Assembly (NCBI GenBank): GCA_902768715.1
Contig: CACXMH010000006.1
Location: forward strand, 62,001-126,000
Source of the DNA: Fibrobacter succinogenes
GTDB taxonomy: Bacteria > Fibrobacterota > Fibrobacteria > Fibrobacterales > Fibrobacteraceae
DNA: 64,000 nucleotides
Reading direction: 5' to 3'
Shown piece after piece: positions 1-64,000 of this stretch. The notes beneath the pieces are model-generated. The model was not told the DNA's origin and searched no databases. It saw only the letters and a list, made by a program, of their open reading frames with translations. Every line of letters starts with the position of its first letter. Positions within the stretch are counted from its first letter, which is position 1. Made by a program: the position numbers and the translations under genes.

Positions 1-474
1 TCCGACGACGGAACCAAGGCCTATTACCCCAGCTGGCACCAGCCCTACGCCCTGAAGCTGGATGCAGGCATCAATTGGAAGGGCGACGAGGACGCCCTGA
101 AAAAGCACCCGGTCAAGGGCCGCTATTTCCGCTCCTCCATTGCCCTCAAGTATTCTGCGGGCATGCCCATCACGGGATACAAGGGCTATTTCTACCGGGA
201 AGATTTGGGAAACAGGAATTATTCCGACAACATCGTGGTGGTGCAGGATAGTCGCAATGCGGAGAGGCAGACCGACTATTTCCGCGTAGATGTGAAGGTC
301 ATCGATATCGGCCGCGAAAACAAGTGGAACTTCAGCTGGACCATCATCAACCTGACCAACCACGACAACATGTTCTACTCCTTCTACGACACCCGCGAGA
401 ACCCGCCTGAATACAACGAAATATACCAGTTCCCCTTTTTACCGATTATGCTGAGTTATGAGTATTATTTCTAG
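1..474 (+). CDS. TonB-dependent outer-membrane receptor, C-terminal part (start outside window)
   Basis: The frame is open from the first base, so the beginning lies upstream; 157 residues are visible. They show the alternating polar/aromatic pattern of outer-membrane beta-strands and end in LSYEYYF, an aromatic last strand with a terminal Phe as usual for barrel proteins recognised by the Bam machinery. The next gene, a DUF4249-like lipoprotein, starts 17 bases before this stop. That pairing is well known for TonB-dependent receptors in Bacteroidota-like organisms, and a full TonB/ExbB/ExbD operon follows at 5.3-10.7 kb. The substrate cannot be told from the fragment, and the assignment rests on barrel character and context. 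Confidence 0.7.
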   Translation, partial: SDDGTKAYYPSWHQPYALKLDAGINWKGDEDALKKHPVKGRYFRSSIALKYSAGMPITGYKGYFYREDLGNRNYSDNIVVVQDSRNAERQTDYFRVDVKVIDIGRENKWNFSWTIINLTNHDNMFYSFYDTRENPPEYNEIYQFPFLPIMLSYEYYF

Positions 475-2068
475 AGTGATTAGTGGTTGGTGGTTAGTGG
501 TTGGGGTGTTTCTCGCTGCCTGCGGGGATTTTCACGGGCCTTGGGAATACTACCCCCACACCACGGAAATCTATGCAGGCGTTTACACCTACGGATACAT
601 TATGGAGGGCGAGTCCCCGCGAATCTGTTTTTCCAAGATGTATGAACTGGAAGAATCCTCGGCAGAAAACTTCGCGTTCTATGACAGCGCCAAGGTGACC
701 GTCCTCGACACCACGGCAAAATCCGCTCCCGTGCAGCTTGTCCCCGAAACGGGCAAGCCCAACTGTTTCGTGGCGGATTCGTCGTCGGGCCTTGTGGGCA
801 AGGCTGGCAATTCCTACAAGATGGAGGCGTTCTTCAAGTGGGACAGTTCCGGCGAAAAGGTTTCTACCACCTATAAGGCCGTTGCTACTATCCCCAAGAA
901 ATTCTCTGTCAAGAAGGTGAAAATCCCCCAGCAAGACGGCAAGACCAAGGATGTGGCCTTGAACGGCAAGGGATTTGAAACGAATTTCTTGACTTTCCCC
1001 AGGGACATGGACATCTACAAGTTCTACACGGAACACGACAAGGATTTGGGCGGCGTGCTGGTGACACTGACCTACGACAACGTGAACGGTGGCGAATCCA
1101 TGAACACCACCATCCACAAGATGCTTTCTAGCTTCGCAGACGAAGATTCCGCCGGCTTTGTTTTCTCCCTGAGCAACAGCCTTGAAAACACCAAGAGGCT
1201 GGGGTACAACGACAACTGGACCATCGGTGGCTACAACAGCGCCGACACCATTTTCGTGTCGAACATCTCTTTCCCCATAGGGGAATCGATGCTCCATTTT
1301 TATGCCACCGACAGTGCGTACATGGATTACGAGGACTATGTTTTGGAAGCCCTGGAAGACCCTCGGGTGGTTCCTGTGTCCAACATCGAAAACGGCATGG
1401 GCGTTTTTTCGGGCATGAAACGGGTGGACATCCCCGTAAAAATCAAGGGCGACGACTATCTGGAATTTGAATACATCAGAAGTGCCTCCTGCAAGCAGGC
1501 GGGCGATGACCCCGACGACGATGAAGGCTGGAAAAACAGAGCCTGCAGGCTGTACCAGGATGTCTATTGCTCTGGAATGCCCTATGGAGATTCGGCGGCT
1601 GGCGGCGTGGATTTGATTACGGCCAATTCGAAGGCGGTCGCCTACTTCGAAGAAGGGGATTACCTGGTGAACGAGACCTGCTACCCCTCCTTGGTCAAGG
1701 CCGCCATGATGCTGGATACTACCAAGTGGTCCGTGTTCCTGCCCGATACGATTGATGCCAAGGACAAGTCAAACGCCTACGCCGACGGCCTCAAGCGCTA
1801 CTGTGTGGCAAACAACTTTGAAAGCAACAAGATTGCGGACTGTTCAAGCCTCAAGAAGGACTGCCTGGAAAGCACCGAAAAGAACGACTGCCTGGAGTAT
1901 TTCTGGGAGTGGTGCGCCGACAGGGACTGGGATTACGGGAGGTTTCCCCAGTGTAAATCCGCCCTGGTAAGCCGCTACTACATAGAAAAACAAAAATCCC
2001 CCGTCTTGGCGAGGGAGGTTGAGTTGATTTGTAAGCAGGACAAGCCTGCGGTTTGCAAGAACTGGTAG
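458..2068 (+). CDS. DUF4249-like secreted lipoprotein
   Basis: 536 residues beginning with a lipoprotein signal peptide (hydrophobic WWLVVGVFLAAC, lipobox Cys near residue 22), so the mature protein should be lipid-anchored. The body is beta-rich and contains the early PRICFSK segment and a VTV strand region like those of DUF4249 proteins, which accompany TonB-dependent receptors. The C-terminal third is unusually Cys-rich (CKQAG, CRLYQDVYCSG, CSSLKKDCLES, CEYFWEWC-like spacing), suggesting disulfides in the mature protein. Its start overlaps the receptor gene by 17 bases, so the two are probably co-translated. Likely role (inference): surface or periplasmic partner of the receptor. The DNA for the signal peptide is made of a TGGTTAGTGG-type repeat found in intergenic regions elsewhere in the window. 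Confidence 0.68.
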   Translation: MSIISRVISGWWLVVGVFLAACGDFHGPWEYYPHTTEIYAGVYTYGYIMEGESPRICFSKMYELEESSAENFAFYDSAKVTVLDTTAKSAPVQLVPETGKPNCFVADSSSGLVGKAGNSYKMEAFFKWDSSGEKVSTTYKAVATIPKKFSVKKVKIPQQDGKTKDVALNGKGFETNFLTFPRDMDIYKFYTEHDKDLGGVLVTLTYDNVNGGESMNTTIHKMLSSFADEDSAGFVFSLSNSLENTKRLGYNDNWTIGGYNSADTIFVSNISFPIGESMLHFYATDSAYMDYEDYVLEALEDPRVVPVSNIENGMGVFSGMKRVDIPVKIKGDDYLEFEYIRSASCKQAGDDPDDDEGWKNRACRLYQDVYCSGMPYGDSAAGGVDLITANSKAVAYFEEGDYLVNETCYPSLVKAAMMLDTTKWSVFLPDTIDAKDKSNAYADGLKRYCVANNFESNKIADCSSLKKDCLESTEKNDCLEYFWEWCADRDWDYGRFPQCKSALVSRYYIEKQKSPVLAREVELICKQDKPAVCKNW

Positions 2069-2077
2069 ACGAAAGGT

Positions 2078-2461
2078 TTACACCAGGTCCCAGCCGCCGA
2101 AACCGCGGATGTCGGCGACACCAGCGTCAAAAGGCGGATAAGCGGGCAGGGCGAGGTCAACGCCGCCGCCTTGTTCACTACGGGGAGCATACTTAGGCCG
2201 TGCAAGGTCAAAGAAGGCGACCTGTCCGCCGGTGAGCAGCACGTCGTTGCCGTCCTTTACGCTAGGGAAGATAAAGTCGAATGCGAGAGGCCCTGCAACG
2301 CTACCTTTCCACGGCATAATGATTCCTACGGCGTTTTCTTCTTCTGAAACCAAATCGTCGCCCCAAGGATCGGTGCAGATGAACCTATGGGGTTCGCAAT
2401 AGGTGGCGAAAGCAGAGGAAACAGCGACGGCCATAGCGAAAGCGATAAATGCGGTTCTCAT
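2078..2461 (-). CDS. small secreted protein of unknown function
   Basis: 127 residues from the ATG at 2461, chosen because AAGGAG lies 6 bases upstream and because the protein then begins directly with a clean signal peptide (MRTAFIAFAMAVAVSSAFA, cleavage before TYCEPH). A longer frame to 2521 adds 20 basic residues without function. The mature part has two Cys, several Gly/Pro-rich turns and no domain I recognise. It runs convergently against the DUF4249-like gene with only 9 bases between the stops and is transcribed away from the SIMPL gene. Confidence 0.6.
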   Translation of the reverse strand: MRTAFIAFAMAVAVSSAFATYCEPHRFICTDPWGDDLVSEEENAVGIIMPWKGSVAGPLAFDFIFPSVKDGNDVLLTGGQVAFFDLARPKYAPRSEQGGGVDLALPAYPPFDAGVADIRGFGGWDLV

Positions 2462-2703
2462 GATAGACTCCTTTTTTACGGTTTCCCGATTAGTTAAGGT
2501 TTTGTTTTTCTTTACTCTCATAATTTACCCTTTAAAATTCATAAAGTCAAATGCATGATTTTCATTAAAATGATAAACTATTTTGATTATTTAGCGAAAA
2601 AGGACGGATTGGCCGCATTTTGCCGTATCGAAACGGCTATGTGGGGTGTTCCTTTTTTTTGTATCTTGTAAAAAGTTGAGTTTTTAAAAATAGGAGGTTT
2701 CGT

Positions 2704-3405
2704 ATGCAGTCAAGACTCAAAGAAGCCGTTGTGCTCGCCGTCGCCATTCTCGGGCTGGGCGCTTTCCTCTACTGCGCCATGATCCACGTGAAGGACCGTG
2801 ACCGCGTGGTGTTTGTGCGGGGGCTTGCCGAGCGTGAAGTTCCAGCCGATTACGTAATTTGGCCTATCGTGTTCAAGGAAGCGGGTAACGACCTTTCGAC
2901 CTTGTACGAGACGGTGCAGGCCAAGACCCAGGCTTTGGAAAAATTCCTTGTAGAAAACGGAATCGCCAAAGAAGAAATTACCAAGGCGTCCCCGGACATC
3001 ACGGACGCCCAGAGTGAACTCTACACCAGCGAACAGCGCCCCTTCCGTTACGTGGTGACCATGTCGCTTACGGTTGCTTCCAAGAATGTGGACAAGGTTC
3101 GCGAACTCATGGGCAAGCAGGGCGAGCTCTTGAAACAGGGAATCGCCTTTAGCGAAGGGGATTACCGCTACCGCAAGGTTTACAGCTTTAACGGCCTCAA
3201 CGCCATCAAGCCCGAAATGATTGAAGAGGCCAACAAGGACGCCCGTGCCGCCGCCGAAAAATTCGCCAAGGATTCCAGGAGCAAGCTGGGTAAAATCAAG
3301 ACGGCAACCCAGGGGCTGTTTTCTATCGAGGACCGCGACGAAAATACACCCTTTGTCAAGAAGGTTCGTGTGGTCACCAACGTGCAGTATTTCTTGGAAG
3401 ACTAG
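2704..3405 (+). CDS. SIMPL domain-containing (DUF541) membrane-anchored protein
   Basis: 233 residues: one N-terminal membrane anchor (about residues 8-27), then a SIMPL/DUF541 domain opening with the typical VRGLAEREVPAD segment (family pattern 'v.G.ae..v.pD.a') and ending in VRVVTNVQYFLED. SIMPL proteins are periplasmic or exported oligomers of poorly known role (BP26, YggE). The start has a strong AGGAGG Shine-Dalgarno 8 bases upstream. The Nudix gene follows 22 bases downstream on the same strand and may be co-transcribed. Confidence 0.8.
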   Translation: MQSRLKEAVVLAVAILGLGAFLYCAMIHVKDRDRVVFVRGLAEREVPADYVIWPIVFKEAGNDLSTLYETVQAKTQALEKFLVENGIAKEEITKASPDITDAQSELYTSEQRPFRYVVTMSLTVASKNVDKVRELMGKQGELLKQGIAFSEGDYRYRKVYSFNGLNAIKPEMIEEANKDARAAAEKFAKDSRSKLGKIKTATQGLFSIEDRDENTPFVKKVRVVTNVQYFLED

Positions 3406-3427
3406 TCGCTAAGGGCGTGATTGAAAA

Positions 3428-3988
3428 ATGAAATTCAAGAGCATCGAAAAGATCCATTCCGGGAAGTTCATTACCCGTTACGACCTCCATTACGAAACGG
3501 CAAGCGGCAAGCCGGTTACCTACGAGATGATCAGCCGCGAACCGAACGTCAAGAGTATTGAAGACCTGCGGCACCACAAGAACAACGCTGTGGTCCTGAT
3601 AATGCACGACGAGTCCGGCGAAAAACTGCTGCTGTGCAAGGAATTCCGCATGGCGGTAGGGGAGCAGGTGGTGAATTTCCCTGCGGGACTCATAGACGAA
3701 GGCGAAACGGTAGAAGAGGCTGCGGCCCGTGAACTGCGCGAAGAAACGGGGCTGACACTTTTGCGCATAGACGAAACCTGGAAAGAAAGTTATTCCGCCA
3801 TCGGCTTTGCCAACGAGTTGAACGTGGTTGTGGTCGGTGTAGCCTGTGGTGAAATCAGGCCCAGCGATTCCGAGCGTGAAGAAATCGATGCCGCCTGGTA
3901 CAGCAAGGAACAAGTGCGGCAACTGCTAAAGACGGAGCGCTTTGCGGCGAGAACCCAGGCTTATTGTATCCTGTGGAGCAGAAACTAG
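3428..3988 (+). CDS. Nudix hydrolase, ADP-ribose pyrophosphatase-like
   Basis: 186 residues. The Nudix box GX5EX7REUXEEXGU is intact around residues 87-109 (GLIDEGETVEEAAARELREE, then TGL), so metal binding and catalysis should be preserved. The length, the N-terminal strand region and the AGLIDEGE form match the NudF/ADP-ribose pyrophosphatase branch, which hydrolyses ADP-ribose or nucleotide sugars in the cytoplasm. Substrate specificity is inferred from subfamily resemblance only. It ends 8 bases from the convergent S66 peptidase stop. Confidence 0.85.
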   Translation: MKFKSIEKIHSGKFITRYDLHYETASGKPVTYEMISREPNVKSIEDLRHHKNNAVVLIMHDESGEKLLLCKEFRMAVGEQVVNFPAGLIDEGETVEEAAARELREETGLTLLRIDETWKESYSAIGFANELNVVVVGVACGEIRPSDSEREEIDAAWYSKEQVRQLLKTERFAARTQAYCILWSRN

Positions 3989-3996
3989 TCTTTCTC

Positions 3997-5148
3997 TTAT
4001 TCGTTGATGGAGAATAATTTTCCCGAAAGCATCAGCCGGAGGGACTTTGCAATAGAAGGCTTGTTCAACAGTTTTTCCGTATCCACGTCCTTCTTTTCGC
4101 CGTCTATGTCAAAGGCCAGAGTGGCGCCGTTGTCGGTAACATCCATCTTGACCTTTGCCCCCATGACAATGGGAACGTTTACGTCGTCGTGGCCTGCAGG
4201 GAACCCGCACAGGACTGGGATGTTATACTTCTTCAGGTACTTGGAAAGCATTTCCTCGGTAGTTTCATAATTCAGGTCCGTCCCGGAATCCACAAATTCT
4301 CCGAGGATAACGCCCTTCACGTTTTCCATGACGCCGTGGAGTTCCAGTGCGTTGAACATGCGGTCGATGTTGTGCAGGGATTCGCCTACTTCTTCCATGA
4401 ACAAAATGATGCCGTCACCGGAGAACACGTCGATGTCGCTGGCACCTACCAGCGGAACGAATGTGGCCATGTTGCCGCCCACGAGAATCCCTTCGGCTTT
4501 TCCCTTTTGGTTGAACTTGTGCTTGGGAACCTTATAGGTAGGCACAGTGCCCTTGAGCAGGTCCCGCAAGAGGGTGCTGTTGTCGTCTTTTCCGCGGGTC
4601 TTTCCGATAAACGAACTCATGGTGCCGTGGATGCTCATGACGCCTGCCTTGGTTTCCATGGCGTGCAGGGTGGTGATGTCGCTGAACCCGATGAGCCACT
4701 TGGGATTGTCCGTCACCAATTTCAGGTCGATAAGGTCCACCAGCTGGATGGTGCCATAACCGCCACGGTTGCTCAAGATGGCCTTGATGCTGGTGTCCTT
4801 GAGGGCTGCGGTAAAGTCGTCGGCCCGTTCCTGGGCGGTGCCTGCATACTTGCCCGCGTCCAGCTTGCCCACGTTCTTGCCGATAACGGGTTCAAAACCC
4901 CATTCCTTCAAGACGGCCGCAGTGTTCTGGATGTTTGAATCGGGAGTGGAGTAGGAAGGCGAAAGGAGTGCCACCTTGTCGCCTTTTTTGAGAAAGGCGG
5001 GGGCGGTGCATTCGGCAAGGGGACCTACCTTGCTTTGGTCAGAGACGCTGCTGGAACTGTCGTCGGAGCAGGCGGTAAACAGGAGCCCGGAAAGGGCGAT
5101 GGTCAATGCGGCGCAGGCCGCGCTACGGAAGTAATTAGTTCTAAACAT
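3997..5148 (-). CDS. S66-family LD-carboxypeptidase, lipoprotein form
   Basis: 383 residues. The N-terminus is a lipoprotein signal peptide with lipobox LLFTAC (Cys27) followed by a Ser-rich linker. The remainder is a full S66 (LdcA/MccF) domain: SNRGGYG (about 126-132), nucleophile elbow IGFSD with Ser156, LFMEEVGE with the catalytic Glu at 252 and AGH with His320. Family members cleave the terminal D-Ala from muramoyl tetrapeptide or related amide substrates and are normally cytoplasmic recycling enzymes. Here the signal peptide predicts a periplasmic, lipid-anchored enzyme, which is unusual. A TATATTG -10 element is at 5166-5172, 18 bases before the start. Confidence 0.85.
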   Translation of the reverse strand: MFRTNYFRSAACAALTIALSGLLFTACSDDSSSSVSDQSKVGPLAECTAPAFLKKGDKVALLSPSYSTPDSNIQNTAAVLKEWGFEPVIGKNVGKLDAGKYAGTAQERADDFTAALKDTSIKAILSNRGGYGTIQLVDLIDLKLVTDNPKWLIGFSDITTLHAMETKAGVMSIHGTMSSFIGKTRGKDDNSTLLRDLLKGTVPTYKVPKHKFNQKGKAEGILVGGNMATFVPLVGASDIDVFSGDGIILFMEEVGESLHNIDRMFNALELHGVMENVKGVILGEFVDSGTDLNYETTEEMLSKYLKKYNIPVLCGFPAGHDDVNVPIVMGAKVKMDVTDNGATLAFDIDGEKKDVDTEKLLNKPSIAKSLRLMLSGKLFSINE

Positions 5149-5165
5149 GGATTTACCTTTGCGCG

Positions 5166-5172
5166 CAATATA
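5166..5172 (-). promoter_or_regulatory. candidate -10 element of the S66 peptidase gene
   Basis: Read on the minus strand the bases are TATATTG, the same -10-like element seen ahead of several other genes in this window (18679, 21072, 22344, 35502). It lies about 18 bases upstream of the ATG at 5148. Confidence 0.4.
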
Positions 5173-5276
5173 GAAATATGGGGCAAAAGTTGATTATTTC
5201 CAGTGTGACGGTGACATTTTTTGCGGGTTCGGGTGTTTTAATTATGTAATTTTGGTGCAACTTAACGCAGAAGAAT

Positions 5277-7674
<2,398 letters not shown>

Positions 7675-7678
<4 letters not shown>

Positions 7679-8313
7679 GCAATTCCTTCTACGTATTCAT
7701 TGAATCCCTGAAAAGCACGTACCAGGCCGGTGGCGTGGTGATGCTCCCCATTCTGCTGGTGGGAACTGTCGGATTCTACTACCTGTTTTACAGCTGGTTC
7801 CGTATCGGTTCTGACTTTTTTAGGCAAGATGTCCAGAAGGTCATCAAGAACCTTCGTCACGACCTGAATGAAGGCGGTGTCGAAAAGGCTATGTCCCGGT
7901 TGAAAAAACGCCGTGGAATTTTGGCCAGCGAACTTCGTTACGCCATAGAAAATGCACAAAAGAATCCCGAGGGATTTCGCGACATTATGCAGGTGCGCAT
8001 GCTAGGGACGCTACGCCACATGGAAAAGGGAAGCCACATCGTGGCGGTAATGGCGGCGGCAGCCCCGCTGCTCGGGCTTTTGGGAACGGTGACGGGCATG
8101 GTCTCCACCTTCGAGGTGATCACCCTGTACGGAAACCAGAACCCGGTCCTTATGGCCGACGGAATTTCGGAAGCCCTTATTTCTACCCAGAGCGGGCTCC
8201 TGGTGGCGTTCCCCTTGACCTTGCTGAAACAGCGCCTGGATGAGCGTGTGGAAATTTTGACCCAGGACTTGAAACTCGGGGCCACGATTATTGACAATTA
8301 TTTTGTAGGGTAA
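7675..8313 (+). CDS. exbB: ExbB-like MotA/TolQ/ExbB proton-channel protein
   Basis: 212 residues with three membrane segments (about 20-42, 118-145, 160-185) and the family signature PLLGLLGTVTGMVSTF followed by GISEALISTQSGLLVAFP. It forms the proton channel that energises TonB with ExbD. It overlaps the TtpC stop by 4 bases and ends 2 bases before exbD, so translation is coupled. It corresponds to ExbB2 of TonB2 systems, distinct from the longer TtpC. Confidence 0.9.
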
Positions 8314-8315
8314 TT

Positions 8316-8720
8316 ATGGAATTCAACCTGCCGAGCAGAAAGAAAAAGGATATGGGCATCGAGATGGGCCCCCTGATGGACATCGTGTTCATCTTGCTGA
8401 TCTTTTTTGTGGTCACGTCGTCCTTTACCCGCGAAACCGGCGTGGATGTGACCAAGCCACAGGCCCAGACGGCAAGCCAGCTGGAAAAGGAAAACCTGCT
8501 CATCGCCATTACCCGCGAAGGAACCATCCACATGAACGAGCGTCAGGTGGACTTGGCAAGCCTGCAGGATATCCTGAAACAGTCCCTCTCGAAAAATCCC
8601 GACAGGGAGGCTGTGGTCATTGCCGACAAGGGGGCAGAAACAGGCGTGCTGGTGCAGGTCATTGACATGTGCAACCTGGCCGGAGTCAAGAAGGTGTCCA
8701 TCGCGGCTCAGGCGGAATGA
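8316..8720 (+). CDS. exbD: ExbD/TolR-family biopolymer transport protein
   Basis: 134 residues: short cytoplasmic N-terminus (MEFNLPSRKKKDMGIEMGPL), one membrane helix with the essential Asp (PLMDIVFILLIFFVV, about residues 24-38) and a periplasmic domain with the typical ending VSIAAQ. ExbD uses the membrane Asp for proton translocation with ExbB. It sits 2 bases after exbB and precedes tonB; the 199-base gap to tonB is filled with dispersed repeats rather than a gene. Confidence 0.9.
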   Translation: MEFNLPSRKKKDMGIEMGPLMDIVFILLIFFVVTSSFTRETGVDVTKPQAQTASQLEKENLLIAITREGTIHMNERQVDLASLQDILKQSLSKNPDREAVVIADKGAETGVLVQVIDMCNLAGVKKVSIAAQAE

Positions 8721-8723
8721 ATC

Positions 8724-8755
8724 TAGGCTGTAGGTGTTAGGTTGTAGGTGTTAGG
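8724..8755 (+). repeat. degenerate TGTAGGTGTTAGGT tandem repeat
   Basis: Two adjacent 14-base copies (TGTAGGTGTTAGGT and TGTAGGTGTTAGGA) follow exbD directly. Related TAGG/TTAGG-rich tracts occur at 14222-14287 and 24952-24986, each upstream of GTCATCCT hairpins. Confidence 0.75.
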
Positions 8756-8855
8756 AATGATGAAGGTTGAAAAAATTCAGATTTCGGAGTTTGTTTTGGG
8801 CTTTAGGGGGTGTCGTCCTCGTTTTGCTTTGTCGTTATCCTTGTTTAATACTGTC

Positions 8856-8880
8856 GTCATCCTCGCGTAGGCGAGGATCT
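8856..8880 (+). repeat. GTCATCCT...AGGATC hairpin repeat, copy 1
   Basis: ATCCTCGC and GCGAGGAT form a perfect 8-bp stem (8859-8878) closed by GTAG and preceded by CGTC. The bases before it (from about 8815) contain decayed partial copies (GTCGTCCTCG, GTCGTTATCC). It lies between exbD and tonB within an operon, so it is not an efficient terminator. Confidence 0.7.
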
Positions 8881-8919
8881 ACTAGACGATTCTTTCGCCA
8901 CTCATAACTCATAACTACA

Positions 8920-9567
8920 ATGCGTAAGATTCTAAGGAAAATAATCAAGCGGTCTCTGTTTCTCCTGGCGGCGGTGCTCTGTAGCCTGCTGCTGGTATTT
9001 TCCGTGACTCTTGCCAACATGTTTTTGACCGGGAAAATCTTCCACGAAAAAAAGTACACCAAGACGGAAGTCTCCGTAAAGAAAGTGGAAGAAATGGAAA
9101 AGAAGGTGGAAAAGAAAAAGCCTTCCCGCAAGCCGGAGCGCCAAAAGACCACCTCCCGCACGCCCAAGGCGGGCCCGCGTCTTGCCATGAACTTGGGGGT
9201 GGCTTCGGGTACGGCAGGGGCAGCCATTAACGAGGAACTGGTAGCGGATTTCCGCGGGGGCGCCATGTCCAGCGAAAAGGGTGATGTAGATAAAAAGCCT
9301 GAAAGCAAGTCCATGCCCAATTTCCAGGTGCCGCCACAAATTCGGGATCGGGAAATTGACGCTACGCTCCGCCTGAGTTTTTGCGTAGATGTGGGCGGGC
9401 GGGCCTATGATATCCGCATTATCGAGGAATCTCCTGCAGGTTCCGGGCTTGCCGCCGCCGGTCGCGAGGCTCTTAGCCGCATGACCTTTGCCCCTGCAGA
9501 AAAAGACGGCAAGGCGGTGGCGTTCTGCGGAATGGAACAGCCTTTCGAGGTGAAGTTTAGGGATTAG
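8920..9567 (+). CDS. tonB: TonB energy transducer
   Basis: 215 residues: basic N-terminus, one membrane anchor (about 12-35), Lys/Glu-rich spacer (about 44-70, KKVEEMEKKVEKKK) and a C-terminal TonB domain (about 140-215) with RLSFCVDVGGRAYDIRI, a segment of the usual 'v...G.v....v..SSG...LD.aAl.av' form (here SPAGSGLAAAGREALSRMTF). It spans the periplasm and passes energy to receptors such as the one at the start of the window. No Shine-Dalgarno precedes the ATG; the upstream bases are a CTCATAACTCATAAC repeat, so initiation is atypical. Confidence 0.85.
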   Translation: MRKILRKIIKRSLFLLAAVLCSLLLVFSVTLANMFLTGKIFHEKKYTKTEVSVKKVEEMEKKVEKKKPSRKPERQKTTSRTPKAGPRLAMNLGVASGTAGAAINEELVADFRGGAMSSEKGDVDKKPESKSMPNFQVPPQIRDREIDATLRLSFCVDVGGRAYDIRIIEESPAGSGLAAAGREALSRMTFAPAEKDGKAVAFCGMEQPFEVKFRD

Positions 9568-9571
9568 TGGT

Positions 9572-10663
9572 ATGAGCTATGAGGTCGCTCGCGTTCGCGA
9601 GCTTTGGGGTATGAGTAACGGCAAACATGGTTTGTCGCGGCTCTCGCTTCTGTCTTATATCATCATCTTTTTTGCCATTCCTGTTTTTGCTGCGCAGTCT
9701 TCTTATGACCTGTTGGAACGCGCCAACGCCCTTTACCGCAACGGAAAATTCAACCAGGCCATCATCCTATACCACAAGGCCGAAGAACGCGGTGCCGATC
9801 CCACGGCCACAAGTTTCAATATCGCCAACAGTTATTACCAGATGGAAAAATATCCCGAGGCGGCGGCCGCCTACCGCAAGGCGGTGGATTTTTCGGACGG
9901 GGCGTTTTCCCCTGCGCTGTTCAACATGGCCAGCGTCTATTTCCGCCTGAAACAGTATCCCGAATGCATTGCCGCTTACCACAGGGCTTTGAAACTGGAG
10001 CCGAACAACATTTCGGGTTGGCTCTACCTGGGCGAGGCCTACAGCAAGGTAGGCGACAAGGTGGGGGCTCTCCGTTCGGTAGAAAAGGCCTACCAGCTGG
10101 ACCCTGACGACCTGAGCATCGTCTATCAGCTTTCGGAGGCGAACATCGCCATGGACGATTACGACCGGGCTGTAGAAATTGTCCGCAAGGGCTACACGGC
10201 ACACCCCGAAGAGGTGGATTTTCTGGTCTATCTGGGGGATGTTTTCCGCATGAACAAACAGTACGAACAGAGTGCGGGTCATTACCGCGAGGCCTTGGGC
10301 GTGCGCCCTGACGATGTGAATGTCATGTACAAGCTGGCCGATGTCTTGGCCGAAGATAACAAGCCCTTTGTAGCCATGGACATTCTGAACAACATCCTGC
10401 AAATCAAGCCGGATTTTTCCGATGCCGCCATTTTCCTCGGGAACCTGGCCTACGATACCAAGTTCCTGGACCGTGCAGAATACGCCTACGAGCTGGCGGC
10501 CAAAAAAGGAAACGCCGAAGCCATTTACGGTCTCAAGAACATGGCCTACGACGCCATGGCGAAAAAACGTACCGACGAGGCCCGCCGCCTATTGCTTTTG
10601 GCCCAGAAATACTATCCGGGTGACCAGTCCCTGAAGGCGGACTTGCTGGAACTGGAACCTTGA
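9572..10663 (+). CDS. tetratricopeptide-repeat protein of the TonB2 operon
   Basis: 363 residues consisting of a signal peptide and about eight TPR units (for example ANSYYQMEKYPEAAAAYRKA, GWLYLGEAYSKVGDKVGALR). A periplasmic TPR protein closes the proteobacterial TonB2/TtpC cluster in the same position, where it supports assembly or function of the complex. The ATG at 9572 is given; the in-frame ATG at 9611 would give a more ordinary signal peptide (MSNGKHGLSRLSLLSYII...), and the bases between the two are a repeat with a perfect GCTCGCG-TT-CGCGAGC hairpin, so 9611 may be the original start. Confidence 0.8.
   Translation: MSYEVARVRELWGMSNGKHGLSRLSLLSYIIIFFAIPVFAAQSSYDLLERANALYRNGKFNQAIILYHKAEERGADPTATSFNIANSYYQMEKYPEAAAAYRKAVDFSDGAFSPALFNMASVYFRLKQYPECIAAYHRALKLEPNNISGWLYLGEAYSKVGDKVGALRSVEKAYQLDPDDLSIVYQLSEANIAMDDYDRAVEIVRKGYTAHPEEVDFLVYLGDVFRMNKQYEQSAGHYREALGVRPDDVNVMYKLADVLAEDNKPFVAMDILNNILQIKPDFSDAAIFLGNLAYDTKFLDRAEYAYELAAKKGNAEAIYGLKNMAYDAMAKKRTDEARRLLLLAQKYYPGDQSLKADLLELEP
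9587..9602 (+). repeat. palindromic repeat at the start of the TPR gene
   Basis: GCTCGCG and CGCGAGC separated by TT form a perfect 7-bp inverted repeat. It lies between two possible start codons of the TPR gene and is flanked by ATGAGCTATGAG/GTATGAG motifs. Confidence 0.6.
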
Positions 10664-10697
10664 TATCTGTTGTGTGATTTAGAACAGATTAACACCA

Positions 10698-10722
10698 CCC
10701 CTCATTAATGAGGGGGCGTTTT
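10698..10722 (+). terminator. intrinsic terminator of the TonB2 operon
   Basis: CCCCTCAT and ATGAGGGG pair around TA, followed by GCGTTTT. It lies 35 bases after the TPR stop and is the only clear terminator of the operon. Confidence 0.7.
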
Positions 10723-10797
10723 GTATGCCGATACGGCCTAGAATTCTTTAAAAAAGCCACAAATGTGAACAAATTTGCAATTTCTTTATTTTTTTTG

Positions 10798-10809
10798 AGT
10801 GAATTCACT
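10798..10809. promoter_or_regulatory. perfect palindrome upstream of the collagen-like lipoprotein
   Basis: AGTGAATTCACT, a 12-base perfect palindrome embedded in T-rich DNA, stands just before a TATATT -10-like hexamer (10821-10826) and 75 bases before the start at 10884. It could be an operator, but no regulator can be assigned. Confidence 0.35.
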
Positions 10810-10883
10810 TTTTTTTTCATTATATTTATTGTAGTTTATAAAAAAGCCTCCTTGAGAAGATGGCTTGTAGATAGAGGTAAAAA

Positions 10884-11585
10884 ATGACCAAAAAAATCTA
10901 TTTACTTAGTCTGGGTCTGATGATTTCTTTTTGGGCCTGTTCCGATGACAATGCGAATTCCGGTGAGAATTCGGATGTTCCCGCGATGGCTCTTTTTGAC
11001 GATTTGCCAAATTGTACTGAGAGCAGGGAAGGACTTGAATACATGGTTGAAGAATACAACCTTGTTTATGTCTGTCGCGACGAAATGTGGATTAAGAAAG
11101 ATCAGCCGATATCCTGCTATATGGAGGAGTTGAGGGATGGCAGCGGCTACGCGGTTGTTTGCGGCGACGAATCCATTGGAACCCTGAAAAACGGCAAGGA
11201 TGGCGAAGACGGGGAAGATGGGGAAAATGGTAAGAACGGCCAGCCTGGAAAAAACGGGGCATCATGCACTGCCGAGGAATCAAGGGACGGCTACAAGATA
11301 GTGTGCGATGGTGATTCTCTTGGATTTGTGAAGAATGGTGTTAATGGAACCAATGGCTTATCGGCGTACGAAGTTGCCCTTGCCGTTGGATTTGAGGGAA
11401 CTGAAGAGGATTGGCTTGCGTCTATACGCGGCGCCGATGGCGCCAATGGAACTAACGGTACGAATGGCATTAATGGCACGAACGGAACATCTTGCAATGC
11501 GGTGGCAACAACCAATGGCTACAAGATTGTCTGCGGCGGCGGGCGATTCTGTGGGCGTGGTGCTGAACGGTACCAATGGAACTAA
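10884..11585 (+). CDS. collagen-like repeat lipoprotein, N-terminal part up to a frameshift
   Basis: 233 residues. The signal peptide ends in a lipobox (SFWAC, Cys near 19). The mature region has Cys-containing repeats: NG/DGE-rich collagen-like stretches (GKDGEDGEDGENGKNGQPGK) alternate with a module SCxA...GYKIVCxGDSxGxVxNG. The frame ends abnormally (GGGRFCGRGAERYQWN) because four extra bases (GGGC, 11541-11544) occur relative to the sister repeat; the expected GGDSVGVVLNG continues one frame over, through 12501. Without the insertion the gene would encode one lipoprotein of about 538 residues. The same architecture is intact at 34122-35402. The start has AGAGG a few bases upstream. Confidence 0.7.
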   Translation: MTKKIYLLSLGLMISFWACSDDNANSGENSDVPAMALFDDLPNCTESREGLEYMVEEYNLVYVCRDEMWIKKDQPISCYMEELRDGSGYAVVCGDESIGTLKNGKDGEDGEDGENGKNGQPGKNGASCTAEESRDGYKIVCDGDSLGFVKNGVNGTNGLSAYEVALAVGFEGTEEDWLASIRGADGANGTNGTNGINGTNGTSCNAVATTNGYKIVCGGGRFCGRGAERYQWN

Positions 11586-11660
11586 TGGTACGAATGGCAT
11601 TAATGGCACGAACGGAACATCTTGCAATGCGGTGGCAACAACCAATGGCTACAAGATTGT
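11451..11660 (+). repeat. near-identical 80-base direct repeat in the collagen-like gene
   Basis: 11451-11530 and 11581-11660 are identical except at one base (ACTAACGG versus ACTAATGG). The spacing is 130 bases, that is 126 (42 codons) plus the 4 inserted bases, so the frameshift is visible as a change of period. Confidence 0.9.
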
Positions 11661-12501
11661 ATGTGGAGGTGACTCCGTGGGTGTGGTACTGAACGGGGCC
11701 AACGGAACTAACGGTACGAATGGCACTAATGGAACAGACGGCGTTGTTACGGTGCAGGTCGTTACGACCACAGAAGGGCTGGAATGCGGGACTCGCGAAA
11801 TCGAATCGGGTTTTGTGATTGTCTGTAACGAGGATTCCGTGGCCTTTATCCCGCGTAGCGCCCTGATTTCTTCTAGCAGTTCTGAGACGCAGCCTTCCAG
11901 CAACTCTGTGGAACTGTCTTCTAGTAGTGAACAAGAAGAGGGACAAGTTCCAACATGTTCAATCGATAATATGATTTCTCCCATAGACAGCTTTATTGTG
12001 GTGAGAGCAGAGTCTATAACTGGTTGTGATTCTGATACATGTTCCTACTCTTTGACAAAGGGGGAAACGGCTCTTTCAGTTAGTACAGGCTTCGACTATT
12101 TAACATTTAGAGGAGAACACGATATAGGTACTGTTACTTACACTTTGACCATTTCGAATCATTGGGGAGATGGTAGCTGTTCTTTCGATGTGAATTATGC
12201 TGTGTTTCAGCCTGTGTTTCTGCCGGACACGTCTTCCCAGTACAAACCCTATGAACCAGGGGGTAAGTATGATGTTCATGTGAATTCATTGCCCAATGGT
12301 TCTTCACATTTTAAATGTGCTCTCGACTCCGTTTCACTCCCTGATTCAACATTTATAGGAACTTTTGGAGGTTTTGATCTTGCGATTCCGTCAGGAAACA
12401 CCAATTCCAATGCAATAGCTCTTAGCGAAAGATCTTACTATTTGTTTGTTGTTGATGAGAATGCCCCAGATGGTATAACTTGTGGCTTGAGTATAGAATA
12501 G
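11515..12501 (+). CDS. collagen-like repeat lipoprotein, C-terminal part after the frameshift
   Basis: From the D codon at 11545 onward this frame continues the repeat of the upstream part (GDSVGVVLNG, NGTNGTNGINGTNG, SCNAVATTNGYKIVCGGDSV), then has a short Ser-rich linker (SSSSSETQPSSN...SSSSEQEE, typical of Fibrobacter) and a C-terminal beta-rich region with paired Cys (GCDSDTCSY, GDGSCSFD, FKCALDS, GITCGLSIE). The 11515 ATG is only the nearest in-frame start and has no ribosome site. The segment is best read as the second half of the gene beginning at 10884, either a pseudogene fragment, a phase-variable state or a sequencing error. Confidence 0.6.
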   Translation: MATRLSAAAGDSVGVVLNGTNGTNGTNGINGTNGTSCNAVATTNGYKIVCGGDSVGVVLNGANGTNGTNGTNGTDGVVTVQVVTTTEGLECGTREIESGFVIVCNEDSVAFIPRSALISSSSSETQPSSNSVELSSSSEQEEGQVPTCSIDNMISPIDSFIVVRAESITGCDSDTCSYSLTKGETALSVSTGFDYLTFRGEHDIGTVTYTLTISNHWGDGSCSFDVNYAVFQPVFLPDTSSQYKPYEPGGKYDVHVNSLPNGSSHFKCALDSVSLPDSTFIGTFGGFDLAIPSGNTNSNAIALSERSYYLFVVDENAPDGITCGLSIE

Positions 12502-12502
12502 G

Positions 12503-12528
12503 GGTGATTGGCACATGCCCAAATCACC
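12503..12528. terminator. hairpin between convergent genes
   Basis: GGTGATT and AATCACC form a 7-bp stem enclosing a GGC/GCC inner stem in the 33-base gap between the lipoprotein and transporter stops. No clear U-run follows on either strand, so terminator function is tentative. Confidence 0.35.
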
Positions 12529-12534
12529 GTTCTC

Positions 12535-14217
12535 CTACACCGCCGAAAGCAACAGTATAGCCAGCACCTGCCCGCTTAAAATCCGGAGCAGCATGGTCAG
12601 CGGATAGACGGAGGCGTACCCGATGTTCACCGCTTCGCTGTCGGCCTGGCTGTTGGCAAAGGCTAAAGCCGGTGGGTCCGTGGTAGCACCTGCAAGCACA
12701 CCGCAGAGCGAAAGGTAGTTCACCTTGAAAACCAGGTGTCCCACAGCTGCCATGATGGCGAGCGGGACAAAGGTGATAATGGCGGCAAGTCCCATGTAGT
12801 AGAGCCCGCTTCCGTTCAGCAGCACGTCAAAGAACTTGATGCCTGCATTCAGGCCCACGCAGCTCAAGAAAAGCGTAAGGCCAAATTCACGAAGCATCAG
12901 GTTTGCACTGTTGGCCATGAAAAAGTTCAGCGGTCCGATTTTGCGCTTGCGGCTGAGGAGGATGGCCACAATCAGCGGACCGCCCGCAAGCCCCAGCTTT
13001 AGCGGGGTGGGCATCCCGGGAATGGCGAAGGGAATGCTTCCTACGATGACTCCCAAGAAAATGCCCAAGAAGGCGGGCAGGATTTCCGGGTGGTCCAGGG
13101 CGGTGAGGGAGTTGCCCAGTTTTTTCGCGACGATGTCCAGTCCAGAGGCGGGGCCCACGATTTTCAGCTTGTCGGCAAACTTGATGCGCAAATCCAGACG
13201 GCCCGTAAACTTGAACCCACTCCGGGTCACGCGACTTACGGTCACGCCAAATCGTTCCGCCAGAGCCAGGGATCCGATGGTGCGGCCCAGTATTTTCTTG
13301 TTGGTCACGAGCACGGTCCTCACCTGGATAGGTTCCGTATTCTTGGCGGGAATGGCGGTGATGGGCGTGTCCAGACGCTTGCCGATAATCTTTTCCATGG
13401 CGGCTACGGCCTCGGGCATGCCTACGATGTGCACCTTGTCGCCTTTCTCGATGATGGTCTTTCCGTTGGGGGTAAAGATGTTTTCACCCCTCAAGAGACG
13501 GGTCACCACCACGCCGCTAGAAATCAGGTCCGGGATTTCTTTCAGCATGATTCCGTACAGGTTCTGGTTATCTACCGTAAGGCTGCAGGATTCGATTTCC
13601 TTGCTGGTGGCGGCGATTTCGTCGGCGTAGTCGGTTGCCGCCTTGGCGGGGTCCTGCCGGAACACGAGCCGCACGAGCAGCATTACGAGAATAATCCCGA
13701 TGACGCCGAAGGGGTAGGCCACCGCATACCCTATTCCCGTCAGGGACGTATCTACGCCGGCGGCGGCGAATGCGGAATTGGCGGCTCCCAGCGAGGGCGT
13801 GTTGGTCACTGCTCCGCAGAGCATGCCGATAAGCACGGGCACGTTGTCGTGCATGCTGGTAAAGAAGTAAAGGCAGAGGGTCACGATAACGCCCAGCAGC
13901 ACAATTCCCACAGAAAGAATGTTCAGCACCAGCCCGTGCCTACGGATGGAATCCATGAAGCCTGGGCCCACCTGCATGCCGATGGTATAGACGAACAGGA
14001 TAAGGCCGAATTCCTGGATAAAATGGAGTACATTTCCTTCGACGCGGAGCCCCAAGTGCCCAAGCAAGATGCCCACAAAGAGCGCTCCTGCACCGCCAAG
14101 GCTAATGCCCTTGACCTTGATTTTTCCGACCATGAGGCCGACTGCCGCTGTGAGGGCAATCGCCACAACTTGTTGCCCTACCGAGGGCTGGGTGAATAGA
14201 TTGATAAGCCAGGTCAT
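12535..14217 (-). CDS. AspT/YidE/YbjL-type transporter with two RCK_C domains
   Basis: 560 residues in the classic layout of the aspartate:alanine exchanger family: N-terminal membrane block (about 10-190), two TrkA-C/RCK_C regulatory domains in the middle (about 205-370, including NIFTPNGKTIIEKGDKVHIVG) and a second membrane block (about 380-560). The duplicated membrane motifs GAVTNTPSLGAAN and GATTDPPALAFAN are intact. The substrate is unknown; YidE and YbjL relatives are uncharacterised and AspT exchanges aspartate for alanine. It stands alone, convergent with the lipoprotein gene and downstream of a repeat tract. Confidence 0.88.
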   Translation of the reverse strand: MTWLINLFTQPSVGQQVVAIALTAAVGLMVGKIKVKGISLGGAGALFVGILLGHLGLRVEGNVLHFIQEFGLILFVYTIGMQVGPGFMDSIRRHGLVLNILSVGIVLLGVIVTLCLYFFTSMHDNVPVLIGMLCGAVTNTPSLGAANSAFAAAGVDTSLTGIGYAVAYPFGVIGIILVMLLVRLVFRQDPAKAATDYADEIAATSKEIESCSLTVDNQNLYGIMLKEIPDLISSGVVVTRLLRGENIFTPNGKTIIEKGDKVHIVGMPEAVAAMEKIIGKRLDTPITAIPAKNTEPIQVRTVLVTNKKILGRTIGSLALAERFGVTVSRVTRSGFKFTGRLDLRIKFADKLKIVGPASGLDIVAKKLGNSLTALDHPEILPAFLGIFLGVIVGSIPFAIPGMPTPLKLGLAGGPLIVAILLSRKRKIGPLNFFMANSANLMLREFGLTLFLSCVGLNAGIKFFDVLLNGSGLYYMGLAAIITFVPLAIMAAVGHLVFKVNYLSLCGVLAGATTDPPALAFANSQADSEAVNIGYASVYPLTMLLRILSGQVLAILLLSAV

Positions 14218-14221
14218 AGTT

Positions 14222-14287
14222 AGGGAATAGGGGTTAGGATCTAGGGGCTAGGTGTTAGGTGATAGGTTGTAGGTATTAGGTAGTAGG
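14222..14287 (+). repeat. degenerate TAGG/TTAGG tandem tract
   Basis: About nine imperfect units (GGGGTTAGG, ATCTAGGGGC, TAGGTGTTAGG, TGATAGGTTG, TAGGTATTAGG...) follow the transporter start. The same word set occurs after exbD and after the 23938 gene. Confidence 0.75.
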
Positions 14288-14300
14288 GCTGCGGGTCACA

Positions 14301-14340
14301 AGAAGTGTCATCCTGAGCGACGAAGTTGCGAAGGATCCAG
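14301..14340 (+). repeat. GTCATCCT...AGGATC hairpin repeat, copy 2
   Basis: ATCCT (14310-14314) pairs with AGGAT (14332-14336) and GCGAC with GTTGC inside. It is preceded by CAAGAAGT as in copies 3 and 4. Confidence 0.7.
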
Positions 14341-14383
14341 TTCGGAAAAATAGCAACTGGGAACTAGTCACGAAGGGTTACCG

Positions 14384-14950
14384 CTATTTCTTGATGCAGC
14401 GGACAGAGGCGAAAATGTTCTTGTTGAAGTGTTCGTAGGCGATTCCGGAGTCGGTAATGCGGACAAGGTAAGCCCTGGAATCGTCATAGCTGTCGCTTGT
14501 CCAGAAGCTGGCGCTTACGCCCTTGTCGGCGAAGTTTCCGTCGTAGTACTTGAATCCGGCGAAGAGGGCGCTAAAACCGTTGGCGTCTTTGAGTGCGGCG
14601 GGCTCGCTTGTGCCGAAGGCCGCCTTGAAGTCTTCTACGGTGGGGAGCGCCCAGCCTGTGGGGCATACGTTACCCGTTGCAGAGGCGAAGGTGTACAGGC
14701 GTCCGTCCGTATTGCAGTTGTCGTGGTTGTTGGCGTAGCACACGCTTGAATCCGGAGTAAACACGTCCAGGTTTTCGGCCATCCAGGTCTTTCTGCCCAG
14801 AGTTGCGGTCTTGTAGGTCTTTTCGGGGCAGGCGAGGGTGTGGTCGGCCTCGTTGTAGGCGCAGTCCCGGTTGTCGTTGCAGGCGGTAAAGGCGAAGGCG
14901 GTGAATGCGACGAGGGCTGTGGTGGCAAGTGTTTTAAGAACCGATTTCAT
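14384..14950 (-). CDS. Fibrobacter major paralogous domain (TIGR02145-type) lipoprotein
   Basis: 188 residues from the ATG at 14950, which has AAAGGAG 6 bases upstream; an alternative extension to 15043 lacks support. The lipoprotein signal peptide ends in AFTAC (Cys about 23). The rest is the TIGR02145 domain: KTATLGRKTWMAENLDV, then CYAN...NCNTDGRLYTFASA, CPTGWALPTVEDF, FWTSDSYDDSRAYLVRI and a final SVRCIKK, with the conserved Cys pattern. This is a large paralogous family of unknown function characteristic of Fibrobacter. It is divergent from the LysR gene. Confidence 0.9.
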   Translation of the reverse strand: MKSVLKTLATTALVAFTAFAFTACNDNRDCAYNEADHTLACPEKTYKTATLGRKTWMAENLDVFTPDSSVCYANNHDNCNTDGRLYTFASATGNVCPTGWALPTVEDFKAAFGTSEPAALKDANGFSALFAGFKYYDGNFADKGVSASFWTSDSYDDSRAYLVRITDSGIAYEHFNKNIFASVRCIKK

Positions 14951-15155
14951 GAGAACTCCTTTGAATGTGCCTTGGGGCTTTTTTGTTTTCGGTGACAAAG
15001 ATAAAACATGATTTTGATATTGACTAATAAATAATTTTTTCATTTTTAATCACTTTTTTTGATGATTTTTCTAAAAATCCTTATTTTACCCTTCTGTATC
15101 CTGATTTTATTGTTTATATTTGTGTTATAAAAATTTTTGATGAATTGGAGTTTTT

Positions 15156-16043
15156 ATGGAACTGACCCATATCAAGTACTTTCTGGAAGTGGCACGTACC
15201 GAACACGTGACCCAGAGCGCCAAGAACCTTTGCATTGTGCAGCCTGCGCTGACACATGCCATCCACAAGCTAGAAGACGAACTGGGTGTCAAGCTTTTCA
15301 AGTCCAGCGGCCGTAACATCAAGCTTACCGAAGCGGGAGACTACTTCTACAAAAAGGTGAAGCCCCTTTACGAAGACATCGAAGCCCTGCCCGCCCGCCT
15401 TCGCGCCAAGTCCGACAAGCAGGCCATTACCGTGAGCCTCAAGGTTCTTGCGGCTTCTTCCTTTGTGACCAATGCGGTTATCCAGTACAAGAAAGACGCT
15501 CCGGCGCTCCGTTTCTACCTGGTGCAGAAAGAGGAATCTTCCCTGTACGACATTTCCATCCAGACTTTCGCCAACTATCGTCCGCAGGAAAATCCCGACG
15601 AAGAGGTTTTTGTCTGTTCCGAGAACATCTACCTCGCCGTTCCCAATACGGCGGAATACAAGAAGCGCGACAGTATCTCGCTGCATGAACTGGGCGACAC
15701 CAACTTTATCGGTCTTTACGGCTCCAAGCAACTCCACACCATCTGCGAAGATTACTGCAACCGTATAGGTTTCCAGGCCCACCTGATTTTCGAAAGCGAC
15801 AACGCCCTTATGGTAAAAGACGCCATCGCGGGCGGCCTGGGCGTGGGATTCTGGCCCGAGTTCTCCTGGGGCAAGGTGGACAACCGCAGAATCAAACTCT
15901 TGAAGATTACCGATATCGAATTCAAGCGCGATATCGTGGTGACGCTCCTCCGTGGCAAGCAGGACAATTCCCACATCGAAGGGTTCTACAAGTTCCTGGT
16001 AAACCAGCTGAAGCGTTCTGCCGGCCGCAAGAAAGAGCAGTAA
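15156..16043 (+). CDS. LysR-family transcriptional regulator
   Basis: 295 residues: N-terminal winged helix-turn-helix (residues 1-60; HIKYFLEVARTEHVTQSAKN, then QPALTHAIHKLEDELG and RNIKLTEAG) and a LysR substrate-binding domain (about 88-290). The variant HIKYFLEV with QPALTHAI is a slightly altered but recognisable LysR signature. TTGGAG precedes the ATG by 5-6 bases. It faces the TIGR02145 lipoprotein across a 205-base AT-rich region and is followed after 18 bases by an acyltransferase; either may be its target. Confidence 0.92.
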   Translation: MELTHIKYFLEVARTEHVTQSAKNLCIVQPALTHAIHKLEDELGVKLFKSSGRNIKLTEAGDYFYKKVKPLYEDIEALPARLRAKSDKQAITVSLKVLAASSFVTNAVIQYKKDAPALRFYLVQKEESSLYDISIQTFANYRPQENPDEEVFVCSENIYLAVPNTAEYKKRDSISLHELGDTNFIGLYGSKQLHTICEDYCNRIGFQAHLIFESDNALMVKDAIAGGLGVGFWPEFSWGKVDNRRIKLLKITDIEFKRDIVVTLLRGKQDNSHIEGFYKFLVNQLKRSAGRKKEQ

Positions 16044-16061
16044 TAGCTATCTTTGGCAGCC

Positions 16062-17255
16062 ATGGAAAATAAGTCGACAGATTGTGCGGCAAAGCCAACC
16101 GCTTCCAAGCCCAGCTATTTCCCGGCTATTGACGGACTTAGACTTTTGGCTAGCGTGAACATCGTGATGCTCCACCTGGGCAGTTCCAGCGCATTGGGCT
16201 ACATGCAGGACTGGAAATGGCTTATGCCCATTATCAGCGCTCCTGCCTTTGCGGCAGGGATCTTCTACGTGTTTGCGGGATTCTTGTTTGCAAGCAAGTT
16301 CAGCGATCCGGAACGGCGGATTCCCGTGATTCCCTTCATGTTCGCCCGCATCGCGAAACTCTACCGTCTGCATTTTTTCATGACGCTCTTGATGTTCGTG
16401 GTGCTGGTGTTCAAGTTCAGCGGCTACACCCACCTGCCCGCGCTTTCCGAAATTGGCGACTGTGCTGCGGCGGGCCTTGCCAAGATGACCCACCCCTGGC
16501 GAAGCCTGTTTTTGCACCTTTCACTCACCTGGTCCATTGTACCGGATCTGGGCATGAAATTGAATGAGCCCTCTTGGTCACTGACTAGCTTTTTCATGTG
16601 CTATGCCATTACGCCTTGGTTCAGCCGTTGGCTTTTCCGTCAGAAGTACCGGACGCTTTGGGTGCTGTTCGGCACGCTGTTTATCCCCGGAATTCTCTGG
16701 GCGGTTTTCTTCGGAGCTTCCGACAATCTGTGGTTCAGCGGCTACGAGGCCAAGTACCGTTTCTTCCATATTTTCGCTCCGGTCCGCATTTTTGAATACC
16801 TGTTCGGCATGGTGCTTTTCCGCCTGTACAGCGAAGGCGGCTTTGATTTCCTCAAGAAGAAATTTGCAAGCGGTATTGCCCAGGCGGTGACCCTTGCCGC
16901 CATATACGGGAGCCTGTTCTTGCTTCGGCCCGAATGGAATCCCGGAGTGAACTATTTCTTCCATCATAGCCTCCCGATTCTGCTCTACGGACTGTTCCTG
17001 CTTTCACTCCTGAGTGGCAAGGGATTTGCGGCCAGGTTCTTCTGCATTCCGCTGGTCCGCAAGGTGGGCCGCGCCAGTTTCTACCCCTACTTGATCCACC
17101 TGCCGATTATCACCATCGCCTGGGGCATTTGTAACTTGAACAAGCCCTTGAATACCCTGATCCTGATGGTCTTCATTTATACCGTCAGTACTCTGTACAT
17201 GGAATTCAAAACCTGGCGCCGCAAGCGAGCCAAGGCGAAAGCGGCTGGGAAGTAG
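16062..17255 (+). CDS. membrane acyltransferase family 3 (OafA-like)
   Basis: 397 residues from the ATG at 16062; a TTG at 16053 is possible but adds only three residues. The protein opens with YFPAIDGLRLLASVNIVMLH, the acyltransferase-3 signature containing the motif H, and has about ten membrane segments. Such enzymes O-acylate cell-surface glycans or small molecules from the cytoplasmic membrane. It lies 18 bases behind the LysR gene and ends at a bidirectional terminator. Confidence 0.85.
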   Translation: MENKSTDCAAKPTASKPSYFPAIDGLRLLASVNIVMLHLGSSSALGYMQDWKWLMPIISAPAFAAGIFYVFAGFLFASKFSDPERRIPVIPFMFARIAKLYRLHFFMTLLMFVVLVFKFSGYTHLPALSEIGDCAAAGLAKMTHPWRSLFLHLSLTWSIVPDLGMKLNEPSWSLTSFFMCYAITPWFSRWLFRQKYRTLWVLFGTLFIPGILWAVFFGASDNLWFSGYEAKYRFFHIFAPVRIFEYLFGMVLFRLYSEGGFDFLKKKFASGIAQAVTLAAIYGSLFLLRPEWNPGVNYFFHHSLPILLYGLFLLSLLSGKGFAARFFCIPLVRKVGRASFYPYLIHLPIITIAWGICNLNKPLNTLILMVFIYTVSTLYMEFKTWRRKRAKAKAAGK

Positions 17256-17262
17256 GAATCAG

Positions 17263-17293
17263 AAAAGCCCATGGAGACAATCCATAGGCTTTT
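17263..17293. terminator. bidirectional terminator
   Basis: AAAAGCC/GGCTTTT and ATGGA/TCCAT pair with single-base bulges across the gap between two convergent genes. A-rich and T-rich arms allow use on both strands. Confidence 0.6.
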
Positions 17294-17317
17294 AAAATAT
17301 TAGCGTAAATCGGGTAC

Positions 17318-18352
17318 TTACTGTTTTTTGTTCAGCGTCTCGATTCTTTCCTGAAATTCAGCGACCTTTTCTGCAGACAGGCCCATTTCGCGTAGGACGG
17401 CTATGGAGTCAGCACGTTCTTCCTTGCGCCCCTGGCTGAATCCTTCGGTCTTGCCTTGGGCGAAACCTTCAGTTTTGCCTTGGGCGAACCCTTCGGTCTT
17501 GCCTTGGGCGAACCCTTCGGTCTTGCCTTGGACGAACCCTTCGGTACGACCTTGTACCCTGCCTTCAGAAAAACCGATTTCGTGTTCTGCTTTCAAGTCC
17601 GTCATATTCTTTACCTCGGCATTGAAAAGTTCCTCTACAAAGTTAATCAATTTCACAGAATCGAGCAAGTGCCGGAATGTCTCGTTCTGCATAATCTTTT
17701 CGGGAACGGGTTCTTCCTTAATAATTACCTTGATGGCACGGAGCCACTGTGCCGCTTCGGAATTGTCGTTTGCGGTGACTCCAGCCTTTTCAAGCTCGAA
17801 GAACTTGTCGATTTCAACAAAGATCTTCTGAACTTTAGGGAAGAATTTTTTGCCATGACACATCTCATCGACGTGGTGGATATATTCTGTGGGCTCTTCT
17901 GGGAATATTTCGAAATCAAGAAGTCCAAGAAAATAGATGCGGGGTAGTTCGTATTTTTCGCTGGTGTGCACCTGGTTTTCGATGACGCGAGAGATGTAGT
18001 ATTCTACTCGGTCACGAAAGAAGTCATCCCCCTGCTGTTGCACCTCCACCAGTACCTTTTCACCTGCGTTGGTTGTGCCGATGATGTCGAGGATGCAGTC
18101 CTTTTTGTTAAAGACGCCCGGAAATTCCTGCATTTCCAATGAGATGTCCTTGATGGCGTCGTCGCCCTGCAGACCAAGCATCGCGTTCACTAGCGAGATG
18201 AGAAGCCTATGGTCCTTTTCCTCGGTGAAAACAATCTTAAAGATGCCGTCGCTAAGAATATAGGCGTATTTGTAAAGTTCCTGGTACTTGAGAAGGTTGT
18301 TCTTGTCGATTTCCATTGCTTTGAGCAAGGAATAGTGTTGTGCTCGATTCAT
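17318..18352 (-). CDS. Rpn/PD-(D/E)XK nuclease family putative transposase
   Basis: 344 residues. The N-terminal domain matches the TIGR01784/PDDEXK_2 group: LSDGIFKIVF near 33-42 and nuclease core LDI (Asp89) with VEVQ (Glu103, Gln105), so the D-ExQ active site is present. Relatives are Rpn recombination-promoting nucleases. Residues about 255-305 are five 8-residue repeats of QGKTEGFA, followed by QGRKEERADSIAVL, a tail frequently seen in this family. AGGAG lies 7 bases before the ATG. It has no terminal inverted repeats that I can see, so it is a stand-alone domesticated or cargo gene rather than an insertion sequence. Confidence 0.82.
   Translation of the reverse strand: MNRAQHYSLLKAMEIDKNNLLKYQELYKYAYILSDGIFKIVFTEEKDHRLLISLVNAMLGLQGDDAIKDISLEMQEFPGVFNKKDCILDIIGTTNAGEKVLVEVQQQGDDFFRDRVEYYISRVIENQVHTSEKYELPRIYFLGLLDFEIFPEEPTEYIHHVDEMCHGKKFFPKVQKIFVEIDKFFELEKAGVTANDNSEAAQWLRAIKVIIKEEPVPEKIMQNETFRHLLDSVKLINFVEELFNAEVKNMTDLKAEHEIGFSEGRVQGRTEGFVQGKTEGFAQGKTEGFAQGKTEGFAQGKTEGFSQGRKEERADSIAVLREMGLSAEKVAEFQERIETLNKKQ
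17444..17563 (+). repeat. five 24-base tandem repeats within the nuclease gene
   Basis: Units begin at 17444, 17468, 17492, 17516 and 17540 and each starts with TTCGGT or TTCAGT. They encode QGKTEGFA-like octads on the minus strand. Copies two to four are nearly identical, the last is diverged. Copy-number change would keep the frame. Confidence 0.9.
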
Positions 18353-18678
18353 GGATTGCTCCTGTTTGATTGTTGAGGCGTGTAAACAGGAGAATGTGCC
18401 GAATGAACGCAGAACACCTGTTCACAAACCTGTTTTAAGACAGATTGATGAAGTCCACAAATGTGGACGGTGCTCTACGTTAATCATCATGGGGCCGACC
18501 CCCACAGGGATAGCTGTCTCACGAATTGCCGGTTGTCTTGACCTGCAAAGAGTGGACGATGTCAAGCAGAGAGTTAAACGGCCCGCCCGGAACGAATACG
18601 CTGTCAGCGGGATTGATGCTAAGACAATAACAATATACAAAAAAAGTAGGGGATTGGGTCTAACGAGCCGTAAAATTG
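18353..18678. other. intergenic stretch without a convincing gene
   Basis: About 330 bases between the divergent nuclease and BatA-like genes. It contains a palindrome GTCCACA-AA-TGTGGAC (18453-18468) and a GC-rich middle part unlike an AT-rich promoter region. Short open frames occur on both strands, but none has a ribosome site and consistent coding character. It may be a decayed gene or an unrecognised RNA. Confidence 0.4.
18453..18468. promoter_or_regulatory. perfect 16-base palindrome
   Basis: GTCCACAAATGTGGAC reads as a 7-bp inverted repeat around AA. It may be an operator; no regulator can be named. Confidence 0.3.
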
Positions 18679-18684
18679 TATATT
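18679..18684 (+). promoter_or_regulatory. candidate -10 element of the first BatA-like gene
   Basis: TATATT followed by G, 28 bases before the ATG at 18713, with a GGAG ribosome site in between. Confidence 0.45.
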
Positions 18685-18712
18685 GTGTCCGAAAAGATTT
18701 TTCGGAGTCAAG

Positions 18713-19816
18713 ATGGATATCGGTTCGTTACATTTTCAGAATCCCGAAGCCTTTTGGCTGTTGCTGCTTGTTCCCGTGCTTGTGGCGCTCTATGTTTACC
18801 GTCAGCAGCGTCGCAAGAGCACCATCAAGTTTCCGGCCCTTGCCATAGCCAAAAAAGCATCGCCTAGTCATCGGGTGCGCATGCGCCACATTGTGCCGGC
18901 GCTCCGCCTTGCAGCCCTGTGCTGCTTTGTGGTGGCCCTTGCCCGCCCCCAGAATGCTACCGAGGTGGAATACACCAATACCGACGGCGTGGATATTATG
19001 CTGGTGCTGGACGTGTCGGGCTCCATGGGTACGCTGGACATGTTGACCCGCACAGAACAGGCGAAGCTCGGGGTGATGAACGCCGAACGGATTCTCAAGT
19101 CCGGCGATTACTGGAAATATAGCCGCATGGGGTACGCCCAGCAGGTTATTGCAGAATTCATCCAGAAACGCCACAGCGACCGTATCGGCCTTTCTGCCTT
19201 TGGCGCCCGTGCCGTTACCCAGTGCCCCCTTACGCTGGATTACGGTTCCTTGCTTGAAATTCTGGGCGTTACAGACGACCTGGCCCACGATTCTATCATG
19301 GGAAGCCGAACCGCCATTGGCGATGGCCTCATGAATGCTCTTGCCCGCCTGCAAAAATCCGAAGCCAAGTCCAAGGTGGTGGTTCTCCTGACCGACGGTA
19401 AGGACAACGCCAGCGTCATTTCACCTGTCCGTGCGGCCGAGGTGGCCCAGTCCATCGGGGTGAAGGTCTATACCGTAGGCGTGGGCAAGCGGAAGGGTAA
19501 AATCCTGAGTTTCCAGCAGAACCCCTGGACAGGCGAAATCTCCTGGGGCGAGCGGGATATTACTCCCGAAGAAGGCATCGACGAAACCACCCTCAAGGCG
19601 GTGGCGCAAAAGACCGGCGGAAAGTTCTACCGTGCCGAAAACAAGGAACAGCTAGAAGAAATCTATTCCGAAATCGACCAGCTGGAAAAATCCGAAATCG
19701 AGACGGTGGCCTACGCCCGCTATGCCGAAAAATTCTACCCCTGGCTTTTGGTAGGGGCGCTCCTCATTCTGCTTGAACTGATTCTTGCCAACACCCGCTT
19801 TGTGCGGATTCCGTAG
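18713..19816 (+). CDS. BatA-like membrane protein with von Willebrand factor A domain
   Basis: 367 residues from the ATG at 18713, which has GGAG 5 bases upstream; a TTG at 18683 is an unlikely alternative. N-terminal membrane helix (about 13-31) and a second at about 65-82 (ending in the typical ALARPQ) precede the VWA domain (about 95-300) with MIDAS residues DVSGS (Asp about 100), then a C-terminal helix (about 343-362). This is the aerotolerance BatA layout. No MoxR ATPase or DUF58 gene accompanies it, which are usual partners. A second BatA-like gene lies at 21129, separated by a convergent gene. Confidence 0.85.
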   Translation: MDIGSLHFQNPEAFWLLLLVPVLVALYVYRQQRRKSTIKFPALAIAKKASPSHRVRMRHIVPALRLAALCCFVVALARPQNATEVEYTNTDGVDIMLVLDVSGSMGTLDMLTRTEQAKLGVMNAERILKSGDYWKYSRMGYAQQVIAEFIQKRHSDRIGLSAFGARAVTQCPLTLDYGSLLEILGVTDDLAHDSIMGSRTAIGDGLMNALARLQKSEAKSKVVVLLTDGKDNASVISPVRAAEVAQSIGVKVYTVGVGKRKGKILSFQQNPWTGEISWGERDITPEEGIDETTLKAVAQKTGGKFYRAENKEQLEEIYSEIDQLEKSEIETVAYARYAEKFYPWLLVGALLILLELILANTRFVRIP

Positions 19817-19817
19817 G

Positions 19818-20936
19818 CTATTCCCCATCTACAGAAGGCTTGTAGCAGTTCCTGGTGCAGTTTTCGATCAGATCGTCAACCGTCTTGGTGGTGGGCGTGC
19901 CGAATTCGGACCAGTAGATGGAGAAGGTAATGGGCCACGGGCCCTGGGCAAGTTCTTCGCTGGTGGCGCTGGTGGCAATCAGCCTGTTGGCCAGAGTTTC
20001 TATCTCGGAGAAATCGTTACATTCAGTAACAATGGCAAAAGACGAAGTGCTGTAACGGGCGATAAAAGAGCCGCGATTGATGCATTGCTGCCGTAGGAAC
20101 GAGGCCATTTTTTGGAGGGCTATGGCTGCGGCCACGCCCCCGTATTTCTTTTTCATGGCCTTGAACTTGTCAATGTCGATTTTCACAAAAAACAGTCTCT
20201 TGGCGGGGTTCTGTTTCTGGGTAATGGCTTCCAGGTAGTCTGCAAGTTTGTTGTCATTGTTGAGCTTGGTGATTTCATCGACGGTAATTCGCCTGCGTAG
20301 CGCGCACAGATGTATGAACAGAGTGACGATGACAAACGAGGGCGACGTGATGGGCATATCGTAGAATTTGGCCTGTACCATCAGCAGAAGCAGGGGGAAA
20401 GCCATGGCTCCCGAAAGCAGGTAAAGGCTACGACGGCGAATCCTGTTGGTGCACTTGCGGGCCTTGGTCAGGCACAGGATCGACGCGGATACCACATAGA
20501 CAATCGTCAGGATGTTCAGCAAAATCCACACATGGGGCCTCATGTCGAGAGGCGGTTCTGTCAGGTTGCTCAAGACATCTATGATGGCCATGACACTTAC
20601 CACAAGGCTTGGCAACAATATGGGGATGAACTTGTTGCGAAGGTGATAGGTGCTTGTGGATGTAATAAAGAATACGGTCAGGAACCAGGAACAACCCATG
20701 CAGATGCAGGTGACGATCTTGAGGCCGTTGATAATCTTGATGACGGGGATGTAAGTGGAGGGAATGAACTGCCCTGTAGAATTCAGGACGCAGAAAGCGA
20801 TGGACAGGTCCACCAGGTATCGGAAAACGTGAACTTCTCTGAGGCGGGAGGCCCGCTCCGTGATGCCATAACGCACCATCAGGAGAATGGCGATGCTTAT
20901 GAGATCGATTTCGACTACAAAGGGATTGATTTCCAT
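19818..20936 (-). CDS. membrane protein with degenerate GGDEF domain
   Basis: 372 residues: about six membrane helices (10-220), then a domain resembling GGDEF: DEITKLNNDNKLADYL, LFFVKIDIDKFKAMKKKYGG (the substrate-binding IDIDxFK region) and RYSTSSFAIV where active cyclases have RYGGDEF. The signature GG(D/E)EF is thus replaced by STSSF, so cyclic-di-GMP synthesis is not expected; it may bind nucleotide or act as a membrane signalling scaffold. It stands between and antisense to the two BatA-like genes, with 1 base to the 19816 stop. Confidence 0.75.
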   Translation of the reverse strand: MEINPFVVEIDLISIAILLMVRYGITERASRLREVHVFRYLVDLSIAFCVLNSTGQFIPSTYIPVIKIINGLKIVTCICMGCSWFLTVFFITSTSTYHLRNKFIPILLPSLVVSVMAIIDVLSNLTEPPLDMRPHVWILLNILTIVYVVSASILCLTKARKCTNRIRRRSLYLLSGAMAFPLLLLMVQAKFYDMPITSPSFVIVTLFIHLCALRRRITVDEITKLNNDNKLADYLEAITQKQNPAKRLFFVKIDIDKFKAMKKKYGGVAAAIALQKMASFLRQQCINRGSFIARYSTSSFAIVTECNDFSEIETLANRLIATSATSEELAQGPWPITFSIYWSEFGTPTTKTVDDLIENCTRNCYKPSVDGE

Positions 20937-21017
20937 AGATTTACCCTATAACCCAATAAGTAAAATATATCTTTTTTTTAACAAAAAAGTCATCGTCAGC
21001 AAATAAATGTGATTTTT

Positions 21018-21051
21018 CCCGTTTTTTGAAGGGAATTCCCCAAAAAACGGG
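21018..21051 (+). promoter_or_regulatory. long perfect hairpin between divergent genes
   Basis: An 11-bp perfect stem (CCCGTTTTTTG with CAAAAAACGGG) encloses the palindrome GGGAATTCCC. It overlaps a second small hairpin GGGC-AAAAAA-GCCC (21050-21063) that is followed by a T-run, so the two could be mutually exclusive on the plus strand. Confidence 0.45.
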
Positions 21052-21071
21052 GCAAAAAAGCCCATTTTTTG

Positions 21072-21077
21072 TATATT
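21072..21077 (+). promoter_or_regulatory. candidate -10 element of the second BatA-like gene
   Basis: TATATT preceded by a T-run and followed by C, 51 bases before the ATG at 21129. If used, transcription would start within or next to the hairpin at 21084-21115. Confidence 0.45.
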
Positions 21078-21083
21078 CTTGAG

Positions 21084-21115
21084 GGGGCGGGCACTGCCCC
21101 GCGTTGATTTTTTTT
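21084..21115 (+). terminator. terminator-like hairpin in the leader of the second BatA-like gene
   Basis: GGGGC pairs with GCCCC (or GCGGG with CCCGC in register), then GTTGA and eight T. It is immediately upstream of the ribosome site (CTGGAG) of the gene at 21129, so it may be an attenuator or a 5' protective stem rather than an end-of-gene terminator. Confidence 0.4.
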
Positions 21116-21128
21116 CTGGAGCCTGTCC

Positions 21129-22157
21129 ATGCGATTTGCGGAACCGAGCTTTTTGTGGGGACTTTTCACCCTGCCTTTTTTTGCCCTTTTGTTCTATTAT
21201 GCCTTTTATCGCCGTAAAAAACTGGCGGAGCGTTTCGTGTCCCTTTCCATGCTGCCCAAGCTTTCGACCAGCGTGTCTCCCTGGCGGAGGCTCGCCAAGG
21301 TTCTGATCCTCCTTTTGGCAATCGCTTTTTTGTTCGTTGCTCTTGCAAGGCCCCAGTGGGGCCACAAGTTGGAACATGTTGAACGTCGTGGCTTGGATCT
21401 GGTTCTTCTGCAGGACATTTCCCTTTCCATGCTGGCCGAAGACATCAAGCCCAACCGTCTGGTGCGTAGCCGTCACGAAATTGCCTCGTTCCTGGAATCT
21501 CTCACCGGCGACCGCGTGGGTCTGGTGGCCTTTAGCGGCGAGGCCCAGGTGATGGTGCCTCTGACACTGGACTACGGAACCGTGCAGATGATGCTCCGGG
21601 AACTGGAGCCGGGCTGGCTCATGCCGGGAACAAACCTGGAAAAGGCCATCCGCAAGGGGATGGATTTGTTCCGCAACTCCGGCGGGGCGGGCAAGTATTC
21701 GGTAATGGTCCTCATGAGTGACGGCGAAGAGCTTGAAGACGCCGCCGTCAATGCCGCCAAGGAAGCCGCCGAGATGGGCATCCGCATCTATACGGTGGGT
21801 ATCGGCTCCCGCGAAGGCGTGCCAATCCCCGTCAAGACCAAGAACGGAGAAGTGGCCTACAAAAAAGACATGCAAGGAAACATCGTGACCACCCGCCTAG
21901 AAGACGGGACTCTTCAAGAAATTGCAAGCGCTACCGGCGGGTTGTACTTTTACGCGAGCCCCGGTGAGTTCCAGCTGCAGAAGGTGCTGACCGAAATTGC
22001 CACCCTCGAAAAGAAGGACCAGGCAAGCGACCGCTTTGAGAATTACCAGGACCGCTACCAGATTTTCCTCGGGATTGCGGCTCTGCTGTTTCTGATTGAA
22101 GCGGTAGTGTCCGAACGGGGCCGCCGCCGCAAGCAACTGGCCGGTCGTTTCAGCTGA
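21129..22157 (+). CDS. BatA-like membrane protein with von Willebrand factor A domain
   Basis: 342 residues: membrane helices at about 8-26 and 57-74 (ending ALARPQWG), VWA domain (about 88-290) with MIDAS sequence DISLS (Asp about 96), TNLEKAI and MSDGEE, and a C-terminal helix (about 310-328). TGGAG precedes the ATG. The layout matches BatA/BatB proteins that sit in the inner membrane with the VWA domain in the periplasm. It is a paralogue of the 18713 gene, clearly diverged. No MoxR gene is nearby. Confidence 0.85.
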   Translation: MRFAEPSFLWGLFTLPFFALLFYYAFYRRKKLAERFVSLSMLPKLSTSVSPWRRLAKVLILLLAIAFLFVALARPQWGHKLEHVERRGLDLVLLQDISLSMLAEDIKPNRLVRSRHEIASFLESLTGDRVGLVAFSGEAQVMVPLTLDYGTVQMMLRELEPGWLMPGTNLEKAIRKGMDLFRNSGGAGKYSVMVLMSDGEELEDAAVNAAKEAAEMGIRIYTVGIGSREGVPIPVKTKNGEVAYKKDMQGNIVTTRLEDGTLQEIASATGGLYFYASPGEFQLQKVLTEIATLEKKDQASDRFENYQDRYQIFLGIAALLFLIEAVVSERGRRRKQLAGRFS

Positions 22158-22174
22158 GTCATCGCTCCGGGTAC

Positions 22175-22262
22175 AAAAAAAAGCCTTTCGGGTGGGTATG
22201 TCTCTCTTGGAGACGGGCGGCGCTCCATGGGAGGCCGAATTAGAATCCACCGGAAAGGCTAT
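22175..22262 (-). ncRNA. candidate structured small RNA (three-way junction with U-tail)
   Basis: Outer stem 22182-22195 with 22247-22260 pairs at 13 of 14 positions. It encloses a perfect 5-bp hairpin (22200-22214, GTCTC/GAGAC) and a 7-bp hairpin with one bulge (22219-22236, GGC-CTCC/GGAG-GCC). On the minus strand the outer stem is followed by eight U. Upstream on that strand are TTATCA and TATTAT separated by 16 bases, usable as -35 and -10. No protein frame explains it. It fits none of the riboswitches or RNAs I know; the class is undetermined. Confidence 0.5.
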
Positions 22263-22343
22263 GAGTATAATATACATTCAAAAAAGTCTGATAAACCAAA
22301 TTATTTTGAAATTCCTTAGTCCAATTTGGAATGAGGGAATAGC

Positions 22344-22349
22344 TATATT
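22344..22349 (+). promoter_or_regulatory. candidate -10 element, leaderless M16-like gene
   Basis: TATATT followed by G lies only 8 bases before the ATG at 22358 and no Shine-Dalgarno exists, so transcription would begin at or near the start codon. Confidence 0.5.
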
Positions 22350-22357
22350 GTTTGGTG

Positions 22358-23923
22358 ATGAAGAAAAATGATGTGAAAACCATATCCTTGCTGGTGGGTG
22401 CAGCCCTCCTGGCGGTTGTTGCCGCTTGTTCCAGCGCGCCTGCCCCTGCAACGGAAAATGCCGCGACGGTTGCTACCCCAAAGGATTCCGTCGCAGTGTC
22501 TGAACAGAGCGGTGCTGCAGCTCAGCCTGCAAAGTCCGACATCCCCGCAAGCTACAAGGACATCCAGTTTCCGGAATACAACTACGTAGCGCCTTACCCG
22601 AAGGATTACCGGGTAGAAATAGCCGAAGGCGTCTCCGGTTACATCGTGAGCGACCGCCGCTTGCCCCTGGTGAATTTTACGGTCTATTTCGAGAATCCGA
22701 GAGTCCCCGCCTCCATCAAGGACGAAGCCGCTTTCGAGATGCTGGGTTCCATGCTTAGGCGTGGCGGCGGTGGCGGTATCGCTCCCGGTGCCCTGGAAGA
22801 TACCCTTGAGTTTATCAGCGCCGGAGTCGGTTCTTCGGCCGGCGTGTGGACCGCCTCTTTCGACATTGACTGCCTGACCAAGGACTTTCCATCGGTGCTT
22901 GCACTGACAAAGAAGGTGTTGCTCGCTCCCGCCTTTGACAAGGAACAGCTGGAAATCGTAAAGACCAAGTCCGCTACCGCTTATGAACAGCGCTACGATA
23001 CTCCTGCCAAGGTGCTTTCGGCCCTGCGTGCCAAGGTGAACTACGCTCCTAACAATCGTCTGTGGGACGCTACCGGTGACGAATACAAGAAGGTCACTGA
23101 CGCCGACCTGAAACGGCTTTCCCGCGGGGTGTTCCAGTCTAGCCGAATCATCTTTGCCTTGTCTGGTGATGTGGACCGGGATTCCAGCGTGCAGATGCTT
23201 AAGGAATTTTTCGCCGACTGGAAAAAGGACACTTCCACCGTTTCTTCTAAGCCTGCGGATTCCGCTTTCGTGACGCCAGTACCTCTCGCTTACTTGCGCA
23301 AGCCCGGGACCTACGTGGTGGACAAGGACATTACCCAGGCGAACATCACCATCAACCAGCCTTTCGTGAAGCGCCCCCATCCCGACTACTACCCGGCGGC
23401 GGTGGCGAGCTTTATCTTGGGTGGCGGGAGCTTTACCAGCCGCCTCATGAACCGCGTGCGCAGCGACGAGGGCCTGGCCTACAGTATCTACAGCACCGTA
23501 GGCAACGACTATCGGGATACCGCCATGACCACCATCGCCTTGCAGACCAAGGTGGAGTCCGTGGATTTTGCCCTGAAGCTGATTTTTGAAGAAGTGGAAA
23601 AGCTGGCCAAGGAAGGCCCGACGGCAGAAGAACTGGAACAGGCGAAAAAAGCGCTGATCGAAAGTCTGCCCAGCCTGTTCGATTCCCCTGCTTCTACGGC
23701 CACTATCTTTGCCAAGGGAGAACTGCTGGGCAAGACCTTTGACCACTACCTGGACTACGTGAAAGAAATTTCTGCCGTCACTCCTGAACAGGTGAAGGCC
23801 ATGATTGCAAAATATTTTGCCCGCGACAAGATGACCATTTCTATCGTAGGTCCTGTCTCTAAATTCGATGCATTGAAACCTTTCACCGTAATTCCCCAGG
23901 ATAGCCTGGATTTTAGGCAATAG
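22358..23923 (+). CDS. M16-family (insulinase-like) lipoprotein lacking the zinc motif
   Basis: 521 residues. Lipoprotein signal peptide (LLAVVAAC, Cys near 24), a Ser/Ala/Pro linker to about residue 55, then two M16 domains. Where active M16 enzymes have HxxEH the protein reads AFEMLGSMLRRGG, so no zinc site is present in the first domain. The second domain keeps the partner-subunit signature SRLMNRVRSDEGLAYSIYS with the Arg/Tyr pair. In two-subunit M16 peptidases the non-catalytic chain looks like this; no catalytic partner is found in the window. The ATG at 22358 is preferred over the in-frame TTG/GTG just upstream; the start appears leaderless. Confidence 0.8.
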   Translation: MKKNDVKTISLLVGAALLAVVAACSSAPAPATENAATVATPKDSVAVSEQSGAAAQPAKSDIPASYKDIQFPEYNYVAPYPKDYRVEIAEGVSGYIVSDRRLPLVNFTVYFENPRVPASIKDEAAFEMLGSMLRRGGGGGIAPGALEDTLEFISAGVGSSAGVWTASFDIDCLTKDFPSVLALTKKVLLAPAFDKEQLEIVKTKSATAYEQRYDTPAKVLSALRAKVNYAPNNRLWDATGDEYKKVTDADLKRLSRGVFQSSRIIFALSGDVDRDSSVQMLKEFFADWKKDTSTVSSKPADSAFVTPVPLAYLRKPGTYVVDKDITQANITINQPFVKRPHPDYYPAAVASFILGGGSFTSRLMNRVRSDEGLAYSIYSTVGNDYRDTAMTTIALQTKVESVDFALKLIFEEVEKLAKEGPTAEELEQAKKALIESLPSLFDSPASTATIFAKGELLGKTFDHYLDYVKEISAVTPEQVKAMIAKYFARDKMTISIVGPVSKFDALKPFTVIPQDSLDFRQ

Positions 23924-23937
23924 CCAAAAGGATTCCT

Positions 23938-24951
23938 GTGGGTAGGCGAGTTCTTGTTTTCTTGATGCTGTTGGCCTTTGCCTGTGCAGAGGCGTTTGCT
24001 GCAGATTCGCCCGAAAGCAAGCGCGAAGCCCTGATGAAAGAAATTGGCCGCAAGCGCATGATTGAAAAGTCCGGCGGCGAAGAGGGATTCCGTTCCCTCT
24101 GTTCCGGCGTCAAGAAATGCCTGAACATCGATTACGGTTTTTGTACAGAAGAAGATCAGAAACCCTGGCCCAAGGTCAAGTACAACGAGGAGTTTTGCGC
24201 CCCCTTTGTAGAAATCACCAAGCGGGGCTTGCCTGCAGATCCGAAAATCACGGGAGCGACGGAAATCTATTCCAGATTAGGCCGACAGTACCGTGCCATT
24301 TACGAGAACAAGGGCACGCTTCCTCTGGGGCAGAATGTCATCAGCTACTTGTTCGACAACATGCCCTTTACGGCAGAGCTCATCAACGCCTACCTGGGCA
24401 CGAACTACCGGCTGGAATACACCAGCAAGGACAGGCGGTTCTTTAGCGGTAGCAACGGCCGGAGCCTTTCGGGTGAATTCTTCTGGGCCCTGCAGGATAG
24501 TGCTGGGCAGAAGCTCGGCATGCGGAACGTGTTTTTCGGGTATGGACACGCCCAGGTCCTCAAGTGGTCGCTGCACGGAACGGCTGTGGCCTACCTGGAC
24601 ATGGACCCCGTCTCCGACAAGGAAATTCGGTACAAGTTAACGGCTATCGTATTCCCCGGGAATTCCGTGCTAAATTCCATTATGCAGATGCGGGTCTTCA
24701 AGAGCGTGGTAGGCGACAAGATTGACCACATCGTCAAGGATATCAAGAAGTCGTCGGGAGAATACTTTGGCGGAAACAAGGAGCCCATGCTCAAGAGCGC
24801 TTCTCTCAAGTCCATGGAGAACGTGCAGTACATTCTGGATTTCGAGAACGTGGTGAATGGCGCTCCCTGGAAGTTGGGTGACTTTGAAAAGTTGCAGATT
24901 CAGCGTCGGCAGGCCAAGGAAGTTCCTGTGCCGCTGCAGGTGAAAGAATAG
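23938..24951 (+). CDS. secreted protein of unknown function
   Basis: 337 residues from a GTG start with AAAGGA 6 bases upstream. A signal peptide (VLVFLMLLAFACAEAFA) is followed by a charged helix and a Cys-containing region (LCSGVKKCLNIDYGFC, EEFCAPF), then a mixed alpha/beta domain with no motif I recognise. It lies 14 bases after the M16-like gene and is likely co-transcribed, so it may act with that lipoprotein. Family unknown to me. Confidence 0.65.
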   Translation: MGRRVLVFLMLLAFACAEAFAADSPESKREALMKEIGRKRMIEKSGGEEGFRSLCSGVKKCLNIDYGFCTEEDQKPWPKVKYNEEFCAPFVEITKRGLPADPKITGATEIYSRLGRQYRAIYENKGTLPLGQNVISYLFDNMPFTAELINAYLGTNYRLEYTSKDRRFFSGSNGRSLSGEFFWALQDSAGQKLGMRNVFFGYGHAQVLKWSLHGTAVAYLDMDPVSDKEIRYKLTAIVFPGNSVLNSIMQMRVFKSVVGDKIDHIVKDIKKSSGEYFGGNKEPMLKSASLKSMENVQYILDFENVVNGAPWKLGDFEKLQIQRRQAKEVPVPLQVKE

Positions 24952-24986
24952 GTAATAGGGGTTAGGATCTAGGATCTAGGGGTTAG
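24952..24986 (+). repeat. degenerate TTAGG/CTAGG tandem tract
   Basis: GGTAATAGG, GGTTAGGATCTAGG, ATCTAGGGGTTAG follow the stop directly. A second GTGGTTAGTGGTTAGG piece is at 25045-25060. Confidence 0.75.
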
Positions 24987-24998
24987 TAAAGCTGGTCT

Positions 24999-25030
24999 CA
25001 AGAAATGTCATCCTCGCGAAGGCGAGGATC
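24999..25030 (+). repeat. GTCATCCT...AGGATC hairpin repeat, copy 3
   Basis: ATCCTCGC (25010-25017) and GCGAGGAT (25022-25029) form a perfect stem; flank TCAAGAAATGTC as in the other copies. Confidence 0.7.
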
Positions 25031-25069
25031 CGCTTGAGGGTGAAGTGGTTAGTGGTTAGGATTGTGGGT

Positions 25070-25116
25070 TTCAAGAGGTGTCATCCTGAGTGCCCTGTAA
25101 GGGCACGAAGGATCCA
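25070..25116 (+). repeat. GTCATCCT...AGGATC hairpin repeat, copy 4
   Basis: ATCCT (25083-25087) pairs with AGGAT (25109-25113) and TGCCC with GGGCA inside around TGTAA; flank TCAAGAGGTGTC. It differs from copy 2 inside the stem but keeps pairing. Confidence 0.7.
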
Positions 25117-25160
25117 GTCCGTAGGTTCGATTGAAAAAAGAGATTAAAAAAGGAAAATTT

Positions 25161-25817
25161 ATGAGCGAAAAGGAAAGTTTGGAAAGTTTGCTTGCGCGGG
25201 TCACGGACCGCCGTCGGGAACTCCTGACAGGCGTGGTAAACCGCCGCACCCGTCATTTCTGCATGGTGCTGGAAGACCTGTTTGACCCCCACAACATTTC
25301 CGCCGTCATCCGCACCGCAGAGGTTTTCGGCCTGCAGGATGTCCACGTCATCGAAGAGGATAACGCCTACAGCGTGAACAAGTCCATCCTGAAAGGCTCT
25401 TACAAGTGGATGTCCATCTACCTGTACAAGAAACGCATGCTCTGTATGGAAAAGCTCCGTGCAAAAGGCTACAAGATTGCAGTGGCCAGCACCAACACCA
25501 CCAATTCGGTTTTGGATCTGGACCTGAGTCAGCCTACGGCCTTTTACTTGGGGAGCGAGTTCCACGGGAACCATCCCGACACCCTGGCACATGCGGACTA
25601 CGAATTCAAGCTGCCCCAGTACGGCATTACGGAGTCCATGAACGTCTCCGTGGCGGGCGGTGTGCTTATGACCTACCTGGACATTTTCATGCAGCGGGAG
25701 GGCCGCGAAAAATTCCTGCTCCCCCAGGCCGAAAGGGATGCCCTGCTCTACGATTACCTGGACCGGCACGTGAACGGCATCGAGAATAACAGTCCCATTG
25801 TTCGGGTGGAGGGATGA
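25161..25817 (+). CDS. trmH: TrmH-type tRNA/rRNA 2'-O-methyltransferase (SpoU family)
   Basis: 218 residues from the ATG at 25161 (AAAGGA 6 bases upstream). It has the SPOUT motifs in order: motif 1 VLEDLFDPHNISAVIRTAEV (Arg of NxxAxxR, about 45-60), motif 2 FYLGSEFHG and motif 3 LPQYGITESMNVSVAGGVLM. These match TrmH, which methylates the 2'-OH of Gm18 in tRNA using AdoMet in a trefoil-knot dimer. TrmH is inferred over rRNA-specific relatives from the short N-terminus and compact size. The gene stands behind the repeat tracts with its own ribosome site. Confidence 0.85.
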   Translation: MSEKESLESLLARVTDRRRELLTGVVNRRTRHFCMVLEDLFDPHNISAVIRTAEVFGLQDVHVIEEDNAYSVNKSILKGSYKWMSIYLYKKRMLCMEKLRAKGYKIAVASTNTTNSVLDLDLSQPTAFYLGSEFHGNHPDTLAHADYEFKLPQYGITESMNVSVAGGVLMTYLDIFMQREGREKFLLPQAERDALLYDYLDRHVNGIENNSPIVRVEG

Positions 25818-25933
25818 TTTACAATTCGGGATGCGGAGTTCTGGACATAGGGATGGGGTGAAATGCCCTTTGGACCCGCTTTTTGAGGATAATCTCCGGC
25901 AAAATCCATTGAAAATGCTATTTTAAGGCGGAA

Positions 25934-26842
25934 ATGAAGAAGAATACCACACTTTACTTCTCTGTCGGTCTTGTCGTCCTGTTGGCTATTGTCATCTTGG
26001 TTTTCGGCATGTTCTTCTTGAACGAGAAGGACCCGCGAGAGACTTTCAACACCTTCCACCTGCGGTTTACCCAGGTCAGCACCCTGGTGCTGGACGACCC
26101 GGTCAAGGTCAATGGCGTCAAGCTGGGCAAGGTGGAAAGTATCGAGCTTGCAGGCCACCGCGTGGTGGTGACTATCCGCCTCCGTACCGACGTGATGATT
26201 CCCAAGGATTCCGAAATCCGGGTCCAGAACATCGGTATCATGGGCGAACGCCAGATTGGCATGATTCTCGGGGACTCCGAGGAGTATTTTGAGCCGGGCG
26301 ACACCATTACGGGTCAGTTCGACGCCGGTATCGCCGAGGCCCTCGGTCTGGCAGGCGAAGTTTGCGACAGCACCAAGGTCTTGCTGGAATCGGTGAAGCG
26401 GGCCCTGAAGGGCACTATTGCCAGCGAGGATTTCCAGGACCGGTTCAACACCCTGCTGGTGAAGGCGGAAACTTTGGAAGACCGCCTGATGGAACTTGTG
26501 AACACCACGGACCCCGAGCTCAAGAAGAGCCTGGCCGGCCTGAACGAGGTAACTCTCAAGGTGGGTAACCTGGTAGATGGCGTCAAGCCGCCTATCGACA
26601 ACCTCTTTGCCAACACGGACGTGGTTATCGGGAATGCCAACAATTTGATTGCCGAACTGGAAGGTGTCACCAAGCATCTGGACGAGCTTATCGCCAAGGT
26701 CCAGTCCAAGGAGAACACGGTGGGCGCCCTTCTTTCGGACCGCAAGCTGCACGACGATCTGGTCAAGACAGTCCATTCCGCCGACAGCCTGTTCAGGGTC
26801 ATCTTGAACGATGGTCTTGACATCAACGTGGATATTTTCTGA
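25934..26842 (+). CDS. MlaD/MCE-domain lipid-transport protein
   Basis: 302 residues: one N-terminal membrane helix (about 7-29), then an MCE domain (about 38-118; STLVLDDPVKVNGVKLGKVE, PKDSEIRVQN, GIMGERQIGM) and a long helical C-terminal region with Asn/Asp-rich heptads. MCE proteins form periplasmic hexamers that carry phospholipid or other lipids between membranes, with MlaE/MlaF partners that are not in this window. It lies 6 bases before the HPr gene, an unusual association. Confidence 0.88.
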   Translation: MKKNTTLYFSVGLVVLLAIVILVFGMFFLNEKDPRETFNTFHLRFTQVSTLVLDDPVKVNGVKLGKVESIELAGHRVVVTIRLRTDVMIPKDSEIRVQNIGIMGERQIGMILGDSEEYFEPGDTITGQFDAGIAEALGLAGEVCDSTKVLLESVKRALKGTIASEDFQDRFNTLLVKAETLEDRLMELVNTTDPELKKSLAGLNEVTLKVGNLVDGVKPPIDNLFANTDVVIGNANNLIAELEGVTKHLDELIAKVQSKENTVGALLSDRKLHDDLVKTVHSADSLFRVILNDGLDINVDIF

Positions 26843-26848
26843 GGGGCT

Positions 26849-27121
26849 ATGATTGTAAAGACGCTTACGGTGACCAATAAACTTGGTGTTCATGCCCGCC
26901 CTGCGGGGATGATTGTTGATATTACGGGACCTGCCAAGAGTGACGTCTCCATAATTTTTGATGGTTCTAAGGCCAATGCCAAGAGCATTTTGAACGTGAT
27001 GATGCTGGCCATTCCCCTGGGTTCCGAGGTGAAGTTCGAGGTGGACGGCGAAGACGAAGAACTGGTCGTTCAGAAGTTGGAGCAGTTATTCCATGACAAC
27101 TTCAACGAAGAAGCAGGCTAA
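26849..27121 (+). CDS. ptsH: HPr phosphocarrier protein
   Basis: 90 residues with the phosphorylation site GVHARPAG (His15) and the regulatory Ser46 in AKSILNVMML. HPr receives phosphate from enzyme I and passes it to PTS permeases or, with Ser46 phosphorylation by HprK, controls carbon metabolism. The enzyme I gene overlaps its end by 29 bases. No PTS permease gene is visible here, so the pair may have a regulatory role. Confidence 0.93.
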   Translation: MIVKTLTVTNKLGVHARPAGMIVDITGPAKSDVSIIFDGSKANAKSILNVMMLAIPLGSEVKFEVDGEDEELVVQKLEQLFHDNFNEEAG

Positions 27122-28928
27122 GGGGTCTTCTAGCTCCAAGACATCCAAGAAACCATTACGCATTGTATTGGTGGGCGTTCCTGCGTCGCCGGGCTTTGCC
27201 ATGGGCAAGGTTTTCCCGATTACCAATAGGGAAATTTCCGTCGTCGAAGAAACCATCCCCGAAAGTCGGGTCACCACCGAAGAACAGCTGTTCTTGAAGG
27301 CCGTGAGCAAGACGGCAAAAGAAATTGGCCAGATCAAGGAAATTTCTGAAACCCGCACAGGCGTCCACGACAGCTTGATATTTGCAACCCACCTGATGAT
27401 TTTGCAGGACCCGGGCCTGGTGAACGGCGTCTTGGAAATGGTCAAGAAAAAGCACAAGACGGCCCGTTGGTCGGTGCACGTGGTGTTGGGCAACTACATC
27501 GAAAAATTCGAGAAGATCAATTCCCCGGCCATGCGGGACAAGGCGGCAGACCTTCGGGACTTGTATAACCGCCTGATGGCCGCCATGGACGATTCCGGTC
27601 CGGTACTGGAGGACGTGGCTCTGGAACAGGGCGTAGTGCTGGCGGCTCACGAAATCATGCCCAGCATGCTCATTGCCATCAAGCCCGGTCAGGTCAGCGC
27701 CCTGGTGATGGATACGGGTGGCCGCACGAGCCACGTGGCAATTCTTGCCAGGTCGTTGCAGATTCCGGCGGTGTCGGGCCTTAGGAACGTAGCCGCCCAG
27801 GTGAACGCCGGCGACACCATCATTGTAGATGGTACCGGCGGCATGGTCATCGTCAACCCGGACGAAGAGGACATCCGCAAGTTCCACGAACGGCAAGAGG
27901 TCTTTGAACGCCAGCGTCGGGAACTGTTCACCATGCGCCGTCTGGAGCCTATGACCCGTGACGGCAAGTACATCACGCTCCACGCCAACATCGAACTTCC
28001 GTCGGAGGCGTCTAAGGTCACGGACTTTGGAGCGACGGGTATCGGTCTTTACCGTTCTGAATTCTTGTTCTTCCAGAAGGACGCCCCTACCGAAGACGAA
28101 CAGCAGGCTGCCTACGGAGAAATCCTGGAAACCATGTCGCCTTGCCCGGTGACGATCCGCACCCTGGATGCCGGTGGCGACAAGCTGGTGGCTGGTCTTA
28201 CCGCCGTGAACGAGGCCAACCCCTTCATGGGCTGGCGCTCTATCCGCGTGTGCCTTAGCCGCGAAGACATTTTCTGCACGCAGTTGCGGGCCTTGCTCCG
28301 GGCAAACAAGAGCGGGAACCTTCGGATTTTGCTACCCATGATTTCGGGGCTCAACGAACTCCGCAAGGCGAAGGCCTGTATCAAGCGGTGTGCCGACGAG
28401 CTGAAAGCCGAAGGGGCAGAGGTAGGCGACATCAAGATTGGCGCCATGATAGAAGTGCCTGCCGCCGTGATGCTGGTGGATCTGATTGCAAAGGAAGTGG
28501 ATTTCTTCAGCATCGGAACTAACGACTTGATTCAGTTCACCTTGGCGGTGGACCGGACCAACGAACTTATTACCGAAATGTTCCAGCCTCACCATCCGGC
28601 CATTCTGCACATGATCAACCGTGTGGTGATGGCGGCGCACCGCGAAGGGATTCCTGTGGCGGTCTGCGGCGAAATGAGTGCGGACCCTATGAGTGTGCTT
28701 TTGCTCGTTGGGCTTGGCGTAGATGAACTTTCCATGACGCCCTGGAGTGTCATGGCCACCAAGAAGATTATCCGTTCCATCAACTACGAAGACGTTCGCG
28801 AGTCCGCCCTGACCGTTTTGCAGATGGACGATTCCGACAACGTGAACGAGTATATGCACAAGAAGTATGCCCAGACCATTACGGACTTGGGTATTTCCAG
28901 CTTTGTGGGCCAGGTGGATGGGAAGTGA
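27093..28928 (+). CDS. ptsI: PTS enzyme I, phosphoenolpyruvate-protein phosphotransferase
   Basis: 611 residues. Three domains are present: N-terminal HPr-binding region (about 15-150), swivelling phosphohistidine domain with GGRTSHVAILARS (His about 214) and the C-terminal PEP-binding barrel with TLDAGGDK (about 353-360), MIEVPAAVM, SIGTNDLIQ and the CGEM catalytic Cys (about 523). It starts at ATG 27093 inside the HPr gene, with GGAG upstream; the first 20 residues form a Ser/Lys-rich extension not typical of the family. Enzyme I transfers phosphate from PEP to HPr. Confidence 0.93.
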   Translation: MTTSTKKQAKGSSSSKTSKKPLRIVLVGVPASPGFAMGKVFPITNREISVVEETIPESRVTTEEQLFLKAVSKTAKEIGQIKEISETRTGVHDSLIFATHLMILQDPGLVNGVLEMVKKKHKTARWSVHVVLGNYIEKFEKINSPAMRDKAADLRDLYNRLMAAMDDSGPVLEDVALEQGVVLAAHEIMPSMLIAIKPGQVSALVMDTGGRTSHVAILARSLQIPAVSGLRNVAAQVNAGDTIIVDGTGGMVIVNPDEEDIRKFHERQEVFERQRRELFTMRRLEPMTRDGKYITLHANIELPSEASKVTDFGATGIGLYRSEFLFFQKDAPTEDEQQAAYGEILETMSPCPVTIRTLDAGGDKLVAGLTAVNEANPFMGWRSIRVCLSREDIFCTQLRALLRANKSGNLRILLPMISGLNELRKAKACIKRCADELKAEGAEVGDIKIGAMIEVPAAVMLVDLIAKEVDFFSIGTNDLIQFTLAVDRTNELITEMFQPHHPAILHMINRVVMAAHREGIPVAVCGEMSADPMSVLLLVGLGVDELSMTPWSVMATKKIIRSINYEDVRESALTVLQMDDSDNVNEYMHKKYAQTITDLGISSFVGQVDGK

Positions 28929-31363
28929 CTAGAGTATTTCTTTTTGTTTTTATTTGCGTCTCTCTGCTTTTTGCGGATACCGTTGCTGTATCTTCTGCAG
29001 TTGTCTCTTCAAGTTCAGCCCCTGTCGCCCAGTCATCTGCTTCCGCCCCTACCATCGTGTCTTCCAGTGCAACAGCAGTTGTTCCGAAGCCGACAACGGC
29101 AAAGAAAGATTCTCTCCCCGCTACATTTGTCGCCACCGACAGCCTGATTTCGACAGTCCCCCTGAACGACCCCTTTGCAGAGCAAGAAAAGATTCTGCCC
29201 AAGGATTTCCAGAACCTGGTAGTTCGTGCAGAACGCTCCAAGCGGGCCTCTACGGATTTCGACGTCTCGAAAAACGTTCAGGATTTTGCGAAGGCTGCCT
29301 ATTACTATTACAGGGAACTTTGGGATAGCGCCTACGCCGCCTACGATTCTCTGCGGAGCAGGGATTCCGTTCTGGAAAAGAGCGTTGTTTTGCGTATGGC
29401 CCGCACTTGCTTTATGCGGGGGGATTACGTTAAGATGCGCGCAACCCTTGCTCTCGGGAACAAGTACGCCAAGGATTCCGATTTTGACAAGTCCGCCTCC
29501 CGTATGCGTATCGAGGCCGCCATGGCGGACACCAGCCTTACCGATGCGGCCCATGCGGATTCCCTGAAGGTCTTCCTGGAAAAATATCCCAAGGGCGAAG
29601 ACGCTGCCGCTCTCAAGTACCGCTACGCCCTGTACTTGGAACAGTTCAAGCAGCCGGCCCAGGCCAAGAAACTTTATATCCAGCTGTTGGCCAGTTCTTC
29701 GGCTTACAAGGATTCCGCCTTCAAGGCGATTCAGCGGCTGCGCAAGGTCCAGGGAACTCCGGAAAGCCTGCCCGAAAAGATCGCCTACGCCAGGATGGCT
29801 TGCGCCAAGGACGAGGCGTCCGCTTGCCTTGTTCTGCTGGATTCCATCGCCATTATGGATTCTATCGCCCTTGCGAAAAATCCGTCTGCCGCGGTGGCGC
29901 CGTCGGAAGATTCCCTGCAGAAGCTGTTGCGGCCCAGCACCCTGGACATGGACACCCGCATTGCCCTGTGGGAAAAACGGGCTGTTACGCTTCGTAGTTT
30001 AAAGCGCGAAGACGAGTCCATTGCCCAGTTCCGCTTCCTGTTGGATTCTGTGGAGGCCAAGCCCCTGTGGATGCAGTCTATCTTGAAACTGTACCGCAAC
30101 AACGCCAAGAAATACGCCAAGGAAATCAAGACCACCGATTCGCTTTTGCAGGACGCAAGCCAGTTCAGCAAGGAGAACGCCAACAACCTCTGGATAAAGG
30201 GCTTTGAATACGAGCAGAACGAAAAATACGACAGTGCCATCGTGTGTTTCAAGAAACTTTCCCATCGCAGGTTCAAGAACAATGTGAAGCGCCAGTGGGC
30301 AAAGTTCCGCATTGGTTTTGTCTATTACAAGCAAGAAAAATGGCAAGAGGCTGTTGACGCCTTTATCGATGCGGCCAAGGAGCCGTTCCTTTGGAGCGGA
30401 AGCGGAGCCCGCATGTTCTTGGGAGATGCCTACATGAAGCTGGGCAAGGATTCCCTCGCTCGTGAAGCCTATCTGGACTGCATCCGGGATTTCCCGCTGG
30501 CCTACTACGCCCACCGCAGCCGCCTGAAACTTGCGGAATACAAGCTGATGGAAGAGAAGGACATCCCGTATGCTCACGGGGTCGCCATGTCTCCCGAAGA
30601 GACCCTGGCCTGGATTCGCGCCTCCCAGAAGATCGGCAAGCCGGACACCACCTACAACCCGACCCGCTACAACCGCATTCGGGAACTGTTCCTTTACGGT
30701 TTCAGCGACGAGGCCTTTGCCCTCTACGACGAAGTGCGCCGCAAGAATTACAAACGACTGGATTTCTTGTACGAATACGGCAAGCTCTTCTACGAAATGG
30801 GTGAAGTGGCCGCCGGCTACAGGCTTGCACGGCAGTTCCAGAACAACATCGACCGTCGTCGCCTGATGGCACCGCCTATAGATGTGCTGCATTACCTGTA
30901 TCCCATTCCCTTCAAGGATCAGGTGAAGTTCCATTCCGGAACGCGAATCGACCCCTTCTTCGTCTATAGCGTCATGCGTCAGGAATCCATCTTTAATTTC
31001 GAGATAGCCTCTCCGGTAGGCGCCCGCGGGCTCTTGCAGATTATGCCCGCCACAGGCAAGATGGTGGCCGCCAAAGAAGGGATTCCCGATTTTGACGCGC
31101 TGTTCCTTTTCAACCCTTACATGAACATTCGTCTGGGTGTCCGTTACCTGGTGGACCTGAAGGCGGAATATAACGATGACTATATGTATGTGCTGGGGAA
31201 CTACAATGCGGGCCCCAAGCCCACCAAACGCTGGCAGACGGCGGGTCAGGGCAAGCCTTGGGATATCCGCGCCGAAGAAATCAGCTACTGGGAAACCCGC
31301 GACTACGTAAAGCGCGTCATGGGAAACTACTGGATTTATCAGGAAATTTACGAGGGGCTGTAG
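28925..31363 (+). CDS. soluble lytic murein transglycosylase (SLT) with TPR-like superhelix
   Basis: 812 residues from a GTG overlapping the enzyme I stop (GTGA). A signal peptide (FLFVFICVSLLFA) and an extended Ser/Ala-rich linker (SSAVVSSSSAPVAQSSASAP) come first, then helical repeats (about 95-640) like the Slt70 superhelix, and a C-terminal SLT/lysozyme-like domain (about 670-810) with VMRQES (catalytic Glu about 686), GARGLLQIMPAT, NIRLGVRYL and GNYNAGP. It cleaves peptidoglycan with formation of 1,6-anhydro-muramic acid. Its location behind ptsI and MlaD is likely operonic. Confidence 0.9.
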   Translation: MTRVFLFVFICVSLLFADTVAVSSAVVSSSSAPVAQSSASAPTIVSSSATAVVPKPTTAKKDSLPATFVATDSLISTVPLNDPFAEQEKILPKDFQNLVVRAERSKRASTDFDVSKNVQDFAKAAYYYYRELWDSAYAAYDSLRSRDSVLEKSVVLRMARTCFMRGDYVKMRATLALGNKYAKDSDFDKSASRMRIEAAMADTSLTDAAHADSLKVFLEKYPKGEDAAALKYRYALYLEQFKQPAQAKKLYIQLLASSSAYKDSAFKAIQRLRKVQGTPESLPEKIAYARMACAKDEASACLVLLDSIAIMDSIALAKNPSAAVAPSEDSLQKLLRPSTLDMDTRIALWEKRAVTLRSLKREDESIAQFRFLLDSVEAKPLWMQSILKLYRNNAKKYAKEIKTTDSLLQDASQFSKENANNLWIKGFEYEQNEKYDSAIVCFKKLSHRRFKNNVKRQWAKFRIGFVYYKQEKWQEAVDAFIDAAKEPFLWSGSGARMFLGDAYMKLGKDSLAREAYLDCIRDFPLAYYAHRSRLKLAEYKLMEEKDIPYAHGVAMSPEETLAWIRASQKIGKPDTTYNPTRYNRIRELFLYGFSDEAFALYDEVRRKNYKRLDFLYEYGKLFYEMGEVAAGYRLARQFQNNIDRRRLMAPPIDVLHYLYPIPFKDQVKFHSGTRIDPFFVYSVMRQESIFNFEIASPVGARGLLQIMPATGKMVAAKEGIPDFDALFLFNPYMNIRLGVRYLVDLKAEYNDDYMYVLGNYNAGPKPTKRWQTAGQGKPWDIRAEEISYWETRDYVKRVMGNYWIYQEIYEGL

Positions 31364-31492
31364 CAGTAAATCGGATTGCTTCCTTTTTTGCGCTGTATTG
31401 TGTATTACGCTACCTTCGTATTGTCTTATGTAAAATGATGCGGCCCGCATAGAGAGAAATACGGGAAATACGAAAAAAAAGCCGTATTTTTC

Positions 31493-31498
31493 TATTAT
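31493..31498 (+). promoter_or_regulatory. candidate -10 element, leaderless lipoprotein gene
   Basis: TATTAT is 7 bases before the ATG at 31506 and the gene has no Shine-Dalgarno. An inverted repeat AAATACG...CGTATTT lies just upstream. Confidence 0.4.
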
Positions 31499-31505
31499 TT
31501 GCCGT

Positions 31506-33131
31506 ATGCGATCCTCCCGTTTCCTTGAGATTATGCGCCTAAGTATCCTTTGGCTGCTATTTGTTTTGTCTTTTTACGCTTGCTCTGGGGAAAACGAGAC
31601 TGCCAGCGGGATTACAGAAGACCAGGGCCTTGCCAACAGGGAGATTACGGTTGCGGGAGTATCGCAGAAGGGGCCCTTCCTAAGCGGCTCAACAGTACAG
31701 CTGTACGAACTGGATTCCAGCCTGACTCAAACGGGAAATAACTTCGTAGGAAAAATCCTAAGTGATAGGGGGGATTTCAGTTTCAACAAGATAAGGCTGG
31801 AATCCGATTACGTCTATCTTGCGGCATCAGGCTATTTTAGGAACGAATTTACGGGGAAGGCTTCTGTGGGTACGATTACGCTGAATGCCTTGTCGGACTT
31901 GTCTGACCGCGACCATGTAAACATCAATCTGCTCACGCACCTGGAATCTGACAGAGCTTTCAAGCTAGCTTCTGAGGGACTTTCTATAACTAAAGCCAAA
32001 ACAAAAGCCAAGAAAGAGATCCTCAAGGCCTTTTATATTGATCGTGAATCCCATGACTTCGAGGATATGGACATATTCGAAACCGATGACAACGGTGCAA
32101 TCCTTTTGGCTATGTCACTTTTGCTTTTGCGGGATTTATCCGAAGGAGAATTGCTTGCCGAAATCGCTGAGATATCCGATGACATTTCCTTGGATGGCGT
32201 ATGGGACGATTCTTCGCAAAAGGCAGTTCTGGCTGACTTTGCGTTCGGTATGGACGCAGCATCCATAAGGTCTAACATAGAAACCTGGAACTTTGGAGAT
32301 GTTTCAAATTTTGAAAAATACGTAAAGCGCTTCTGGTGGTTTGCTTACGGACTTGGAATTTGCGACGCAGAAAACGAAGGAAGTATTGTCAAGGTAAACA
32401 ATACTTTCAGCGGAAATTATGGCAGGTCGTTCCAGTGCACACAAGAAAATTGGGTTGAATACTGGCTTTGGGATGCCGCTAATGGTAACAGAATCCTTAT
32501 GGATGGTTTTGATGCCTTGTCAAGAGAAGTTGGACGGGTGCAAGCATGGACAGACAAAACTGACGGGGCGTCTTCCGTCTTTTATATGGGGCCGGATGCA
32601 ATGGATTCTACAAGCGCTGTTCAAATAATTACAGATTTTTCAAGTCGCGAAGCCGTGTTTATCAAGGATAGTACCATTAAAGCCTGCGGGGGTGTTTGCG
32701 GAACGGTGGTCTTTGGTGAATCCCTGAGCAAAGGCAATGGCTTCAGATACGATTCGAAACCTTGGGTGGCCATAAGGCTTAATTCCATTGTCAATGTCAA
32801 TCAGGGGGAGACTGTTGTTCATTGGGGTGGGTTGTGTGTCGAGTACGAATCTAGCCATGAATTGAATGTGTTTACGTATTCCCGTAAACCGTTTGAAAAT
32901 GATGATGACAATCGCTTGCTTGCGGTAGCTCCGGCCTCGAAAAAGAAGGCCGTTGTCAATTTATCTTGGGACCAGTTTAATCGGATGTCTTGGGTAAAGA
33001 ATGATATTCCGATCCAAAATTTCTTGAAAAATGTCCCCTTTGTAATCATCATGGTCTTTGGGCAACCCTTCGAGACGGCGACCTTCAACTTAACGAAAGT
33101 GGGTTCCTTGGGAACCTGCGAGCAGAAATGA
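31506..33131 (+). CDS. lipoprotein with C-terminal module shared with the 34122 lipoprotein
   Basis: 541 residues. Signal peptide with lipobox LSFYAC (Cys about 26); the in-frame ATG at 31533 would shorten it without changing the mature protein. An N-terminal domain of about 160 residues opens with AGVSQKGPFLSGSTVQLYEL (carboxypeptidase-regulatory-like beta-sandwich flavour), then a helical stretch, and a C-terminal region of about 200 residues whose last part (GLCVEYESS..., KKAVVNLSWDQF, LTKVGSLGTCE) matches the end of the 34122 protein. No enzyme motif is visible. The start lies 7 bases after TATTAT, without a ribosome site, so it may be leaderless. The TIGR02147 regulator starts at its stop codon. 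Confidence 0.65.
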   Translation: MRSSRFLEIMRLSILWLLFVLSFYACSGENETASGITEDQGLANREITVAGVSQKGPFLSGSTVQLYELDSSLTQTGNNFVGKILSDRGDFSFNKIRLESDYVYLAASGYFRNEFTGKASVGTITLNALSDLSDRDHVNINLLTHLESDRAFKLASEGLSITKAKTKAKKEILKAFYIDRESHDFEDMDIFETDDNGAILLAMSLLLLRDLSEGELLAEIAEISDDISLDGVWDDSSQKAVLADFAFGMDAASIRSNIETWNFGDVSNFEKYVKRFWWFAYGLGICDAENEGSIVKVNNTFSGNYGRSFQCTQENWVEYWLWDAANGNRILMDGFDALSREVGRVQAWTDKTDGASSVFYMGPDAMDSTSAVQIITDFSSREAVFIKDSTIKACGGVCGTVVFGESLSKGNGFRYDSKPWVAIRLNSIVNVNQGETVVHWGGLCVEYESSHELNVFTYSRKPFENDDDNRLLAVAPASKKKAVVNLSWDQFNRMSWVKNDIPIQNFLKNVPFVIIMVFGQPFETATFNLTKVGSLGTCEQK

Positions 33132-33955
33132 TGAAATCCATCATTGAATACATTGACTACCGGAAATTCCTGAAGGATTATTACCAGGAGAGAAAAACCC
33201 TGGAAGGCTTTTCGTGGAGGGATTTCGCCCTACTTGCGGGATTCTCTTCTCCTGTATATATGAAGCAGGTTTGCGAAGGCAAGTATAATCTGAGCGTCCG
33301 TGCCGTAAACCGGATCGCCAAGGCGATGGAATTCAATTCCGTTGAGCAGGCTTATTTTAATTTGATAACCAAGCTTGCAACTGTCAAAAAAGAAGAATCG
33401 CGACAGCGGATTTTTGAAGAGATTCGAAATATTTTGAGGGAATATGGGGCCGCCTCGTTAAATGCAAGTTCCATAAAATATTTTGATTCCTGGAAATATT
33501 CTGTGGTTCGCGAAGTTGCCTCGAGTCTGGAAAATCCGACGCCATTAAAAATAGCTCGCCTAATCAATCCTTCGATAAGCGCAGATGAAGTTGAAGACGC
33601 TTTGGATTTTTTATTGTCAAACGGTTTGTTGGTAAAGAACAATCATGGCAATTATGCGCAAACCAAAAAGGTTCTTTCTATGATTGAGGGGTTTGCGCAA
33701 CCTTTTGTATCCAAGCAGGTTCAACAGGACATGAACAGTTTTGCCATGGACGCCATGAATAACCTGCCCTTTGAAGAACGGTGTATTACGGGTCTTACGA
33801 TGGGAATTACCCGCAAGAATTATTTACGACTTTTGACAGAAATCAATAATTTCAAGCGAAGAATTTCTTCTATCATTCTTGACGAGAAGGACTGTGCTGA
33901 ATACGTATATCGCATGAATCTGCACCTTTTCCCGCTGACAAAAAAATTGAAATAA
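33128..33955 (+). CDS. TIGR02147-family (DUF4423-type) putative regulator
   Basis: 275 residues opening with IIEYIDYRKFLKDYYQERK and WRDFALLAGFSSPVYMKQVC, the characteristic beginning of TIGR02147 proteins, a large Fibrobacter family with an Xre-like helix-turn-helix (about 28-70; ALLAGFSSPVYMKQV... NLSVRAVNRIAKAM). The rest (LREYGAASLN, LDFLLSNGLLVKN, ITGLTMGI) is the helical DUF4423 domain. It overlaps the lipoprotein stop (ATGATG), so the two are translated together, a frequent arrangement in which each regulator may control its lipoprotein partner. DNA targets are unknown. Confidence 0.85.
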   Translation: MMKSIIEYIDYRKFLKDYYQERKTLEGFSWRDFALLAGFSSPVYMKQVCEGKYNLSVRAVNRIAKAMEFNSVEQAYFNLITKLATVKKEESRQRIFEEIRNILREYGAASLNASSIKYFDSWKYSVVREVASSLENPTPLKIARLINPSISADEVEDALDFLLSNGLLVKNNHGNYAQTKKVLSMIEGFAQPFVSKQVQQDMNSFAMDAMNNLPFEERCITGLTMGITRKNYLRLLTEINNFKRRISSIILDEKDCAEYVYRMNLHLFPLTKKLK

Positions 33956-34121
33956 TTATTTGGCACAAAATTTTTTTGCCGCATAACTGCTTGCACGTAT
34001 CGTTGTTTTACAGGGTGTTGTATTGTATTCTGTAAAAAAACAATGATATTTTTCTTTTTGTTTGTTTTTCCTGTTTTTGGGGTGCTTTTGGATTTATATT
34101 TCCCAAAAACAGGAGTATATC

Positions 34122-35402
34122 ATGAAAAAATCCTTTTTTAAGATTTCAGCATTCGTGGCGGTTTCCTTGATTTCGTCTATCGCCCTCACCGCCTGCGAAG
34201 ACGGGGCCGATGGTGCACAGGGCGTTGCGGGAGCGCAAGGCGAGCAGGGCGAACCCGGCACAAGCTGCACGGCAAAGAAGTTGAAGGATGGTTCCGGCTA
34301 TGAACTTAAATGTGACGGTGAAACCGTCGGCACAATTTTGAACGGCGAAGAAGGCAAGCAGGGCGAACCTGGTGAAAAAGGTGATCCCGGTGCTAATGGC
34401 ACAAACTGCACTGTAGCCGACACTATGGATGCTGTAAAGGGTCGCGCAGGTTACAAGTTAATTTGCGCTGACACGCTCAAAGGCGTCGTGTGGGATGGAG
34501 TCAATGGCGAAGCCGGCGCCTCTGCACTTGAGCTTTCGGGATATGACGATATGGATGAATTGTTGGATGCCTTGAAGGGCGACCCCGGCAAGAGTGGCAC
34601 GAGTTGCATTGTGGCCGACACTACGGATAGAGGGGATAGCACCAGAACAGGTTACAAGCTACTTTGTGGTAGCACGCTTAAAGGCGTTGTATGGAATGGT
34701 GAAAAAGGCCAAAAGGGTGATCCTGCCGACCTGACTCTGGAATACTACAACAAGCTTTTGCTGGGGCAAAAGGGAGAGGGTTTCAGCTGGGATGCAAAAG
34801 ACGGGAAATTTTATACATCTGTTGCAGACGAAGAAATTGTCTGGTGGATTTGGACCGATGTTGAATATGGTGGCACCAGCGGCTTTGACTTAGCGGTTCC
34901 CTTTGGAGTTCCGGATTTGACGGGCTCACAAGGTTGGAGTGATGCTTTGGTAGAACAGCAAGGTGGTGTCGGCGGAAAATTCGTTATTAATGGAATTTAC
35001 ACTAGGAACGATGGGGGTGGAATAAGCGGAGGTGTTGTACAGACATCAATGGTTTTGACGGATGAAAATAAGACCTTCCCCGTAAGTAAAATGCTTGGCC
35101 TCTGTATTGAATTCATCAACGACTATAACAATCTGTCTGTAGAGATAAATTATTGGGGTGAAGAATTGAACGACTATGGACGTCCCTTTTTCAAGCTTCC
35201 TGTCACCACAAAGAAAAAGGTGCTGAATCTGCCCTGGGCAATATTCGACAAGACCAACCATTGGGCAAACGTACAAATTGACGTTGCTGACGCCATAAAG
35301 GTCATGAAAGGAGTGACCATTCACGCTGTAAATGAAACAGATGAAAACATTACAGGAGAATTTCTTATCACTAAGCTAGGCGCTTACGGCACCTGCGAAT
35401 AG
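34122..35402 (+). CDS. collagen-like lipoprotein with C-terminal beta module
   Basis: 426 residues from the ATG at 34122 (AGGAG 6 bases upstream). Signal peptide with lipobox SIALTAC, then GxY-like collagenous stretches (GADGAQGVAGAQGEQGEPG, GEEGKQGEPGEKGDPGANG) alternating with SCT...GYxLxC modules repeated three times, and a C-terminal region of about 170 residues ending in TKLGAYGTCE, homologous to the end of the 31506 protein. The repeats resemble those of the broken gene at 10884. Probably a surface lipoprotein; the terminal module looks like a beta-sandwich binding domain (inference). Confidence 0.7.
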   Translation: MKKSFFKISAFVAVSLISSIALTACEDGADGAQGVAGAQGEQGEPGTSCTAKKLKDGSGYELKCDGETVGTILNGEEGKQGEPGEKGDPGANGTNCTVADTMDAVKGRAGYKLICADTLKGVVWDGVNGEAGASALELSGYDDMDELLDALKGDPGKSGTSCIVADTTDRGDSTRTGYKLLCGSTLKGVVWNGEKGQKGDPADLTLEYYNKLLLGQKGEGFSWDAKDGKFYTSVADEEIVWWIWTDVEYGGTSGFDLAVPFGVPDLTGSQGWSDALVEQQGGVGGKFVINGIYTRNDGGGISGGVVQTSMVLTDENKTFPVSKMLGLCIEFINDYNNLSVEINYWGEELNDYGRPFFKLPVTTKKKVLNLPWAIFDKTNHWANVQIDVADAIKVMKGVTIHAVNETDENITGEFLITKLGAYGTCE

Positions 35403-35501
35403 GCGAAATGCGTGTAAATTTCGCAACGGGCAAGCCGTTCAGGATTGTGTCTATGTGGAGGAATGCTGTCCATGACTTTGGAGCAAATTTGAAAAAGTTG
35501 C

Positions 35502-35507
35502 TATATT
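35502..35507 (+). promoter_or_regulatory. candidate -10 element, leaderless EamA-like gene
   Basis: TATATT followed by G is 10 bases before the ATG at 35518. TTGAAA is 12 bases further upstream. No Shine-Dalgarno is present. Confidence 0.45.
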
Positions 35508-35517
35508 GCCCATTGTC

Positions 35518-36354
35518 ATGCTCTTTCTTCTTTTGACAATCGGTCCTGCCTTCCTTTTTGCCTGCGGAAACATCCTGGAAAAGTCCGGGGTTTCCACCGT
35601 CGGTAAGCGTACCGGCGGAACTTCCAGGCCCTGGGAATTTTTCAAGGGCGTCATTACCAACAAGTTCTGGTGGCTGGGCATCTGCTGCTCCGGCCTTGCC
35701 ACGCTGGGCTACTACATCGCCATGGCACAGTACGACCTGAGCCAGGTCCAGCCCATGATGGTCTTGAATCCGGTGCTTACCGCCCTGATGGGTTTCTGCA
35801 TCTTGAAGGAGGCCTTGACCAAGCGTATTGTGGTGGCTATCTGCTTTGTGGTGGCGGGACTCCTTTATTCCGTGGAAAACCTGGGTGAATCTACGGCCCT
35901 GCAGAACATTCCCATGTTGTGGGCCTATGCCGGTGGACTTTGCGCCGTCACGCTGTTTGCCCACCTTTTTGTGAAAGATCGTGAAATGGTGGATTCCCTG
36001 ATTATGGGCGTAGGTTTTGGGCTTTCAGCGGCGTTCTACAAGAGCCTGGCTATGGATTTCGATTTGGACCATATTGAGCTTTCGTCGGTAGCGAACCTGT
36101 TGCTGGACTTTAGGACTCTCGGTTACATTGCGACCTACGGGATAGCCTTCCTTTATTCTCAAATTTCGTTCTCCCGCGGGCGGGCGCTGTTCATTATCCC
36201 CTTCAGTGCCGCTGTAGGAGCGGCCGTTCCCACGCTGGCGGGTGCCCTGGTGTTCTCAGAAGCGTTCCCCATGGGCAAGGCCATTTCGGTTACCTTGGTG
36301 CTTATCGGTGCCTGCTTGTTTATTGTCCGTAGGCCCCGCCGCAAAAAATCTTAA
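35518..36354 (+). CDS. EamA/DMT-superfamily transporter
   Basis: 278 residues with about ten membrane segments and an internal repeat of the EamA kind: the helix FAC GNILEKSG at the start, YDLSQVQPMMVLNPVLTAL and FSRGRALFIIPFSAAVGAAVP as the family's repeated pattern. Drug/metabolite transporters of this group export small metabolites or move lipid-linked sugars; the substrate here is unknown. The ATG at 35518 is chosen over a TTG at 35506. Confidence 0.75.
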   Translation: MLFLLLTIGPAFLFACGNILEKSGVSTVGKRTGGTSRPWEFFKGVITNKFWWLGICCSGLATLGYYIAMAQYDLSQVQPMMVLNPVLTALMGFCILKEALTKRIVVAICFVVAGLLYSVENLGESTALQNIPMLWAYAGGLCAVTLFAHLFVKDREMVDSLIMGVGFGLSAAFYKSLAMDFDLDHIELSSVANLLLDFRTLGYIATYGIAFLYSQISFSRGRALFIIPFSAAVGAAVPTLAGALVFSEAFPMGKAISVTLVLIGACLFIVRRPRRKKS

Positions 36355-36427
36355 GCCCCTGTTAGTTCCAGAGATCTTTTTCTCGTTTTTTTATATATAT
36401 TCATTTATTATGGGCCGAGGAGATGCC

Positions 36428-39208
36428 ATGAAATCCACAATCTTGTTTTTGCAGTTTGCAGTTGCTGCATTTTTTATGGCCTGTTCTTCGGGCAGTAATT
36501 CCACTACGGTAGAAGAAATGGATTTGGAAGAGTCCGAAGATCGGGGACGGAGCGGTAGTTCATCCTCTGGAACGCAGGATCCCGAAAAGCAAATCGCGAC
36601 TTCAATAATCTTTTCCGAGGTAGATCCGGTCAATCTCGTTTACAAGGACCACGAAGGCGATGATGCTGGTTGGGTAGAACTTTTGAACCCGACAGACAAG
36701 ACCATCAATTTGTCAGGGATGGCTCTGACGAATTCCCCAAAAGAATCGGCGAAGTGGACTTTCGGAAAGGCTTCGATTAAACCAGGCGAAACAATGCTAG
36801 TGTTCTTGTCGGGCAAGGACCTACCCGATTATGTTGCACCCCATGATTCCGTTGATTTGATTGGTAATGGCTGCTGGGTTTGGACTGATTCTCAAAATAC
36901 CCCTGTCAAGGGCCAAAGCACGGTTCAGTACTTGAATGGTGACCACCCTTGTTTTGATGAATCGGGTGTTCGAAAGTTTGGTGGCAAAATGCGCTTTGGC
37001 GAAAATACGGAACTAGGCTGGCATTCTATCTCGTTCTTTGTGGGAGTCGGCGATAGGGGAAATGCTGAAGACGCAAGAGATATAAGCAAGGCCAACGAAA
37101 TTCTACTTACCGGCTATATCGAAAAAGACAGGCAACTTCAACTGCGTCTTGCCCAAGCTGACTTGGATGACTGGAAGGGCTGGGCCAAGGCCCTTACGGG
37201 GACTGGAGATTCATCCTACACCTACCGTGTAAATCTTCCCACAGGTTCCACGCTTCCAGATTTGGCCCATATTTACGGCACTCGCTTTAGCCCAGATGAT
37301 CAGGAAATGCGATCTTTGACTTTCAAGGTGGATTCCTATATCGCGCGGAATCGGGGTCACGAACCTCATGCGAATTTCAAGTTGGACAAATCGGGCGGCA
37401 GGCTATTCTTGATAAACAAGGATGGCAATGTGACTGATTCTGTTACCTATCCGGAGCTCCCTCTCGGCAAGAGCTGGAGCCGTAGCACAAACGGCTGGGG
37501 TTATGCGGAACCGTCGCCGTTTACCTATGGCCAAAAAACCGTTGTGGCAAAACGCGAACCCAGTCCCGAAAAAAAGGTTTCCTTCCCGGCATCTGGATTC
37601 TACAGTTCTGCTTTTACCATAAACCTTTCTAGTTTGCCGAACGTGCGCTGTGAAACGGGCGGCTATACGCCTACAGAAAAAAGTTCCCATCAAGATAATA
37701 TCACGATTAACAAGACTACCGTACTTCGTTGCGCAAGTTTTGCTGCGAACAGTGTCGCCAGCGATGTGGTGACCCGCACATACGTATTCGAAACGCAACC
37801 CCAAACGCCCGTAGTATTCTTGACAGCCAATCCCAGGTCCCTGTTCGACCCCGATACGGGCATCTACATGGAAGGGCCCAATGCCCAGGCGAAAGAACCG
37901 CATTTTGGAGCGAACTATTGGGAAGACAAAGAAATACCAGTTTTTGTAGAACTTCTGGAAAAAGGCAGTAAGACACCCGCTTTCGCAAAAAATGCAGGTT
38001 TCCAGATTTTCGGAAATTACAGCCGTGCCAATGCCAAAAAGTCGGTGGCCATCGTGTTCCGCGAAAAATACGGTGACAAGCGACTGGAATACCCGCTGTT
38101 CCCGGATTTCCCGAATCTCAAGAAGTTCAAGGTGTTCTTGTTGCGTAGCAACGGAAGCAATTTTGGGAGTGACTATATCCGCGACAGGCTTTGCAGCTCC
38201 GTGTCCGAGGGATTGAATGTAGATTACCAGCGGGGTCGCGGCGTTGTGGTCTATTACAATGGGGAATACTACGGGATCCACAATATTCGGGAACGCTCAA
38301 CGGAATACTATTTCGAAACCCATTATGGTTTGAATGCCGACGAGATAGATTTGTTGAAGGCGGACAATTCTGCTACGGCGGGATCTCCGGCGGATTACGT
38401 GAACCTCATGAACTATCTTGAAAATCACCATCTGAATAGTGAAGACAACTACAGTTATGTTGCCGACCAGATTGATGTTGACAATTTTATTAATTACATC
38501 CAGACGGAACTGTTCATGAACAATCGCGACTGGCCCGCCAATAACCTGAAAAAATGGCGTGGCACAAATCCCAAGACCAAGTGGAAATGGTTCATTTACG
38601 ATATGGATTTCGGGTTCGGCAACGAGTACAGCGAGTTCAAGAATAACATATTCGAATTTGCGACGGCCGAAGATGGACCCGACTGGCCAAATGGCCCGGC
38701 TTCTACCTTGTTGCTTCGCAGGCTTTTGGAAAACGCAAAGTTCAAGCTGGCTTTTGTCAATCGCTTCCCGGTACTTTTGGCGATGAATTTTGAAACAAAT
38801 AGACTGCTTGTCCGTATTAATATCATGATGAATGAGATAGAATCAGAAATTTCAAGAGATCAGAAACGATGGGGGCTCAATACCTCTTATATGAGTGGGC
38901 AGTTGGACAAGATGAAGACCTTTGCAAAAACTCGTCAGAGTGTTATTTTGTCGGAAATGACGGAATTTTTCGGTCTGGGCGAAACAGTCGAAACGACTCT
39001 TTCTGTTAGTGGTTCGGGGAAGATTCTGGTCCATAATTTGCCTTTGGATAAGTCGTCTATGACGGTCTCTTTCTTCAAGGGGACGCCGGTCACCATTACG
39101 GCCCAGGAGAACGGAGGTACGTTTGTTGGCTGGAAGGACGGTGTCAAAGAAAAGACACGCGTTGTAATGCCTGGGGAAGTGGATTCGCTGACGGCGATTT
39201 TTAAGTGA
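36428..39208 (+). CDS. CotH-kinase family lipoprotein with lamin-tail domain
   Basis: 926 residues from the ATG at 36428, which has GAGGAG 7 bases upstream. Lipoprotein signal peptide (AAFFMAC), Ser/Gly linker, then a lamin-tail (LTD) domain (about 55-200; DDAGWVELLNPTDKTINLSG, ALTNSPKESAKWTF), a chitobiase-C/Fn3-like domain (about 380-460; FPASGFYSSAFTINL), and a CotH kinase domain (about 470-810) with the conserved FIYDMDFGFGN (about 722-732). A Listeria-repeat-like beta domain (ITAQENGGTFVGW) closes it. CotH proteins phosphorylate protein or glycan substrates in spore coats; function in Fibrobacter is unknown. Two shorter CotH lipoproteins are at 59742 and 60968. Confidence 0.83.
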   Translation: MKSTILFLQFAVAAFFMACSSGSNSTTVEEMDLEESEDRGRSGSSSSGTQDPEKQIATSIIFSEVDPVNLVYKDHEGDDAGWVELLNPTDKTINLSGMALTNSPKESAKWTFGKASIKPGETMLVFLSGKDLPDYVAPHDSVDLIGNGCWVWTDSQNTPVKGQSTVQYLNGDHPCFDESGVRKFGGKMRFGENTELGWHSISFFVGVGDRGNAEDARDISKANEILLTGYIEKDRQLQLRLAQADLDDWKGWAKALTGTGDSSYTYRVNLPTGSTLPDLAHIYGTRFSPDDQEMRSLTFKVDSYIARNRGHEPHANFKLDKSGGRLFLINKDGNVTDSVTYPELPLGKSWSRSTNGWGYAEPSPFTYGQKTVVAKREPSPEKKVSFPASGFYSSAFTINLSSLPNVRCETGGYTPTEKSSHQDNITINKTTVLRCASFAANSVASDVVTRTYVFETQPQTPVVFLTANPRSLFDPDTGIYMEGPNAQAKEPHFGANYWEDKEIPVFVELLEKGSKTPAFAKNAGFQIFGNYSRANAKKSVAIVFREKYGDKRLEYPLFPDFPNLKKFKVFLLRSNGSNFGSDYIRDRLCSSVSEGLNVDYQRGRGVVVYYNGEYYGIHNIRERSTEYYFETHYGLNADEIDLLKADNSATAGSPADYVNLMNYLENHHLNSEDNYSYVADQIDVDNFINYIQTELFMNNRDWPANNLKKWRGTNPKTKWKWFIYDMDFGFGNEYSEFKNNIFEFATAEDGPDWPNGPASTLLLRRLLENAKFKLAFVNRFPVLLAMNFETNRLLVRINIMMNEIESEISRDQKRWGLNTSYMSGQLDKMKTFAKTRQSVILSEMTEFFGLGETVETTLSVSGSGKILVHNLPLDKSSMTVSFFKGTPVTITAQENGGTFVGWKDGVKEKTRVVMPGEVDSLTAIFK

Positions 39209-39218
39209 TTCTGACGTC

Positions 39219-39276
39219 ATAGCGGGCTGCGACCCGCTATTTTCTGCTTTCGTCATGGCGGGCTCCGACCCGCCAT
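39219..39276 (+). repeat. two tandem perfect hairpins with GTCAT flank
   Basis: ATAGCGGG/CCCGCTAT (39219-39240) and ATGGCGGG/CCCGCCAT (39255-39276), both with 6-base loops (CTGCGA and CTCCGA) and both preceded by CGTC. They follow the CotH gene and may terminate it, but they share the GTCAT flank with the hairpins at 8856, 14301, 24999 and 25070. Confidence 0.75.
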
Positions 39277-39288
39277 CTAGCATTTTTC

Positions 39289-39294
39289 TACATT
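39289..39294 (+). promoter_or_regulatory. candidate -10 element of the polysaccharide operon, leaderless ugd
   Basis: TACATT followed by G, after a T-run, lies 9 bases before the ATG at 39304, with no Shine-Dalgarno. It would be the main promoter of the polysaccharide operon. Confidence 0.45.
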
Positions 39295-39303
39295 GTAATT
39301 ACT

Positions 39304-40674
39304 ATGAGTTTCAGTACCAAGATTCTATGCATTGGTGCGGGTTACGTCGGTGGCCCTACCATGACTGTTATTGCTGATAAATGCCCCGATGTCAAGGTGA
39401 CTGTGGTGGATATTAACCAGGCCCGTATCGATGCCTGGAACAGCGAGAACCTCCCGATTTTTGAACCGGGTCTCGACGACGTGGTGAAGCGTGCTCGCGG
39501 CCGCAACCTCTTCTTTAGCACTGACATTCCTGCAGCCATCAAGGAAGCGGACATCATCTTTGTTTCGGTAAACACCCCGACTAAGACTTTTGGTCATGGT
39601 GCCGGCAAGGCCTCGGACTTGCAGTACTGGGAAAAGACCGCCCGCAACATTTTGGAAATTGCCGACGAAGGCAAGATTATCGTGGAAAAGTCCACCCTGC
39701 CGGTGCGTACCGCCGCTGCCATGGAACGAATCTTGAACAGCAACGACAAGGGCCTGCACTTTGAGGTTCTATCGAACCCGGAATTCCTAGCCGAAGGAAC
39801 AGCCATCAAGGATCTGTTTGAACCGGACCGCGTGCTTATCGGGTCCCACCAGACGGAGTCAGGCCTGGCCGCTTGCCAGAAACTGGTGGATGTGTATGCC
39901 CACTGGGTTCCCCGTGATCGTATCCTCACGACCAACCTCTGGAGTTCCGAACTCACCAAGCTTACCGCCAACGCCTTCTTGGCCCAGCGTATCAGCTCCA
40001 TCAACTCCATCAGTGCCCTTTGTGAAAAGACCGGCGCCGATGTTGATGAGGTGGCCTACGTGATGGGCAAGGATACCCGCATCGGCTCCAAGTTCCTCAA
40101 GGCCTCCATCGGCTTTGGCGGTAGTTGCTTCAAGAAGGACATCTTGAACCTGGTGTACCTGTGCGGCTATTACGGACTCCCGGAGGTGGCTGCTTACTGG
40201 GAATCGGTGGTGAAGATTAATGAATGGCAGACCCACCGCGTGGTGGACCGCATGCTGGAGACCATGTTCAATACCATCGCCGGCAAGAAGATTGCGGTGT
40301 TCGGCTTTGCCTTCAAGGCCAATACCGGTGATACCCGCGAAAGCCCGGCGAACCTGGTGGTCCGTGACCTGCTCAACGAACATGCGATGCCGGTGGTGAC
40401 CGACCCCAAGGCTATTCCTGATGCCAAGCGCGATCTGAAGGACGTGTTGGACCAGGTGACATTTGAAGAAGACCCCTACAAGGCTGCCGAAGGCGCTCAT
40501 GCCGTGGTGGTCTGCACCGAATGGAAATGCTTTGCCGAACTGGACTGGAAGCGAATTTATAGCTCCATGGCCAAGCCCGCCTTTGTGTTTGATGGTCGTA
40601 ACATCTTGGATGCTACGGCGCTCCGGAAGATTGGTTTTGAAGTGTCTAGTATTGGAAAGGGGAAGGCTGAGTAG
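39304..40674 (+). CDS. ugd: UDP-glucose 6-dehydrogenase, eukaryote-type
   Basis: 456 residues. NAD-binding [11 protein letters not shown] at the start, [33 protein letters not shown] with the catalytic Cys at 275, and the C-terminal domain with [15 protein letters not shown]. It oxidises UDP-glucose twice to UDP-glucuronate. The length and motifs such as [14 protein letters not shown] and [19 protein letters not shown] are those of animal and plant UGDH rather than the shorter typical bacterial Ugd. It opens the polysaccharide operon and supplies UDP-glucuronic acid. Confidence 0.95.
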
Positions 40675-40676
40675 GA

Positions 40677-41801
40677 ATGCTCGATTACCTTGTTATTGGA
40701 GCGGGTCTATTTGGTTCGGTCTTTGCGCATGAAGCGCATAAGCGGGGCAAGAGCGTCCTCGTGATTGATCGTCGCGACCACATTGCAGGTAATGTCTATA
40801 CGGAGAATGTGGGTGGGATCAATGTCCATAAGTATGGAGCCCATATTTTCCATACCAGCAACAAGGAAGTTTGGGATTATATCCAGCAATTTGCGGAGTT
40901 TAACCGCTATACCAATAGCCCTGTCGCCCGCTACAAGGACGCTCTCTACAATTTACCCTTCAACATGAACACTTTCACCCAGATGTGGGGTGTCAAAACG
41001 CCGGCTGAAGCCCAAAAAAAGTTGGACGAGCAGAAGGCGGAGGCGATTGCTGCTTTAAATGGCCGTGAGCCTGCTAATCTGGAAGAACAGGCCTTGTCGT
41101 TGGTTGGACGCGATATATACGAAAAGCTCATCAAGGGCTATACCGAAAAACAGTGGGGTCGCAAGTGTACAGAACTCCCTGCGTTCATTATCAAGCGCTT
41201 GCCCGTGCGTCTGGTTTTTGACAACAATTACTTTAATGACAAGTATCAGGGAATTCCTGTGGGTGGGTACACCCAGATTGTGGAGAAAATGCTGGATGAC
41301 GTAGAAGTTCGCCTGGGTGTAGATTTTTTCAAGGAACGTGGTGCACTTACGGAGAATGCGAAAAAGATCGTTTTCACGGGCATGATTGACGAGTATTACG
41401 ATTACAGGTTTGGTGAACTCGAGTATCGCAGCCTTCGCTTTGAAACGGAAGACTTGCCGCAAGAGAATTTTCAGGGCAATGCCGTGGTCAACTACACCGA
41501 GGCTCAAGTACCTCACACCCGAATCATTGAACATAAGCATTTTGAGTTCGGGTGCCAGGGCGGAAATGTAACGGACCATACGGTTATAACGCGCGAATAT
41601 CCGGCAACTTGGAGGCGGGGCGACGAACCCTATTATCCCATGAACGACGAAAAGAACAATGCGCTCTACGCCAAGTACAGGGCCTTGGCCGATACTGAGG
41701 CAAACGTGATTTTTGGTGGCCGCCTGGGGATGTACAAGTATTTTGACATGCACCATGTGATTGCGGAAGCGCTAGCATGTGTCGGGAAGGAGTTTGGGTA
41801 A
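40677..41801 (+). CDS. glf: UDP-galactopyranose mutase
   Basis: 374 residues. FAD-binding LVIGAGLFGSVFA with VLVIDRRDHIAGN, then HKYGAHIFHTSNKEVWDYI, YTEKQWGRKCTELPA and the final VIFGGRLGMYKYFDMH, all hallmarks of Glf. It converts UDP-galactopyranose to UDP-galactofuranose, so the polymer probably contains Galf. It begins 2 bases after ugd. Confidence 0.95.
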   Translation: MLDYLVIGAGLFGSVFAHEAHKRGKSVLVIDRRDHIAGNVYTENVGGINVHKYGAHIFHTSNKEVWDYIQQFAEFNRYTNSPVARYKDALYNLPFNMNTFTQMWGVKTPAEAQKKLDEQKAEAIAALNGREPANLEEQALSLVGRDIYEKLIKGYTEKQWGRKCTELPAFIIKRLPVRLVFDNNYFNDKYQGIPVGGYTQIVEKMLDDVEVRLGVDFFKERGALTENAKKIVFTGMIDEYYDYRFGELEYRSLRFETEDLPQENFQGNAVVNYTEAQVPHTRIIEHKHFEFGCQGGNVTDHTVITREYPATWRRGDEPYYPMNDEKNNALYAKYRALADTEANVIFGGRLGMYKYFDMHHVIAEALACVGKEFG

Positions 41802-41804
41802 CCG

Positions 41805-42767
41805 ATGTTTGATTCGTTTGTCATATTCGGCGGTAGAGGATTTATAGGGGCCCATATGCAGCGGTTGCTTCGGGAGAAATACCCGCAGGCCAGGGTATAC
41901 GTGGCCGACTTGCTTGCCGATGGTTCTGAATATTCGCAAAAGATTGATGTCCGCAAACCGATTGAGATGCAGGGAACTTTTGGTCCCAACACTCTTATTT
42001 TCAACTTTGCGGCAATTCATCGTACTCCAGGGCATCCGGATTATGCCTATTTCGAGACGAATATCCGCGGTGCAGAAAATGTTTGTGATTTTGCGCGAAA
42101 GCATGGAATCGACAAAATCGTTTTTACGAGTAGCATTGCCCCCTATGGCGCTGCCGAGGAACTGAAGACGGAAGAAACTCTCCCGACCCCCAATACGCCT
42201 TATGGAATTTCCAAGTTGGTTGCCGAGAAGATCCATCGTGAATGGGCCGCCGAGAATGCAAATCGCAGACTTTCCATAGTTCGTCCGGGAATCGTATTCG
42301 GTACAGGTGAAAATGGCAATATGACCCGCCTGTACAGGGGACTTGCCAGCCGCAAGTTTGCCTATGCGGGGCGCAAGGACACTATCAAGGCTTGCATCTA
42401 TGTGAAGGACTTGGTCCGCGTAATGCTTGCCATGGCCGAAAACGATTCTGCCCCGAAGGTGCAACTCTACAACTGTTGCTATTATCCGTCATTCACCATT
42501 GAGCAAATTTGCGACACCATGATGCAGGCCACCGGAATGAAACGCCATGTTCCGTACATTCCCAAGAAGCCCATGATGGCTGCAGCGACTGTGGCTGGGA
42601 TGCTTGGTGGCTTGGGCCTGGGTATATGTCCTGCCCGCGTGAAGAAACTTATGATTTCTACCAACATAGACGGACAGAAGTTGGCAAAGGATTATTCCCT
42701 TAGTTATTCTTTGGAAGTTGCGTTTAAGGATTGGTTCAAGGACTGCGGGGAGAAAGAACTGGTATGA
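41805..42767 (+). CDS. NAD-dependent epimerase/dehydratase (SDR)
   Basis: 320 residues. Rossmann motif FGGRGFIGAHM near residue 7, FTSSIAPYG and the active-site pair in YGISK (about 138-142; Tyr/Lys). Extended SDR family, nucleotide-sugar epimerase or reductase type; the exact reaction is unclear. It lies 3 bases after glf and its stop overlaps the DUF4422 start. Confidence 0.85.
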   Translation: MFDSFVIFGGRGFIGAHMQRLLREKYPQARVYVADLLADGSEYSQKIDVRKPIEMQGTFGPNTLIFNFAAIHRTPGHPDYAYFETNIRGAENVCDFARKHGIDKIVFTSSIAPYGAAEELKTEETLPTPNTPYGISKLVAEKIHREWAAENANRRLSIVRPGIVFGTGENGNMTRLYRGLASRKFAYAGRKDTIKACIYVKDLVRVMLAMAENDSAPKVQLYNCCYYPSFTIEQICDTMMQATGMKRHVPYIPKKPMMAAATVAGMLGGLGLGICPARVKKLMISTNIDGQKLAKDYSLSYSLEVAFKDWFKDCGEKELV

Positions 42768-43534
42768 GTGTTAACGCCAAGATAATTGTCGCAACGCACA
42801 AGGCATATCAGATGCCGGCCGATTCCATTTACGTTCCCGTCCAGGTTGGTGCCGAGGGTAAGGCATCCTTGGGCTACGTCGTGGACAACACGGGCGACAA
42901 TATCAGTGCAAAGAACAAGAACTATTGCGAGCTTACCGGCCTTTACTGGGCCTGGAAAAATATGGATGCCGACTATATTGGCCTTGCCCACTATCGCAGG
43001 CATTTTTCTGTAAGGTCTAAGGGTGACAAGTGGGCTTCGATTTTGACGGCTGAGGAGTTGGCGACTTTAGTCCAAGGCTTTGACGTTATCTTGCCAAAGC
43101 CTAGGAATTATTTCATAGAGTCAAATTATTCACAATATGTCCACGCCCATCATGCCATAGATTTGGATACGACACGGGAAATCATTTCGGAAAAATATCC
43201 TGGGTATCTGAAGGCTTACGACGCCTACATGAAACGGACCATCGGGCACCGTTTCAACATGTTTATCATGAAAAAGGAAAAGTTTAACGATTATTGCAGT
43301 TGGCTTTTTGATATCCTGTTTGAACTGGAAAAGCGGCTGGACATATCTCAGTACAACCAGAACGATTCTCGCGTATTCGGTTTCGTAAGTGAGCGGCTCA
43401 TAGACGTGTGGCTGGAAACCAATTCTATCAAATACAAGGAAATTCCCTGTATGTTTATGGAAAAGCAGAATTGGATTGTGAAAGGCTTTAATTTCTTGAA
43501 GCGGAAATTTGGGGTTTCTTTATGCAAGCGATAA
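42764..43534 (+). CDS. DUF4422 capsular polysaccharide protein (putative glycosyltransferase)
   Basis: 256 residues from the ATG at 42764 overlapping the epimerase stop (ATGA). The segments KIIVATHKAYQMP, NYCELTGLYWAWKN and DYIGLAHYRRHF are the DUF4422 signature found beside Glf in capsule and O-antigen clusters. Members are thought to be glycosyltransferases, possibly galactofuranosyl, on the basis of that context only. The next gene starts 13 bases before its stop. Confidence 0.8.
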   Translation: MSVNAKIIVATHKAYQMPADSIYVPVQVGAEGKASLGYVVDNTGDNISAKNKNYCELTGLYWAWKNMDADYIGLAHYRRHFSVRSKGDKWASILTAEELATLVQGFDVILPKPRNYFIESNYSQYVHAHHAIDLDTTREIISEKYPGYLKAYDAYMKRTIGHRFNMFIMKKEKFNDYCSWLFDILFELEKRLDISQYNQNDSRVFGFVSERLIDVWLETNSIKYKEIPCMFMEKQNWIVKGFNFLKRKFGVSLCKR

Positions 43535-45336
43535 TTTTGGCGGCCGGAATGGGCAAGCGTCTTGGTGAATATACCAAGAATAATACAAAGTGCATGGTCC
43601 CAGTAAACGGGACGCCCTTGATTGATCGTACGCTTAATCAGCTGAGCAAACTGGACTTGAACCGTGTTGTAATCGTTGTTGGCTATGAAGGCCAAAAACT
43701 GATGGACTATCTTGGCACGGAACGTAACGGATTGCGGATAGAGTATGTAAATAACCCGATTTATGACAAGACGAACAATATTTATTCGCTTGCACTTGCG
43801 AAAAAGCAACTTCAGGAAGATGATACGCTCCTTATCGAAAGCGACCTGATCTTTGACGACGGGATGTTCGACCTTCTCTTGGATAATCCGTTCCCCAATT
43901 TGGCCCTGGTCGCAAAATATGAGACCTGGATGGACGGCACCATGGTCAAGATTGACAGGGACAACAATATCGTCAATTTCGTGACGAAGGCCGCATTTGA
44001 CTATGATGAAGTCAACAGCTATTACAAGACGGTCAACATCTACAAGTTCAGCAAGGAATTCTCCTGCTCTAAGTATGTTCCCTTCCTGGATGCTTATAGC
44101 AAGGCCGTAGGCAACAACGAGTACTACGAGAACGTCTTGCGAATCATTTCGTTCCTGAGCAAGAGCGACCTGAAAGCCCTGCCGATAACCAACGAAAAGT
44201 GGTACGAAATTGACGACAAGCAGGACCTTGACATTGCCGAGGCGCTGTTTGCGGGAGAGAAGGATATTCTCCGCAAGTATTACGGCCGTTATGGCGGATT
44301 CTGGCGTTTCCCGAAGATGCTGGATTATTGTTATCTGGTGAACCCGTATTTCCGTTATTCCCGCATCATTGACGAGATGAACGCCAACTTCAAGACTCTC
44401 GTTGGCGAATATCCCTCTGGCATGAAGGTCAATACCCTTCTCGCCTCTAAATGCTGGGGAGTGAAGGAAGAGTATGTGATACCCGGCAATGGCGCTGCCG
44501 AACTGATTAAGGCTCTGATGGAGGAACTTCCTGGCACGCTGGGTGTGACCCGCCCCACCTTCGAGGAGTATCCAAACCGCCGCAATCCGGAAACCCTTGT
44601 TACGTTCGTTCCAGGCAATGCCGACTACCGCTATTCGGCGCAGGACCTGATGGATTTCTTTGGCAAGAACCGCGCCGACAACCTGCTACTGATCAATCCT
44701 GACAACCCGTCGGGAAACTTTATCCCCAAAAAGGATATCTTGGCGTTGGCCGATTGGTGCGAGAAAAAGGGAATTCGCCTGATTGTAGATGAAAGCTTCG
44801 TAGACTTCAGCCATGGCTACGAAGAAAATACCCTTCTGGATGACAGGATTTTGGAGGCTTACCCTCACCTGGTGGTGATGAAGAGCATTTCCAAGAGCTA
44901 CGGCGTTCCTGGAATCCGCCTGGGTATCCTCTGTTCGGCAGATAAGGGCCTTATTGCCAAAATGAAGAAGACCGTGAGTATCTGGAATCTCAACAGTTTC
45001 GCCGAATTCTTCATGCAGATCTATACGAAGTATGAAAAGGACTACAAGGCGGCCTGTGAGCAGTTCATCAAGGAAAGGGATGCCTTTGGAGATGAACTGC
45101 GCAAGATCAAGTTCTTGAGGGTGATGCCGTCGGAAGCCAATTACTACCTGTGCGAAATTCTTCCGCCCAAGAAAGCGAATGAACTTGTACTCACGATGCT
45201 CAAGAAGTACAACATACTGATGCGCGATTGTAGCGACAAGAAGGGATTTGACGGCAAACAGTACATGCGAATCGCAGTCCGTAGCCACGAAGACAATGCA
45301 AGACTTCTCAATGCCTTTAAGGAACTAGACAAGTGA
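43522..45336 (+). CDS. fused sugar/choline-phosphate-type nucleotidyltransferase and PLP aminotransferase
   Basis: 604 residues. Residues 1-245 are a LicC/PntC-like cytidylyltransferase: AIILAAGMGKRLGEYTKNNTK, NPIYDKTNNIYSLALAK, IESDLIF and WYEIDDKQDLDIAE. Residues about 260-604 are a class I/II aminotransferase of the HisC/CobD type: GNGAAELIKAL, INPDNPSGNFI, VDESFVDF and KSISKSYGVPGIRLG with the PLP Lys at about 458. CobD-like enzymes decarboxylate threonine- or serine-phosphate; joined to a CTP transferase this could make a CDP-aminoalcohol. Alternatively the pair could serve a phosphonate or amino-sugar route. LicD and an ornithine-cyclodeaminase-like enzyme follow. The combination is confident, the product is inference. 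Confidence 0.88.
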   Translation: MQAIILAAGMGKRLGEYTKNNTKCMVPVNGTPLIDRTLNQLSKLDLNRVVIVVGYEGQKLMDYLGTERNGLRIEYVNNPIYDKTNNIYSLALAKKQLQEDDTLLIESDLIFDDGMFDLLLDNPFPNLALVAKYETWMDGTMVKIDRDNNIVNFVTKAAFDYDEVNSYYKTVNIYKFSKEFSCSKYVPFLDAYSKAVGNNEYYENVLRIISFLSKSDLKALPITNEKWYEIDDKQDLDIAEALFAGEKDILRKYYGRYGGFWRFPKMLDYCYLVNPYFRYSRIIDEMNANFKTLVGEYPSGMKVNTLLASKCWGVKEEYVIPGNGAAELIKALMEELPGTLGVTRPTFEEYPNRRNPETLVTFVPGNADYRYSAQDLMDFFGKNRADNLLLINPDNPSGNFIPKKDILALADWCEKKGIRLIVDESFVDFSHGYEENTLLDDRILEAYPHLVVMKSISKSYGVPGIRLGILCSADKGLIAKMKKTVSIWNLNSFAEFFMQIYTKYEKDYKAACEQFIKERDAFGDELRKIKFLRVMPSEANYYLCEILPPKKANELVLTMLKKYNILMRDCSDKKGFDGKQYMRIAVRSHEDNARLLNAFKELDK

Positions 45337-46292
45337 AAATCATTTCTGAAAAACTGATATGCAGCTTGAACATTTCGCCAAAGGAATGTGTGAAATGGAT
45401 TCGTGAAAGTTTTGCCATGAAAAAAGAGGCTCAGTTGCCTGCAAAAATAAGCGTGCATCCGGCTGATATGGATTTTTTTACATCTATGCCATGTCTTTTG
45501 CCCAAAAACAAGAATGGACGAATGTTTTTTGGAATAAAGGAAGTTCACCGAATTGAAGGGGCGGTTCCAAGTCTTGGTAGTGACATGATGCTGTATGATG
45601 CTACTTCAGGGGAACTTTTGGCTCTTGTGGATAGCGACTGGATAACGACCATGAGAACCGGAGCGGTTGCTGCTGTTTCTGCAAAGGCCCTTCGTGTGAA
45701 CAATGCTAGTATTTATGGTTTCGTTGGACTCGGAAATACTGCACGTGCGTCGTTGCTGTGCATTCTTGAACAGGAGCCAGAAAAGTTTTTCCAGGTAAAA
45801 TTACTTCGATACAAGGATCAAGCAGAGCAATTTATTGAACGTTTTAAAGCGTACTCAAACGTGAGTTTTGAAATCATTGATGATATAAAGGATATGGCTT
45901 CATCGGTGGATGTCTTGATTAGCTGTATCACAAGTGCTCATGGATTGTTTGTCGAGGATGAATCCGTCTTCAAACCAGGTATAACAATTATTCCTGTGCA
46001 TATGCGTGGATTCCAAAACTGTGATGTTACGTTCGATCGCGTTTTTGGGGATGACACGAATCACGTGAAAAACTTCAAATATTTCCCGCAGTATCACGAT
46101 TATAACGAAATTGGGGAAGTCCTTGCAGGACGCGATCCGGGACGTAAGTCAGAAGACCAACGAATTATAGATTATAATTACGGTTTGGCTCTTCATGACG
46201 TTGTCTACGCATCAAAAATTTACGAACTCCTGGAGAACCAATCTGTTCCTGAAGTAAAAATTGAAAAAGAGACGGAAAAGTTCTGGATATAG
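45333..46292 (+). CDS. ornithine cyclodeaminase/mu-crystallin family protein
   Basis: 319 residues from a GTG overlapping the previous stop (GTGA). It has MRTGAVAAVSAKAL and a Rossmann segment with VGLGNTARASLLCIL (about 129-143) typical of the family, which includes ornithine and lysine cyclodeaminases, ketimine reductases and SbnB-like amino-acid synthases. It would use NAD(P)H and an amino-acid-derived substrate. Its place between the cytidylyltransferase-PLP fusion and LicD suggests it helps make an unusual amino component of the polymer. The DNA becomes distinctly AT-rich from here on. Confidence 0.85.
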   Translation: MKIISEKLICSLNISPKECVKWIRESFAMKKEAQLPAKISVHPADMDFFTSMPCLLPKNKNGRMFFGIKEVHRIEGAVPSLGSDMMLYDATSGELLALVDSDWITTMRTGAVAAVSAKALRVNNASIYGFVGLGNTARASLLCILEQEPEKFFQVKLLRYKDQAEQFIERFKAYSNVSFEIIDDIKDMASSVDVLISCITSAHGLFVEDESVFKPGITIIPVHMRGFQNCDVTFDRVFGDDTNHVKNFKYFPQYHDYNEIGEVLAGRDPGRKSEDQRIIDYNYGLALHDVVYASKIYELLENQSVPEVKIEKETEKFWI

Positions 46293-46306
46293 TATTGAGA
46301 TGACCT

Positions 46307-47122
46307 ATGATCAATCCGGAATTGCAAACTCGGCTTCGTGAACGTTTTAATCCAGACGGTTCTAGTCTGCGACGCGCACAGTTGCGTATGCTCCAAATGC
46401 TAGAATTTATCGACGATGTTTGTAAAAAAAATGATATTACTTATTGGCTAGATTCTGGAACGTTATTGGGTGCCGCTCGTCATGGAGGATATATCCCATG
46501 GGATGATGATACCGATATTTGCATGTCGGCTGAAGATTATCAAAAATTCAAGAAAATCATGTTGTCCCAAAAATTGAGCGATGAGTTTGTTTTGCAATGT
46601 GATGAAACGGACAAAGGCTTCTATTCTCCTTGGGATGTTCTTCGAGATCTGAAAAGCGAATATATTCAGGATTCTGCTCTTCATAACAAGAGGAAGTATA
46701 GAGGGGTGCAGGTCGATATCTTTTATCAGGATGACCGTGCTTATGAGAGTGCGCGAAAATGGATGACGTTTTTGTATAACAAGTTGATTTTGCGGGTTGT
46801 AGCAGGAAAGAGTATAAAAGCACGTGTTTTTAGGCCATTTTTGCCAGTAAGCTACTTTCTTATAAAGAAGGTTATAACGCCTTTATTGCACCTCGTTCAT
46901 CGTAAGAAAAATGATTATTATAGTATGCCATACGGAGTCCCCTTTAGATCCATAAGATACAAGAAAAACATATTCCCTGTGGAGCGGATCGAGTTTGAAG
47001 GGAGATTCTTCAATGCTCCTCGGAATGTGGATGAATATCTTAAGGATATTTACGGGAATTGGGAGAAAATTCCTGATATCGACGAAATACAGACCCATAA
47101 TGTAGAACTTAAATTTTATTGA
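46307..47122 (+). CDS. LicD-family phosphotransferase
   Basis: 271 residues. The LicD hallmark DSGTLLGAARHGGYIPWDDD (about 50-67) with the metal-binding acidic residues is intact, followed by the usual ending GNWEKIPD. LicD enzymes transfer phosphocholine or a related alcohol phosphate from the CDP form to cell-surface sugars; this supports a CDP-activated product of the 43522 enzyme. The gene begins 14 bases after the dehydrogenase. Confidence 0.92.
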   Translation: MINPELQTRLRERFNPDGSSLRRAQLRMLQMLEFIDDVCKKNDITYWLDSGTLLGAARHGGYIPWDDDTDICMSAEDYQKFKKIMLSQKLSDEFVLQCDETDKGFYSPWDVLRDLKSEYIQDSALHNKRKYRGVQVDIFYQDDRAYESARKWMTFLYNKLILRVVAGKSIKARVFRPFLPVSYFLIKKVITPLLHLVHRKKNDYYSMPYGVPFRSIRYKKNIFPVERIEFEGRFFNAPRNVDEYLKDIYGNWEKIPDIDEIQTHNVELKFY

Positions 47123-47148
47123 TAAATACTATTTATTCTGCCTGTAAA

Positions 47149-48180
47149 ATGACAAATTCAAGCGAACGACTGGATTACCTAGACCTCTTAAAGGGTTTTG
47201 CCATATTCCTTGTGGTTATGGGACATTTTTTGGCGTGGACATTCCCTGCCGATGTAGATCGTGGTTTTTATCCCCTATTTGTGAAGAACGTCATTTATTC
47301 TTTCCACATGCCACTCTTTTTCTTTGTCTCGGGTTATCTCGTGGACTTAAAAAGAAAGGAATGGAAGATTGGAACGGGAATGACTGTGATTTGGAAGCGG
47401 GTACAGACCTTGTTGCTGCCGGGTTTTTCTTTTTTGTTGATTCTGTATGTAAGGACTGGGGCGGTATATTTTGAATGGTTCCTGAAAGTTCTTTTTGAAA
47501 TGTATCTTGCTTACGTAGTAACGAGACTGGTTTCACGCTATCTGTTTAACAAAGTTTCTGTAGAAATGGTCCTGCATGTAGGGGCAGTTGTCGCTATTTT
47601 CCTTGTAAAGCGCTTGTCGACCGGTACATCTGTGAATGACTTGCTGTCTTTTTCGGCATTCTGTAATTTTTACCCCTATTTTCTTTTAGGCTATGTATGT
47701 TGCCGTTTTAAAATGGAAAAGCTTGTTGCTTCAAAAGATTGGATATATTCGCTATGCGTTGTTGCTTGGTGTGTTTTGTTTCTTGTCATGAGAGAAACAG
47801 AGTTTCCGGGAAAAAAATACATTGTCGCAATTTCGGCTATTGTAGTGTGCTTTAAAATTGCGCAGAGTGTTGATTTTTCTAAGCCGACACTTGTCACGCG
47901 ATCCTTGATAAGATGGGGAAAGATTTCGTTAGCGATATATCTTATAAGCCCGATGATTATCCCCTGGTTCCCCGAACTGGGAATGTATTTTATTAAAGCA
48001 GATGCGTATGAACGTTTTGGCAGCTTTACACACGCGACACATTTGACATCTATTTTTTGCCAGGTTGTTTCTGGTGTGGTTATCAGCCTCTATGTATGCG
48101 TGATTTGCTCTTTGCTGAAAAAAATTTTCGAAAAAAGTAAAGTTTTGAACTTTATTTTATTTGGACAGAAATCTGAATGA
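47149..48180 (+). CDS. membrane acyltransferase family 3 (polysaccharide O-acetyltransferase-like)
   Basis: 343 residues from the ATG at 47149; a TTG at 47119 overlapping the LicD stop is an alternative. The beginning RLDYLDLLKGFAIFLVVMGH with the catalytic His is the acyltransferase-3 signature, followed by about ten membrane helices. In this operon it probably O-acetylates the repeat unit. It is distinct from the acyltransferase at 16062. Confidence 0.85.
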   Translation: MTNSSERLDYLDLLKGFAIFLVVMGHFLAWTFPADVDRGFYPLFVKNVIYSFHMPLFFFVSGYLVDLKRKEWKIGTGMTVIWKRVQTLLLPGFSFLLILYVRTGAVYFEWFLKVLFEMYLAYVVTRLVSRYLFNKVSVEMVLHVGAVVAIFLVKRLSTGTSVNDLLSFSAFCNFYPYFLLGYVCCRFKMEKLVASKDWIYSLCVVAWCVLFLVMRETEFPGKKYIVAISAIVVCFKIAQSVDFSKPTLVTRSLIRWGKISLAIYLISPMIIPWFPELGMYFIKADAYERFGSFTHATHLTSIFCQVVSGVVISLYVCVICSLLKKIFEKSKVLNFILFGQKSE

Positions 48181-48211
48181 TGTTTTGGATTAGAAGCTGA
48201 ACAAAGATGAT

Positions 48212-49726
48212 ATGATGGATTCTCCTAAGCATAATAGAAATGAACGGCTAGCCAAAAATACGTTGCTGCTGTATTTCCGTATGCTCTTTGTGATGTTTGT
48301 AGGACTTTACGTGAGTCGTATTGTTCTTCAGGAATTAGGTGAATCTGATTTTGGTGTATATAATGTTGTTGGAGGTTTTGTCGCGATGTTTGCGATAATC
48401 TCCAGTTCACTATCCAGTGCAATCAGCCGTTATATAACATTTGAATTGGGTAAAGGAGATGGGGGACGCTTAAGAGAAGTGTTTTCTATGTCAGTGAACA
48501 TCCAGTTAATCATTGGTTTGTTTATTCTTGTAATTGGTGAAATTGCGGGATTATGGTTTATTGAAAATAAGATGTCAATAGACGAAACTCGAAGAAATGT
48601 TGCTGTTGTTGTGTTCCAATTTTCGTTATTGACTTTCTTAGTTAATTTGATTAGTGTTCCGTACAATGCGTGTGTTATTGCTCATGAAAAAATGAAGTTC
48701 TTCGCTTATATCGGTGTAGCGGAGGTTTTCCTTAAATTATTCGCTGTTTTTATCTTAAAATATGTATGCTTTGATAAACTAGAATTGTGGGCTTTACTTT
48801 TGATGTTGATTGCCGTTGTTTTGAGGTTGGTCTATGGTATTTATTGCAGGAAAAATTTTAAGGAATGCCGCTACAAGTTTAATATAAATCAAGATTTGCT
48901 GAAAGAGATGTTTGGTTTCGCTGGATGGAATTTTATAGGGGAAATAGCGGGGGTATTACGAAATCATGGCGTGAATGTTTTGTTGAATGTTTATTTTGGT
49001 CCAGTTGTAAATGCGGGTAGGGGTATTGCCAATCAGGTTAGCCATGCGGTTAATCAGTTTTCAAGGAATTTTATGATTGCCGTATCGCCACAGATTACAA
49101 AGCTCTATGCAAAAGAAGAAATTGCGTCTTCTTATAACTTGGCTTTGATGAGTTCCAGATTGTCAGGATGCTTGCTTTTAATAGTGTCGTTGCCGTTGGT
49201 TATGGAAATGGATTTCGTTTTGCATTTATGGCTTGGGCCATATCCTAAAGCAGCTTTGAATTTCTCAATTTTGTCTATTATTCTTGTGGCAGTAGAATCA
49301 ATCGCCTTGCCTTTTGTTACGTTGCAACGCGCTACTGGGAAAATGAAAAAATATCAGCTTGTTGTTGGGACTGTACATTTATTGAATTTTCCTATTTCTT
49401 TTCTGTTGCTTGCCGGAAGCTTTAGAGCAGATTATGTTTACTATGTTGCTATTTTTCTGGCTATAGTCTGCTTGTTTTGTAGAGTCGCCTTGTTAAAAGA
49501 TAATATGCCTATTTCTATGGCTCCTTTTTTCAAAGATGTATGTCTTCGTTTGTTGCTGGTCGTTTCGGCCTGTGTGATAATGTGTTATATTGTTAAACAA
49601 TATATTTCTATACCTCCTATTGGCAGTATGTTGTTAATAGTACTGTTTTCTACTATTCTGGTTGTTCTTTTGGGGATGAAAAAATCGGAAATTATTTTCT
49701 TGAAAAATAAAATTAGGGGAAAGTGA
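48212..49726 (+). CDS. Wzx-type polysaccharide flippase (MATE/PST family)
   Basis: 504 residues with about 12-14 membrane segments. The N-terminal RLAKNTLLLYFRMLFVMFVGLY and VLQELGESDFGVYNVVGGFV match oligosaccharide flippases of the PST family. It moves undecaprenyl-linked repeat units across the inner membrane. With Wzy (51014) and a Wzc-like kinase (62303) it points to the Wzx/Wzy pathway. AT-rich; start without a strong ribosome site. Confidence 0.88.
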   Translation: MMDSPKHNRNERLAKNTLLLYFRMLFVMFVGLYVSRIVLQELGESDFGVYNVVGGFVAMFAIISSSLSSAISRYITFELGKGDGGRLREVFSMSVNIQLIIGLFILVIGEIAGLWFIENKMSIDETRRNVAVVVFQFSLLTFLVNLISVPYNACVIAHEKMKFFAYIGVAEVFLKLFAVFILKYVCFDKLELWALLLMLIAVVLRLVYGIYCRKNFKECRYKFNINQDLLKEMFGFAGWNFIGEIAGVLRNHGVNVLLNVYFGPVVNAGRGIANQVSHAVNQFSRNFMIAVSPQITKLYAKEEIASSYNLALMSSRLSGCLLLIVSLPLVMEMDFVLHLWLGPYPKAALNFSILSIILVAVESIALPFVTLQRATGKMKKYQLVVGTVHLLNFPISFLLLAGSFRADYVYYVAIFLAIVCLFCRVALLKDNMPISMAPFFKDVCLRLLLVVSACVIMCYIVKQYISIPPIGSMLLIVLFSTILVVLLGMKKSEIIFLKNKIRGK

Positions 49727-49727
49727 A

Positions 49728-50897
49728 ATGAAGGTTCTCTATGTGCTTGCTCCGAATGATCGCTTTAACTATGGCGATATATTGTTTCCGCATATTATTA
49801 GCAAGAGCTTGAAAGCTTTTGACAAGTGTATTTTCGTCTCAACAACTAAATCAGATTTGTCAAAATATGGTGCCATGCCAACGGAATCTCTTGAGATTTT
49901 GCAAGATGTAAATCCTAGTGATTCGAATTATCTGATTGTTGCTGGTGGTGAATGTCTTACGGTTTCATGGGAAACGATATTGGGTTATATTGATTCTGAT
50001 GTGGATCGCCTGAAAAGATGGATGAGTTACCGATATATAAGAAAGCTAAGGCCGTGTGTGTTGAAATGGTTTTCGTACTTCAAAAGAAAAATAAAAACGA
50101 GGTATCCTTTTTCTATTGGCAAAAATGAGCTGCCTGCCTTTAAGCGTGTGATTTACAATTCGTTAGGACGATGCTATTTAAGGAAAAACCCCAGCGTTCT
50201 TCTGGAAAAAAAGACTCGTGCGATTCTTTCAAGCGTGGATTATTTGGCGGTTCGTGATAAAATGACATATGAGGCATTGCAGAGCAATGGCATTCCGTGC
50301 TTCTTGCGTCCAGATTCGGCTATTTTGATGTCGGCTATTTTCACAGAGGATTATCTTGAAAGTCATATGACTGTTGATAAGCGTAAATTTGATTTAGGAA
50401 ATTACATTTTCTTTCAGACGTATGCTATTGACAAACAAAAAGAAAGTCAATTGATAGAGATAATCAAAAGTATCTACTCAAAGTATAAGAAGAAATTTGT
50501 ATTATGCCCGATTGGGACTGCTCTTGGGCATAATGACCAAAAAACTTTGCTTCGTATTTCGCAAAAACTGGATAAAGAGATTGAAGCATTTATTGATACG
50601 CCCAATATTTGGGATATTATGTGGTTGATTAAGCATTCTTGTCTTTATTCTGGAACAAGTTTGCATGGCACAATAACAGCAATGAGTTTTGCGATACCGT
50701 TTGCTGTACATGGCCCAGTAAAGCTAAGGTCGTATATTGATACATGGGCTCCAGCTATGGGAAAATGCTTTTCTGATGAAGATGGTTTGCTTGCCAATAT
50801 AGAAAGGCAATTGGAACGCCCTGAAATATGCGATATTTCGGAACAGATGGAATCAATTCGCCGTTCTTTTCAGAAAATAGAAGAATTGTTAGAGTGA
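49728..50897 (+). CDS. polysaccharide pyruvyltransferase family protein
   Basis: 389 residues. NYGDILFPHIISKSL near the start, LIVAGGECL, and YSGTSLHGTITAMSFAIPF near 305-323 correspond to the PS_pyruv_trans pattern (GxxxxHG...g.P). Members add pyruvate ketals or other groups to polysaccharide sugars. It begins 1 base after the flippase gene. Activity is inferred from the family. Confidence 0.85.
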   Translation: MKVLYVLAPNDRFNYGDILFPHIISKSLKAFDKCIFVSTTKSDLSKYGAMPTESLEILQDVNPSDSNYLIVAGGECLTVSWETILGYIDSDVDRLKRWMSYRYIRKLRPCVLKWFSYFKRKIKTRYPFSIGKNELPAFKRVIYNSLGRCYLRKNPSVLLEKKTRAILSSVDYLAVRDKMTYEALQSNGIPCFLRPDSAILMSAIFTEDYLESHMTVDKRKFDLGNYIFFQTYAIDKQKESQLIEIIKSIYSKYKKKFVLCPIGTALGHNDQKTLLRISQKLDKEIEAFIDTPNIWDIMWLIKHSCLYSGTSLHGTITAMSFAIPFAVHGPVKLRSYIDTWAPAMGKCFSDEDGLLANIERQLERPEICDISEQMESIRRSFQKIEELLE

Positions 50898-50923
50898 AAG
50901 TAAGGGTGTGGATTGTTTTTTTC

Positions 50924-50929
50924 TACATT
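50924..50929 (+). promoter_or_regulatory. candidate internal promoter -10 element
   Basis: TACATT after a T-run, the same form as the proposed operon promoter at 39289, within the only sizeable gap (116 bases) of the polysaccharide operon. An optimal AAGGAGG at 50939-50945 faces a tiny GTG frame of four codons (50954-50968). Confidence 0.3.
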
Positions 50930-51013
50930 AGCTAGCAGAAGGAGGCTTTGCTTGTGAGAGTCTACTAAGATTGCTGGATGAGAGCGGTTTGAGAATTAGG
51001 AATAGCTGAATAT

Positions 51014-52318
51014 ATGGAAATATTTGTTGTAAATGTCTTTTTATATGTAGTATTATTTTTGTGGGCTTTACGAAATAAGAAAGACTGTAGTGCTTTCTAT
51101 ATTTTTTCAGGTTTGATGTACGCTGTAGTCGCGTGCATGGGTGTATATATATTCAATGAAAATATTTATCAGAACGAGATACCTGATCATCGGGGCCTTG
51201 AGTATTTGAGCTACACCCCGTTTTTTTTGATGTTTGTTATGATGTTGGTTGTATTTTGGCCCCTAAAAACTATACCGAAATTTGAATTAGAATGGAGCGA
51301 CCGAAGGGTGAATTGGTTTTCCAACATAGCTGTGTTGTTGATCGTTTCTCATATGTTTTTTTGGCTTTATGGTTTCCAATTAGATGCGGCCTCTGATTTG
51401 GGCGATGCGTACCACATGAGTGTTTCCGGCGATTTGGCCTTGCAGTATAGTTCTGACGGAGAGGTTATCATCTCCAAAATTCTTAGAAGGCTTTCTCTTT
51501 GTATTACGCCAATTTTCTTCTATTTGCAATTTTATCGATTTTCTAAAAGCGCTAAAATAGGTGCGGCTGTTGTCTGTCTGTGTATAGGAATTTTTGCCAG
51601 TGTTGTTCCTGCGATTTTACAAGGAAGCCGGGGAAGTTTATTCTTTACGTTATTTTCGTTAATTTATGTATATACGGTTTTTAAAGATGAGATACCGTTA
51701 AAAACCAAAAAGAAGTTATATGGTTTGTTTGCAGTAGTGATTGTGGCCATGTCTTTTTATGTTGTGGTGATTTCAGTGATGCGGAGTAAAGGGGATTCTG
51801 AAGGGGCGATTATAAAAATTTTCAGATATTTTGGAGAACCATTCTTAAATTTAGGATTGGTGTATTGGAACTCTACAGATGTGCATACATATGGTATTAG
51901 GTATTTCCCCAAATTGCTTGAATTGTATGGGGGATTTGAATTGCCGGAATCTAAATATGGCGTAGATGCCTTGCGTGAATTTTGGACAAGGATTTACGGA
52001 GTTAATATGTATTATTTTAAGACCTTCTTTGGTGACCTGTACATGGAATTCGGCGTTGTGGGAGCTTTTATTGTATCCACATTAACCGCAACTGGGGCGT
52101 GGCTGTCAAAGAAACTAAAGAATCCGCTGCTTTGTCACTTTATTTTGTACTATTATGCGAAAAATGTCGTTATATGGGGCATATTCGGTTTCGGGGTTAC
52201 GCAAAATGTTTGTGTCGACTTGGCTTATGCGCTTGTGTTTTGGTATATTTTCTCGAAATTCTGGAATCCGGTAAAGAAAGAAGAGGATGGGGAAAAAGAG
52301 GAGAAAAAGAGCGGATGA
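51014..52318 (+). CDS. Wzy-type O-antigen/capsule polymerase
   Basis: 434 residues, about eleven membrane segments with a large periplasmic-side loop in the middle-to-late part, no other domain. Size and topology fit the highly diverse Wzy family, and the position between Wzx-dependent pathway genes supports it. Wzy joins repeat units in the periplasm. Sequence motifs are not conserved enough in this family for certainty. The next gene overlaps its stop by 4 bases. Confidence 0.78.
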   Translation: MEIFVVNVFLYVVLFLWALRNKKDCSAFYIFSGLMYAVVACMGVYIFNENIYQNEIPDHRGLEYLSYTPFFLMFVMMLVVFWPLKTIPKFELEWSDRRVNWFSNIAVLLIVSHMFFWLYGFQLDAASDLGDAYHMSVSGDLALQYSSDGEVIISKILRRLSLCITPIFFYLQFYRFSKSAKIGAAVVCLCIGIFASVVPAILQGSRGSLFFTLFSLIYVYTVFKDEIPLKTKKKLYGLFAVVIVAMSFYVVVISVMRSKGDSEGAIIKIFRYFGEPFLNLGLVYWNSTDVHTYGIRYFPKLLELYGGFELPESKYGVDALREFWTRIYGVNMYYFKTFFGDLYMEFGVVGAFIVSTLTATGAWLSKKLKNPLLCHFILYYYAKNVVIWGIFGFGVTQNVCVDLAYALVFWYIFSKFWNPVKKEEDGEKEEKKSG

Positions 52319-53268
52319 AATTTTCAGTAGCAATCCCCGCATATAAATCTAGATATTTGAAAGAGGCTTTAGAGAGTTGTCTGTCTCAGACCTACGACGA
52401 TTACGAAGTTGTTGTGGTAGATGATGCGTCTCCTGAAAACTTGCAGAAAACGGTGGATTGCCTTAATGATTCTCGGATTCACTACTATCGGAATGAGAAA
52501 AACTGTGGAGCAATAGACGTAGTTGATAATTGGAATATATGTCTTGAGCACTGCAGTGGTGAATACGTGATATGCATGGGCGATGACGATAAACTGACCC
52601 CTAATTGTCTCTCAGATTATGCAAAATTAATAGAAAAATACCCCCAGTTGGCTGTTTATCACGCTTGGACCGAAATAATTGATGAGAATTCAAAGTTTAA
52701 AGATATGCAGCAACCTCGTCCTGAATATGAGAGTGGCTTGTCGTTAGTTTGGAATCGATGGAATGGACGGAATAAGCAGTATATTGGCGATTTTTGCTTT
52801 AATAGGGCAGAATTGGAAAAAATAGGTGGCTTTGTTAAACTGCCATTGGCTTGGTTCTCCGATGATATTACGGTTGCGATGATGTCGATTCAAAAAGGAA
52901 TTGCCAATACGCAAACGGTTTGTTTTCAGTATCGGGAAAATTCATTAACACTGACGAATTCGGGGCGTACGAATATAAAATTGGCTGCGACAAAGTTGGC
53001 AAAACAATGGTATGATGTTTTTTTTAGCGATCTGGAAAGAAGTAAAGATGCTTTGCCCGCCATAGACCAGAAGTATTTAACGCTCTTGCGCAAGCAACTT
53101 CCGGCGTATTATAAAGAACGGCAGGCTAAATGGTTGAGGCAGGACTTAAATAATCATTTACTTCATTCTTTTTATTGGTGTATCCATAGAAAGAAATATG
53201 ATTTGACGCTGAAGATGGTTTTTTCGGGTTTGTTAAGTGCGATTAAAAAGAAAATGAGGCGTACATGA
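52315..53268 (+). CDS. glycosyltransferase family 2
   Basis: 317 residues from the ATG at 52315 (ATGA overlap). It opens with FSVAIPAYKSRYLKEALESC, then VVVVDDASPEN and the metal-binding GDDDKL, the GT2 (GT-A fold) hallmarks. It transfers one sugar of the repeat unit from a nucleotide sugar. Substrate not predictable. Confidence 0.92.
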   Translation: MKFSVAIPAYKSRYLKEALESCLSQTYDDYEVVVVDDASPENLQKTVDCLNDSRIHYYRNEKNCGAIDVVDNWNICLEHCSGEYVICMGDDDKLTPNCLSDYAKLIEKYPQLAVYHAWTEIIDENSKFKDMQQPRPEYESGLSLVWNRWNGRNKQYIGDFCFNRAELEKIGGFVKLPLAWFSDDITVAMMSIQKGIANTQTVCFQYRENSLTLTNSGRTNIKLAATKLAKQWYDVFFSDLERSKDALPAIDQKYLTLLRKQLPAYYKERQAKWLRQDLNNHLLHSFYWCIHRKKYDLTLKMVFSGLLSAIKKKMRRT

Positions 53269-54479
53269 AGGTGTTGATTGTTTCAAGGGTTCCTTCGCAT
53301 CCGAACAGGATGGGAAATAATTACGCAATTGTGATGCAAGCGGAAGCGCTAATGCAGCTGGGATGCGAAGTGCATTTTATGTGGGTGCAGGAAAAACCTC
53401 TAAAGAATATGGATGAAAATACTCAGAAAATAGTCGAGGAGTGCTCATCGTATTGGGGTGAACGGTTTTATCATTACCAGGTTCCTCTTTTTTACAAGCT
53501 GGTTTCTGTTGCCCGTAGATCGTTTGCTAAGCGCTTTAAAAAGGGTTTTTTCAATATAGATACCTGGTACCATCGGTGCATTGTTAACTATATAAATCGA
53601 ATAAATGACAAGGAGCATTTTGATGTCTGCATTGTCAATTATTTTGATTTGTCAAAGGTTCTTTCCGAAGTTGATATTCCTAAGAAAGCTCTACACACGC
53701 ATGACAACCATATTTATAATAATATAAAATATGCGGGAGATGTGACTTTGTCGAAGAACGGAGGTGTAGGAGCGGAATTTTTCAAGGGGATGCCTCCTAA
53801 CAGAACTCTTTCTCCTAATGACGAGGCGAAAGCCTTGCAACGTGCACCTCATATTTTTTCACTACAGGACGAAGAGACTGCCATATTTGAATGCCTTGCT
53901 CCACGGAGCCGTGTATATACCATCTATTCGCTATTTCCTCATCGAGAAACGCCCGTTGTCGGTAATCACAACATGCTGATTTTGGCGGCAAATACCCTTT
54001 TTAACATAAGCGGGATTATCTGGTTTATTGACAATGTTCTACCGTCAATTGTAGAAGAATTTCCGGATGCCAAATTGCTGCTTGCCGGGAATGCGGCCAA
54101 GGTTATTGAAAAAAAATATCCGAATCACCCGTCAATAGATTTTATAGGTTATGTTGCAGACTTGGCGGAGTTCTTTTCTAGAGGAGATGTTGCTGTCAAC
54201 CCCATTTATCAGGGGACGGGTCTCAAAATAAAAACGTTCGAGTCCCTTGCGTATGATAAGGTTTTGCTAACCCACCCACACAGTAAAAAAGGTGTGTTTG
54301 ATAGGAGTAATGCCCCCATATTCTCTTCGGAAAAACCTGAAGAATGGGTCGAGTTTCTCAAGAAGGTGTGGAACACTCCGGGTGAAATTGAAAATATAAA
54401 GCAAAAGAACAAAGCGTATTTGGATAGGATGAATAATTATGTGTTGAGCGAATATAGGCGGTTTCTTGAGGCAGATTGA
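53265..54479 (+). CDS. glycosyltransferase, GT-B fold (GT4-like)
   Basis: 404 residues overlapping the preceding stop by 4 bases. The N-terminal VSRVPSHPNRMGNN and the C-terminal region with LLLAGNAAKVIE, NHPSIDFIGYVADLAEFFS and PIYQGTGLKIKTFESLAYDK are typical of GT4-type GT-B enzymes; the final motif corresponds to the EX7E-like donor site (GTGLKIKTFE). It adds a further sugar to the repeat unit. Confidence 0.88.
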   Translation: MKVLIVSRVPSHPNRMGNNYAIVMQAEALMQLGCEVHFMWVQEKPLKNMDENTQKIVEECSSYWGERFYHYQVPLFYKLVSVARRSFAKRFKKGFFNIDTWYHRCIVNYINRINDKEHFDVCIVNYFDLSKVLSEVDIPKKALHTHDNHIYNNIKYAGDVTLSKNGGVGAEFFKGMPPNRTLSPNDEAKALQRAPHIFSLQDEETAIFECLAPRSRVYTIYSLFPHRETPVVGNHNMLILAANTLFNISGIIWFIDNVLPSIVEEFPDAKLLLAGNAAKVIEKKYPNHPSIDFIGYVADLAEFFSRGDVAVNPIYQGTGLKIKTFESLAYDKVLLTHPHSKKGVFDRSNAPIFSSEKPEEWVEFLKKVWNTPGEIENIKQKNKAYLDRMNNYVLSEYRRFLEAD

Positions 54480-54481
54480 TT

Positions 54482-55669
54482 ATGCTGAAGAAAATGATAT
54501 ATATATGCGAAAGCATTCTTTTTAAATTCTTTTGCATTTTTCCTGTCAGGAATAAGATTATCGGCAATACCATGCGAGGCCGTAAGTTTGGAGACAATCC
54601 TCAGTATGTTTTTGAAGCGCTGCATCGGTTGAACCCTAAAATTGACTTTGTGTGGCTGATCGACAAAAGATTTCATGTTGAAATACCTGATTGGGTCAGA
54701 CCTGTGTATTACAATAATGTGTTCAAGTTGCTTTTTGAGATGGCTACGGCCAAGGTATACATCAATTCCCATGTGTACGGAATGGGCTGGCATAAACGCA
54801 AAGGCCAGCTTGTCATAGAAACCTTTCATGGCGGTCTTGGTATAAAAAAAATAAACTTTGACGTTGCCCATGTGCGGGAAACTCCTAAACTTGCAAAATC
54901 TATTGTAAATACGTGCAAGATTTCTGATGTGTTTATTTCGCAATCCGAACACTTGTCAAATCTTTATCGCAGAGCTTTCGGTTACAAGGGGCCAATTTAC
55001 AAATGCGGTTACCCCAAGAATGACAAGTTGCTAGAGGCGCATCCTGAAATATCGGAACAGGTTAGGAATCAGTTGGATATCCCGTCAGGTGACAGACTTG
55101 TTCTTTATGCACCAACCTTTAGAGATGCTTTTGAGAAGAACGGGAAAATGGATTTTTCTGTTTACGGAATAGATTTTGCTCGAATGAAATCGGCATTTGA
55201 AAAAAAATTTGGGGGCACTTGGACCGTTGTGGTGAAATGGCATCCCATTCTTGCCAATTATGTGAAGGAAATGGGTGGTGGATGTAAAAGTGATTGCGTT
55301 GACGCCACCCAATATAATGATATGCAAGATTTGATTCTTGCTTCGGATGCCCTTATTTCCGATTATTCCAGTTGTATATTTGATGCGGCTTTGCGAGAAA
55401 TTCCTTGTTTTACTTTTGCAACCGATTTTGAAGAATACAAAAAAGATCGTGGGGTTTACTACGAAATGGAAGAACTCCCCTTTCCATACGCAAAAAACAA
55501 CGATGAATTGGAAAGCAATGTTATGAATTTTGATGAAAAAAACTATTTGAATAAATGGGAATCGTTTAAAAATAGAATGGGGCTGAAAGAAACTGGTCAT
55601 GCTGCGAGGGATATTGCTGAAAAAATCAATGAGTTCATGGAAACGGGATGTGTATCTTGGGATGATTAG
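54482..55669 (+). CDS. CDP-glycerol glycerophosphotransferase family protein
   Basis: 395 residues from the ATG at 54482, 2 bases after the preceding stop. The domain is intact: TFHGGLGIKKINFD, YAPTFRDA, VKWHPI and SDYSSCIFDAALREIPCFTF. Enzymes of this group (TagB/TagF) transfer glycerol- or ribitol-phosphate from CDP-glycerol/CDP-ribitol to acceptors. In a Gram-negative organism it suggests polyol-phosphate in the polymer. The neighbouring TarI-like cytidylyltransferase and GDPD support this. Confidence 0.9.
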   Translation: MLKKMIYICESILFKFFCIFPVRNKIIGNTMRGRKFGDNPQYVFEALHRLNPKIDFVWLIDKRFHVEIPDWVRPVYYNNVFKLLFEMATAKVYINSHVYGMGWHKRKGQLVIETFHGGLGIKKINFDVAHVRETPKLAKSIVNTCKISDVFISQSEHLSNLYRRAFGYKGPIYKCGYPKNDKLLEAHPEISEQVRNQLDIPSGDRLVLYAPTFRDAFEKNGKMDFSVYGIDFARMKSAFEKKFGGTWTVVVKWHPILANYVKEMGGGCKSDCVDATQYNDMQDLILASDALISDYSSCIFDAALREIPCFTFATDFEEYKKDRGVYYEMEELPFPYAKNNDELESNVMNFDEKNYLNKWESFKNRMGLKETGHAARDIAEKINEFMETGCVSWDD

Positions 55670-55671
55670 CG

Positions 55672-57036
55672 ATGGATTTGAGCGGCCTGAAAAATAAGAT
55701 TCGGTATTACGAGATAGTCGTCTATAACATGCTTATATTGACGCGATGGTATTCTGTAATCCGGAACTTTGTTTTACGGCATAAATACGACAACGTTCCT
55801 TCTATATATGCCGGGGTGCTTCAAAAGGTGCGAAGGAATGCGTTGGCCGGTGAAAAAATCAATGTCGCTTTTTACATATTGGAAACCAACAAATGGAAAT
55901 ATGAAGGCGTTTATCGCCTGTTGGAAAAAGATAAGCGGTTCAATCCCTACATTGTTGTAGTCCCTTACGCGGCGGGTGCGGTTATTCAGACGGATTATAT
56001 CTCGCATATGCGTAAGGTCTACGAGTACTTTAGTGAACGTGGCTATAATGTCTTTTTGCCCTATTCGGAAAAAGAACAGCGGGTCTTGAACAAGAACGAG
56101 GCGAAGGAATTGAATCCGGACGTCTTGTTCCATATGAACTGCTGGCACGAATATGGTAAATTCGTCGATTTCGGATATGACCATAATATGGACTGCCTCC
56201 AGGCTTACGTGCCCTATGCCTGGATGATAAGTAATCGCTATATCGAGCATTTCAACAGGGATTTTCATAACAGTCTTTGGAAAATTTTTTATGAAACTCC
56301 GATGCATGTGGAAATGGCGAAAAAACATGCGATTAACAAAGGCGTAAATGCCGTTGCGACAGGATATCCCCTGCTTGATTCGTTCTTTTTCCACAAAGGG
56401 GATGTCGTAGATGTTTGGAAACCCCAGAAGAAAAGGAAAAAGCGGATTATTTGGGCTCCGCACCATCACATGTTGGAAAAGAACCGTTGTGCAAATTTTT
56501 TGGATATATGCGATTTGATGGTCGAAATGGCCAAGGAATATGCCGACCAGGTGCAATTTGTTTTTAAGCCTCATCCCGAATTGGCCAAAAAGTTGGATTC
56601 GGCTATTCCCGGCTGGAATGCAGAGCGTCGGGAAGCATATTACAAGTTGTGGGAGACAATGCCCAATACTCAAGTGTGCCTGGATGAATACGTGGACCTG
56701 TTTTTGACGTCGGATGCAATGATTCAGGACTGCGGATCGTTTACGGCGGAGTATACCTGTACCTATAAGCCTATGCTCTTCTTGATTGCGAACCCCGGTG
56801 TTGTGCGTGATTGGAACGAATGCGGTAAGGCGATTCTAAAGCATATCTATACTTCTGAAAAGGGAAAAGAAATAGAAACATTTATCAAGAATGTTGTCAT
56901 TGCCGGTAATGACTATATGAAGAATGACCGGACTGCCTTTATAGACGGGTATTTGCGACCTAGTAATCCGCAGGGCGCCTCAAGAGGCATTTATGATGAG
57001 TTGACAAGGGAGCTGGGGATGGAGGCTGACGCATGA
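55672..57036 (+). CDS. second CDP-glycerol glycerophosphotransferase-like protein
   Basis: 454 residues, 2 bases after the preceding gene. The C-terminal half carries IIWAPHHHMLEKNR, FKPHPEL and MIQDCGSFTAEYTCTYKPML, equivalent to the donor-binding motifs of TagB/TagF, although more diverged. The first half (about 1-250) contains a GT-B-like N-domain. It probably transfers a polyol- or sugar-phosphate; which donor is not clear. Confidence 0.8.
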   Translation: MDLSGLKNKIRYYEIVVYNMLILTRWYSVIRNFVLRHKYDNVPSIYAGVLQKVRRNALAGEKINVAFYILETNKWKYEGVYRLLEKDKRFNPYIVVVPYAAGAVIQTDYISHMRKVYEYFSERGYNVFLPYSEKEQRVLNKNEAKELNPDVLFHMNCWHEYGKFVDFGYDHNMDCLQAYVPYAWMISNRYIEHFNRDFHNSLWKIFYETPMHVEMAKKHAINKGVNAVATGYPLLDSFFFHKGDVVDVWKPQKKRKKRIIWAPHHHMLEKNRCANFLDICDLMVEMAKEYADQVQFVFKPHPELAKKLDSAIPGWNAERREAYYKLWETMPNTQVCLDEYVDLFLTSDAMIQDCGSFTAEYTCTYKPMLFLIANPGVVRDWNECGKAILKHIYTSEKGKEIETFIKNVVIAGNDYMKNDRTAFIDGYLRPSNPQGASRGIYDELTRELGMEADA

Positions 57037-57938
57037 GTTCGGTTTTTAAAAAGCTTTTGGTTTTAATTGGATTGGCGCAGATATTTGCTTTTGCTGTCAA
57101 TGGCCGTGTTGATTTTTTGCTGGATAAATTGCGGGAGCGTGGCCCTCATGACTATGCCATGATTATTGCCCATCGTGGCGATTGGCGGTATGCTCCAGAA
57201 AATTCTCTAAGAGGATTTGCCAATTGCATCAAGTCGGGTTTTGACGCTATTGAAGTCGATGTCCGCATGACAAAAGACGGTGTGCTGGTTATCATGCACG
57301 ATGAAACAGTGAATCGGACGACAGACGGGAAGGGTAAGGTCTCTGATTTGACATTTGAGGAAATCAAAAAGCTCCATTTGAAGACTCCGACAAACTATGT
57401 CTCGGATCAGACGGTGCCTTCTTTTGAGGAGGTCTTGAACCTTGCAAGGGGGCAGATTCTTGTGTACGTGGACAAATGGCAAGCCCATAAAGAAGCTGTC
57501 TTGGAAATGGTACATAGATACGGAATGGATCGACAAATTTTACTAGCAGGACCAACCAACATGGAATCGGATGCGTATAAATTGGTTATGCAATACCCTG
57601 AAGTGAATTACGTCCCATTCCTTTCCTGCAATGGGAAAAATGACGAAGGCAAGTTTTCGAAGTTAAAAAACGATATGCAACCGATAGGTTATTATATTGC
57701 TTTCCCTTCGGACAAACTTTCCATATTGAAAGAAACCAAGTCATATTCTGAATATGGTCACCGTCTTTGGGTGGATACCTTGCTTGGCAAGTGTTGCAAT
57801 GGCGGAAGGAACGACCAGCTAGCATTAAAAGATGCCGAAGGGAGCTACGGCTGGCTACTGGACCATGGATTTACGGTTTTCTTTACAGATGACCCCCACG
57901 GTGTAGCAAAATTCTTGAAGTCTAGAAACATGAGATAG
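57033..57938 (+). CDS. exported glycerophosphodiester phosphodiesterase
   Basis: 301 residues. A signal peptide (LLVLIGLAQIFAFAVNG) is followed by the GDPD barrel with IIAHRGDWRYAPENS, AIEVDVRMTKDG and MHDETVNRTTDG, containing the catalytic His/Glu/Asp residues. Such enzymes hydrolyse glycerophosphodiesters. Exported and cotranscribed (4-base overlap) with two CDP-glycerol transferase genes, it may trim or remodel a glycerol-phosphate polymer, as known for exported GlpQ on teichoic acid; this role is inference. Confidence 0.9.
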   Translation: MSSVFKKLLVLIGLAQIFAFAVNGRVDFLLDKLRERGPHDYAMIIAHRGDWRYAPENSLRGFANCIKSGFDAIEVDVRMTKDGVLVIMHDETVNRTTDGKGKVSDLTFEEIKKLHLKTPTNYVSDQTVPSFEEVLNLARGQILVYVDKWQAHKEAVLEMVHRYGMDRQILLAGPTNMESDAYKLVMQYPEVNYVPFLSCNGKNDEGKFSKLKNDMQPIGYYIAFPSDKLSILKETKSYSEYGHRLWVDTLLGKCCNGGRNDQLALKDAEGSYGWLLDHGFTVFFTDDPHGVAKFLKSRNMR

Positions 57939-57987
57939 TTGTTTGCTATCTTTTTGGTGAGTAAAAAAAGCGAAAAAAGGACATTCC

Positions 57988-58710
57988 ATGAAAAAGAACA
58001 TAGCCGTCATTTTTGCAGGTGGAACGGGGATGCGTATGAACACGGTTTCTAGGCCTAAACAGTTTCTTGAACTGAGGGGGAAACCAATCATTGTTTATAC
58101 GTTGGAACTGTTCGACAACCACCCGCAGGTAGATGGCATAGTTGTGGTGTGTATTGAATCTTGGATTCCTTTTTTGCAAAAGCAATTGAATAAGTTCGAG
58201 ATAAGCAAGGTTGGCATTGTGGTCTCTGGAGGCGAAACCGGCCAGGAATCCATATATAAGGGCTTGCTTGCGGCAAGGGAAAAATATGGTGATGAATGCA
58301 ATGTCCTAATTCACGATGGTGTTCGACCGTTGATAAAGGAACAGACCATATCGGATTGTATTGCTCAAACCAATGAAAAGGGGAATTGCGTCACCTGCGT
58401 TCCTGCCACGGAGACTTTTATTGTGAAGCAGGCCGATGGCTCCCTGGAAATACCTTCCCGCCAGGATTCCCTGATTGCTCGTGCTCCGCAGTGTTTTAAA
58501 CTTAAGGATATCCTGGATGCCCATGAGAATGCTCGTTCAGAAGGCAGAAATGACTTCATTGATTCCTGCACCATGATGAGCCACTATGGGTATAAAATCC
58601 ATACTATCATCGGCCCAATGGAAAATATCAAGATTACCACGCCTACGGATTTCTTTATTTTCCGTGCAATGGTAGAAGTTCATGAAAATCAACAAATCTT
58701 TGGTTTTTAG
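57988..58710 (+). CDS. IspD/TarI-family cytidylyltransferase
   Basis: 240 residues: AVIFAGGTGMRMNTVSRPKQ (CTP-binding loop and Lys), VLIHDGVRPLI and ITTPTDFFIFRA near the end. Family members activate methylerythritol phosphate (IspD) or ribitol-5-phosphate (TarI) with CTP. The genomic setting beside CDP-glycerol type transferases favours a CDP-polyol product. A strong AAAGGA precedes the ATG. The following SDR starts 2 bases later, a TarI-partner arrangement common in polymer clusters. Confidence 0.88.
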   Translation: MKKNIAVIFAGGTGMRMNTVSRPKQFLELRGKPIIVYTLELFDNHPQVDGIVVVCIESWIPFLQKQLNKFEISKVGIVVSGGETGQESIYKGLLAAREKYGDECNVLIHDGVRPLIKEQTISDCIAQTNEKGNCVTCVPATETFIVKQADGSLEIPSRQDSLIARAPQCFKLKDILDAHENARSEGRNDFIDSCTMMSHYGYKIHTIIGPMENIKITTPTDFFIFRAMVEVHENQQIFGF

Positions 58711-58712
58711 CG

Positions 58713-59741
58713 ATGAATAAAATTGTTAAAGAAGATGTATCTGTTTTTGCAAAGGATTTTGCCCTATCGGGCCAGTTGACGAAATCTACATTTCTGGTGA
58801 CTGGAGCGACAGGGCTTATAGGTTCTTCGTTGATTCGTTGCTTGTTGGCATTGGATGAGCAGATAAAAATTTATGCCCCTGTGAGAAATTTGAAAAAGGC
58901 CGAGGCTCTCTTTGACGAATGGCAAAAGGAGTGCATTCAATTTATTGAATGTGATTTGGTGGAATACGACTATGGCCTGTTGGAAAAGATAGACTATATC
59001 GTGCATTGTGCGGCCCCGACCTCAAGCAAGTTTTTTGTAGAGCATCCTGTGGAAACGTTTGAGATTATCACGGACGGCACTAAGAAAATGTTGCAGTTGG
59101 CCCGTCAGAAACAGGTCAAGGGCATGGTTTACCTGTCTTCGCTAGAAGTTTACGGTGAATTGCATGATGATTCTTGCCCAATCAAGGAAGATTTTCAGGG
59201 GTATCTGGATCCCATGTCCGTTCGCAGTAGTTACCCCATGGCAAAACGTGCAACGGAAAACTTGTGCTGCCTTTATTCCTCTGAATATAATGTGCCGGTA
59301 AAGATTGCGAGATTGACGCAAACGACAGGTGCTGGGATCGCGAAGGATGATTCCAGAATTATCGCTCAATTTGCGAGGCTGGCTGCCCAAGGCCGAGATA
59401 TAGTACTACATACAACGGGTGAATCGGCCAGGCCTTATTGCTATGTGACTGATTCCGTGTCGGCGTTGCTATATGTGTTGTTAAAAGGAACTTCGGGCGA
59501 ATGCTATAACGTGGCCAACGAATCGACGTATATTTCTGCAAGGGGTATGGCAGAGTACATACATGAATATGTCAACTCGAAGTGCCTGGTGAAGGTAGAG
59601 CTTGCTGACAACATGGGTTATGCTCCCCCGACAAAGTTGCGTCTCGATACTCAGAAGTTGAAAAGCCTGGGATGGAGTCCCCGCTATGGCCTCAAGGAAA
59701 TTCATGAGCGTCTTATAAAATATTTGAAAAGCCTTGATTAA
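58713..59741 (+). CDS. NAD-dependent epimerase/dehydratase (SDR), partner of the cytidylyltransferase
   Basis: 342 residues. TFLVTGATGLIGSSLIR, YLSSLEVYG and the active-site YPMAKRATE (Tyr/Lys) show an extended SDR. It lies 2 bases after the TarI-like gene and closes the operon; possible roles are formation of a sugar or polyol precursor for the CDP-activated donor. The stop lies in a palindrome shared with the convergent CotH gene. Confidence 0.85.
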   Translation: MNKIVKEDVSVFAKDFALSGQLTKSTFLVTGATGLIGSSLIRCLLALDEQIKIYAPVRNLKKAEALFDEWQKECIQFIECDLVEYDYGLLEKIDYIVHCAAPTSSKFFVEHPVETFEIITDGTKKMLQLARQKQVKGMVYLSSLEVYGELHDDSCPIKEDFQGYLDPMSVRSSYPMAKRATENLCCLYSSEYNVPVKIARLTQTTGAGIAKDDSRIIAQFARLAAQGRDIVLHTTGESARPYCYVTDSVSALLYVLLKGTSGECYNVANESTYISARGMAEYIHEYVNSKCLVKVELADNMGYAPPTKLRLDTQKLKSLGWSPRYGLKEIHERLIKYLKSLD

Positions 59742-59745
59742 TCAA
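59734..59745. other. palindrome spanning two convergent stop codons
   Basis: TTGATTAATCAA contains both the TAA of the plus-strand SDR and the TGA of the minus-strand CotH gene. There is no intergenic DNA between them. Confidence 0.6.
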
Positions 59746-60971
59746 ATATGTTCGTCAATCCACGCTATTCTTTGGCGAATCCAGGACTGTAGTGAATCGA
59801 CGGCTTCGTCATACGAACTATAAGGTTCCTTGAATCCCCAAAATTCGGTGTTATTTAGCGAATTCCACCGTTTAAATTCGTTTTTCGCGGCGCCTTCCAG
59901 CATGGCCGCGTAAGACTGCAGCGAATCTAGGGCCAGGAGGAAAACGGCCCGGTTCTGTCTCCACTCGTTGCAGGCGAACTCCCATGATTCCGGGTCCTTG
60001 AACAGCTGCTTGTACCACCCGTAGTTCTTTATGAACCATTCGGCTGGTGTCACCTTGGGGCGTCCCTCCCAGTTGCTTTCGAAACTGACATCGAAGTCCC
60101 AAGCCGGACCGGAATAGATTGTTTTCCCTGGTAGCCAGGAGTAGAAAAGACTCCGATTGAACTGTCCGTCTCGATTCTTCGAGAATTCCTCCAACCAGTA
60201 TATGTCGACGAAGGATTTGATATCCAACCATTTTTCAACTACGGTTTTTGATATTTTGGCGGAGTATAGGTATTCTTCCCATCGGTTGATATGTTCCTCG
60301 AGAAGTCCTTCAGAAAAATTCTTGGGATGGCGTATTCTGAAATTGTTCCCACGCTTTGTCACAAAGGATACTTCGGAACGGGGCGTCGTCTTTTCAAATA
60401 AGAAGGCTTGGTCGGGGAGATGAATCCTTTTTTGGGAAACCTTTATGGATTCCGAAAGTTGGTAGACACCCATATATTCTCTGTTAAGAAAAAGTTCTAC
60501 GAATTGGGATCTGGGTTGATACGTCCCGGTTAAACTCCTAGCCAGGTTGAGCATGAGGTAGTTCTTTAAAAGAGTCCTGTCTGGGAAATTTGAGATAAGA
60601 ACCCAGTCCTTGTTGGAAGGCATGCCCAGAAGGGGGAAGGAGGTGCTCAATTCTATTTTCAGGCTGTATTTGGGCATTGCGTGGAAACTGGCGTTTCCCC
60701 TTCCTTTTACGGATAATCCCATGATGCCGCCTTGAGGCATCTTTTCTCCCCAAACCTGCATCGTTGCGGGAATCGGCGTGTCGCGGTCCCGTATTTCCTT
60801 GAAATCTTTTGTTTCTAGGACTAATCTTGGAAGCCCGGCGTAGGGGTATTCCGTATCGTCCAGGGGCAGGTATTCGCCGGATTCGTTAGTGGGCGATTTG
60901 TCCGTTTCCTCCCAAACACAGGCGCAAAGGACGAAACTTAGTAACGCAGGAAAGACTTTCCACATGGTCAT
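59742..60971 (-). CDS. CotH-kinase family lipoprotein (second of a tandem pair)
   Basis: 409 residues. The signal peptide ends in a lipobox (FVLCAC); after a short linker with YLPLDDTEYPYAGLPRL comes the CotH domain: VKGRGNASF, DWVLISNFPDRTLLKNYL, ELFLNREYMGVYQL and GPAWDFDVSFE near residue 290. These are the conserved kinase segments (Asp of WDFD). It overlaps the stop of the upstream paralogue by 4 bases (ATGA) and shares about 40 residues of near-identical beginning with it, so it arose by duplication. Confidence 0.85.
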   Translation of the reverse strand: MTMWKVFPALLSFVLCACVWEETDKSPTNESGEYLPLDDTEYPYAGLPRLVLETKDFKEIRDRDTPIPATMQVWGEKMPQGGIMGLSVKGRGNASFHAMPKYSLKIELSTSFPLLGMPSNKDWVLISNFPDRTLLKNYLMLNLARSLTGTYQPRSQFVELFLNREYMGVYQLSESIKVSQKRIHLPDQAFLFEKTTPRSEVSFVTKRGNNFRIRHPKNFSEGLLEEHINRWEEYLYSAKISKTVVEKWLDIKSFVDIYWLEEFSKNRDGQFNRSLFYSWLPGKTIYSGPAWDFDVSFESNWEGRPKVTPAEWFIKNYGWYKQLFKDPESWEFACNEWRQNRAVFLLALDSLQSYAAMLEGAAKNEFKRWNSLNNTEFWGFKEPYSSYDEAVDSLQSWIRQRIAWIDEHI

Positions 60972-62191
60972 TGAACTCCATCAATCCATCGAATCCTTTG
61001 CTTCATCCAACTTTTAAGAGAATCAACGGCTTCGGCGTGAGTGTCGTAACGTTGATTGAATTCCCAGAGGAAAGTTGTTTCTAGTACCGGCCATCGTTTA
61101 AAGTTGTTTTTCGCCGCTTTTGAAATGAGCTTCTCGTAATAGTCTAGCGAATCAGCCATGCTCAAGAAGGTGGTTCTGTGTTCTTTCCAATAGGTTGACA
61201 CTTCTTGCTTGAACTGCCCGTTTTTAAATAGATGCCTGTTCCAGGCATTTGAACGGGAATACCAGTTTTCCGGGCTGTAGTTTTTGTATTCTCCGTAACT
61301 CAAGTCAAAATCCCAGACAGGCCCCATCTCTATTTTGCCATTTCGTTCCCATGTAAAGAAAACGCTGGTCTTTAGGTTGCTGTCTGTGTTTTTGGAGAAT
61401 TCTTCTATCCAATAGTAGGCGGAGTAATCCTGGGTATCTATCCAATGCATTGCAAGGCTGTCGTATTGAAATTTTTTTTGTATGAATTTTTCCCATTGGT
61501 CCATAAATGATTTCAATGGCTGTTGGCAGGAATCGTCGCAGGTCTTTGGGAAATGTATTTTTAGGGGCAACTTGTTGGCCGTATGGATGACGGTGTCTTT
61601 ATTGTCGTGATAGGCGTCCACTTCAACGAGATAGTTCTTGCCGTCTTGGGGAATATTTAGTCGCGCAGAACTAACCTTGATAGTCTCTGTTAAAAGGTAA
61701 ACGCCCATGTAATCCCTATTGAGATATACCTCCACAAAAGCGCACTTTGGCACGAAGTTCATCTGCAGATTTCTGGCTAGGTTGAACGTCATATAATTAC
61801 GGAGGAGCGTTTTGTCGGCATGGTTCGAAATCAGTGCCCATTCTTTGTCTGCCGGCATTCCGAACATTTCCCTTTTCTCGGGGAATTTTATTTTCATGCT
61901 ATACTTACTCATTCCAATGCTAGAATTGCCCCGCCCCCTGATTGTAAAGTCGATAACATCGCTTTCTGGGGCCGATTCTCCATAGATTTGCATTTTTGCG
62001 GGTATTTTCGTTTCTTTGTCTCGAACCTGAGTAAAATTAGCGGTCTCGATGACTAGACGGGGGATGCCTGCATAGGGGTATTCTGAATCGTCTAGAGGCA
62101 AAAAATCAGGGGATTCTTCGGTGTCGGCCCACATACAGCCGTTAAGGCATGTACATGCCCAAATAATCACGACAAGTATAGGGCGGGACAT
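60968..62191 (-). CDS. CotH-kinase family lipoprotein (first of a tandem pair)
   Basis: 407 residues from the ATG at 62191; a GTG at 62206 would add five residues. Lipobox LNGC near residue 20. FLPLDDSEYPYAGIPRL is followed by the CotH domain with IRGRGNSSI, EWALISNHADKTLLRNYM, EVYLNRDYMGVYLL and GPVWDFDLSYG (about 294). A Cys pair (CDDSC) occurs in the middle. The gene is divergent from the Wzc-like kinase with a 110-base region between them. Confidence 0.85.
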   Translation of the reverse strand: MSRPILVVIIWACTCLNGCMWADTEESPDFLPLDDSEYPYAGIPRLVIETANFTQVRDKETKIPAKMQIYGESAPESDVIDFTIRGRGNSSIGMSKYSMKIKFPEKREMFGMPADKEWALISNHADKTLLRNYMTFNLARNLQMNFVPKCAFVEVYLNRDYMGVYLLTETIKVSSARLNIPQDGKNYLVEVDAYHDNKDTVIHTANKLPLKIHFPKTCDDSCQQPLKSFMDQWEKFIQKKFQYDSLAMHWIDTQDYSAYYWIEEFSKNTDSNLKTSVFFTWERNGKIEMGPVWDFDLSYGEYKNYSPENWYSRSNAWNRHLFKNGQFKQEVSTYWKEHRTTFLSMADSLDYYEKLISKAAKNNFKRWPVLETTFLWEFNQRYDTHAEAVDSLKSWMKQRIRWIDGVQ

Positions 62192-62302
62192 CAATATGTG
62201 GGGCACGGTGTAAAGTTGCAGATTGATACAAAATATACATTGATTTGAGCGTTACTAGGGCTTTTTTTTGTATTTTTTAGAGCACTTTTACGTGGGTTTT
62301 TT

Positions 62303-64000
62303 ATGGCTACAAAAAAAACAGAAGAAAAAGACTTATTTGAGTTGGTTCAAAATTTACTGAAGAACTGGTATATCGTTTTGCCGTGTGTCCTGTTTGCTGC
62401 TGCAATCGGTGTTTTTGTGGCAATGTGGATTAGGCCTGTTTACCAGGTGGATGCCTTACTTCAGATAGAAACGAAAAATGGCAAGGGCCCATCCATGATG
62501 GGAGATATGGCTGCTCTTTTTGCGACAACCAGCCCCGCTGAAACGGAGATTGAACTTATAAAAAGCCGTAGGGTACTTGGTAGTACTGTAGAAGTCAAAC
62601 GTTTGCAGTATTATGCGATCCCTAAGGGGAAATGGGATCGTTTGTTCCATCGTGAAGGTCGTATGGAGCTGATGAATTTTGAGGTTCCTTGGGATTTGGT
62701 CACCTTAGAGGATCGTGAAAAACCTTGGACGGCAAGGGCTTTGGACTCTTTGAATTTTGCTTTGTATGATCATAATAAACAGCGTGTTTTGGTAGGAGCG
62801 GTTGGTCAAACATACCATTTCCCTTATGCCGGAGACACCGCTGTTTTTGGCATCTATCGTATGGATGCTCGGAAGGGGCAGGCTTTCTCTGTTGGGAAGC
62901 GAACCTATCTTGATGCCGTGGAGATGTTCCGCAAAGCCTTTGATGTGAAAGAGAAGGGAAAACGTACAGGCATTCTCGAATTCTCTTATCAAGATGTGTA
63001 TCCTGATAGGGCCGCTGAAATTCTGAATGAGGTGGCGACCTCATATTTGCGTCAGAATGTGGAAGAACGAAATGCCGAAGCGCAGCAGACTCTCGATTTT
63101 TTAGAAAAACAGCTACCGGACCTCAAGGCTAGGTTGGATTCGGCACTAATGAACCTGAATGCATATCAGAATAGGGTGGGTTCTGTTGATGTGGCCGCGG
63201 AAACTCAGATAGTGCTTCAAAAAAGAACACAACTAGAACAGAAAATTCTAGAAATTCAGCAGAAAAAGCAGGAAGCTATCCGTTTGTTCCATGCGGAACA
63301 TCCGACGGTAAAAACCCTTGAAGATCAGGAGCGCACTCTGCGTCGTGAATTGGCTTCTACGACTAGGGATGTAAAGGATTTACCCGAAACCCAGCAGGAA
63401 GTTTTAAAACTTACTAGTGAAGTGGAGCTTAACAAGGTTCTTTACACCAACATGCTGAATAGCGTGCAACAGTTGCGGTTGGTGTCCGCTGGTGAGGTGG
63501 GATCTGTACGTATTGTTGATTTCGCCGAACAAACGACTAAGCCTGTAAAACCCAAGAAAAAGCTGATTCTTCTGGTTTTCTTGTTTCTCGGTTTTTTACT
63601 TGGCGCCGCTCTTGTTTCGCTTAAGGATAAATTCAGCGGCGGCGTAAAGAGCGCCACCTTCATCGAAAAGGAAACGGGCTTTACCGTTTATGCCAAGGTG
63701 CCCAAGGGCAACCCGAAGGGAACCAAGGGCACTAGACCGCTGGCTGTGGTTGAACCCGACGATGTGGCGGTGGAGTCACTGCGTGCCCTCCGTTCTTCTT
63801 TGGAATTTTCCATGATGGAATCGGACCAGCCGATTATCGGTGTTTCGGGACTTATTCCTGGTGTGGGAAAGAGTTTTATCTCCGTGAACCTTGCTGCCTT
63901 GTACGCAGGTCTTGGCAAGAAGGTACTGCTGATAGATGCTGACCTGCGCAAGGGGCGTCTGCACAAGGAGTTTGGTATCAAACGCGGTAGTGGCTTGTCT
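62303..64000 (+). CDS. Wzc-type polysaccharide copolymerase/tyrosine autokinase (runs off the window)
   Basis: 566 codons visible, end beyond the window. N-terminal membrane helix (about 24-41, VLPCVLFAAAIGVFVAMWI), Wzz domain with IETKNGKG, long coiled coil (about 250-370), second membrane helix (about 418-437) and a BY-kinase domain with Walker A IPGVGKSFISVNLAALYAGL (about 516-535) and Walker A' VLLIDADLRKGRLH. This is the fused Wzc/GumC-CapB form controlling chain length and export of Wzy-dependent polymers. It is divergent from the CotH pair and close to the operon, consistent with serving it. The tyrosine-rich tail is not included. Confidence 0.93.
   Translation, partial: MATKKTEEKDLFELVQNLLKNWYIVLPCVLFAAAIGVFVAMWIRPVYQVDALLQIETKNGKGPSMMGDMAALFATTSPAETEIELIKSRRVLGSTVEVKRLQYYAIPKGKWDRLFHREGRMELMNFEVPWDLVTLEDREKPWTARALDSLNFALYDHNKQRVLVGAVGQTYHFPYAGDTAVFGIYRMDARKGQAFSVGKRTYLDAVEMFRKAFDVKEKGKRTGILEFSYQDVYPDRAAEILNEVATSYLRQNVEERNAEAQQTLDFLEKQLPDLKARLDSALMNLNAYQNRVGSVDVAAETQIVLQKRTQLEQKILEIQQKKQEAIRLFHAEHPTVKTLEDQERTLRRELASTTRDVKDLPETQQEVLKLTSEVELNKVLYTNMLNSVQQLRLVSAGEVGSVRIVDFAEQTTKPVKPKKKLILLVFLFLGFLLGAALVSLKDKFSGGVKSATFIEKETGFTVYAKVPKGNPKGTKGTRPLAVVEPDDVAVESLRALRSSLEFSMMESDQPIIGVSGLIPGVGKSFISVNLAALYAGLGKKVLLIDADLRKGRLHKEFGIKRGSGLS

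Follow-up and report, generated by a model that had tools for sequence, protein, structure and literature searches.

The spacer between a BatA-like gene and an M16-like gene in Fibrobacter succinogenes raises the question of whether its inverted repeats belong to a small RNA gene in their own right or to the expression of a neighbouring gene. The locus lies in a 64,000-nucleotide stretch of one contig (the window), for which a sequence-only reading had proposed a candidate new small RNA built around a three-way junction. That proposal gains support from comparison with Rfam, from homologues and from compensatory base pairs, with the transcript itself being predicted. Judged from sequence, it is very probable that this DNA contains a genuine small RNA gene, whose product folds and which has a promoter and a stop signal of its own.

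Predicted structure of the element

The two flanking genes encode a BatA-domain/VWA protein on one side and a protein of the M16 peptidase family on the other. Read on the minus strand from 22262 to 22175, the sequence between them is predicted to fold into a three-way junction, in which an outer stem (P1) encloses two hairpins (P2 and P3) and is followed by eight U. The features of the locus, in window coordinates, are:

22175–22262, minus strand: small RNA gene of ~88 nt, predicted 5' end near 22262 (fold and match to covariance model R1)
22247–22260, minus strand: P1, 5' strand, with a C·C mismatch at 22252 (fold and compensatory changes)
22182–22195, minus strand: P1, 3' strand (fold and compensatory changes)
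22218–22237, minus strand: P2 hairpin, variable in sequence and length among clades (folds of 31 relatives, parsed by clade)
22200–22214, minus strand: P3 hairpin GUCUC-CAAGA-GAGAC, with GACUC/GAGUC or AUCUC/GAGAU in other clades
22175–22182, minus strand: run of eight U, which together with P1 resembles an intrinsic terminator (sequence and fold)
22269–22274, minus strand: predicted -10 box TATATT, 12 nt upstream of the first RNA position in almost every relative
22320–22330, no strand assigned: operator-like palindrome TCCAANTTGGA, centred ~62 nt upstream of the RNA (fixed offset and enrichment)

The outer stem of 14 positions (13 paired, with the single C·C mismatch) around two hairpins and the eight terminal U had been read from the sequence alone, and both were recovered in the minus-strand fold. 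The fold energy of -37.8 kcal/mol compares with a mean of -19.7 for shuffled sequences (z = -6.27; 0 of 200 shuffles equally stable), in agreement with the claim that the three-way junction represents structure well beyond a terminator hairpin. The view that no coding frame accounts for the element also stood, as the 126-aa open reading frame at 21897–22277 on the minus strand is not conserved; the RNA of the relatives ranges from 86 to 110 nt with frame-breaking indels. The same length changes interrupt the short open frame from GTG that spans several members and would be the basis for an mRNA encoding a very small protein. No peptide is conserved across clades, and this possibility is considered the most remote of the alternatives.

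Distribution and covariation within Fibrobacter

A DNA search detected clear relatives in ~30 of 80 Fibrobacter genomes. Covariance model R1, built from 25 of the relatives, extended this set and matched the element itself with 105.8 bits (contig positions 84176–84262, minus strand, equivalent to 22176–22262 of the window), and model R2, built from 38 sequences, located a single copy in 64 of the 80 genomes. The search for homologues by covariance models that had been suggested for this locus therefore finds the RNA across the genus. Both models also weakly match the opposite strand due to the near symmetry of P1, at scores far below those of the minus-strand reading. No convincing match to the models occurred in 88 other Fibrobacterota genomes. 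The best match outside of the genus spans 36 nt; it has the form of a terminator-like hairpin preceded by tRNA-like sequence and was rejected as a homologue. A 24-base pattern scan returned only Fibrobacter records among the genome contigs and none among viral contigs. Seven of the 16 Fibrobacter genomes that lack a model match are rated 99% complete, which shows the RNA to be dispensable in the genus, and two of the 16 keep the BatA/VWA–M16 junction but have a short spacer there that lacks the RNA.

The P1-closed fold with internal hairpins was predicted for all 31 relatives that were folded; in the most divergent clade, some members have a weak or rearranged P2. Among 38 distinct sequences, 92.4% of the P1 and P3 cells are paired, compared to 41–58% when the partners are slid, and six P1/P3 pairs have changed on both sides. 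The covariation score was reached by 0 of 500 shuffles, a control that ignores shared ancestry, and the many invariant pairs in P1 and P3 speak neither for nor against pairing. The sequence and length of P2 differ by clade, though it remains a hairpin in most; because its alignment by MAFFT is faulty in the most divergent clades, P2 was excluded when covariation was counted. Compensatory changes, which the sequence-only reading had named as a check across the Fibrobacterota, are thus present in P1 and P3 within the genus. Mean majority conservation is 0.88 for P1 and 0.94 for P3, compared to 0.56 for the first nine positions of the linker after P1. From these alignments, the element has the conserved structure and compensatory changes expected of an independent bacterial small RNA gene.

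Promoter, palindrome and genomic context

Upstream of the RNA, where promoter-like hexamers had been reported earlier, TATATT occupies 22274–22269; a generic promoter scan gave a 9-of-12 match there (TTATCA-16-TATTAT). Across 50 aligned loci, this -10 box is positioned at -12, with shifts of one or two nucleotides in a few cases. Apart from two single loci and one divergent clade, these loci also have the palindrome TCCAANTTGGA, with its start at -67 to -69. The same 50 loci contain no conserved -35 element. A promoter of its own at a fixed distance, as expected of an independent bacterial small RNA gene, accompanies the element. The conserved order consists of TCCAANTTGGA, the -10 box, an RNA of ~88 nt (~145 nt in some clades) and, at the downstream end, either a run of U or a further terminator hairpin.

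The palindrome is not restricted to this locus. There are 19 TCCAANTTGGA sites in the genome of the window, compared to one for a reversed-pattern control, and the 13-base form of the palindrome is enriched in each Fibrobacter genome searched (2–26 sites per genome versus 0–2 for the control). This suggests a genus-wide operator-like motif of a global regulator not yet named. The palindrome is found upstream of several genes for carbohydrate degradation, sugar uptake and c-di-GMP; genes adjoining other sites encode a GH5 cellulase, GH9 and GH10 enzymes, a sugar transporter, a GGDEF/EAL protein and a superoxide dismutase, a set drawn from ten sites chosen by eye that constitutes a lead on a regulon and not a test of one.

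In most genomes the RNA is located between the BatA/VWA and M16 genes, convergent with the 21129 gene and divergent from the M16 gene. This arrangement would suit a cis-antisense regulator of the adjacent BatA/VWA or M16 gene, and the sequence-only reading had the RNA running antisense toward the 3' end of the 21129 gene. That part of the reading failed, as the RNA ends at 22175, 18 nt beyond the stop codon of its neighbour (22157), with no overlap. Further, the RNA and its promoter are conserved beside bioB in one clade (the neighbouring product, recognized by eye, reads as biotin synthase), while the BatA/VWA gene of the members checked has a different downstream neighbour. The linkage to these neighbours is lost in this clade, leaving an antisense role unsupported; the same promoter at the bioB location identifies the RNA as an independent unit, and cis-antisense regulation is judged very improbable.

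Only slightly less improbable is that the element is an oversized but otherwise ordinary intrinsic terminator that serves a neighbouring gene and has no separate function. With eight U behind it, P1 would indeed make a good minus-strand terminator, but no minus-strand gene is seen ending at the element, conservation extends to the -10 box, the palindrome and both internal hairpins (P2 and P3), and the element recurs beside bioB. Several clades lack a long U-run directly after P1 and keep the fold; where their downstream sequence was folded, a linker precedes a separate terminator hairpin. The persistence of the fold under these conditions suggests that termination is not the only role for which P1 is retained. 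Transcription-attenuation leaders are also laid out as a structured domain that ends in a terminator, and a riboswitch or attenuator controlling a downstream gene was considered on this basis. The downstream gene in the main neighbourhood is on the opposite strand, and in the second neighbourhood the downstream reading frames differ among genomes of the same clade, making such a leader even less credible than antisense control.

Relation to known RNAs and possible function

No Rfam 15 family reached its gathering score in the window, bearing out the predicted novelty. Near-matches on the element and its relatives were below threshold, weak and unrelated, and are ascribed to chance. No literature on Fibrobacter small RNAs was found. 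Like 6S RNA, the element is small, structured and widespread in its genus, but it is approximately half the length and forms a three-way junction, while 6S RNA is a long rod with a central bubble; 6S RNA was rejected as an identity. It should be noted that the genome of the window (95% complete assembly) has no covariance match to the Rfam 6S family (RF00013) at E ≤ 10, where the control matched 8 of 14 genomes. An Hfq-dependent small RNA was likewise rejected, with no PF17209 match in the same genome and control matches in 5 of 14. The closest counterparts are intergenic trans-acting small RNAs with intrinsic terminators, which share an own promoter, a short structured transcript (here predicted), a U-run end, an intergenic location and a single copy. 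The element differs from these in an outer stem that joins both RNA ends and encloses a three-way junction, in the lack of a matching Rfam 15 member family and in the lack of an Hfq match in its genome.

C-rich-loop small RNAs pair with ribosome-binding sites in Hfq-independent systems, and several clades of the element resemble them in that CCUCC is left unpaired, either in the P2 loop or in the linker. As several other clades lack the segment, it is no defining feature of the family, and pairing with ribosome-binding sites is unsupported for the family as a whole. A divergent clade has an invariant P2 loop, ACCUCC, on a stem that shifts from GCC/GGC to GUC/GAC, and its downstream linker has CCCUCC.

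The likely explanation is a stand-alone small RNA gene, composed of palindrome and -10 box, three-way-junction RNA and U-run or second terminator, with putative control by an activator and putative action in trans; the best reading is a new activator-controlled, trans-acting small-RNA family. An activator would bind TCCAANTTGGA and switch on transcription, as suggested by the lack of a conserved -35 and by a palindrome centre where class I activators bind. P1 would join and protect both ends of the RNA and, with the U-run, end transcription. Least certain is the action in trans, for which the junction, P3 and upper P1 would most likely serve as a protein-binding scaffold. The variable linker after P1 and the conserved helices speak more for such a role, structural or protein-binding, than for a single conserved antisense seed, although the unpaired CCUCC of some clades runs counter to this preference, and in these clades the exposed segments may also pair with ribosome-binding sites. 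A more specific version, in which the RNA is a protein-binding regulator within an operator-defined regulon of polysaccharide-degrading enzymes, sugar uptake and c-di-GMP genes, is rather unlikely; if true, the control of fibre degradation in Fibrobacter would have a small-RNA arm in this RNA.

Annotated small RNAs are scarce outside of the Proteobacteria and Gram-positives, and one review counts 16 in the Fibrobacteres-Chlorobi-Bacteroidetes group versus 345 in the Proteobacteria (PMC9029176). The RNA described here appears to occur once in most Fibrobacter species and to match no catalogued RNA family. A single-copy RNA retained throughout most of a genus that degrades fibre in the rumen, together with its predicted promoter and operator-like site, offers a concrete entry to RNA- and activator-based control in these organisms.
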